Assembly: GCA_024276995.1 (NCBI GenBank)
Contig: JAJRWB010000071.1
Coordinates: 1 to 33,135, forward strand
Reading direction: 5' to 3'
Origin: Candidatus Eiseniibacteriota bacterium
Lineage (GTDB): Bacteria > Orphanbacterota > Orphanbacteria > Orphanbacterales > Orphanbacteraceae
Length of the DNA: 33,135 nt
In this document: one piece after another, positions 1-33,135 of the stretch
Numbering within the stretch: the stretch's first letter is position 1
How the letters are laid out: each line of letters opens with the position of its first letter
The notes under the pieces: generated by a model
Told to the model about the DNA's origin: nothing
Seen by the model: the letters and a program-made list of their open reading frames with translations, nothing else
Database searches by the model: none
Position numbers and translations under genes: made by a program

Positions 1-216
1 GAGTCCCAGAAGAAGCCGAACCATCGGAACCATGCCGAAATCCCCCGACAAGGCAGGGCTCGAAAGATGCCGGCGAAGGGACCGGTTCAGTTGAATCCGC
101 TGGAAATATCGAAGGAAAAGTTCCAGCCCGGCGTAGGAGGTTAGACTGGTTTCGGTGAATTCGATTCGCAGTTTTCCATTGACGCGGCGCCGCAAATCCG
201 CTTTTCTTTGCCTCAC
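1..216 (-). CDS. IS1380-like transposase, N-terminal part, runs off the left edge
   Basis: Seen: reading the minus strand from a GTG at 216 gives a reading frame open to the window edge, containing KLRIEFTETSLTSYAGLE, then RYFQRIQLNRSLRRHL, then SGDFGMVPMVRLLLG. Known: IS1380-family DDE transposases begin with this pattern: a K-L-x-F/I-x-F strand, an L-T-S-Y-x-G-L turn, and a G-D-F/Y-G segment before the helix leading to the first catalytic Asp. Only about 72 codons are in the window, so no catalytic residue can be checked. The frame is open upstream to a TAG at 316-318; GTG216 was chosen because AAAGG lies 9 nt before it. Whether the element is complete cannot be told. Another DDE family sharing this N-terminus is the main alternative. 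Confidence 0.65.
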   Translation of the reverse strand, partial: MRQRKADLRRRVNGKLRIEFTETSLTSYAGLELFLRYFQRIQLNRSLRRHLSSPALSGDFGMVPMVRLLLGL

Positions 217-452
217 AGCCTGTGGCCTTTCGTTGAGGTTGATTGGTGTCTTCGACAACTCCAATGGACCACAACGGAAGGCCCTTTTCAATTCCAAATG
301 CTTCAATTGTTCAAACTATTTATGGAGAATTGAGGCTAGTGCAGCCAATTCCTTGGCCCTGGGGTACCTCCTTTTTGGGTGTTGATTACCTTGGAGTACC
401 CCATTTCTCTGCCTGACACAATTTACGGTACGTCACCGGACTCCGGTTTTGC
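217..452. other. Non-coding flank of the IS1380-like element, lower GC
   Basis: No convincing gene is seen here. The stretch from about 230 to 440 is visibly richer in A and T than the rest of the window, as expected of an insertion sequence end. It contains the imperfect inverted repeat described separately. I could not fix the outer terminal repeat of the element or a target duplication, because the other end is outside the window. Confidence 0.4.
361..402. repeat. Imperfect inverted repeat, 10-bp arms
   Basis: GGGGTACCTCC (361-371) pairs with GGAGTACCCC (393-402) with one bulged C, leaving a loop of about 21 nt. It lies upstream of the minus-strand transposase fragment. It may be a hairpin in the transposase leader or part of the element end; no function can be assigned from sequence alone. 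Confidence 0.4.
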
Positions 453-481
453 TTGAACTTTCTCTCTCATTCTGATAACCT
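453..481 (+). promoter_or_regulatory. Sigma70-type promoter for the secreted protein at 578
   Basis: TTGAAC (453-458), a spacer of exactly 17 nt, and TAACCT (476-481). The predicted start near 488 leaves a leader of about 90 nt before the ATG at 578. The -35 matches the consensus at 5 of 6 positions, the -10 at 4 of 6. It sits just outside the low-GC insertion-sequence flank. Confidence 0.5.
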
Positions 482-577
482 GTTTTCGTTTTTCCCCGGC
501 CCATTCACGGGCCGCTCCCGGCGGCGACACGACCCCGTGATATTCCATGACTCTGTTTCCCGGGAGGTGGATGATCT

Positions 578-2053
578 ATGTGTAAACTGTATGCCGGTCG
601 ATTCCTCTTCTTGTTTCTCTCCATCATTCTCTTCGCGTTCCCGGCGGCCGCCCATCGAAGGGGCGTGGATTTCTCGGTGCGGAGCGATGGAGTCGGCAGG
701 GGAACGGTTCCGAATGACGTGGCGGCGATCGCTCCCGACGGCGCTCATCTGTTCCAGAGTTCGGGAAGCTTCGGGAGCTGGCCGGACGGCACGAACCTCA
801 TCCAGGTCTGGGCGCAATCGATCGGCCTTCTCAACGCAGAGGAAGTGGACGCGCTCTCGTGGGGCAACGACCTTGTGCTTCTACCCGCGGAAGTGGGCGG
901 CGGCGCCGATATCGAGTTCTTCTTTTCCGTCGATACTCTCGCCGTGGGAATCCCGGGAGCATGGCCCCCCGACGTGTTCACCGAGGCGCCCTTCGCGGCG
1001 GGGGATATCTATTTCGCCTGGCCGAGACCGTGGCCGTACGGCGGCAACCACCTCGGCGTGCCGGAGCTGATTCTCGGTCTGAACGACCTGATGCCGGTCG
1101 ACGATCTCGACGCGATGACCTTTCTCGAAACCGACCAGGTGGAACCGGGTACGCCGGTCTACTTTTCGGTGGATCGCGTAACGTGCGGCATTGCGGGGAC
1201 GGCGACCGCCGTCCAATGCGCGAATCCCGCGCCGCCGGCGCAGGCGTCGGATGTGTTCCTCTCGTTCGCCGACGGAACGAACCTCCTCTTCGCGAACGAA
1301 TCGACGATGGGACTCGATTGGAACGACGATAATATCGACGCCATGGTGCTCTACGACTGGGGTCCCGCCGGGGTGCCGAACCACGAGCTCGATCCCGGCC
1401 TCGACAAGATCTACTTCTCCGTCGACTATCTCACCTGGGGACTTCCGGGGACGGCGGTGAACGCCGAAGCGATTGCGGGGAACATAGCCGGTGATATTTT
1501 CTATTCCGATTTCACCGGTATGAACTGGAAGGTGCTCGACGGCGTACAACTCGGCCTGCTCGAGCCGGCAACGCCCCAGCAGCTCTTTCCCGACGAGGAT
1601 AATCTGAACGCTCTCGAAACCGACTTGTGGTTCGACACCGACGGAGACCAGATTCCCGACATCGTGGACAACTGTCCGTTCACGGCGAATCCGGCGCAGC
1701 TCGACGGGAATCTCGACGGCATCGGCGACGCGTGCGATCCCACCGGTGTGGAAGGTTCGAGCGAGGAAGGGGTGGATGGGTTCCGCCTGAACGAAGCGGA
1801 GCCGAACCCGTTCCGGCCCGGAACGACGCTCTCCTTCTCGCTCGGTGCGCCGGGGAGGGTTTCGCTGGAGATCTACGGCGTGAGCGGCAGGAGAGTGGCG
1901 ACCCTCGTCGACGGGGCGATGTCCGCCGGGTCCCACACGGTGAGATGGGACGGCAGCGCGGCGGACGGAGCGCTCGCCGGTCCCGGCGTCTACTTCGCCA
2001 GGCTCCGCGCCGGGGGAAGGGAGGCGACGCGGAAGCTGATCCGCCTCGACTGA
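578..2053 (+). CDS. Secreted repeat protein with thrombospondin type 3 repeat and FlgD-like (type IX) sorting tail
   Basis: An exported protein of unknown role. Residues 1-25 are a signal peptide (hydrophobic core FLFLFLSIILFAF, cleavage after AAA). Residues 30-350 hold about three and a half copies of a module whose core is N/D-L-D-A ... Y/F-F-S-V-D ... G-L/I-P-G-T-A (FFSVDTLAVGIPG, YFSVDRVTCGIAG, YFSVDYLTWGLPG). The last copy runs into a calcium-binding thrombospondin type 3 repeat (DTDGDQIPDIVDNCPF to GDACD, about 353-387). Residues 405-491 are a FlgD-like Ig domain (EPNPFRPGTTLSFSL, VYFARLRAGG), the usual sorting tail for type IX secretion in FCB bacteria. The start ATG578 has GGGAGG at 562-567, 10 nt away. 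The gene stands alone between a promoter and a terminator. A surface or released protein is likely; the module itself I do not recognise. Confidence 0.85.
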   Translation: MCKLYAGRFLFLFLSIILFAFPAAAHRRGVDFSVRSDGVGRGTVPNDVAAIAPDGAHLFQSSGSFGSWPDGTNLIQVWAQSIGLLNAEEVDALSWGNDLVLLPAEVGGGADIEFFFSVDTLAVGIPGAWPPDVFTEAPFAAGDIYFAWPRPWPYGGNHLGVPELILGLNDLMPVDDLDAMTFLETDQVEPGTPVYFSVDRVTCGIAGTATAVQCANPAPPAQASDVFLSFADGTNLLFANESTMGLDWNDDNIDAMVLYDWGPAGVPNHELDPGLDKIYFSVDYLTWGLPGTAVNAEAIAGNIAGDIFYSDFTGMNWKVLDGVQLGLLEPATPQQLFPDEDNLNALETDLWFDTDGDQIPDIVDNCPFTANPAQLDGNLDGIGDACDPTGVEGSSEEGVDGFRLNEAEPNPFRPGTTLSFSLGAPGRVSLEIYGVSGRRVATLVDGAMSAGSHTVRWDGSAADGALAGPGVYFARLRAGGREATRKLIRLD

Positions 2054-2078
2054 CCGGCCGGTCGGCGGCGCAATCCGG

Positions 2079-2107
2079 AAAGGGCGTCCCATCGCCGGGC
2101 GCCCTTT
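2079..2107. terminator. Bidirectional intrinsic terminator between convergent genes
   Basis: AAAGGGCG (2079-2086) and CGCCCTTT (2100-2107) form a perfect 8-bp stem with a 13-nt loop, ending in T's on either strand. It lies 25 nt after the stop of the + strand gene at 578-2053 and just beyond the stop (2114) of the minus-strand phospholipase D gene, so it can serve both. Confidence 0.65.
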
Positions 2108-2113
2108 CGTCGA

Positions 2114-3442
2114 TCACGACCCTCCGGCCCCGGGAGAGGAGATCCGCGGGGCGACGTAGTCGACCTCGGGGCGGATCGCGGCGGCGTACGGGGAGTTCCA
2201 CCCTGTGGCGAAGAAACGGACCAGTCGGTCGGGGAGAGTTCCTCCCCCTCCGGCGATCCCCACGTTTCGACTCGCGTGGAAATAATCCTTCTCCCAGTTG
2301 CTCGTGCCGATCCAGTACGTCGAGCGATCGACCACCATGTACTTCGCATGACAGACCCGCGCGAACGGGATGAAACCGCCCGACCATTCCGGGATCGTCA
2401 TAAGGCGGACTTCGATACCCGGCACGAGGGAGAGGCTCTTCAGGTAGTCGATCGTCGGACGGCGCATGCACCAGTCCGCCACGAGCAGACGCACCACAAC
2501 GCCCCGGGCGGCAGCGCGCCGGAGAGCGTTCTCGAGAACGTCGTAGTATTCCCCCTTTCGACCGACGGGCCGGTACGTGAGAAGCTGGATCCGCAGCGAG
2601 TCGGCGGCGCCGTCGATGAGATCGACGATGCGCGGCTCGTCGAAGAACCGTTCGTCCACAAGGCGTCCTTCGGGACTGAACGCCGCGCATAACCAGCCGC
2701 CGTCCTCCGTAAGGAGCGTGTCGACACTCTTTTCCGCCGCCGCGGCATGGCGCATCACGATGCTGTCGACAAGCGCTCTCTTCGTACCGCGCTTCGCTTC
2801 CCCCGGCGCGATCCGTCCGGCGATTTCCCAGTCGAGATCGTAAAGAGCCGTGAGTTCCCCCGCGAACGGAACGCTCCGGATCACCGCGCCAAGCTCCTGG
2901 ATATGTTCGAGGGAGCGCCAGTCGAAGTTCTGGCTTCCGAGGTAGACCGTCGCGTTATCGATGACGAAGTACTTCGCGTGGAGAACGCCTCCGTCGAACG
3001 CCGCCGAGTCGAGCCAGCGGACGGTGACGCCCGGCAGGAGGGCCAGCCGCTCCGCGATATCGGGATAGGTGGTGTGGAAGCGCTCTTCCAGGAGGAACCG
3101 GATCTTCACGCCGCGGCGGCCCGCCTTCTCGACGGCGAGAATGACCGGCTCGAGCTTCCCCTTCCCGGCCGGATCGGCCGAGGCGTAGAATTCGGCGAAA
3201 TCGATCGTACGCTTCGCCCCGGCGATGAGCGCGGGCCACACGTCGAACGCGTCGGGAATGTCGGGATGATCGAGAACCGTCTCGACGGGATACGACTCCA
3301 CGAGGGTGATCGACGATCGCGCCGTCTCGTTTCGGTCGGCGGGAGGGAAGGCGTGGGCGCACCCGGACGAGGCGGTAAGGAACAGGGCGATCGCCGCCGA
3401 AAGCGAGCGGGTCGCGATCGGGCGAGGAGCGGTGGTTTTCAT
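2114..3442 (-). CDS. Phospholipase D-like lipoprotein (PLD3/PLD4-like)
   Basis: A 442-residue exported protein with two phospholipase D catalytic motifs. The N-terminus has a signal peptide (IATRSLSAAIALFLTASSGC) with a probable lipobox Cys at 28, so it is likely lipid-anchored. HKD motif 1 is HAKYFVID (near residue 154), followed by GSQNFDWRSL; HKD motif 2 is HAKYMVVD (near 364), followed by IGTSNWEKDYF. The words around both motifs and the segment RVCHAKYMV resemble animal PLD3/PLD4 more than cardiolipin synthase or PLD toxins; PLD3/4 act as lysosomal 5'-exonucleases and in lysophospholipid remodelling. Substrate here is unknown. A longer frame goes up to 3550, but ATG3442 has AGGGAGGT at good spacing and gives the signal peptide. 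Convergent with the upstream secreted protein; not in an operon. Confidence 0.85.
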   Translation of the reverse strand: MKTTAPRPIATRSLSAAIALFLTASSGCAHAFPPADRNETARSSITLVESYPVETVLDHPDIPDAFDVWPALIAGAKRTIDFAEFYASADPAGKGKLEPVILAVEKAGRRGVKIRFLLEERFHTTYPDIAERLALLPGVTVRWLDSAAFDGGVLHAKYFVIDNATVYLGSQNFDWRSLEHIQELGAVIRSVPFAGELTALYDLDWEIAGRIAPGEAKRGTKRALVDSIVMRHAAAAEKSVDTLLTEDGGWLCAAFSPEGRLVDERFFDEPRIVDLIDGAADSLRIQLLTYRPVGRKGEYYDVLENALRRAAARGVVVRLLVADWCMRRPTIDYLKSLSLVPGIEVRLMTIPEWSGGFIPFARVCHAKYMVVDRSTYWIGTSNWEKDYFHASRNVGIAGGGGTLPDRLVRFFATGWNSPYAAAIRPEVDYVAPRISSPGAGGS

Positions 3443-3490
3443 CGTATACCTCCCTTGGGCGGCCGGGTCATCCCCCCCCGTCCCCACTTT

Positions 3491-3519
3491 AGGATAGAGG
3501 GGGAGCGGCCTTTCGTCGA
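3491..3519 (-). promoter_or_regulatory. Possible promoter for the PLD-like lipoprotein
   Basis: On the minus strand TCGACG (3514-3519), 17 nt, TATCCT (3491-3496). Each box matches the consensus at 4 of 6 positions, so this is only a candidate. The leader would be about 40 nt. Confidence 0.3.
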
Positions 3520-3559
3520 GCGCTCCGGCGCAGGGGCCTTTTTCTCCCATCTTCCCCTG

Positions 3560-3587
3560 TTCCCCGCGGCGTATTCGGCGATATACT
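3560..3587 (+). promoter_or_regulatory. Possible promoter for the kinase operon
   Basis: TATACT at 3582-3587 is a good -10 box; TTCCCC at 3560-3565 with a 16-nt spacer is a poor -35. The leader would be only about 18 nt, placing the Shine-Dalgarno of the kinase near the 5' end of the message. Confidence 0.3.
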
Positions 3588-3611
3588 TTCCCGAGGCGGT
3601 GGGGAGAGAGG

Positions 3612-4919
3612 ATGGCTGCAGGAAGAAAGAGACTCAGGCCGCGCCAAAAGCTGGCGCATTACCGGATCGTCCGTTACCTGGCGTCCGGCGGTTATGCCGA
3701 GGTGTACCATGCGGTCGATACGATTCTCGGTATTCCGTGCGCCCTGAAACTCCCACACCCCCACCTGATCGACGACGAATCGCTCGACGATTTCCGCCGT
3801 GAAGTCCGCATCAGCGCGCGGCTCGACCATCCGAATATCATGCCGATTTTCAGCGCGTTCTTCGTGGACGGCAGGTTCGTCGTGGTCAGCCCCCTCGGCG
3901 AGGGAACCCTCTCCGATCGTCTCGAATCGAGATTGCCGGCACGTACGGCGCTCGACTTCACCGCCCAGATTCTCGAGGCGCTCGCCTTCGCCCATCAAAG
4001 AAAGATCATCCACTGCGACGTGACGCCCGACAATTTCATTCTCTTTCCCGGTGATCGGCTGAAGCTGACCGACTTCGGCCTGGCGAGGACGATGTTTCGC
4101 ACGTTGAACGGTTCGGGCCGGGGTACCGTCGGCTACCTCGCGCCGGAGCAGGCGATGGGAAAGCCGTCGTTCCGTTCCGACCTGTTCTCCGCGGGGCTGA
4201 TCGCCTACCGGATGTTCGCCGGCGTGCTGCCCGAGTGGCCGTACGAGTGGCCCCCGTCGGGTAGCGACCGGCTGCGCAAGAAGGTGAGCCCCCCCATGAT
4301 CGCGCTCCTCCGCCGCATGCTCGAGGTAGACGCCCGGAAACGGTTCGCCGATGCCGGCGTCGCTCTGGCGGCGTTCCGGCGGATCCGGAACCGCGCCCTT
4401 TCTCCCGGAACGCGCCGGAAGAAGAGGATTTCGAAACAAGGGGACTGGAGGATGATCCGGCTGCGCGAGTTCCGCCGCCGCTTCGGCGCGCTCCTCGAAA
4501 CGGGCCATCCGTGTCCCCGGTGCGGCGCCCCGGTGTCGGAACCGATGCGGGCGTGTCCGTGGTGTGGAGCAAAGCGGAAGACCCACCGGGGGGAGCACCG
4601 GTTTCCCGCGCGTTGCCCGCGGTGTCGCAGGGGGGTCAAACTCGACTGGACGTACTGTCCCTGGTGCTACGGGGGGAAGATCGGTCCGGCGTCGAATCGC
4701 TGCTATACCGACAGGCGCTACTCCGGCCGGTGCGCCAATCCGGGGTGCGTCGAGAAGGATCTCATGCCGTTCATGCGCTACTGTCCCTGGTGCAGGAGAA
4801 AGGTGAAGCGACCCTGGCGGATCGAGGGGATACGCGAGAAATGCCCGCGCTGTTCGTGGGGCGCGTTGAAGGAATACTGGAGGTACTGTCCCTGGTGCAC
4901 GCACCGGCTTCGGCGCTGA
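3612..4919 (+). CDS. Ser/Thr protein kinase with four C-terminal zinc ribbons
   Basis: A soluble Hanks-type kinase (435 aa). The kinase domain covers residues 16-260: glycine loop ASGGYAEVY, ATP-binding Lys46 in CALKLP, catalytic loop HCDVTPDN (His134, Asp136, Asn141), DFG at Asp154, and GTVGYLAPEQ. The Cys in HCD replaces the usual Arg, a non-RD kinase. No transmembrane helix or PASTA domain follows. Residues 300-435 form four zinc ribbons, each closing with a C-P-W-C: CPRCGAPVSEPMRACPWCG, CPRCRRGVKLDWTYCPWC, then one opening CANPGC and one opening CPRCSWG. The ribbons may bind protein or nucleic acid; that is inference. ATG3612 follows GGGAGAGAGG. It is first of an operon in which a PP2C phosphatase starts 14 nt after its stop, the usual kinase/phosphatase pairing. 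Target unknown. Confidence 0.88.
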   Translation: MAAGRKRLRPRQKLAHYRIVRYLASGGYAEVYHAVDTILGIPCALKLPHPHLIDDESLDDFRREVRISARLDHPNIMPIFSAFFVDGRFVVVSPLGEGTLSDRLESRLPARTALDFTAQILEALAFAHQRKIIHCDVTPDNFILFPGDRLKLTDFGLARTMFRTLNGSGRGTVGYLAPEQAMGKPSFRSDLFSAGLIAYRMFAGVLPEWPYEWPPSGSDRLRKKVSPPMIALLRRMLEVDARKRFADAGVALAAFRRIRNRALSPGTRRKKRISKQGDWRMIRLREFRRRFGALLETGHPCPRCGAPVSEPMRACPWCGAKRKTHRGEHRFPARCPRCRRGVKLDWTYCPWCYGGKIGPASNRCYTDRRYSGRCANPGCVEKDLMPFMRYCPWCRRKVKRPWRIEGIREKCPRCSWGALKEYWRYCPWCTHRLRR

Positions 4920-4933
4920 GCGGAGGAACGAGC

Positions 4934-5362
4934 TTGAGCGGCAAGGCGCGGTTCTTCATCCTTTCCGATATGGAATGTCCGGTGGCCGTTCCCGCCGGTG
5001 CCGGTATCGCCGAGGTCTTCTCGGCGCCGCGCCCCGGGCGCCGTGAGGGGAACGAGGATGCCGTGGCGATTCTTCCGGTGAATGACGGGAGCGCCGTTCT
5101 CGCCCTTGCCGACGGTGCGGGGGGGCTCCCCGGCGGGCGGAAGGCGTCGGCCCGTTCCCTCGAGATTCTCGGCGGCGCGCTCTTTCGCGCCGTCAGGCGC
5201 GGGGGGGAGGTGCGCCACGGGATTCTCGACGGCTTCGAGGAGGCGAACCGGGCGCTTCTCGCCGACGGCGGCTGCGGGGCCACCACACTCGTGGTCGCCG
5301 AGATCGCGGGAAACACGATCCGGCCGTACCACGCCGGCGATTCCGGCCTCCTCCTCGCCTGA
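4934..5362 (+). CDS. PP2C-family Ser/Thr phosphatase, N-terminal part, ended by an in-frame UGA
   Basis: Encodes the first half of a PP2C phosphatase that would reverse the kinase next door. TTG4934 is chosen as start because GGAGG lies at 4922-4926; an internal ATG at 4970 has no such site. Visible PP2C motifs: GRREGNEDAV (metal-binding Asp), LADGAGG, GATTLVVAEI and HAGDS. The frame stops at TGA 5360-5362, directly after HAGDSGLLLA, in the middle of the domain. The very same frame resumes after the TGA with RGGTVKFATLPHSPVGYAVE and carries the rest of the domain to 5773. A CGA (Arg) or GGA (Gly) codon at this turn would restore a normal protein of about 279 residues. It is a recent nonsense mutation, an assembly error, or a real split/recoded gene. 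Confidence 0.8.
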   Translation: MSGKARFFILSDMECPVAVPAGAGIAEVFSAPRPGRREGNEDAVAILPVNDGSAVLALADGAGGLPGGRKASARSLEILGGALFRAVRRGGEVRHGILDGFEEANRALLADGGCGATTLVVAEIAGNTIRPYHAGDSGLLLA

Positions 5363-5374
5363 AGGGGAGGAACA

Positions 5375-5773
5375 GTGAAGTTCGCCACCCTTCCTCATTC
5401 GCCCGTGGGCTACGCGGTGGAGGCGGGATATCTCGACGAGCGGCAGGCGCTCCTCCACGAGGATCGTCACATCGTGTCGAACCTGGTCGGTACGCGCGAA
5501 ATGCGAATCGATCTCGGCGCCCCTTACTCGATGGCCCCTTTCGACACCCTTCTCCTCGCCTCGGACGGTCTTTTCGACAATCTTCCCGCCGGGGAGATCG
5601 TGTCGATCATCCGCAAGGGGCGGCGGGAAGAGGCTGCAACGCGTCTGGCGCGGCGATGCGCGGAGGTGATGAGCGGCGTCTCGGGAGAGCCGTCCAAGCC
5701 GGATGATTTCTCATTCGTGCTTTATCGCGCGGCGGCCCGGCCGCGTTCACAGGAAGGAGCGACGAAACCTTGA
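5375..5773 (+). CDS. PP2C-family Ser/Thr phosphatase, C-terminal part, same frame as the preceding gene
   Basis: The second half of the PP2C domain: HSPVGYAVEAGYLDE, HEDRHIVSNLVG, LLLASDGLFDN (metal-binding Asp) and KPDDFSFVLY (last Asp pair). It is in the same frame as the part before the UGA at 5360-5362. A possible restart is GTG5375, preceded by AGGGGAGG (5363-5370) only 4 nt away. That Shine-Dalgarno pairs with CCACCCTTC downstream, and the GTG sits in the apical loop of the resulting hairpin, so restart would depend on ribosomes reaching the UGA. Alone, this half lacks the first metal-binding Asp and could not be an active phosphatase. Its stop TGA overlaps the next start by 4 bp (TTGA). 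Confidence 0.75.
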   Translation: MKFATLPHSPVGYAVEAGYLDERQALLHEDRHIVSNLVGTREMRIDLGAPYSMAPFDTLLLASDGLFDNLPAGEIVSIIRKGRREEAATRLARRCAEVMSGVSGEPSKPDDFSFVLYRAAARPRSQEGATKP

Positions 5774-5979
5774 AGATGGAAACAATGTGTGTTCACGGCG
5801 GCACGCTGCGCTGCGACCGTGTGGGAGGAATCAACTCGCCGCCAGCCACTTCTCATGCCGCCATGACGCCGGAGAAGAGGGTGCGGATCGGCATCACCGA
5901 AGCGCTCCGCCGCCTCTTTGTGGGTATCGAGGACACCGGCGACCTGATCGACGATCTTCGCGAGGCGATCGGATCATGA
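5770..5979 (+). pseudogene. Internally deleted remnant of a cystathionine gamma-synthase/lyase-type PLP enzyme
   Basis: A 69-codon open frame made of the two ends of a Cys/Met-metabolism PLP enzyme. The first part, METMCVHGGTLRCDRVGGIN, matches the N-terminus of this family (M-E-T-x-C-V-H-G-G ... G-G-x-N-T/S-P). The second part, PATSHAAMTPEKRVRIGIT, followed by LRRLFVGIEDTGDLIDDL, matches its extreme C-terminus (P-x-T-x-S-H-A-x-M ... L-S-V-G-I-E-D-x-x-D-L-I-x-D-L). The junction lies near 5836-5845. About 300 internal codons with the PLP lysine are gone, without a frameshift. TTG5770 overlaps the PP2C stop, with AGGAAGGAG 11 nt upstream; ATG5776 is an alternative. The stop overlaps the next ATG (ATGA). 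The product can have no PLP chemistry. A collapsed assembly is the main alternative to a true deletion. Confidence 0.7.
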
Positions 5980-6455
5980 CCGGCGCCGATGATTGGATCG
6001 TCCGCGACGCCCTCCCGGGCGATGTCGAGACGATCGTCTCGTTCAACGTCGCCATGGCTTCGGAGACCGAGGGGAAAGAGCTTCCCCTCGAAACGCTACG
6101 GCGGGGCGTACGCTCTCTCTTCGAAGATCGTTCCCGCGGATTCTACCTGGTTGCGGAATCGGACGGCGCCGTCGTGGGCGCCCTTATGCTCACGAGAGAG
6201 TGGAGCGATTGGAGGAACGGGGAATTCTGGTGGGTCCAGAGCGTCTATGTGGAAAGGCTGTTTCGCCGCCGCGGGATTTACCGTCTCCTCTACAGCGAGG
6301 TCCGTCGCCGCGCACGGATGAATCCCCGTGTGTGTGGGTGCCGTCTCTACGTGGAGCGGGGGAACGCCGTGGCGAGGAAGGCGTACGAGTCGCTCGGCAT
6401 GAAGGAGACATCGTATCGCATGTATGAGGAAGTATTCCCGGGCTCGAACGGCTGA
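5976..6455 (+). CDS. GNAT-family N-acetyltransferase
   Basis: A 159-residue cytoplasmic acyl-CoA-dependent acetyltransferase. It begins IVRDALPGDVETIVSFN, the usual GNAT opening, then FYLVAESDGAVVGALML (strands 2-4), then the acetyl-CoA binding segment QSVYVERLFRRRGIYRLLY (R-R-x-G-x, near residues 88-106), and closes with LYVERGNAVARKAYESLGM, the C-terminal motif common to the family. Acceptor unknown. ATG5976 overlaps the stop of the deleted PLP remnant by 4 bp, so the two were translationally coupled, which suggests that the GNAT once worked beside that enzyme. A longer frame reaching back into the PP2C gene is an overlap artefact. Confidence 0.85.
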   Translation: MTGADDWIVRDALPGDVETIVSFNVAMASETEGKELPLETLRRGVRSLFEDRSRGFYLVAESDGAVVGALMLTREWSDWRNGEFWWVQSVYVERLFRRRGIYRLLYSEVRRRARMNPRVCGCRLYVERGNAVARKAYESLGMKETSYRMYEEVFPGSNG

Positions 6456-6498
6456 CCGCCTCCCGGTTCCATCCGAGATGCGGGCAGGGAGGATTTCG

Positions 6499-6894
6499 AT
6501 GGCGAAAGAGGTATACCTGATCTGTCCCGTGCGAAACGCAAGCGCCGGGCAGCGGCGCGAAATGGACCGCTACGTCGAGCGCCTCGAAAAGGCGGGCGTC
6601 TCGGTCCACTACCCGCCGCGGGATGTCGATCAGACCGATGACGGTGTAGGGCTCGAACTGAACACGATCCACCGGGAGGCGATGCTCCAATGCCGTGAAG
6701 TGCATGTTTTCTGGGATCCGGCGAGCCGCGGGAGCCATTTCGATCTCGGCATGGCGATGATGCTTCGTGCCTCGCGCGATCTACCGGTCGTTCTTGCCTC
6801 GAAAATCGAATCGACGAAGAAGCGAAGCTACGGAAACATCGTGCGGGCGATCGCCGAGCCGAGCCGGCTCACGCCGCCGGAAGGCGCCCGTTGA
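6499..6894 (+). CDS. Nucleoside 2-deoxyribosyltransferase-like protein
   Basis: A 131-residue protein with the fold signature of the nucleoside 2-deoxyribosyltransferase superfamily: first strand VYLICPVRNAS, a middle segment HYPPRDVDQTDDGVGLELN, and EVHVFWDPASRGSHFDLGMA, where the family has its nucleotide-binding Asp and following Gly/Glu-containing helix. Its size fits the small single-domain members, many of which have no proven transferase activity, so the reaction is uncertain. ATG6499 is preceded by GGGAGG (6 nt away); an upstream ATG at 6424 overlaps the GNAT gene and has no such site. It is the last gene of the kinase operon. Confidence 0.7.
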   Translation: MAKEVYLICPVRNASAGQRREMDRYVERLEKAGVSVHYPPRDVDQTDDGVGLELNTIHREAMLQCREVHVFWDPASRGSHFDLGMAMMLRASRDLPVVLASKIESTKKRSYGNIVRAIAEPSRLTPPEGAR

Positions 6895-6942
6895 GCGTCC
6901 CGTTTCCGCGCGGCGCGGTCCCGGTCGGGCTCGGCCGGCGGA

Positions 6943-7929
6943 TCAGGGGCGGACGCCCCTCCCCTCGATGCCGTTGTAACCGACGTGCACATCCACGTCC
7001 TTCATCTCCGCCTCGTTGAACCAGGCGGTGAGCGACTCGACACTGCCCGGGTAGTCGTATGCCGGGGAGAGCATATCGAAAGTGTCGAGAACGGCCCATT
7101 CCCGGAGCACCGAATCTTCGAGATCGAAAACGCCCCTGTAATCCGCCACGAGGAGCATCCAGTTGATCTTCTTTCCCCCCGGGAGGCGGCTGATGAGCCG
7201 CGAAATCGGCCACATGAAACGGACGTACCGCTCGGTGAGACGGTAGAGCTTTTCCGGGTCCATATTCCGCGTGAACGGCCGGATCCAGTACTTGGTGTAG
7301 AGGAACTGGAGAGGTCCCTTGTGCCGGTAGATGTCCACCGCGAGCCGGCCGCCGTGCTTCAGGTAGCGCGTGAGCGTCAGGAAGGTCCGCCTCGGATCGG
7401 GGGTGTGCTGCAGCACTCCGAAACAGTAGATCTTGTCGGCCGACTCCTCGCGGAAGGGCATCGAGTAGATATCCCCCTGCACGATGAGTACGTTGTCCTT
7501 ATCGCCGTTGGAAGAGTAATTCGCCTCCACGGCATAGCTGAAATCGAGGGAGAGCACCATGGCACCCGTCGACGCGGCGTGTTCGGTGAAGCGGCCCGAA
7601 CCGCCCCCGGCCTCAATAATCACCTCACCCGGCAGCTCGGCGGGCCACTTCGTCTCGTCGAAGAAACGGATCTTCGACACGTCGGCGCCGCTCGTGCCGT
7701 CATATTGGGTGCGTGCGTGTTTCGTCCACTCGAGACCGAAGTTGCTCGCGTAGTTCTCGAGGGGAACGAATCGGGGGATGTGCCGCACGATCGGGAAATC
7801 CTCGGCGCACGGAGCGCAGCGGAGCGTACCCGACTCGATCCTGCCGTCCGCCGAGCGGCGCGGATCGACGAGGTCGAGCGATCCCCGGCAGCGGGGGCAG
7901 ACGAGATAGTGGAGGTGTTCTTCCTTCAT
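6943..7929 (-). CDS. SAM-dependent methyltransferase with N-terminal Trm112-like zinc ribbon
   Basis: A 328-residue cytoplasmic protein. Residues 8-45 are a Trm112-like zinc ribbon (CPRC at 11-14, CAPC at 38-41, followed by DFPIVRHIPRFV). Residues 95-215 are a class I methyltransferase: SAM-binding VIIEAGGGSGRF, acidic strand-2 end VLSLDFS, QGDIYSMPF, and FGVLQHTPDP. The C-terminal part has helices typical of enzymes acting on sugars or lipids (FTRNMDPEKLYRLTERYV). Substrate unknown; such proteins often lie in surface-polysaccharide or natural-product regions. ATG7929 has AGG about 9 nt upstream and begins directly before the zinc ribbon; a longer frame from 8085 has nothing recognisable. Convergent with the kinase operon, divergent from the sulfotransferase. 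Confidence 0.82.
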   Translation of the reverse strand: MKEEHLHYLVCPRCRGSLDLVDPRRSADGRIESGTLRCAPCAEDFPIVRHIPRFVPLENYASNFGLEWTKHARTQYDGTSGADVSKIRFFDETKWPAELPGEVIIEAGGGSGRFTEHAASTGAMVLSLDFSYAVEANYSSNGDKDNVLIVQGDIYSMPFREESADKIYCFGVLQHTPDPRRTFLTLTRYLKHGGRLAVDIYRHKGPLQFLYTKYWIRPFTRNMDPEKLYRLTERYVRFMWPISRLISRLPGGKKINWMLLVADYRGVFDLEDSVLREWAVLDTFDMLSPAYDYPGSVESLTAWFNEAEMKDVDVHVGYNGIEGRGVRP

Positions 7930-7961
7930 CGGGGCGGACCTTTCGTCGATCGATCCGCTCG

Positions 7962-7990
7962 ATTGTAGGGGCCGGCGGCGGCGAACGCAA
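7962..7990 (-). promoter_or_regulatory. Sigma70-type promoter for the methyltransferase
   Basis: On the minus strand TTGCGT (7985-7990), a 17-nt spacer, and TACAAT (7962-7967). The -10 matches the consensus at 5 of 6 positions. The start of transcription near 7955 leaves a leader of about 25 nt before ATG7929. Confidence 0.5.
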
Positions 7991-8129
7991 GTCTCCACGG
8001 CGGATCGGTCGGCCCCTCCGCCCCTCGATGGGAAGGGGCGGGAATCGGTAGGCGTCCGGGGGACTTCCCGGCCGATTTCCCTCAAGGATTCCCTTTTCTC
8101 GCCGATCCTCGGATCAGGAGGTGAGAGCG

Positions 8130-9314
8130 ATGGATCAGCGACAGTTCACGTCCCTGGTTATGAACGACTACGCGGTGGAGCCGCCCGATTTTGCGCATCT
8201 CGCAGAGGAAGTGCGCCGCATCCGCCGGTCGATGCCGCGGGGAAACCACGTCTTTCTCGCGCCCATGCCGAAGAGCGGTTCCACCTTTCTTTCCGTTGCG
8301 GCCCGCGAGGTTACCGGTTACGAATGGTTCCCCATGAACTTCGCCTATTGGCAAACGGAGCATGATTTCTATCTCCCCGCACTCCTGCGCGCCCTGGGCC
8401 GCAACACGGTTACTCAGCAGCATACGAAAGCATCCGACACGAACGTGGAGCTGATGCGGATCTTCGGCATCCGGCCGGTCGTGCTCGCGAGGAATCTCTT
8501 CGATGTGGTGGTGAGCTACAGGGATCACATGCACAAGTATCGTGTCCGTGTCCCGCCGGCGTATGTGAACGAACGGTTCTTCGATCTTTCGCAGAAGAAG
8601 CAGTACGACCTGATAATCGATATGTTCATGCCGTGGTATGTTTCATTTTATGTCTCCTGGTACGATCTCACCCTGGCCGACAACGTCGATCTCCTCTGGA
8701 TGTCGTACGACGATATTCTCGATGATCCGGCGGCGGCGGTGCGCAAAGTCCTCCTCTTCCACAACCTTCCCGCCGAAAAAGAGAAGGTGGTCGGTGCGAT
8801 CGCGGGCCTGGAGAAATGGCGTGTCGGGTTCAACCGGGGTGTCGCCGGGAGGGGCATGGAAGAGTTGACCGAGGAGCAGCGGGGACGGATCGTTCGGCTT
8901 ACGCGAAATTACGACTGGGTCGATTTCACGTCCGTCGGTATCGGGAAGCAGAATGACGAAGCGGCGCGCTTCACGTCATTCCATAGGTACAGGCAGGAGG
9001 GGACGAACCGGCACGCGAAGGGCGATCTCGCCGGAGCGTGCGAAGCGTACCGGCTCGCACTGAAAGAGGCGCCGGGGAATGCGCCGCTCCACGTCAGCCT
9101 GGGAAACGCCCTCGCCGGGAGCGGCGACCTGCGCGGGGCGCGTGATGCGTATTTCAATGCTCTTCGCGCCGACCCGGAGTATGCTCCGGCGTGGTCGGGT
9201 GTTGCGTTGCTCGCGGAGTGCTCCGGCGACGGAGAAACCGCCCGGGAAGCGAGGGCGAGGGCGGGTGCCCTATCCGTTCCCGTGGAAGGTGACGCGACCC
9301 CCGTGGTCCGATAG
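8130..9314 (+). CDS. Sulfotransferase with C-terminal TPR repeats
   Basis: A 394-residue PAPS-dependent sulfotransferase. The 5'-phosphosulfate loop is APMPKSGSTFLS (Lys48, Ser49, Gly50, Ser51, Thr52). The 3'-phosphate site is LARNLFDVVVSYRDHMHKY (Arg plus Ser near residue 128). MSYDDILDDPAAAVRKVL is the C-terminal sulfotransferase motif. From about residue 285 two to three TPR units follow (EAYRLALKEAPGNAPLHV, DAYFNALRADPEYAPAWSG), which probably hold a protein partner or substrate. TPR-sulfotransferase fusions are known in bacteria; acceptor unknown. ATG8130 is chosen because AGGAGGTGA (8116-8124) is an ideal ribosome site for it; the GTG at 8121 lies inside that site. Its TAG stop lies 6 nt from the convergent efflux gene end. 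Confidence 0.82.
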   Translation: MDQRQFTSLVMNDYAVEPPDFAHLAEEVRRIRRSMPRGNHVFLAPMPKSGSTFLSVAAREVTGYEWFPMNFAYWQTEHDFYLPALLRALGRNTVTQQHTKASDTNVELMRIFGIRPVVLARNLFDVVVSYRDHMHKYRVRVPPAYVNERFFDLSQKKQYDLIIDMFMPWYVSFYVSWYDLTLADNVDLLWMSYDDILDDPAAAVRKVLLFHNLPAEKEKVVGAIAGLEKWRVGFNRGVAGRGMEELTEEQRGRIVRLTRNYDWVDFTSVGIGKQNDEAARFTSFHRYRQEGTNRHAKGDLAGACEAYRLALKEAPGNAPLHVSLGNALAGSGDLRGARDAYFNALRADPEYAPAWSGVALLAECSGDGETAREARARAGALSVPVEGDATPVVR

Positions 9315-9320
9315 CCGGGA

Positions 9321-12300
9321 TCAGCGCGCCTCCTCTTTTGCCGTGCACCCAATCTTTCCGCGGCCGGCGGGGGAGAACCTCTGCCACGATCGGCGTACCG
9401 CGACGAGGCCATCTTCGAAGATCGATGCGGTCGTGGGGAGGAGGATCGACGTGAGAAACGTCGATACGAGCAGTCCCCCCATGATCACGAGCGCCATCGA
9501 GTAGTAGTACACCCCCGCGAGGGCGGGCTTTTGCACGACGATCGGAACGAGTCCGACGAGCGTGGTGATGGCGGTCATCACGATCGGCCTGAGCCTCTCC
9601 CGACCGCCTCGGATCATCGCGTCGTACCGATCGATCCCTTTTCTCCGGTACTGGTTGATATGCTCGATCATCACGATACCGTTGTTCACCACCACGCCGA
9701 TGAGGAGAAGGAGGCCGACGGCGGCGGGCTGGTCGAAATCGGTTTTCGTCAGGTAGAGGGTCCATACCGCCCCCGCCAGGGCGAACGGGAGCGCCACCAT
9801 CAGGCCGATCGCCTGGCCGACCGACTCGAACACGGCGGCCATCACGGCGAATACGAGAAGGAGGGCGAGGGCGAGGTTGACGAGGAACTCGCGCGACTGT
9901 TCGCGCCGCCTCTGCTCGGTGTCGCGGAACGTCCAGCTGTAGCCGTAGGGAAACTCCATCTTCTCCAGCGCGGCGCGCACCTTCGGCATGTAGTCACCGA
10001 CGGTACCTTTGCTGTAGCGCGCCCCCACCCAGACGCTCGTCACGCGGTCGTCCCTGCTGATCCGTTCCGGCCCCGGCGCGATATCGAAACCGGCGAGGGC
10101 GGCGAGGGGGATCTTCCCCCCCTCGGCGGTCCAGAGGGGTAGATTCATGAGTTGTGAAATGCTCTCCGTCTCCTTCTCGTCCAACGTGACGCGCATCTCC
10201 CGCTCGCCGTCTCCGGTGCGGAACCGCTGCAGTCTCTTTCCACGGAACGTGAGGGAGATCACCTCCGCCGGCTGGCCGAGGGGGACGCCGTAGCGCGCGG
10301 CGAGTTCCCGGTCGAGGTCGATCGACATTTCCAGGCCGCCCGATTCGCTCCCGCTCCACGCATCGGTGAGCCCCGGTATGGCGGAGATCCGGCTCTTCGC
10401 CTCCGTCGCGAGGCGGGCGAGAACGCCGCTGTCTTCGCCGACGATCTGGAATCCCACCCGCTTCGCCCCGCCGTGGCGCCACATGGGGCCTTGCTTCTGC
10501 ACCTCGAGCTTCACGCCGGCGATCTCCGGGAGGAGGGTGCGCAGCTTCGCCCTCGTTTCGGCCATCGCCTTTTCATTCGCGAACGATTCGTCCATGTAGA
10601 CGCGCGTCAACGTCCAGCGCTCGCTCCAGAAACTGTAGATCGACCGGGCGTGAAGCTCAACCGTGTGCGGCACCAGCGCGCGTTCGACGCGGGAGACGAG
10701 CTTTTCCTTTCTCTCGAGATTCAGCTCCTCGCTGATTTCGTAGCGGATCTGGATGAACGCCTCCTCGCGGCTCGAGTCGAAGTTCTTGTCGATCCTGAGA
10801 TAGGGATAGATGCTCGACGCGATGACCACCACGCCGATGAGCGGCGTGAGCCAGCGATGGCGAAGGTTGAAAGATAGAAGCATCACGTAACGGCGTTCCA
10901 GGGCGGACAGAATCGCGCCGCGCGGTTGCGGACGGGCGTGAATCAGGTGGGCGGTGGCGAGGGGGATGAGCGTTTGGCTGATGAAGAGCGACGCGAGGAG
11001 GGTGAGGCAAACGGTGATGCCGAGTTCCTTCAAGTAGATGTTCATTTCGCTCGGTTTATTGAAGATCACCGGGAGGAAGACGATCACCGATGTGAGCGTA
11101 GCGGCGATCACCGCGGACGACACTTCCCGGGAACCGAGAAGCGTCGCCTTCTTCCGGTCGAGACCCTCTTGCTGGTGGCGGAAGATGTTCTCCATCACCA
11201 CCACGGCGTTATCGACGAGCATTCCGACGCCGACGATCAGGCCGAGCAAGGTGAGCGTGTTCAGACTCCTTCCCTGGGCCCAGATCACGCCGCAGGCGAC
11301 GATGAGGGAGAAGGGGATGCACAGAACGGCGACGAAGGTCATGCTCGCGCGCCGGAGGAACCCGAAGAGCACGAGGCTCGCCAGGAGAGCGCCGAACAGC
11401 CCCGTGAAGGCGAGATCTTTCAGCGTCTTGCGGATCTCCTCCCCCTGGTCGAACCAGATGAGGAAGTTCACCCCCTCGAGTTCGACGTCGTCGTTCATCT
11501 CGGCGACCCGCCTGCGGACGGCGTCGCAGATCGGCACGGCATTGGCGCCCGCCTCCTTGTTCACCGACACGCCGACGGCGAAATCGCCGTCCAGGTGCCG
11601 TCCGTACTCGAGAGGGGGCTCCTCGTACACCACGTCGGCGATGTCGGTGAGACGGAGACCGTCTCCCCTCAGGACGAGATTCCGGATCTCGTCGAGCGAT
11701 TCGTAGCTCCCCGTCACGCGGGCCGTGTAACGCATCGCCGGCTCGGTCACATCGCCCAGCGTCAGGTCGAAGTTCGAGCCTTGCAGCACGCGGATCACGT
11801 CGCGCACGTCGATCGAATGTTCCTCGAGGCGCGCCACGTGCAGGTCGATCCGCACCTCCTTCGGATTCACGCCGTCGAGGCGAACCCGTGCGACGCCGGG
11901 GATCCGTTCGAGCGGCTTGACGATCTTCCTGTCGAGAAGATCGTAACTTTCGCTCAGGTCGAGCTTCGACGAGAGGCGCCCCTCGAGAATCGGCTCGTCG
12001 GCGTCGCGCCCATCCCAGCTTCCCGAAATGAAGATGTCGCGTACGTCGTCGGGGAGTTCACCCCGGACACGGTCGACCTTCTCGCGAATCGCGACGCGGG
12101 CGAGATCCATCTTCTCGCCCCAGTCGAATTCGAGCCTCACCCTCCCGCCGTCGCTGTCGCACATCGCCCACATCTTCTTCAGCCCCTTCACCGAACCGAG
12201 ACTCTCCTCGAGGGGCCGGACGATGAGTCTTTCCACCTGTTCGGGCGTCGAGTTCGGGTAGGGGACGTAGACGAACAGCTGCGGCTTTTCGATATCCGGG

Positions 12301-12410
12301 AGGAAACCGAGGGGAAGGCGGAAGAGGGCGACGAGGCCGAGCACGACGATACTTACGAGGATCATGCCGGCGGTGATCGGTCTGCGGATCGCCAGTTCGG
12401 GAAGGGTCAT
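9321..12410 (-). CDS. RND-family efflux pump subunit (second of two)
   Basis: A 1029-residue inner-membrane RND transporter of the usual full length. The N-terminus is PELAIRRPITAGMILVSIV, and the first porter segment GFLPDIEKPQLFVYVPYPN is typical. The TM4 motif is GVGMLVDNAVVVMENIF, with D-N in place of the D-D of AcrB, as in many non-AcrB family members. The second half repeats the first, ending with GLLLLIGVVVNNGIVMIEHI and MTAITTLVGLVPIV. Substrate unknown: HAE1-like drug or metabolite pump. ATG12410 has AGGAGG 9 nt upstream and overlaps the stop of the preceding RND gene by 4 bp (ATGA). Two adjacent RND genes suggest a heteromeric pump like MdtB/MdtC. Confidence 0.9.
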   Translation of the reverse strand: MTLPELAIRRPITAGMILVSIVVLGLVALFRLPLGFLPDIEKPQLFVYVPYPNSTPEQVERLIVRPLEESLGSVKGLKKMWAMCDSDGGRVRLEFDWGEKMDLARVAIREKVDRVRGELPDDVRDIFISGSWDGRDADEPILEGRLSSKLDLSESYDLLDRKIVKPLERIPGVARVRLDGVNPKEVRIDLHVARLEEHSIDVRDVIRVLQGSNFDLTLGDVTEPAMRYTARVTGSYESLDEIRNLVLRGDGLRLTDIADVVYEEPPLEYGRHLDGDFAVGVSVNKEAGANAVPICDAVRRRVAEMNDDVELEGVNFLIWFDQGEEIRKTLKDLAFTGLFGALLASLVLFGFLRRASMTFVAVLCIPFSLIVACGVIWAQGRSLNTLTLLGLIVGVGMLVDNAVVVMENIFRHQQEGLDRKKATLLGSREVSSAVIAATLTSVIVFLPVIFNKPSEMNIYLKELGITVCLTLLASLFISQTLIPLATAHLIHARPQPRGAILSALERRYVMLLSFNLRHRWLTPLIGVVVIASSIYPYLRIDKNFDSSREEAFIQIRYEISEELNLERKEKLVSRVERALVPHTVELHARSIYSFWSERWTLTRVYMDESFANEKAMAETRAKLRTLLPEIAGVKLEVQKQGPMWRHGGAKRVGFQIVGEDSGVLARLATEAKSRISAIPGLTDAWSGSESGGLEMSIDLDRELAARYGVPLGQPAEVISLTFRGKRLQRFRTGDGEREMRVTLDEKETESISQLMNLPLWTAEGGKIPLAALAGFDIAPGPERISRDDRVTSVWVGARYSKGTVGDYMPKVRAALEKMEFPYGYSWTFRDTEQRRREQSREFLVNLALALLLVFAVMAAVFESVGQAIGLMVALPFALAGAVWTLYLTKTDFDQPAAVGLLLLIGVVVNNGIVMIEHINQYRRKGIDRYDAMIRGGRERLRPIVMTAITTLVGLVPIVVQKPALAGVYYYSMALVIMGGLLVSTFLTSILLPTTASIFEDGLVAVRRSWQRFSPAGRGKIGCTAKEEAR

Positions 12411-15400
12411 GTCGCCGTCCCTCCTGTCGCGTCGCGGTTCGGCCGACCCGGGCCCTCCCCCGGTTCGACGGCGACCCGGGAAGGAACGGCGGCGTAGATT
12501 ACCGGGATCACTACGAGGGTGAGCATCGTGCTGAGCACGAGGCCGAACGAGACGGTGATCGCCAGAGGGGCTCGGAGCTCCGACCCCTCGCCCACCGAAA
12601 GGGCCATCGGGATGAGGGCGAGGACGGTCGTCAAGGTCGTCATCAGGATCGGCCTCAGGCGGATCGAGCACGCCTCGACAATAGCGTCCATCTTCGGCGC
12701 CCCGTCCCGTCGGAGCTGGTTCACTTTGACGATCAACACGATCGCGTTGTTCACCACGATTCCCACGAGCATCACCGTACCGATGAGGACGATGACGGAG
12801 ATCGCGGTTCCCGTGACGAGGAGGCCGAGCACCACGCCGACAAGGGCGAGGGGAACGGAGAAGAGGACGATAAACGGGTGGATGAGCGATTCGAAGGTGG
12901 CGGCCATGACGAGGTAGACGAGGAACACGGCGAGGAGGAGGGCGAAGCGAAGACTCGCGAAGGAGAGTTGCATCTCCTCGTTCTGGCCGCCCGTCTCGAC
13001 GGAAACCCCGACCGGGGGCGGCATCGCCGAGAGGACGTCGCCGATGTCGCCCACCACCGAACCGAGGCTCCTTCCCTGGAGATTCGCGGTGATCACGGCG
13101 GCGCGCTGCTGCTGGATCCTGTGGATCTCGGCGGGGCCTCGGTCGACGAGGATATCCGCCACGGTGACGAGGCGGATCGGTTTTCCTTCGGGTCCGGGAA
13201 TGACGAGATTCCTCACATCCTCTATCGTGGCGCGGTCCGATAGCTGGTTGCGCACGCGGATGTCGATCTGCCGGTCGTCCTCGCGGAACCGCGTCGGTAC
13301 GGCGCCCTGGACCCTGTCGCGCAGCGTCTCGGAAAGGGTTCTCATGTCGAGGCCGAGCGCCGCGAGACGGGCGCGGTCGAACCGGACTCTCAATTCGGGG
13401 TTCCCCTCCTCGAGGGAGGATCGGATGTCGACGAGTCCCGGAACGAACGAGAGCCTTCTTCCCAGCGAGTCGGCGTACGAACGAAGAAGGTCGTGGTTCT
13501 CACCGAAGAGGATCAATTCCACCGGTGTTTTCACGGTGAAGTATGCCGGCCTTCCGATTTTCACCTCGAGGTCGGGAATGTCGGAGAAGCGGCGCCGGAG
13601 CTTCTCGGCGATCGCCGCCTCCCCCTTCTCATCGGCGCGGTTCTTTAGCACGATATTGAGCTGGCCGAAGTGTTCGGCCGTGGTGTTCAGCGACATTCCT
13701 CCCGCCACGAAACGAGATCCGACACTCGTGAAGTAATGCGAAACGCCCTCTTCATCCTCGGCGGCGCTTTCCATCCGACGGAGAACGCGGTCGGTCCCCG
13801 CGAGGGGCGTCCCCTCGGGAAGGTTCGCCTCGAAATAGAATTCTCCCTCGCTGATCGGAGGGATCAGCTCGGTGTCCACGAGGGGAAGTGTTGCGAGAGA
13901 AGCGACGAAGAGGAGGAGCGCCGCGGCGAGCGTGAAAGCACGATGGTTCAGCGCGGCGTGAAGGAAGCGATCGTACGCGGCGGCCACCGCGCCCCGATGC
14001 CCTCCGCCGGACCGGGTTTTCATCCCGCCGCCGGCCCTCCCTTCGCCCGGGCCGCCTCCGGCGGCGCTCAGCATCGGGATCAGCGTGATCGCGACGGCGA
14101 GGGAGGCGAGGAGACTCAGCGTCACGGTGATCGCCATGTCGCCGAAGAGCTGCCCCGCGATCCCCTCGACGAAGACGATGGGGAGAAAGACGGCCACCGT
14201 CGTGAGTGTCGAGGCGAGCACGGCGCCCCCTACCTCGGAGGCGCCTTCCACGGCGGCGCACCGGCCGTCGAGACCTTCCCTGCGTTTCCGAAAGATCGAC
14301 TCGAGCACCACGATCGAGTTGTCGACAAGCATTCCGATACCGAGGGTGAGCCCTCCGAGGGACATGATGTTGAGCGACACATCCATCCGATACATCGCCA
14401 TGAAGGTGGCGAGCACGGAAAGGGGAATCGACACGGCGATGATGATCGTGCTGCGCACGTGACGGAGGAATAGGAAGAGTACCGTCACCGCGAAAAACCC
14501 GCCGATGATCGCCGCCCAGCGCACTTCCTTAAGCGCCCGCTCGATGAAGCGCGACTGGTCGAAGAGGATCGTCACCTTCCACCCTTCCGGGAGGTCCTCG
14601 GGGAGCTCCGCGATCTTCTCGGCGAGCGCCCGGCTCGTGGTGACGATGTTGGCGTCCCCCTCCTTGAAGATGTCGATTTCCACCGTCTCGACGCCGTCGA
14701 CTCGGGTGATCTCCTCGCGATCCTTCGAACCGCGCCGCACGTCGCCCACGTCGCGAAGTCTCACGACGGCCGGTCCGGAGCGGCCGATAATCAAGTCGGC
14801 GATCTCGTCGACCGTGTCGTACTCGTTCACCGTGCGGAGAAGATACCGGCTCTCGTTGTCCTGGAGGGAACCGCCCGGAAGGTTGACATTGGAAACACCA
14901 ACCGCCCGGCGGACCTGGTCGAGGGAAAAGCCGAACACGGCGAGCTTCTCCTGGTCGATATCGATCCGAATCTCCTCCTCGAGCCCTCCCCGGACACGTG
15001 CCGCGGCGACCCCCTTGATCGTTTCGATCTTCTGCTTCAGCTTCAGGTCCGCCACACGCCTCGTCTCGGCGAGATCGCCCGATCCGCTCACCGCGAGACG
15101 CATGATCGGGTCGAGGGACGGATCGAAGCGAAGTACGATCGGGTCGTCCGCCTCGTCGGGAAGCTGCAGGCGGTCGAGTTTTTCGCGCACGTCCATCGAG
15201 AGCATGTCCATGTCGGCGTCCCAGTCGAATTCGAGGGTCACCTCGCTCACGCCGGGCCGTGAGACGGAGTGGATCGTGCGGAGCGAGCGCAGCACACCGA
15301 CCGCCTCCTCCACCGGGCGGCTCACCAGGTTCTCCACCTCGGCGGGCGCCGTGTCGGGGAAGTCGGTCTGGATCGTCAGCGACGGGTAGCTGATGTCGGG

Positions 15401-15514
15401 GAGGAGATCGAGCGAGAGGCGGTGGTAGCCGACGAGGCCGAAGGCGGCGACGGCGAGGGCGAACATGAGCACCGTCACCGGGCGGCGCACGGCGACCTCG
15501 ATGAGGGAACGCAT
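12407..15514 (-). CDS. RND-family efflux pump subunit (first of two)
   Basis: A 1035-residue RND transporter. It starts SLIEVAVRRPVTVLMFALAV, then LSLDLLPDISYPSLTIQTDF (first porter domain). The TM4 motif is GIGMLVDNSIVVLESIFRKR, with D-N again in place of D-D; VLIGTVMLVGIVVNNAIVLI is its C-terminal counterpart. The second periplasmic loop opens with LVDTELIPPISEGEFYFEAN. A long, poorly conserved Gly-rich linker (AAGGGPGEGRAGGGMKT) precedes the second half. Start ATG15512-15514 shares one base with the stop of the adaptor gene (TGATG), so translation is coupled to it; the ribosome site GGAAAG is weak. It makes the inner-membrane part with the next gene; no outer-membrane channel is encoded nearby. 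Confidence 0.9.
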   Translation of the reverse strand: MRSLIEVAVRRPVTVLMFALAVAAFGLVGYHRLSLDLLPDISYPSLTIQTDFPDTAPAEVENLVSRPVEEAVGVLRSLRTIHSVSRPGVSEVTLEFDWDADMDMLSMDVREKLDRLQLPDEADDPIVLRFDPSLDPIMRLAVSGSGDLAETRRVADLKLKQKIETIKGVAAARVRGGLEEEIRIDIDQEKLAVFGFSLDQVRRAVGVSNVNLPGGSLQDNESRYLLRTVNEYDTVDEIADLIIGRSGPAVVRLRDVGDVRRGSKDREEITRVDGVETVEIDIFKEGDANIVTTSRALAEKIAELPEDLPEGWKVTILFDQSRFIERALKEVRWAAIIGGFFAVTVLFLFLRHVRSTIIIAVSIPLSVLATFMAMYRMDVSLNIMSLGGLTLGIGMLVDNSIVVLESIFRKRREGLDGRCAAVEGASEVGGAVLASTLTTVAVFLPIVFVEGIAGQLFGDMAITVTLSLLASLAVAITLIPMLSAAGGGPGEGRAGGGMKTRSGGGHRGAVAAAYDRFLHAALNHRAFTLAAALLLFVASLATLPLVDTELIPPISEGEFYFEANLPEGTPLAGTDRVLRRMESAAEDEEGVSHYFTSVGSRFVAGGMSLNTTAEHFGQLNIVLKNRADEKGEAAIAEKLRRRFSDIPDLEVKIGRPAYFTVKTPVELILFGENHDLLRSYADSLGRRLSFVPGLVDIRSSLEEGNPELRVRFDRARLAALGLDMRTLSETLRDRVQGAVPTRFREDDRQIDIRVRNQLSDRATIEDVRNLVIPGPEGKPIRLVTVADILVDRGPAEIHRIQQQRAAVITANLQGRSLGSVVGDIGDVLSAMPPPVGVSVETGGQNEEMQLSFASLRFALLLAVFLVYLVMAATFESLIHPFIVLFSVPLALVGVVLGLLVTGTAISVIVLIGTVMLVGIVVNNAIVLIVKVNQLRRDGAPKMDAIVEACSIRLRPILMTTLTTVLALIPMALSVGEGSELRAPLAITVSFGLVLSTMLTLVVIPVIYAAVPSRVAVEPGEGPGRPNRDATGGTAT

Positions 15515-15888
15515 CAGGAGTCTTTCCGGCCCGGTCCGGCGTCGTCGAAGGTCATCGTCTCGAGGATCTTGAGCGGTTGGCCTTCGCGCAAAGAGCGCTG
15601 TCCCTGGACGACCACTTCGTCCTCCACACCGAGGCCGCTGATGATCTCGATGTTCGAATCGTCCTGGAAGCCGGTCTCCACGACACGCTGGCTCGCCTCT
15701 CCGTCGACGGCGAGAAAGACGATATGCTCCCCTTTCTCGGAGATCACGGCGTTCTTCGGCACGAGAATCGCGCCCTCATGAAGGTCGGTGACGATGCGCA
15801 CCTCGGCGAAGTCGCCCGGTCGAATCGTTTCCGGGTAGTCGTCGATTTCCACGGTGACCTTGATCGTTCCGGTGGCGGGATCGATCAC
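15514..15888 (-). CDS. RND adaptor (membrane fusion protein), C-terminal part after an in-frame UAG
   Basis: The last 124 residues of the efflux adaptor: IDPATGTIKVTVEID, RPGDFAEVRIV, ILVPKNAVISEKGEHIVFL and GLGVEDEVVVQGQ are the beta-barrel and membrane-proximal domains of HlyD/AcrA-type adaptors. It is in exactly the same frame as the N-terminal part; between them the frame reads VD-stop-NEAALPGRIVLVSP. The only start in the fragment is GTG15888, which has no visible ribosome site, so independent translation is unlikely. Without the UAG at 15931-15933 the two parts form an ordinary adaptor of about 385 residues. Confidence 0.7.
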   Translation of the reverse strand: MIDPATGTIKVTVEIDDYPETIRPGDFAEVRIVTDLHEGAILVPKNAVISEKGEHIVFLAVDGEASQRVVETGFQDDSNIEIISGLGVEDEVVVQGQRSLREGQPLKILETMTFDDAGPGRKDS

Positions 15889-15930
15889 GGGGCTGACGAG
15901 AACAATCCGTCCGGGCAGCGCCGCCTCGTT

Positions 15931-16671
15931 CTAATCGACTTTCAGTTCCACTTCTTGGTCGGTGCGGATACTCCGGAATTCCCTCGACGGTACGTGCACC
16001 CTGGCGAGAAGGGTGGAAACGTCGGCCACGAGGAAGAGGGGCGTATTCTCCGTCACCATCTGCCCGATATCGACGTAGCGCTGGACCACTCGCCCGCCGA
16101 AGGGCGCCTCGACGCTCGTGTACGAGAGCTCGAGGGCGGCGAGCGCCTGGTTCGCCTCGGCGGACTGCACGTCGCTGCGCGCACCTTCGTACTCATCGGC
16201 GGAGACGAGGTCCCCTTCGATCATCTTCTTCATCCTCTCGAAGCGCGCCCTTTGGCGGGAAACTTCCGCTTCCGTCAGACTCAGCCGATGGCGGTACTCT
16301 CTGTCGTCGATCTCGAGGAGCGTCGCGCCGCGGCGCACATCATCCCCTTCTTCGGCGGCGATCCGCAGCACCACGCCCGAGACGCGCGCCACCACCTCCG
16401 CCTCCTTCCTCGGATCGAGGGAGGCGTTCGCCGTGTAGTAGCTCGCGATCGTTCCCCGCACGGGCGTACGCACCGCCACCGCCGCCTCCGGCATGGCGGG
16501 CCGCCCGCTTCCCGGACGGACGCCGTGGGGCGCTTCCTTCTCCCCGGCACCGCGGTCGTTCGCCGCGCCGCCGCCGCACCCGGCGGAAAGAATTGCGGTG
16601 AACGCCGCCGTCGCGGCGGCACGCCGGACGGTAAGCATGAGTCGATACGATCGCGTGATCGGGTGATTCAT
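15931..16671 (-). CDS. RND adaptor (membrane fusion protein) lipoprotein, N-terminal part, ended by in-frame UAG
   Basis: The periplasmic adaptor that would link the RND pumps to an outer-membrane channel. A lipoprotein signal peptide (LTVRRAAATAAFTAILSAGC, Cys32) is followed by the lipoyl/hairpin region: VVARVSGVVLRIAAEEGDDV, a coiled-coil hairpin (LTEAEVSRQRARFERMKKM ... DEYEGARSDVQSAEANQAL), then YTSVEAPFGGRVVQRYVDIG. It stops at TAG 15931-15933 in the beta-barrel domain, where CAG (Gln) would be a natural codon. ATG16671 gives the lipobox; ATG16638 inside it is an alternative, and the frame extends to 16719 without support. As written the pump would lack part of its adaptor unless the codon is read through. 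Confidence 0.8.
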   Translation of the reverse strand: MNHPITRSYRLMLTVRRAAATAAFTAILSAGCGGGAANDRGAGEKEAPHGVRPGSGRPAMPEAAVAVRTPVRGTIASYYTANASLDPRKEAEVVARVSGVVLRIAAEEGDDVRRGATLLEIDDREYRHRLSLTEAEVSRQRARFERMKKMIEGDLVSADEYEGARSDVQSAEANQALAALELSYTSVEAPFGGRVVQRYVDIGQMVTENTPLFLVADVSTLLARVHVPSREFRSIRTDQEVELKVD

Positions 16672-16689
16672 AATCCTAGGACACCTTCT

Positions 16690-16743
16690 CCGGCGCGATG
16701 CGCCGGGCGGGGGCGACACGCCGGCCCGCCCGGTCCGTGTCGC
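16690..16743. repeat. Two adjacent perfect hairpins upstream of the adaptor gene
   Basis: CCGGCGC/GCGCCGG (16690-16696 and 16700-16706, 3-nt loop) and GCGACACG/CGTGTCGC (16713-16720 and 16736-16743, 15-nt GC-rich loop). They lie in the leader of the minus-strand efflux operon, between promoter and start codon, and also upstream of the msr gene on the other strand. Function unknown; an RNA-level control element or mRNA-stabilising structure is possible. Confidence 0.55.
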
Positions 16744-16800
16744 TCACCTTGCCAGGGGAAATGGGAAACCGGCGACCGGCTCTTAGAGTACCGCCATGCA

Positions 16801-16823
16801 GGTTCGGGCTTTGCCACCGAACC
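16801..16823. promoter_or_regulatory. Palindrome GGTTCGG-N9-CCGAACC, candidate repressor operator
   Basis: A perfect inverted repeat with 7-bp arms (16801-16807 and 16817-16823) and a 9-nt centre. It covers the predicted transcription start (near 16818) of the efflux operon promoter at 16825-16853, the place and shape expected of a TetR/MarR-type operator. No regulator gene is seen in the window, so this is inference. Confidence 0.45.
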
Positions 16824-16824
16824 G

Positions 16825-16853
16825 ATCATCCCAGAGGAGTGGGGGAGAGTCAA
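16825..16853 (-). promoter_or_regulatory. Sigma70-type promoter for the RND efflux operon
   Basis: On the minus strand TTGACT (16848-16853), a 17-nt spacer, and GATGAT (16825-16830). The -35 matches 5 of 6 consensus bases, the -10 matches 4 of 6. Leader to ATG16671 about 147 nt, holding two hairpins. A further imperfect stem, GGGGGAGAG/CTTTCCCCC (16841-16849 and 16857-16865), overlaps the -35 region. Confidence 0.5.
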
Positions 16854-16967
16854 TTCCTTTCCCCCGTGCGGGGCGGTCCGAAAGTGTGCGCTGTGGCATG
16901 CACGGGGAAAACCGATTATCTAGAAAAGCATGGAAGCCCCGTCGAGGGGAAAAACGGAGATAGATCG

Positions 16968-17927
16968 ATGAAGGGAAGAAGGACTCTTTTTCCAACGGTG
17001 ATCGTGGCGGCCGGTTTCGTGCTCGCCGTTCTCGTCGCGGGGAGACATACCGTGGGAGCGGCGGGGGAGAGCGGGATGGGATACAAGGAACTGACGCCCG
17101 ATGAAGAGCGGGTGATCGTATATAAAGGAACGGAACGTCCCTTCGCGGGGGAGTACGTCCATTTCGACGGCCAGGGAACGTACCTCTGCCGCCGGTGCGG
17201 ACAGCCTCTCTTCCGCTCGGCCGACAAGTTCGATTCCCGATCGGGATGGCCGAGCTTCGACGACGCCATCGCGGACGCCGTGCTTCGCATTCCCGACGCC
17301 GACGGCGCGCGCACGGAAATCGTCTGTTCCAACTGCAAGGCGCACCTCGGCCATGTTTTCTTCGGCGAGAAGATGACCGACAAGAACGTGCGCAACTGCG
17401 TCAACTCGATTTCACTTCAGTTCATACCGGAAGAGATGGGGGGAGAAGTGGAAAAAGCGTACTTCGCGGGAGGATGCTTCTGGGGGACCGAGTATCAGCT
17501 CCAGCAGGCGAAGGGGGTGCTCTCCACACGGGTCGGCTACATGGGGGGGGAGAAGGAGAGCCCGACTTACCGGGAGGTCTGCTCGGGACGCACCGGGCAT
17601 GCCGAGGCGCTCGAGGTGGTGTTCGATCCGTCGATCACCTCCTTCGAAACGCTGGCGAGACTCTTCTTCGAGATCCATGACCCGACCGAGGTCGATCGCC
17701 AGGGCCCGGACGTGGGGGAGCAGTATCGTTCCGCGGTTTTCTGCGTGGACGACGAACAGCGCCGGGTCACCGAGAAGCTCATCGCCCTTCTGAGAGGGAA
17801 GGGGTATGACGTCGCCACGGAGGTAGTGGAGGCGGGGACGTTCTGGGAGGCGGAAGATTACCACCAGGACTACTACCGGAAGAACGGGAAGGAGCCGTAC
17901 TGCCATCTCTACGAAAAGCGGTTCTGA
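16968..17927 (+). CDS. msrBA: Exported bifunctional methionine sulfoxide reductase B/A
   Basis: A 319-residue fusion that reduces both R- and S-methionine sulfoxide in envelope proteins. The N-terminus is a signal peptide or anchor (FPTVIVAAGFVLAVLVAG). The MsrB domain follows: zinc Cys pairs in YLCRRCGQP and VCSNCKAH, SGWPSF, and catalytic Cys144 in RNCVNS. The MsrA domain comes second: catalytic Cys170 in GGCFWGTE, then GYMGG, EALEVVFDP, and AEDYHQDY. The order B then A is the reverse of the better known PilB-type fusions but is an established arrangement. ATG16968 has CGGAGA 7 nt upstream and starts the signal peptide; the frame open to 16698 is unsupported. It is divergent from the efflux operon across a hairpin-rich 296-bp region and convergent with an aminotransferase. 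Confidence 0.92.
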   Translation: MKGRRTLFPTVIVAAGFVLAVLVAGRHTVGAAGESGMGYKELTPDEERVIVYKGTERPFAGEYVHFDGQGTYLCRRCGQPLFRSADKFDSRSGWPSFDDAIADAVLRIPDADGARTEIVCSNCKAHLGHVFFGEKMTDKNVRNCVNSISLQFIPEEMGGEVEKAYFAGGCFWGTEYQLQQAKGVLSTRVGYMGGEKESPTYREVCSGRTGHAEALEVVFDPSITSFETLARLFFEIHDPTEVDRQGPDVGEQYRSAVFCVDDEQRRVTEKLIALLRGKGYDVATEVVEAGTFWEAEDYHQDYYRKNGKEPYCHLYEKRF

Positions 17928-17945
17928 CCGTCCCGGCGGAGCGGC

Positions 17946-19259
17946 TCAACCGCGCTTCGCTTCGTACTCTTGGAACAGCTTCTCGAAAAGGCGCGGCACG
18001 AGGGCCATCCTCTCCGGCGGTTCGACGTAGGCGATACGCATCTGCGTCCTGCCCGGGTTCGACTCTCCCTCGGGGGTGCTGTAGAAACCGGCCATCGGCG
18101 CCGTGAGGAGGGTGACCTTCTTCCCGCCGAGGTCGACACTTCCTTCTCCCGCGCAGTACATTACGAAATCCATGGCGTCGAAACCTTCCCGGGCGATCTT
18201 CCTCACGTCCACTACCGAGTAGATCGCCGCGTCGGGGCTCGACACGATCACGCCGGGGAGTCTCTTCTTCAGGTCCCCGGTGATCGACACGAGCATGTTA
18301 CGGTAGTAGTCGCGCTGGCGGTCGTACCAGGCGCGAAGGTCGTCGTGGCTTTCGTGGGCGAGGGCACCGAAAATCCATTGCCCGACGGCGGAGGCGCAGA
18401 GGTTCGCCGTGTACTCCGCCACCGCGCGGCGATGGAACGACTCGTTGTCCGTCACGAGCGCCCCGATCCTCAGGCCGCACGCGTTCCACACTTTGCTCGC
18501 CGTCTCGATGCCGATCCTCCTGCCCGTGATGCCGGGAGCATCCTTCTCGGTGATTGCCCATACGCTCGAAGTCGGCGCGCCGGTGTAGCGCAGTTCTCTG
18601 TACGCTTCATCGCTGATCATCCACATGTCGTGTTTCACGCAGAACTTCGCCAGGGCGATGAGCGACTCCTGCTCGTAGAACTGGCCCGTCGGGTTGTCGA
18701 AGGGGATCACCACGAGAGCGGAAGGGTGATGCTTTTCGACCACCGCCTCGATCTCCCTCATGGCGGGCAGCGCGAACCGGCCGTCATCGCCGAGGGTCCG
18801 GCAGACCGACACGGTGGCGCGTCCGAGGCGCGCCGCGAACGCCTTGTAGTTCGTGTACGCCGCGTCGATCAGCATGACCGGCCCTTCCGGGCCGCCGGCG
18901 GGGCCCGACGTTCCCAGCTCGGCGATCTCCATGGCGGTGCTCCCGCCGTCGGTGATCTGCACATGCAGTCCATCGGTCGAACACCCGCAGCTCGCGATGA
19001 TATTGAGGAATGCTTCCCGCGTCTCCGTCATGCCGACGGTGAGGCTGTACTGCACGACGCCGTCGCGGAAAGGACTTTCGCCCGCGCCGAGCTGTTTCAT
19101 CCGCTCGATCATCGCCGGGTGCATCGGGAGCGACACGTTTCCGATCGCCACGTTCACGTCCTCCGTGCCGTCCGTCCTGTCGAGGAACCGGATCTGGGCC
19201 GCGCGGATCGGTGACGGTTTGCGGTTGCGGAAATGCAGGCTCAGTGAAGGGTGCGCCAT
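17946..19259 (-). CDS. Class I/II PLP-dependent aminotransferase
   Basis: A 437-residue cytoplasmic fold-type I aminotransferase. Visible: VQYSLTVGMTETREAF (substrate-binding region), GGSTAMEI, VVIPFDNPTGQFY (the Asn-Pro-x-Gly PLP pocket motif), WMISDEAYRELRY (Asp and Tyr contacting PLP), GIETASKVWNACGLRIGAL (Schiff-base Lys near residue 255) and QMRIAYVEPPERM (Arg binding the substrate carboxylate). The general shape is that of aspartate/aromatic aminotransferases, but the substrate cannot be told from sequence. ATG19259 has GGAGG 7 nt upstream; a longer frame to 19301 is less likely. Its own promoter is visible upstream, so it is probably monocistronic. Confidence 0.85.
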   Translation of the reverse strand: MAHPSLSLHFRNRKPSPIRAAQIRFLDRTDGTEDVNVAIGNVSLPMHPAMIERMKQLGAGESPFRDGVVQYSLTVGMTETREAFLNIIASCGCSTDGLHVQITDGGSTAMEIAELGTSGPAGGPEGPVMLIDAAYTNYKAFAARLGRATVSVCRTLGDDGRFALPAMREIEAVVEKHHPSALVVIPFDNPTGQFYEQESLIALAKFCVKHDMWMISDEAYRELRYTGAPTSSVWAITEKDAPGITGRRIGIETASKVWNACGLRIGALVTDNESFHRRAVAEYTANLCASAVGQWIFGALAHESHDDLRAWYDRQRDYYRNMLVSITGDLKKRLPGVIVSSPDAAIYSVVDVRKIAREGFDAMDFVMYCAGEGSVDLGGKKVTLLTAPMAGFYSTPEGESNPGRTQMRIAYVEPPERMALVPRLFEKLFQEYEAKRG

Positions 19260-19357
19260 ATTCAAGCCTCCGGTGAACGATGGAGTCGGGACGGGTCTCA
19301 TGCCGATCCGGGAAGCGACGCCGCTCCGTGCGGCGCCCGCTTCGAGATTACCGACAG

Positions 19358-19386
19358 AGTATAACCATTTGCACGGCGCGCGCCAA
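19358..19386 (-). promoter_or_regulatory. Sigma70-type promoter for the aminotransferase
   Basis: On the minus strand TTGGCG (19381-19386), a 17-nt spacer, and TATACT (19358-19363), 5 of 6 consensus in the -10. Leader about 92 nt, containing a small hairpin CGCCGC/GCGGCG at 19319-19335. Confidence 0.55.
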
Positions 19387-19439
19387 CGGGAGGCGTCGAA
19401 ATCGCATCGGAGGCCGGACGCGTCGTGCGACTCGCCCGT

Positions 19440-22049
19440 TCACTCCACCACCACCACCCTGCGGACTTTCGTTTCCTCGCCCGCACGGAGTCTCGCGAAG
19501 TAGACGCCGCTCGCGAGGCCGCTCGACGACCAACTCACCGTGCGGATGAAACCGTCCCCTCGGTCGGCGCGGGCGATCCGTTCGACGAGCCTGCCGCGGA
19601 TATCGAACAGCTCGAGCGTCACCGGTCCCTCGTGGCGCGCGGCGAACCGGAAGAGCGTCTCGCCGCGCACCGGGTTCGGTGACGGCGGGTCGAGCATCAG
19701 GGCGAGCGACGTGCCGACCTGGGGTTCGGCTTCGGCGACACCGGTGGGGAGCACGGGAAGATCGACCTCCCAACCGCCCCGCCCGTATGTGCCCGCGACG
19801 AGTTTCCGCGCGGACCGGCGGATTTCGAGGTCGGTAACGACCGCGTTCGGAAGGCCGGTGTCGAAAACGGTCCACGTGCTCCCTCCGTCGGTGCTTGTCC
19901 AGACACCGATGTCGGTGCCGATGTACCACGCCGTCGGATCGTCCCGGTCGATCGCCATGGTGTTCACCGGCTGGGGGGGGAAGTCGCCGGTCACATCGGT
20001 CCACGTCTGTCCTAAGTCGGTGGTCATGGCGATGTGAGCCGCCGAAGTGTAGCCGCCGAAGGTGACGAACGCGGCGGCGGAATCGGCCGGGTGGGCGGTG
20101 ATCTTCGTCTCGCTTCCCACGGCGAAACCGTAAGGATTCGCGGCGGTCCATGTCGCCCCGTCGTCGGTGGAGATGCTCGGACCGGCGCTGTTCACCGACC
20201 AGACGACCTGGTCGCTCGCCGGGCTGCAATCGATCCAGATCGCCGTGTGGGGCGCCACGTTCGTCCACGAAGCCATCCGGTTGTTCGTCCGGAAGATGCC
20301 GTCCGACGTCGATGTGAACAGCTGCTTCGGGCTGTTCGGATTCATCGCCACCGGCGCGAGCCACGCTCCCGACCCGGTGATGCCGGTCATGGCGGCAATC
20401 CAGCTCTGGCCGCCGTCGAGACTCTTCACATGGTTCCCGAACTGCCACTCGGCGTACACGCCGTCGGCGTTGCCGGGACGGATATTGCACACGAACCCGT
20501 CGGCCAGGAGGTTCGAAACGAACCAGTTGTCGACACCGAGACGGCCGGGCAGACCGTTGTCCTGCGCGCCCCCCATGGTGAAGTTCGGGTCGGACTGGGC
20601 GACACAGATATCGTAGAATTGGTACGAGGCGATCCCTTCGCGCCGGGAGGCCCACGTGGCGCCGTCGTCGGTGGAGCGCCAGACGCCCCCGTCATTGCCG
20701 ACCCACAGCGTGTTCGTCGAACCCGGTTCGTAGGCAATGGCATGGTGATCGAGGTGGACGTCGGTCGCGTTCCCGAGAATGAACCCGTCGCCGGTCTTCA
20801 CGAAAGTGGTCCCGGCGTTCGTGGAGCGGTAGAGGCTCACGCCGCCGGCGATCACCACCGACGCATCGTCCGGATCGACGGCGAGGGTGAGGTTGTACCA
20901 CCCCTGGCCGCCCGTCATGTTCGGCCCGCTGTACACTTCGTTCCAGTTCGCCCCGCCGTTGTCGCTTCGGAAGATGCCGAGCGTTCCCTGGGTCGATCGG
21001 TCGACGATATTCGCGTAGATCACGTTCGGCGCCGCCGCGGTGACGGCGATCTTGATCTTGCCGACCGACGCGCTCGGCGGCAGTCCCGTGCCGAGCCACG
21101 ACCAGGTGACACCGTCGTCGGTGGAGATTTTCACTCCATTCGATACCGACCCGCTTCCACTGGCGGCGTAGATCGTCGCCGGGTCGCCCGGCTTGAACTG
21201 GATGTCATAATAATTCCCGTCCGATTTCACCTTCGTCCATGTGTCGCCCTCGTCGGCGGAGCGCCAGAGTCCGTCGTTCGCTCCCGCGAGGATTGTCCCG
21301 GTGAGGGGGCTCGCCTCCATCACGTGGAAGCCGTGTCCGGCGGTCACGGGAAACGAAAGGCCGGTCGTGCTCCACGTGGCGCCGCCGTCGATCGATTTCA
21401 GGACGCCCACGCCGTCGTCCCCCGCGCCGGCGGTCGTCCCCTCGCCCGTGCCGATGAGAACGATATTCGGGTTCGACGGGAGGACGCACACCGCGCCGAT
21501 CGAAAGGGAGGGAAGTTCGTCGGTGGTGGTGCTCCAAGTGGCGCCGCCGTCGGCCGATTTCCAAAGCCCGCCGCTCGCCGATCCGGCGTACACGACGGCG
21601 GAATTCGTCGGGTCGAACTCGATGTCGAGGATTCTTCCCGACATGTTCGACGGTCCGATGGGGAACCACGCGGCGGAAGCGCCCTTCCGTGCGCCGGCGA
21701 AGCGCCGGTTCATCTCCTCCCACACTCTCCAGCGGGCCTCTCCCGCGGTAATACCCAGATCGGTCCACTCCCGTTCGCGAAGCCATTTCGCCCGGTTGTA
21801 CGGCTTCCACCCCGTACTCCGCATCTCCTTCAGTTCCGGGTGGGCGTCGAACCGGAGGCGCAGTTCCTCGAGCCGGTCTTCTGCGGCCGAACGGGCGAAA
21901 GCGCTCTCCCGCGGCACGACGGCGGCGAGCAGGAAGAGTGCCAGCGCCGTCACGGTGAAGCTACGTGAAAACAGATCGAGCGACATCCTCCGGCGTTCGT
22001 GGCGGGCCGTCGATTCGGTGTCGTAGTGGTCGCAACGCAGGGGCATCAT
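19440..22049 (-). CDS. Secreted Asp-box (BNR) beta-propeller protein with FlgD-like sorting tail
   Basis: A protein of about 869 residues, exported and probably carried by type IX secretion. After a signal peptide (FTVTALALFLLAAVVPRESA, cleavage near 52), residues 130-770 hold about eleven Asp-box motifs S-x-D-x-G-x-T-W: KSADGGATWSTT, KSIDGGATWSTT, RSADEGDTWTKV, ISTDDGVTWSWL, RSTDDGATWASR, KSLDGGQSWIAA, TSTDGGSTWTVF and others. These mark beta-propellers of the sortilin/VPS10-sialidase type. No sialidase Arg triad is evident, so a binding role is as likely as catalysis. The last 85 residues are a FlgD-like Ig tail (SPNPVRGETLFRF, VTLELFDIRGRLV, GVYFARLRAG). The tandem ATGs at 22047-22049 and 22044-22046 have GGAGG 5-8 nt upstream; ATG21986 would also give a signal peptide but has no spacing. 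Confidence 0.85.
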   Translation of the reverse strand: MMPLRCDHYDTESTARHERRRMSLDLFSRSFTVTALALFLLAAVVPRESAFARSAAEDRLEELRLRFDAHPELKEMRSTGWKPYNRAKWLREREWTDLGITAGEARWRVWEEMNRRFAGARKGASAAWFPIGPSNMSGRILDIEFDPTNSAVVYAGSASGGLWKSADGGATWSTTTDELPSLSIGAVCVLPSNPNIVLIGTGEGTTAGAGDDGVGVLKSIDGGATWSTTGLSFPVTAGHGFHVMEASPLTGTILAGANDGLWRSADEGDTWTKVKSDGNYYDIQFKPGDPATIYAASGSGSVSNGVKISTDDGVTWSWLGTGLPPSASVGKIKIAVTAAAPNVIYANIVDRSTQGTLGIFRSDNGGANWNEVYSGPNMTGGQGWYNLTLAVDPDDASVVIAGGVSLYRSTNAGTTFVKTGDGFILGNATDVHLDHHAIAYEPGSTNTLWVGNDGGVWRSTDDGATWASRREGIASYQFYDICVAQSDPNFTMGGAQDNGLPGRLGVDNWFVSNLLADGFVCNIRPGNADGVYAEWQFGNHVKSLDGGQSWIAAMTGITGSGAWLAPVAMNPNSPKQLFTSTSDGIFRTNNRMASWTNVAPHTAIWIDCSPASDQVVWSVNSAGPSISTDDGATWTAANPYGFAVGSETKITAHPADSAAAFVTFGGYTSAAHIAMTTDLGQTWTDVTGDFPPQPVNTMAIDRDDPTAWYIGTDIGVWTSTDGGSTWTVFDTGLPNAVVTDLEIRRSARKLVAGTYGRGGWEVDLPVLPTGVAEAEPQVGTSLALMLDPPSPNPVRGETLFRFAARHEGPVTLELFDIRGRLVERIARADRGDGFIRTVSWSSSGLASGVYFARLRAGEETKVRRVVVVE

Positions 22050-22123
22050 CGATTCCTCCGGGAGACGGCTGTTCGGCATGGGAGACGAAAAAAGCGGGAC
22101 GCGGGAGATCGCACCCGGACTTG

Positions 22124-22152
22124 AGCATACCACCATTGGGCGGGCCGATCAA
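22124..22152 (-). promoter_or_regulatory. Sigma70-type promoter for the beta-propeller gene
   Basis: On the minus strand TTGATC (22147-22152), a 17-nt spacer, and TATGCT (22124-22129). Leader about 68 nt. The same stretch contains a near-direct repeat GCGGGCCGATCA / GCGGGCCCGATCA around the -35 box. Confidence 0.5.
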
Positions 22153-22170
22153 CGGCAACGGCGGGCCCGA

Positions 22171-23247
22171 TCACCTCGGTGCGGGAGGCGATTCTCCTTC
22201 GCTTGGCGGTGTCGTCGGCGGGCGCGAGGAGAGGATCCCGGCTGCGAGGCGATCGGCGATCACGCGGTTCGCCGCGGCTGAGTTATGCCCGTCCCAGGGG
22301 ATGAACAGCTTCTTCCCTTCGGTGCGGTAGGCTTCCGTAAGCGCAGGGAGCATATCGACGAGAGGGATATGCTGGCGTTCGCAGATCGAGGCGACCTTTT
22401 CATTGTAGGCCGTCGCGGGGAGTGTTCCGTCCACCTGGTCTCGCCGTGGAAGGAGGGCGACGAGAAAATCGATCCCGGCGGCATCGCAGTCGGCTTTCAT
22501 CGCCGCGAGCGCTTCTTCCGCCTCCCGCCACCCCTTCTCGACACGCGCGTCCTTCTCGCCGGTGAGGCGATGCCTCTCGAGGAGCGCCCCCGGCGACGGG
22601 CGAAACGAAGATCGAAGCGTCTTCGCCGCGTAATGGAGGTAGCTGAGAAGGGCGCTCCTCTTGAGGAGATAGACGAGCCTTTTCGATACGGAATTGGTCA
22701 CCGCGCGTGACCCGGCGGGGGGTAGCGTGTAGGCGACCACCGGATCATTCACATAGAAAGCGAGGATCACCCTGGAGGGGTGGTAGAGCGGAAGGAGCCG
22801 TTCGAGGAGGATCCGGTGCTGCCATGTATCGGTGGCGGGTACCCCGGCGTTGATCACCTCGAAACGCACGTCGCCGCCCCGTTCGTTGAGCGTCGCCTCG
22901 AGCGATCCGGGCCACGTCTCGGCGAGGTCGAGACCGTTTCCGAAGGTCTGCGAATCGCCCATGGCGAGAATCCGCTCGACGCCGGGCGCCGGTTCGGCCG
23001 GATACTCGTCCCCCCGGCAGCCGTTCGAGTTGATGCGTACTTCCTTGTCCTGGGTATACGCCGTTTGATTCGGCTCGAGGAGGTAGTTCACTTCGTGGTC
23101 GTACACATACGTTTCCTGCGGGTACTTCCATCGGATCGGAGGGGCGACGAGGATGCGCAGAGCGATCTCGGAGACGAGACAAGCGAAGAGGAGAGCTGCG
23201 AAGAAGAGCGACAAATTCGCCGCCAGCGATGATCTTTCTTGCTTCAA
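22171..23247 (-). CDS. Membrane-anchored SGNH/GDSL-family hydrolase
   Basis: A 358-residue protein with one N-terminal membrane helix (SLFFAALLFACLVSEIALRIL) and a periplasmic SGNH hydrolase domain. All four blocks are visible: catalytic Ser in ILAMGDSQTFGNG (near residue 95), the Gly of FEVINAGVPATDT, Asn in FYVNDPVV, and the Asp-His pair in FIPWDGHNSAAANRVIAD (near 320). The layout, short membrane anchor plus SGNH with DGHxN near the end, resembles polysaccharide O-acetyl esterases or transferases; substrate unknown. The best start is TTG23247 with GGGA 11 nt before it; no ATG lies near. Transcribed from its own promoter, downstream of the FapA-like gene. Confidence 0.82.
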   Translation of the reverse strand: MKQERSSLAANLSLFFAALLFACLVSEIALRILVAPPIRWKYPQETYVYDHEVNYLLEPNQTAYTQDKEVRINSNGCRGDEYPAEPAPGVERILAMGDSQTFGNGLDLAETWPGSLEATLNERGGDVRFEVINAGVPATDTWQHRILLERLLPLYHPSRVILAFYVNDPVVAYTLPPAGSRAVTNSVSKRLVYLLKRSALLSYLHYAAKTLRSSFRPSPGALLERHRLTGEKDARVEKGWREAEEALAAMKADCDAAGIDFLVALLPRRDQVDGTLPATAYNEKVASICERQHIPLVDMLPALTEAYRTEGKKLFIPWDGHNSAAANRVIADRLAAGILSSRPPTTPPSEGESPPAPR

Positions 23248-23298
23248 GACAGGGCTCGTCCCTTCTCTCGGGCCGACTCTTCACTTTCGCGCGGGGCG

Positions 23299-23327
23299 AT
23301 TCTAGCGCGCCGCGTGACGGTCGTCCA
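23299..23327 (-). promoter_or_regulatory. Sigma70-type promoter for the SGNH hydrolase
   Basis: On the minus strand TGGACG (23322-23327), a 17-nt spacer, and TAGAAT (23299-23304). The -10 matches 5 of 6 consensus bases, the -35 matches 4 of 6. Leader about 45 nt. Confidence 0.4.
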
Positions 23328-23353
23328 GAAGGAAGAACCCGTCGCCGGGGGGC

Positions 23354-24790
23354 TTATCCCTTCCGCGGAGCGATGACGATTTCGCCGTCTTCCACGCGGA
23401 CCAGAAGGGGGCCGATTTGTTTTTCCACCACCGTGACGGAGAGGTCGCCGATGCAGAGCGTCGTGTCGGGATAGATTGCGTGAACCACTTCGATTACCGG
23501 CCTTTTCCGGCGGACCGAATCCTTTTCGATCTCAACCACTTCTTGTTCCATCGTGGCGAGGCGATCGTTCATGCGTGCGGTTTCCTTCGGTTCACGACCG
23601 GGATACGAATCGATCATCTTTCGGAGTTTTCGGATCTCCATGTTCTTGATCAGGAGCTTCCCTTCGAGGGCGTAGTCGGTGCCGGCGATCACCGACGTCG
23701 GAACACCGGCGCCGCTGCCGAGGGCGCCCGCCACGATCCCGCCGAGAGCCATCACCGATCCGCCGACGATCCGCCCCCGCTTGATTGAAACGGCGCCGCG
23801 GGAGACGATCGACGACTGGATGATCTCCGATTCGGCAGCCACGTTGCCGTCGGCCACCACGTCGCAATCGACGATGAACCGTGCCCGGATATCTCCGCCG
23901 GTCACCGTTTTCTGTCCTTCGGCGCCGATCATGCCTCCTTTCACGTAAAGCTCGCCCGATGTCTGGATCTGCGCCCCCTCGGCGATGCCGCGCACCTCGA
24001 TATCTCCGGTGGCCTCGAGGCGGAAACCTTCGAGAACATCGCCCATCACCGTCACGATGCCTGGATGGGAGATATTTCCGGTCTCCGGCCCGACGTTTCC
24101 CCGGATGAGGTAGATCGGATCGACGGAGACGATGTTGTTCGCCCATCGAAATCGCCCGCTCGTGCCGGCGTAGTGGGCGCCCGTCTCCTTGTCCACCCTC
24201 ACATTGTCGCCGGCTCGGATCGGCGGAGCGTGAGGCGTTCGCACGGGAATCCTCTTGCCGAACACGTCGAAGCCGTCCTTCCCCTTCTTCGGCGGTACCG
24301 CCACGACGAGCAGCTCGTCCTCGAGAACCGACGTATGTGCCGCAGGCTCGCGGAAATCGATATTCCCGGTGATCTCATCTACGGCGAACCCTTCGTTGAA
24401 GAAGTCGGCCGCCCAGTCGAGTCGGCCGTCCTCCGGTTGGATCGCCACCTCGCCGCGGACGAGTTCGATTTCACGAAACTCAGAGGAATCGCCTGCATTC
24501 TTGCGAAGAAGTGTTTCGATCTCTTCCACCGGTGGCGGCTTCATCACCCTCATCTCGACGAGACCGGTTCGCACTTCTTTCGCGATGCGCCCCGCCTCGC
24601 CGGGGGGAATCACCCCCTCGTAGGTGATCTTCATATGGTCGGACGCCACCCGGAGCTGAAAAGGTCCGGGCCGATCTGTTTCGGGACCGCCCTGTCTCGA
24701 AAAACTGGAGGGACGACTGCTCAAGTTCGATGATCCCCGCGAATCGGCCTTTCCGTCCGGCACGGACGGACGGTTGCAACGGTTGTTCAT
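23354..24790 (-). CDS. FapA/DUF342-family protein
   Basis: A 478-residue cytoplasmic protein of the FapA (DUF342) family. Residues 50-190 are the N-terminal FapA part (MKITYEGVIPPGEAGRI; VDEITGNIDFREP; VPPKKGKDGFDVFGKRIPV). Residues 190-370 are a polar-clamp or beta-helix of repeated short strands (GNVGPETGNISHPGIVTVMG, GDIEVRGIAEGAQIQTSGEL, GGSVMALGGIVAGALGSG), typical of the family. A C-terminal helical segment (KNMEIRKLRKMID ... RMNDRLATMEQEVVEIEK) is probably coiled coil. Members were linked to flagellar assembly and to membrane-domain regulation, but no flagellar gene lies here, so the role is open. The first 50 residues are low in conserved features. ATG24790 has no clear ribosome site; the upstream 60 nt are AT-rich and may hold the promoter. 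Confidence 0.8.
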   Translation of the reverse strand: MNNRCNRPSVPDGKADSRGSSNLSSRPSSFSRQGGPETDRPGPFQLRVASDHMKITYEGVIPPGEAGRIAKEVRTGLVEMRVMKPPPVEEIETLLRKNAGDSSEFREIELVRGEVAIQPEDGRLDWAADFFNEGFAVDEITGNIDFREPAAHTSVLEDELLVVAVPPKKGKDGFDVFGKRIPVRTPHAPPIRAGDNVRVDKETGAHYAGTSGRFRWANNIVSVDPIYLIRGNVGPETGNISHPGIVTVMGDVLEGFRLEATGDIEVRGIAEGAQIQTSGELYVKGGMIGAEGQKTVTGGDIRARFIVDCDVVADGNVAAESEIIQSSIVSRGAVSIKRGRIVGGSVMALGGIVAGALGSGAGVPTSVIAGTDYALEGKLLIKNMEIRKLRKMIDSYPGREPKETARMNDRLATMEQEVVEIEKDSVRRKRPVIEVVHAIYPDTTLCIGDLSVTVVEKQIGPLLVRVEDGEIVIAPRKG

Positions 24791-24957
24791 CTATTTATCG
24801 GCCGATGAGGGAAAACGGTGATCCAGGGTGGTTATGAATGGAATAACACGAATAAAAACAACATGTTGGGATGGTGGGACCTCGGATTTTCCATGACGGC
24901 CCGCAGCGGATCGGGGGGAGGAAGGGGCGGGGAGGAGGACGATTCGGGGCCGGACGG

Positions 24958-24990
24958 CCGGGGAGAGGAATATGTGCCGCCTCTCCCCGG
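24958..24990 (-). terminator. Strong hairpin after the secreted protein gene at 25011
   Basis: CCGGGGAGAGG (24958-24968) and CCTCTCCCCGG (24980-24990) are perfect 11-bp arms with an 11-nt loop, beginning 20 nt past the stop codon of the minus-strand gene at 25011-25757. There is no T run, so it is either a weak intrinsic terminator or a 3'-end stabilising stem. Confidence 0.5.
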
Positions 24991-25010
24991 ATCACGTCCG
25001 GGCCCTCCCG

Positions 25011-25757
25011 TCAGCGGAAGTCTCTTTTCACGTCTCCCCAGCTCGTCCTCTCGGTGGCGGTGGGACGGTTGCTGAAGTCGACCGAGACGAGCGCGCCGCT
25101 GCTCGAGAACTCCACGTCCATCCTGTCGATAATCTCATAGAGCGTCAGATCGACCTCCTGGTACGAGTTGTTTCCAAGCCCTCCCACGTACTTCGTTCCG
25201 GCGAGGTTATTCTGGAAGTAGAACGTGATGTTTACATGCTCATCATTATCGATGTCGAGAAAGGCGGCGCTCATGATCTGCACGGGACCGGTGAAATCGA
25301 AGCGCATAACGCCGCCGCCCGCCTCGTCGTTCGGCTGATCGACGAGACCGTCGGCGGGAGAGGTGTCGGTCACATTGCTCGCGACGATCAGCAGGTGCCC
25401 GAGGGGGGCGCAGTTTTCGCCCGGCATCGCCGGTTGCCCGCCCGAGCCGATGCCCGGGCCGCCGCAGAGATTGTTCGGAGCGCCGAGATCCCAATCGCCC
25501 CCCGTGGGGGCGGCGGAGTCGAAGATCAGAAGCGAATTCGGTCCGGTGCCGTTGTTCGTTCCCGTCAGCGTGAAATCGGCGAAGTAGGTGTCGCCGGGAA
25601 CGATTCCGCCGCCCGGGGCGTCGCCGGTGACCACCGTCCCCGGCGCGATCGAATTGAAGTCGACCAGTCCCGCCGCGGCCGGAAGGGCGAGGATGAACAA
25701 GAGCGTGGTGGTGAATATGGCGATTCTCTTCGTCGGCATCTTCTTCGTGAGCGGCAT
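25011..25757 (-). CDS. Secreted beta-sandwich protein, paralogue A, with C-terminal WGxVKxxFR tail
   Basis: A 248-residue exported protein, function unknown. Signal peptide at 1-29 (IAIFTTTLLFILALPAAAG). The mature part carries the words VDFNSIAPGTVVTGDAPGGG, SLLIFDSAAPTGGDWDLG, CGGPGIGSGGQPAMPGENC (two Cys probably disulfide-bonded), HLLIVASNV and PVQIMSAAFLDIDNDE, a beta-sandwich-like pattern I recall from secreted proteins of several environmental phyla. It ends precisely in SWGDVKRDFR. Its neighbour at 25931-26665 is a clear paralogue with the same plan and the same tail. ATG25757 has GGGGGA about 8 nt upstream; ATG25739 is possible. It is 173 nt downstream of the paralogue, perhaps co-transcribed. 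Confidence 0.8.
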   Translation of the reverse strand: MPLTKKMPTKRIAIFTTTLLFILALPAAAGLVDFNSIAPGTVVTGDAPGGGIVPGDTYFADFTLTGTNNGTGPNSLLIFDSAAPTGGDWDLGAPNNLCGGPGIGSGGQPAMPGENCAPLGHLLIVASNVTDTSPADGLVDQPNDEAGGGVMRFDFTGPVQIMSAAFLDIDNDEHVNITFYFQNNLAGTKYVGGLGNNSYQEVDLTLYEIIDRMDVEFSSSGALVSVDFSNRPTATERTSWGDVKRDFR

Positions 25758-25930
25758 ACGTCATCCCCCATTTCCCGGAATCAGGACGGAATGTCCGGGG
25801 CACGGCACGGCCGTGCGGCCCGGACCGGTTTTCTATTCCTGTGTATCGGGAGGTGCCGAACGGGGCTGAACCGTCCGTTTCACGCTGTGGGACAACATGC
25901 CGGAATCGCATGGCATTGGGCGGAATCGGA

Positions 25931-26665
25931 TCAGCGGAAGAGCTGCTTCACGCCTCCCCAACTCTCGCGCTCGACCGCCGTGGGCGGTGAGTCGTACGAA
26001 AGCTCCGCCACCGCACCGCTGCTCGAAAGAAATACCTCGATCCGTGTCACGGAGCCGTGTCCGGAAAGATCGATTCTTTGAACCGAGTTGTTGCCCAGAT
26101 CGAGCGCGGGAATCGTCGCGACGAGGGAAGGGCCCGAATAGAGCGACACGTCGGCGGATTCGCCGTCGATATCGACGATGATGATCTCCGAGGGAAGCAC
26201 CGCATCGGGGAAGTCGAAGGAGAGCGTCCCGCCGAGCGCCTCGTCGTCCGGGTCATCGACGATTCCGTCGGCAGGCGCGGCGTCGACGATGTTCTCGGCG
26301 ATGATCAGGAGATTGCCCAGGGCGGTGCAGTTTTCGCCCGGGGAACCGGCGGCCCCTCCCGAGCCGATGCCCGGCCCGCCGCACGAGACGTTCGGGGTGC
26401 CGAGATCGAAGTCGGCACCCGTGGGGGCGGATGAATCGAAGAGGATCGCCGAGTTCGGGCCGCCGCCGCCGCTGTTCACCGACACGGTGAATCCGGGAAA
26501 ATACGTTCCCGGCGCCGTTCCTCCGCCCGGCTCGTCGCCGGCGATCACGGTGCCTGCGACCGGGCCGCTGAAATCCTCCGTGGCGGGTCGCGCCGCGGGC
26601 GGCACGAGGAGGATGCAGATCGCCGCGCCCGCCGTGAACAGGATCTTCCATTGATGAATGAGCAT
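25931..26665 (-). CDS. Secreted beta-sandwich protein, paralogue B, with C-terminal WGxVKxxFR tail
   Basis: A 244-residue exported protein, the paralogue of the downstream gene at 25011-25757. Signal peptide: ILFTAGAAICILLVPPAARP. The conserved words are the same: DFSGPVAGTVIAGDEPGGG, SAILFDSSAPTGADFDLG, CGGPGIGSGGAAGSPGENC, LLIIAENIVDAAPADGIVDD, PSEIIIVDIDGES. It ends SWGGVKQLFR. Sequence identity is highest in the middle and in the last ten residues, with weaker resemblance between them, so the tail seems kept for its own sake. ATG26665 has GGAGG 10 nt upstream; the frame open to 26698 is not needed. It has a near-perfect consensus promoter upstream, so it is probably strongly expressed. 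Confidence 0.8.
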   Translation of the reverse strand: MLIHQWKILFTAGAAICILLVPPAARPATEDFSGPVAGTVIAGDEPGGGTAPGTYFPGFTVSVNSGGGGPNSAILFDSSAPTGADFDLGTPNVSCGGPGIGSGGAAGSPGENCTALGNLLIIAENIVDAAPADGIVDDPDDEALGGTLSFDFPDAVLPSEIIIVDIDGESADVSLYSGPSLVATIPALDLGNNSVQRIDLSGHGSVTRIEVFLSSSGAVAELSYDSPPTAVERESWGGVKQLFR

Positions 26666-26791
26666 TCGATGTAATCCTCCAGGACGACTCTGACTCATGG
26701 GGGCAAGTCGAGATGAAGCTTCTTCTCAGGGAGACGAGACGAGCCGGCCGGAACGGCCGGGCGGGGAAGACAGGATGCTATACGTGATTAA

Positions 26792-26820
26792 ATTATACCC
26801 CGGCCGGGAGCGGATGTCAA
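26792..26820 (-). promoter_or_regulatory. Full-consensus sigma70 promoter for the paralogue pair
   Basis: On the minus strand TTGACA (26815-26820), a spacer of exactly 17 nt, and TATAAT (26792-26797): 12 of 12 consensus bases. The start near 26784 leaves a leader of about 120 nt, which includes a perfect stem CCGGCCG/CGGCCGG and the GAAGCTTC palindrome. Confidence 0.75.
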
Positions 26821-26843
26821 GGGGGTGCGGGAGCGGTGTGGCG

Positions 26844-26879
26844 GGTGATGCGCGCCGGCCCTCGAGGGGGCGCGTCACC
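26844..26879 (-). terminator. Long hairpin over the stop codon of the aminotransferase
   Basis: On the minus strand GGTGA, GCGCC and the self-complementary CCCTCGAGGG fold back on GGCGC and TCACC, with a small internal loop. The outer arm includes the stop codon at 26875-26877. No T run follows, but it is likely to end or stabilise the pheS-pheT-aminotransferase message, just ahead of the strong promoter at 26792-26820. Confidence 0.4.
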
Positions 26880-28206
26880 GTGCCGGCGGGTGATCCTCAC
26901 GGAACCGCTTCAGCCGGAACTCGAGGTCGCCGAAGAGCGACTCGTCCACTAGGGAGACGCATCCCCTGAGTGCCTCGGTGCGGACACTCCCAGCCGAGTC
27001 GAGGGTGATGGCGCTGATGCCGTAGTGGAGCAGTTTCCGAACCAGAACGTGTCCCTCGTCGATTCCGGGGTAAGCGAAGGTGAAGTAGAAACCGTCGGCA
27101 AGAGGCTCGCCGAGATCGGTGTCGTAGACGATCCGGAAACCGTTCTCCACGAAAAGCTTTTTCATGATCCGCGCGCGCCGCGCGTATTCCTTCAAAGGGG
27201 CTGTGAAGGAGAGTCTCCCCTCGTTCGCCGCCTTCATCAGCGCGAGGAGCCCGTGCTGGGGGCCTTCCGGGACGCTCGCAGTGGTAGGATAGATGCCGCC
27301 GTGCACGAAGGCATAGCCCACCCGGTCGGTGCCGAAGTACCTATCGAGATGGGGCGATGTCTCCTCCATCAGGTCGGGGGCGATCAGGGTGATCGCGATC
27401 CGCTGCCCCGCGTAGCTGAACGTCTTCGACGCGGAGAGGAGGACGAAATAACGTTTCATGTATCGTGCAATCGTCGATTGGTAGGGTGGTTTCCCCGGCA
27501 CGCCGCAGTCGCAACGGAAGTCCATTCCGAAGTAGGCGAGATCCTCGATGGCGACCACGCCGTGGCGGTCCATGACTTCACCCATCCCCTCGAGTTCCTT
27601 CTCGGAGAGAATGACCCACGTCGGGTTGTTCGGACTCGACCAGAGGACGGCGGCCACGTCGTCGCGTGCGAGTCTCTTATCGAGGGCGCTCACAAGGGAG
27701 TCTCCCCTGTGATCGTAGAAGTCGATACGGTCTTCCTTGAGGCCCAGGAACCGTGTCTGTTGCCGGTTCACCGGGAAGGAAGGTTCGAGGAAGAGAATCG
27801 TGTCGCGCCGCGGATCGATCCGTCCCGCCACCGCCTGCGCCAGAAACCCGCCCTGCATGGCGCCCACCGTGGGAACGCAGCAACGGGGGGGGAGGTCGAG
27901 GTTCATGAAGTTGTGCGCGAAAAGCGCCGCCTCCTCCTTCAGCTCGGGGATACCGTCGAACGGCGCGTAGCGATTGCCCAGGCGCCGGTTCGCGAGGGCG
28001 TCGATCTCCGCCTCCACGGCGATCGGGTCGGTGAGCAGCCCGGGAATGCCGAACTCCATCCGGATGAAACAGATGGCGAGTTCCTTCTCGATATCGTTCA
28101 CGATGCGGTTCATCTCGCGGATCGAGGCGACTTTGAGATCGACTCCCGAACGGCGGATGATCCGCTCGACGACGGTCGCATCGAGGGGCATTTCTTTCAC
28201 CATCAC
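26875..28206 (-). CDS. PLP-dependent aminotransferase in the pheST operon
   Basis: A 443-residue class I/II aminotransferase. Features: PTVGAMQGGFLAQAVAG, VLWSSPNNPTWVILSEKEL (Asn-Pro-x-Gly-like PLP pocket, here Pro-Asn-Asn-Pro-Thr), VVAIEDLAYFGMDFR (Asp and Tyr to PLP), VLLSASKTFSYAGQRIAI (Schiff-base Lys near residue 258) and GFYFTFAYPGIDEGHV. An N-terminal helical stretch (IREMNRIVNDIEKELAICFI) precedes the domain. Specificity unknown; its place 28 nt after pheT on the same strand makes an aromatic amino acid plausible, by inference only. GTG28206 and ATG28203 both follow GGAGG at 9-12 nt, and either may be the start. Confidence 0.82.
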   Translation of the reverse strand: MMVKEMPLDATVVERIIRRSGVDLKVASIREMNRIVNDIEKELAICFIRMEFGIPGLLTDPIAVEAEIDALANRRLGNRYAPFDGIPELKEEAALFAHNFMNLDLPPRCCVPTVGAMQGGFLAQAVAGRIDPRRDTILFLEPSFPVNRQQTRFLGLKEDRIDFYDHRGDSLVSALDKRLARDDVAAVLWSSPNNPTWVILSEKELEGMGEVMDRHGVVAIEDLAYFGMDFRCDCGVPGKPPYQSTIARYMKRYFVLLSASKTFSYAGQRIAITLIAPDLMEETSPHLDRYFGTDRVGYAFVHGGIYPTTASVPEGPQHGLLALMKAANEGRLSFTAPLKEYARRARIMKKLFVENGFRIVYDTDLGEPLADGFYFTFAYPGIDEGHVLVRKLLHYGISAITLDSAGSVRTEALRGCVSLVDESLFGDLEFRLKRFREDHPPAR

Positions 28207-28234
28207 TGCGCAGGTCCTCCACTCCCGGGGTGGT

Positions 28235-30049
28235 TCATGTCTGATTGAGTTCCAGTTCGAGCAGCGTCACGGGGAGATGGATCCCGAAGTTCTCGAGCAC
28301 TTCGGGGTGAACCTCTCCCGCCACGCCGGCATCCCGGCCGTCGAGAACGATACGTCCCCCCCGTCCCTCGAGGAAGAGGGGATCATCGCAAGGATCGCAC
28401 TCGATTATCGCGCCGAACTCCCGCGCCAGGGCGTCGCACACGGCGCGGATGCCCGCGAAACCGGCGGTTCGATCTTGGATCACCGCCGCCACGTGGAGCT
28501 TTTCCACCGGCTCGGCCGTTCCCGGAACGATCCGGATCACATCGTCCGCCTCGAAGAGCTTCCGGACGATCCCGCCGCCCCGGTTGTCCGCCAGGAAACG
28601 GAGCAGGCCCGCCGCGAGACCGGTCCGGATGATCGACTGCTCCCGGGACGCCGGGTTGGCGGTCACCACCGAATCACCCGGATCGTCACGCCGGGTGTTG
28701 CCGTAAAGCTCCTGCGGGTTCGTCAGCATGAGGCTCATGACCTCGGTAAACCCGAGTCCGAGAAGCGCCGTGGCGGCGCGCCGGGCGGCCACCCTCTCGG
28801 GCCGTTCCGAGGCGAGGGTGAAACTCGGGATGAGGGTGCGCGGGATATTCGAAAGCCCGATGGCGATCGCCACATCCTCGATGAGATCGACCTCGTGGAG
28901 AATATCGTTTCGATAGGCGGGAACCGCAACGGCGAGTTTCCCTTCGTGATCATCCGCCTTCTTCACGCCGAAGCGCATCGTCTCGAGGTGGCGCGCGACC
29001 GTCGTGTGATCGAGGGGAACGCCGATCACCGAAGAGGCCGCCGCCGGGTCGAGCCGGGTCGTCGCGGGGGAAAGGTCGGGTGTGCTTCGCGAACTCCCAT
29101 CCCCCGTGACGCGCACCGTCTCGATCCGCGAACCGGGAAAGAGTTCCGCCAGCGAGGTGGCGACCACGTTCAGCGTTTTCATCACCGGTCTCTCCTCGAT
29201 GCCGGTGACATCGATGAACAGGTCCGTCGATTCCGTACGAAGCGCCGTCTCGTGGCTGTTGATAATGGGCGGCATGGAAAGCACCTGGGCGGCATCGTCG
29301 ATGAGAAGGGGGTACCGTTCGTGCTTTTCCAGGAGCTTCGCGTAACTCTTCCCCTTGGGATGTTCTTCCAATATCTCCCGGGGGGTCATCGCCCGAGCGT
29401 CGGGGGTGCCCAGGGGAACGAATCTCAGCTCGGAAGGGCCGACGGGGCGATAGTGGAACGGACTTTTCAGGCCTCGGAGGTCATAGACACCGATGGAGGC
29501 GAATTTCCGGTCCCTTCCAAGGGCCCAGTGGAGATCTTCCTGCATCTTCATCACCAGGCGGATCGTCGGGTCGTCGAGAACGACGCCGCGCACCACGCCG
29601 CAGGCGATGTGCGGTCTGTACGATCTCGGGTCGCCCATGGCCGGATCGACACGCACCTCGATGCCCGACGCGACCACGTCGTAGACGGGAAGCCCCGTCT
29701 CGATGCCGAGAAGGCCGCGAACGGCGCGGGCGAGTCCGCCGGCGTCGAACAGGTCGGGCCGGACGGGGAGGAGTTCCATGCGGATCACCTGCGCATCGCC
29801 GAGGTTCGTCCAGAACGCCCGGCGGTCGTCGCCGGCAGCGGTGAGGCACTCGGGACACGCCCCGAGCAACTCCTCATGTTCGCCGCGCTCCACCAGGGCG
29901 CCGCACGCCGTGCACCGGTAGCGCACCACCGTGGTGATCCCCTCCACGTCGCAGCCGAGGCGGTCGAGTAGTTCATCCAGTTTCTTGTCGCTCACCGTCG
30001 CGCCGATCCGGGCGCGGAGCAGGTCCGTCGGAATGCCGACTACAGGCAT
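28235..30049 (-). CDS. pheT: Phenylalanine-tRNA ligase beta subunit, archaeal/eukaryotic type, with zinc-ribbon insertion
   Basis: A 604-residue subunit that, with PheS, charges tRNA-Phe. Archaeal-type opening PVVGIPTDLLRARIGATVSD is followed by an unusual C4 zinc ribbon at residues 46-68 (CTAC ... CPEC). Next the B3/4-type domain (NLGDAQVIRMELLPVRPDLF, SIGVYDLRGLKSPFHYRPVG), a B5 domain (TRLDPAAASSVIGVPL ... VAVPAYRNDILHEVDLIEDV, about 325-395) and the class II-like core (LLGLGFTEVMSLMLTN, NPASREQSIIRTGLAAGLL). There is no tRNA-binding EMAP domain and no anticodon (FDX-ACB) domain, unlike the common 800-residue bacterial form. ATG30049 overlaps the end of pheS by 10 bp; the frame extends to 30178 only as overlap. 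Confidence 0.92.
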   Translation of the reverse strand: MPVVGIPTDLLRARIGATVSDKKLDELLDRLGCDVEGITTVVRYRCTACGALVERGEHEELLGACPECLTAAGDDRRAFWTNLGDAQVIRMELLPVRPDLFDAGGLARAVRGLLGIETGLPVYDVVASGIEVRVDPAMGDPRSYRPHIACGVVRGVVLDDPTIRLVMKMQEDLHWALGRDRKFASIGVYDLRGLKSPFHYRPVGPSELRFVPLGTPDARAMTPREILEEHPKGKSYAKLLEKHERYPLLIDDAAQVLSMPPIINSHETALRTESTDLFIDVTGIEERPVMKTLNVVATSLAELFPGSRIETVRVTGDGSSRSTPDLSPATTRLDPAAASSVIGVPLDHTTVARHLETMRFGVKKADDHEGKLAVAVPAYRNDILHEVDLIEDVAIAIGLSNIPRTLIPSFTLASERPERVAARRAATALLGLGFTEVMSLMLTNPQELYGNTRRDDPGDSVVTANPASREQSIIRTGLAAGLLRFLADNRGGGIVRKLFEADDVIRIVPGTAEPVEKLHVAAVIQDRTAGFAGIRAVCDALAREFGAIIECDPCDDPLFLEGRGGRIVLDGRDAGVAGEVHPEVLENFGIHLPVTLLELELNQT

Positions 30050-31578
30050 AGCTCCGTCTCCTCGAGCCATCGAAAATCGCTCATATAAAGTTTTCGCATA
30101 TCGGTCACGCCGTATCGCACCATGGCGAGGCGCTCCAGGCCGAGTCCCCAGGCGAGAACCGGCACGTCGCAGCCGCACGGTCTCGTCACCTCCGGCCGAA
30201 AGACGCCGGAACCGCCCAACTCGAACCAGTCGGTTTCGCGTCCCGGCATGCGGACGAACACCTCGACGCTCGGTTCGGTGTACGGGAAGAACGCCGGGCG
30301 GAACTTCACCTGTTCGAAGCCCATGAGATTATAGAAACGCGAGAGCGTTCCGAGGAGCGTGGAGAGGCTCGCCTCGCCGTCGACGATGATGCCGTCCACC
30401 TGGTGGAACTCGGGAAGGTGTTTGTAGTCCGTCTTCTCTCTACGGAAGACGCGGCCGACGAGGAAGACTTTGCGAGGCGGCGCCGGGTCTTCGCGAAGCG
30501 CGCTGATGGTCGCCGCCGTGGTATGCGTCCTCAATACCGTACGTCTCGCCTCCTCGTCACTCCATGTGTAGCCCCATCCGATCGACCCGGTGTCGCCCCC
30601 GTTCTCGTGGACGGCGCGGATGTTTTCGACGAACTTCTGTTCCGGCAGGTCGAACCGCGCCGGACGCTCGAGATAGAACGTATCCTGCATCTCCCGCGCC
30701 GGGTGATCCTGCGGCTGGAAGAGCGCGTCGAAATCCCAGAACGCGCTCTCCACGTAGTGGCCGCGCACTTCCTCGAAGCCCATGAAGTGGAACGCTCTTC
30801 TCGTCTCGTCGAGAATCCGTCTGAGCGGATGGGGTTTCGCCGGGTAGGCGGGTGCCGTGCCGGCGGTGACGTCATAGGGGCGGAAGGTGACCTTTCGCCA
30901 CGCGCCGTCGGCAAGCAATTCCGCGTCGAGCCGGTTCCGTTCGATTCTCTCCTCGATACCGCCCGCCACGAGGTCGCTTCCCTCGGGGGTGATCGCCGCC
31001 GATCGTTCCATGCGGGAGCGGACCTTCACAAAACCTCTCGCCTTCAAGTCGCCCAGTGCTCCGGCGAGAGCGTTCGACTCCTCCGCCGTGAGACGCACCG
31101 GCGCGTCGGGGTCTTCTGCGAACCGGCGGAGCAAAGCGATATCCTCGAAAGCCGACCGGTCGGGAAGATCGCCGCCCGACGAGACGAGGTTTCCGCCCGC
31201 GCTTTCCTTGCGGGCGAGTTTCCGGGAGAAGAGAAAGCGGAGCACCTTTCCCGTCTCGCCGGGCGACGATCCGAGACGCGCCGCGATTTCGGGGAGAGGA
31301 AGGGGGCCTTCTTCGTCGAGAATCGCCCGGATTCGGAATTCGGGCAGCTCTTCTCCCGACGCGATCCACTCCTTTCCGGCATCGAGCAGCGTGATCTCGT
31401 CGAAAGGCTTCTCGATCTCCTCCACGAGCCCCTCTTCCGCCAGCTCGCGAACCGCCGCTGCGATGAGCGATTGGTCGACGCCGGTGGCGAGGGCGATATC
31501 GGCGATGCGCCGCGGACCGGGTTCGCCGGACAGGTCTCGCAGCAGCGCGCAGTGATGGGCCGGCAACGATCGGCTCAT
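30040..31578 (-). CDS. pheS: Phenylalanine-tRNA ligase alpha subunit, archaeal/eukaryotic type
   Basis: A 512-residue class II synthetase alpha subunit. The N-terminal 220 residues are winged-helix modules (ADIALATGVDQSLIAAAVRE; PLPEIAARLGSSPGETGKVL), the hallmark of the archaeal/eukaryotic form; the bacterial form has a coiled coil and only about 330-350 residues. The catalytic core has motif 1 around HPLRRILDETRRAFHFMGFE, motif 2 VFLVGRVFRREKTDYKHLPE with FHQVDG (about 367-393), the Phe pocket FFPYTEPSVEVFV, and motif 3 AWGLGLERLAMVRYG (about 476-490). ATG31578 follows GGGAGGAGGAG. First of the operon pheS-pheT-aminotransferase. An extended -10 (TGGTAGAAT, minus strand, near 31628-31636) may be its promoter; no T-box is seen. 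Confidence 0.93.
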   Translation of the reverse strand: MSRSLPAHHCALLRDLSGEPGPRRIADIALATGVDQSLIAAAVRELAEEGLVEEIEKPFDEITLLDAGKEWIASGEELPEFRIRAILDEEGPLPLPEIAARLGSSPGETGKVLRFLFSRKLARKESAGGNLVSSGGDLPDRSAFEDIALLRRFAEDPDAPVRLTAEESNALAGALGDLKARGFVKVRSRMERSAAITPEGSDLVAGGIEERIERNRLDAELLADGAWRKVTFRPYDVTAGTAPAYPAKPHPLRRILDETRRAFHFMGFEEVRGHYVESAFWDFDALFQPQDHPAREMQDTFYLERPARFDLPEQKFVENIRAVHENGGDTGSIGWGYTWSDEEARRTVLRTHTTAATISALREDPAPPRKVFLVGRVFRREKTDYKHLPEFHQVDGIIVDGEASLSTLLGTLSRFYNLMGFEQVKFRPAFFPYTEPSVEVFVRMPGRETDWFELGGSGVFRPEVTRPCGCDVPVLAWGLGLERLAMVRYGVTDMRKLYMSDFRWLEETELCL

Positions 31579-31707
31579 GGTCTCCTCCTCCCACCTTTGC
31601 GATTACATCCGAAAACAGAGTCGGATTCTACCATAGAAGCGCTCGTAACGGAGCGTGGGAAGCAGCGCCGGGAGCGATTTCCCTCACGATTTCATCCCGG
31701 TCCGTGG

Positions 31708-31713
31708 TATAAG
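31708..31713 (+). promoter_or_regulatory. Extended -10 promoter element for the terminal lipoprotein
   Basis: TGGTATAAG: an extended -10 (TG-N-TATAAG) with the hexamer at 31708-31713 and no good -35. Start near 31720, leader about 68 nt, in the divergent region shared with pheS. Confidence 0.35.
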
Positions 31714-31787
31714 CGAAGCGAGTGATTTCCACTCCACCCCCGGCGCTTCCGGTGGGGGGGATCCTATTATTCTCGGGAGGTTTATGC

Positions 31788-32999
31788 ATGTTGATCCGAA
31801 GGTGGCTCATCGTTTTCGGTGCCGTGACCGCGCTCGCCGTCGCTCTCAGCTGCGGAGATGACGACCCCCTCGTGCCGGTCGACCTGACCGCAGGCGGGGA
31901 TGACGGCGCAGGCCCGTCGGAAGGGACTCTTCTCGTTCCCGCCGAGTGGGCGGGCGTCTGGCGCGGTATCTCCACGGTGACGGTTCCGGGCGAGCCAGGA
32001 AAGCGGACGGGCGATCCGGTGGAATACGATTTCCGCCTCTGCGAGGAGGGGGAATGGAATGTCGATCTCATGGTGAACGGAAGAACGGTGACCGTTCCGC
32101 TTCGCAATCTCGACGGGTCGATCCTGGGGACCGGGGAGATCGTCCCCCTGGTCTCTCCGGATACCGCGCCCGAAGGGGAGGATTGCGATCCGAAGGCCAA
32201 GGTCGATGTCGAAGGCTTCGTCTCGGGCGGACTCGTCGAGGGTGGGGATCCGATCGATCCCCTCTCCTTCGCGTATACCGTCACGATCGCCGGGATTCCC
32301 CCGCCCGTCTCGAGGTGCGGTCGTTTCGTGCTCAGCGGGCAGGACGCGGCCGTCCGCGGAGGTTCCTTCGCGATAACCAACACGCTGAGGGATGTTCTTC
32401 CCCCGGGAGAACTCTCCGATCCGGCCCGCGATATCGGGGATATCTATCCCGGCGAGGATGTGACCCTCTACGATCCGGGCGCCTATGCGCTGCAGTTTCG
32501 AACCGAGGGGTTTCGCCTGCGCGCCCTCGGCGAGAACGAGGGGTGCGACGATGCCGGTTCGGGCGACGGAACGGAAGGCGATTTCGAGGACCCGGGAGAC
32601 TCGTTCGATATTTTCGGCGGTTTCTGGATCGATCTGGGAGGAACTCCGCTCGAGGGGAATCACGATGGATCAGGACCGGGCGAATTGCACCTGACCGTCG
32701 GCGAGGTGAATCATGGCGGGGTCTACACGGTCACGCTCCACGATGCGAACGAAGACCAGGCGGAGTGGGGGCATGACGGCGGTGGGGCGACGACGATCCA
32801 TGGCGACGGTTATGGGACGTACACCCATACATGGGCCGGCGGCCTGGATGTGGTGCACGGTTTCGATTCTCCCGTCACGCTGACGGTTCACGGGGGAAAC
32901 ACGACGATCACCTTCACCGATCACGGCGATTACTGGAACGTCGATCATTCGGACGGCTCCGGAGGACAAGGTTCGGACGGAGGGAGTCACGACGACTAG
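31788..32999 (+). CDS. Lipoprotein with His/Gly/Asp-rich C-terminus, unknown function
   Basis: A 403-residue exported protein that I do not recognise. The signal peptide (LIVFGAVTALAVALSC, Cys22) followed by GDDD indicates a lipoprotein. Residues 45-240 include EWAGVWRGISTVTVPGEPG, suggesting a lipocalin-like or other beta-rich domain, with paired cysteines (RLCEEGEW; EGEDCDPK; VSRCGRF). From about 290 the composition changes to Gly, Asp, His and Thr: HLTVGEVNHGGVYTVTLHD, GHDGGGATTIHGDGYGTYTH, LTVHGGNTTITFTDHGDYWN, ending GSHDD; this may be a metal-binding or beta-helical tail. ATG31788 has GGGAGG 7 nt upstream and opens the signal peptide; the frame to 31722 is not needed. Last gene of the window, followed by an intrinsic terminator. 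Confidence 0.8.
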   Translation: MLIRRWLIVFGAVTALAVALSCGDDDPLVPVDLTAGGDDGAGPSEGTLLVPAEWAGVWRGISTVTVPGEPGKRTGDPVEYDFRLCEEGEWNVDLMVNGRTVTVPLRNLDGSILGTGEIVPLVSPDTAPEGEDCDPKAKVDVEGFVSGGLVEGGDPIDPLSFAYTVTIAGIPPPVSRCGRFVLSGQDAAVRGGSFAITNTLRDVLPPGELSDPARDIGDIYPGEDVTLYDPGAYALQFRTEGFRLRALGENEGCDDAGSGDGTEGDFEDPGDSFDIFGGFWIDLGGTPLEGNHDGSGPGELHLTVGEVNHGGVYTVTLHDANEDQAEWGHDGGGATTIHGDGYGTYTHTWAGGLDVVHGFDSPVTLTVHGGNTTITFTDHGDYWNVDHSDGSGGQGSDGGSHDD

Positions 33000-33022
33000 A
33001 GAGTCTCGCATTAATAAGTGAC

Positions 33023-33052
33023 CGTGGATCAAAAAAAGGAGATCCGTTTTTT
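33023..33052 (+). terminator. Intrinsic terminator after the terminal lipoprotein
   Basis: GGATC (33026-33030), a 10-nt A-rich loop, GATCC (33041-33045), then G and six T (33047-33052). It begins about 25 nt after the TAG stop of the lipoprotein gene. The remaining 83 bases to the window end show no gene. Confidence 0.65.
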
Positions 33053-33135
33053 CGAGAAAGCCCAGGAGAAGGTCCTTCCTTCTGCGTGCCCGCCGCACTC
33101 CGTTTCGCACACGATACAGGATAGGCTCAAGGGTA

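Follow-up and report, generated by a model that had tools for sequence, protein, structure and literature searches.

A short C-terminal tail, W-G-x-V-K-x-x-F-R in two adjacent genes of an uncultured bacterium, appears from sequence comparisons to be a real and modular C-terminal sorting signal, most likely an alternative signal of the type IX secretion system (T9SS). More precisely, it is probably a minimal signal of about 10-16 residues that, in FCB phyla other than Bacteroidota, takes over the function of the C-terminal domain (CTD) of T9SS cargo and is read by the T9SS or a receptor linked to it. The evidence for this reading comes from the window, that is, the whole stretch of 33,135 nucleotides of Candidatus Eiseniibacteriota DNA that was analysed, from the genome that contains it and from a sample of 386 bacterial genomes.

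Two paralogous exported proteins carry the tail

The two reading frames for which the first-pass annotation reported this ending are both real; both lie on the minus strand and both encode a hydrophobic N-terminal signal peptide according to a hydrophobicity rule (Table 1). P0001 terminates with RPTATERTSWGDVKRDFR and P0002 with PPTAVERESWGGVKQLFR, each followed by the stop codon. The frame of P0002 is open up to position 26698 (25931-26698), and the start suited to a signal peptide lies at 26665. These proteins are paralogues, with 48% identity over 248 columns, and the genome contains no further member of their family. Because of this paralogy, a tail common to both proves little alone. Neither protein belongs to a Pfam or NCBIfam family above cut-off, neither shows a C-terminal match to the TIGR04183/PF18962 profile, and no homologue of P0002 was found in plasmids, viral contigs or the PDB. 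The AlphaFold model of P0002 has a mean pLDDT of 46.5, with some confidence only in the C-terminal beta-sheet region, and its tail is disordered (pLDDT about 25). A gene for FapA, a flagellar assembly protein A-type beta solenoid (PF03961, PF20250), is located directly downstream of both paralogues, at 23354-24790.

The window carries, beside the WG-tail genes, an alternative signal, the T9SS type-A domain. The proteins at 578 and 19440 score 31.4 and 35.2 bits, respectively, against TIGR04183 (cut-off 23). The tail had been described as unlike the FlgD-type ends of these two proteins, which holds for the sequence but probably not for the function, the latter ends being T9SS type-A domains.

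Table 1. Features of the window and of the loci combining a PorD homologue with a fibronectin-III (FN3) protein
Feature	Position	Strand	Basis or remark
P0001, exported protein with signal peptide, beta-rich body and WG tail	25011..25757	-	248 aa; translation, hydrophobicity
P0001 tail W-G-D-V-K-R-D-F-R with stop codon (TGGGGAGACGTGAAAAGAGACTTCCGCTGA)	25011..25040	-	tail pattern search
P0001 polar/acidic linker P-T-A-T-E-R-T-S preceding the tail	25041..25064	-	fits the general consensus T-A-T-E-x-[TS]-S
P0002, paralogue of P0001	25931..26665	-	244 aa; ATG at 26665 gives a signal peptide
P0002 tail W-G-G-V-K-Q-L-F-R with stop codon (TGGGGAGGCGTGAAGCAGCTCTTCCGCTGA)	25931..25960	-	tail pattern search
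P0002 linker P-T-A-V-E-R-E-S preceding the tail	25961..25984	-	translation, consensus over 134 tails
T9SS type-A cargo, thrombospondin-3 repeats and TIGR04183/FlgD_ig C-terminal domain	578..2053	+	profile matches
T9SS type-A cargo, BNR/sortilin-like propeller and TIGR04183 C-terminal domain	19440..22136	-	profile matches
FN3 protein downstream of a PorD homologue, ending WGSIKAMFR or WGSIKAIFR	L052:8118-9438		
FN3 protein downstream of a PorD homologue, ending WGSIKAMFR or WGSIKAIFR	L054:4995-6767		
FN3 protein downstream of a PorD homologue, ending WGSIKAMFR or WGSIKAIFR	L165:7565-9334		
FN3 protein downstream of a PorD homologue, ending WGSIKAMFR or WGSIKAIFR	L168:9359-11462		

Position and carriers of the tail in the source genome

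A search of the 3.76-Mb genome with the pattern W-G-x-[VIM]-K-x-x-[FY]-x-stop produced 22 matches, against 0.008 expected from base composition; the reversed pattern produced none. When the stop codon was dropped from the pattern and the last residue held to R or S, the six frames of the genome again gave 22 matches, 21 of them directly followed by a stop codon. The last one reads TSWGGIKKLYRR-stop (TSTEETSWGGIKKLYRR-stop). With 21 matches at a stop codon and the 22nd close to one, the motif is therefore confined to C termini in all six frames. Since the window genes are the sole members of their own family, the other 20 tails are borne by other families, including beta-helix, PPC-domain, pullulanase X25-like and lipoprotein bodies as well as many small proteins without a family. 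Confinement to one family or occurrence at internal positions, either of which the first-pass annotation had set against a signal, was looked for and not found.

An evident signal peptide is present in 18 of the 22 tail proteins, both window proteins included, as judged by the hydrophobicity rule and not by SignalP. Of the other four, L013 is cut by a contig end, and the 5' frames of L011, L022 and L024 are broken or unclear. In L022 (G000:C77:17830), an intact tail follows an in-frame stop located 12 codons upstream, as in a broken or frameshifted carrier gene. A lipobox was found in some tail proteins from three lineages (L007:1501-2742 in the source genome, L064 and L065). Such a lipobox is unusual in proteins secreted by the T9SS, and the tail may therefore have a second use. 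The idea of a short C-terminal sorting signal, already put forward for the two paralogues, is strongly supported by the presence of the tail on unrelated exported bodies, always at the C terminus and in many phyla.

Consensus and chemistry of the tail

The consensus T-A-T-E-E-T-S-W-G-x-[VI]-K-x-[LM]-[FY]-R was derived from 134 distinct tails, in all of which W and K were required by the search. The invariance of these two residues is partly a matter of selection, because the defining pattern demands both. Among the other positions, G is found in 122 of the 134 tails, V or I in 128, S or T before W in 126, L or M at -3 in 118, F or Y at -2 in 132 and R at -1 in 124. The shared tail of the two paralogues was called exact; its presence is confirmed, but the adjective overstates the agreement at positions other than W, K and the terminal R. 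The six residues preceding W are acidic, not basic. The tail itself, 9-16 residues long, contains no beta-sandwich and is disordered or forms a short helix in AlphaFold models, and no hydrophobic segment was seen at the C-terminal end of the tail proteins that were read. No model of the tail was found in Pfam or NCBIfam, none of their known sorting models matches it, and a literature search on the motif and on these lineages found no description of it.

The type-A domains of these genomes end in [KR]-[MLI]-x-L-[VLI]-[RK] (28 examples), to be compared with K-x-[LM]-[FY]-[RK] in the tail. The Lys at -5, which the search imposes on all tails, is a candidate equivalent of the Lys/Arg at -6 in the type-A ends.

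Distribution across phyla and association with T9SS genes

Among the 386 genomes of the sample, which represent 258 families of bacteria, the tail is present in 57 genomes and 34 families, with up to 57 copies per genome. All seven genomes of the window's own family contain it (9-39 copies), twelve genomes of other families contain 14-57 copies each, and 38 genomes contain one to four copies, the matches having been inspected individually for part of these. As controls, the reversed pattern gave 9 matches across all 386 genomes and a frame-shifted pattern, one base short, gave 3, none of them in the own family. The carriers that can be named are Candidatus Eisenbacteria, Krumholzibacteriota and other FCB-type lineages. 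The route initially proposed was placed in this lineage, to which the tail is not restricted.

Several observations accompany this survey. A tail of the Eisenbacteria/Krumholzibacteriota type occurs on contigs labelled Gemmatimonadetes (L091, JABDJQ010000207.1) and Fibrobacter sp. (L105, DYDD01000014.1); L091 belongs to the same family as the window and is therefore probably mislabelled. Two related exported proteins from another family of bacteria (L077 and L078, from genomes G146 and G283) have Tyr in place of Phe, and this is the only tail matched in these two genomes. Finally, at G004:C21:223729-226221 five tails follow one another on a single strand at intervals of 612-618 bases and apparently belong to tandem small tail-bearing genes.

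SprA (TIGR04189) was detected in 54 of the 57 tail genomes versus 133 of the 386 overall. Two of the exceptions (G058, G092) are spurious frames of 7 and 14 residues, and the third (G108) is real. At the family level, SprA accompanies the tail in 34 of 34 families versus 88 of 258 overall, with a hypergeometric P of about 8e-19 that ignores shared ancestry above family rank. The association partly reflects shared FCB ancestry. The tail is nested within the SprA lineages, 79 SprA-positive genomes, among them the two that score highest for SprA (G209, G339), being devoid of the tail pattern. The source genome encodes SprA, PorV and PorU: its full-length PorU scores 547 bits (cut-off 420) and adjoins a PorV, and PorV-family matches number 14. 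The copy number of the PorV family does not distinguish T9SS genomes with the tail from those without it, and the conserved neighbours of SprA include nothing recurrent that points to a partner of the tail. Likewise, no recurrent machinery gene was found in the neighbourhoods of tail genes that were read, except the T9SS gene porD.

Stand-alone FN3 proteins

A profile of the FN3 body was built with the tail removed. It detected 19 free-standing proteins, including the 12 from which the profile had been built and which were first recognised by their tail. The tail is present in 17 of the 19, and the other two have variant ends, one with six residues added to the tail and one reading WGSIKALLK. 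In the unbiased part of this set, the seven new proteins, each ends in the tail or in a close variant of it. Identity of the bodies to the reference is 23-37%, while the tail is nearly fixed. In four of 12 loci, belonging to three families, the FN3 gene directly follows, in the same orientation, a gene for a PorD homologue (Table 1); these homologues (DUF4835) match NF052317 at 37-90 bits, below the NCBI cut-off. The FN3 protein adjoining porD may be an overlooked accessory protein of the T9SS. Its model (pLDDT 84) matches fibronectin-III folds and ends in a short helix of low confidence (pLDDT 51-59), not in a strand like strand 7 of the CTD.

Exchange of the tail and the type-A domain on homologous bodies

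In the sister genomes G001 and G004, homology among beta-helix proteins spans hundreds of residues (E 1e-12 to 3e-49) up to a shared body end, ...DPLFCD..GDFTL..SPC..CGLIGA..GC, that is followed by one of two signals. One version continues with a TIGR04183/FlgD-like domain of 75-90 residues ending in ...KKMLLLR, the other with T-A-x-E-x-T-S-W-G-x-V-K-x-[LM]-F-R (TTAVEPTSWGAVKAMFR). Both kinds of carrier neighbour each other in the same arrays (L203, L205, L209). Tandem beta-helix paralogues whose neighbours differ in their C-terminal signals are seen in L203 (G004:C26:60000-73500) and L205 (G001:C4:128000-146000). The beta-helix and FN3 tail proteins that were scanned gave no TIGR04183/PF18962 match. 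Independently, the FN3 domain shows the same exchange: it precedes the type-A domain in the T9SS cargo of L237, L241, L242, L243 and L250 and, in the phyla with few copies, stands alone behind a signal peptide and runs directly into WG[SA]IKA[MLI]FR. The separate export or processing route initially proposed is not supported as stated. Because the tail is nested in T9SS genomes and exchanged with type-A domains at the same junction, an alternative or T9SS-linked signal is likelier than an unrelated route.

Proposed mechanism and rival explanations

In the model that accounts best for these data, the tail protein would be made with a Sec signal peptide and would fold in the periplasm, where the flexible T-A-T-E-x-x-S linker would expose W-G-x-[VI]-K-x-[LM]-[FY]-R-COOH. 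The likeliest receptor is the PorV-family/SprA translocon; it would recognise the Trp, the Lys and the aromatic-Arg terminus, after which the protein would be moved to or across the outer membrane. Passage through SprA would provide this crossing, and cleavage or anchoring by PorU may follow. The conserved Lys of type-A CTDs contacts PorV in solved complexes (PMC10994853). T9SS targeting needs the last CTD residues, and in HBP35 the final 22 are enough (PMC11285876). It is reasonable to regard the tail as a T9SS signal reduced to its recognition end. It is equally possible, by analogy with type-B CTD cargo, which uses another carrier and the same translocon (PMC10994853), that a dedicated PorV-type shuttle reads the tail. 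Strict mimicry of strand 7 is counted against, because the tail is helical in the FN3 model and disordered in that of P0002. Also counted against a T9SS reading are a length below 40-55 residues, the lipobox carriers, the genome G108, the SprA-positive genomes that lack the pattern, the uninformative PorV copy number and the shared FCB ancestry behind part of the co-occurrence.

The tail could also label an undescribed route with its own receptor in many FCB phyla, carrying dozens of proteins per genome, either as a branch that feeds the T9SS translocon with a third class of cargo beside types A and B or independently of the T9SS, a possibility that falls short of being probable. Its SprA-independent form, with a different receptor or route that might, for instance, keep proteins on the periplasmic side of the outer membrane or act as a dedicated anchor in that membrane, is rather unlikely; similar bodies would in that case reach different destinations depending on whether they end in a type-A domain or in a tail. 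The lipoproteins with a tail, the lack of a folded domain and the coexistence of two signals in one genome and even in one gene array are consistent with it, as is a predicted short helix that could bring W, V/I, L/M and F together on a single side. Common ancestry could also produce the co-occurrence with SprA, but this association extends to every tail family, and porD is the only recurrent machinery gene beside the tail genes that were read. The same hydrophobic residues, together with the basic K and R and the helix of the FN3 model, would suit an amphipathic membrane-binding helix or a stability or degradation tag acting without a specific sorting receptor. This is improbable, as the residues vary very little and the carboxyl end is kept free, whereas a membrane helix would tolerate substitution and extension, and W and K are also fixed in the FN3 family, which was found without using the tail.

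A signal of the sortase or exosortase type (LPxTG, PEP-CTERM, MYXO-CTERM, GlyGly-CTERM class), processed by a membrane enzyme, would equally be C-terminal, repeated on unrelated exported proteins and terminated by Arg. It is very improbable here: no hydrophobic segment separates the motif from the basic end, the tripartite architecture is absent, and none of the NCBIfam models for sorting signals of this class gives a match. The paralogy of P0001 and P0002 would fit a domain edge, with the motif as the last strand of one homologous family, a candidate ruled out for all practical purposes by the 20 further tails of the genome on other bodies.

The T9SS signals described so far are folded domains, the smallest being 40-55 residues long and three-stranded, in the short CTDs of Prevotella intermedia (PMC11969387). 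Should nine terminal residues suffice as such a signal, they would represent the smallest unit that the T9SS recognises. Many overlooked cargo proteins would then join the surface proteomes predicted for uncultured phyla, and the tail would serve both as a secretion tag of very small size and as a direct means of testing what PorV-type receptors recognise. A tail that does not depend on the T9SS would mark an unknown targeting route.

Comparison with known systems

The closest known system is the T9SS type-A CTD (TIGR04183, PF18962; FlgD_ig-like PF13860 in these phyla). Like the tail, it is C-terminal, is carried by signal-peptide proteins in genomes with SprA, PorV and PorU, joins homologous bodies at the same junction and shows a basic residue, Leu at -3, a hydrophobic residue at -2 and an Arg/Lys end. 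It differs by its 70-90 residues folded in a seven-stranded beta-sandwich, compared with 9-16 residues for the tail, which lacks motifs B and D and adds a conserved Trp. The short CTDs of P. intermedia illustrate that a T9SS signal can be reduced (PMC11969387), but they retain motifs B, D and E along with their three strands. The type-B CTD (TIGR04131) is likewise an alternative signal for the same translocon; it is, however, a domain of its own, with no sequence match in the proteins scanned. Finally, MYXO-CTERM, PEP-CTERM and GlyGly-CTERM are also short modular C-terminal tags found on dozens of exported proteins per genome; these consist of a motif, a transmembrane helix and a basic cluster, whereas the tail has no membrane segment.
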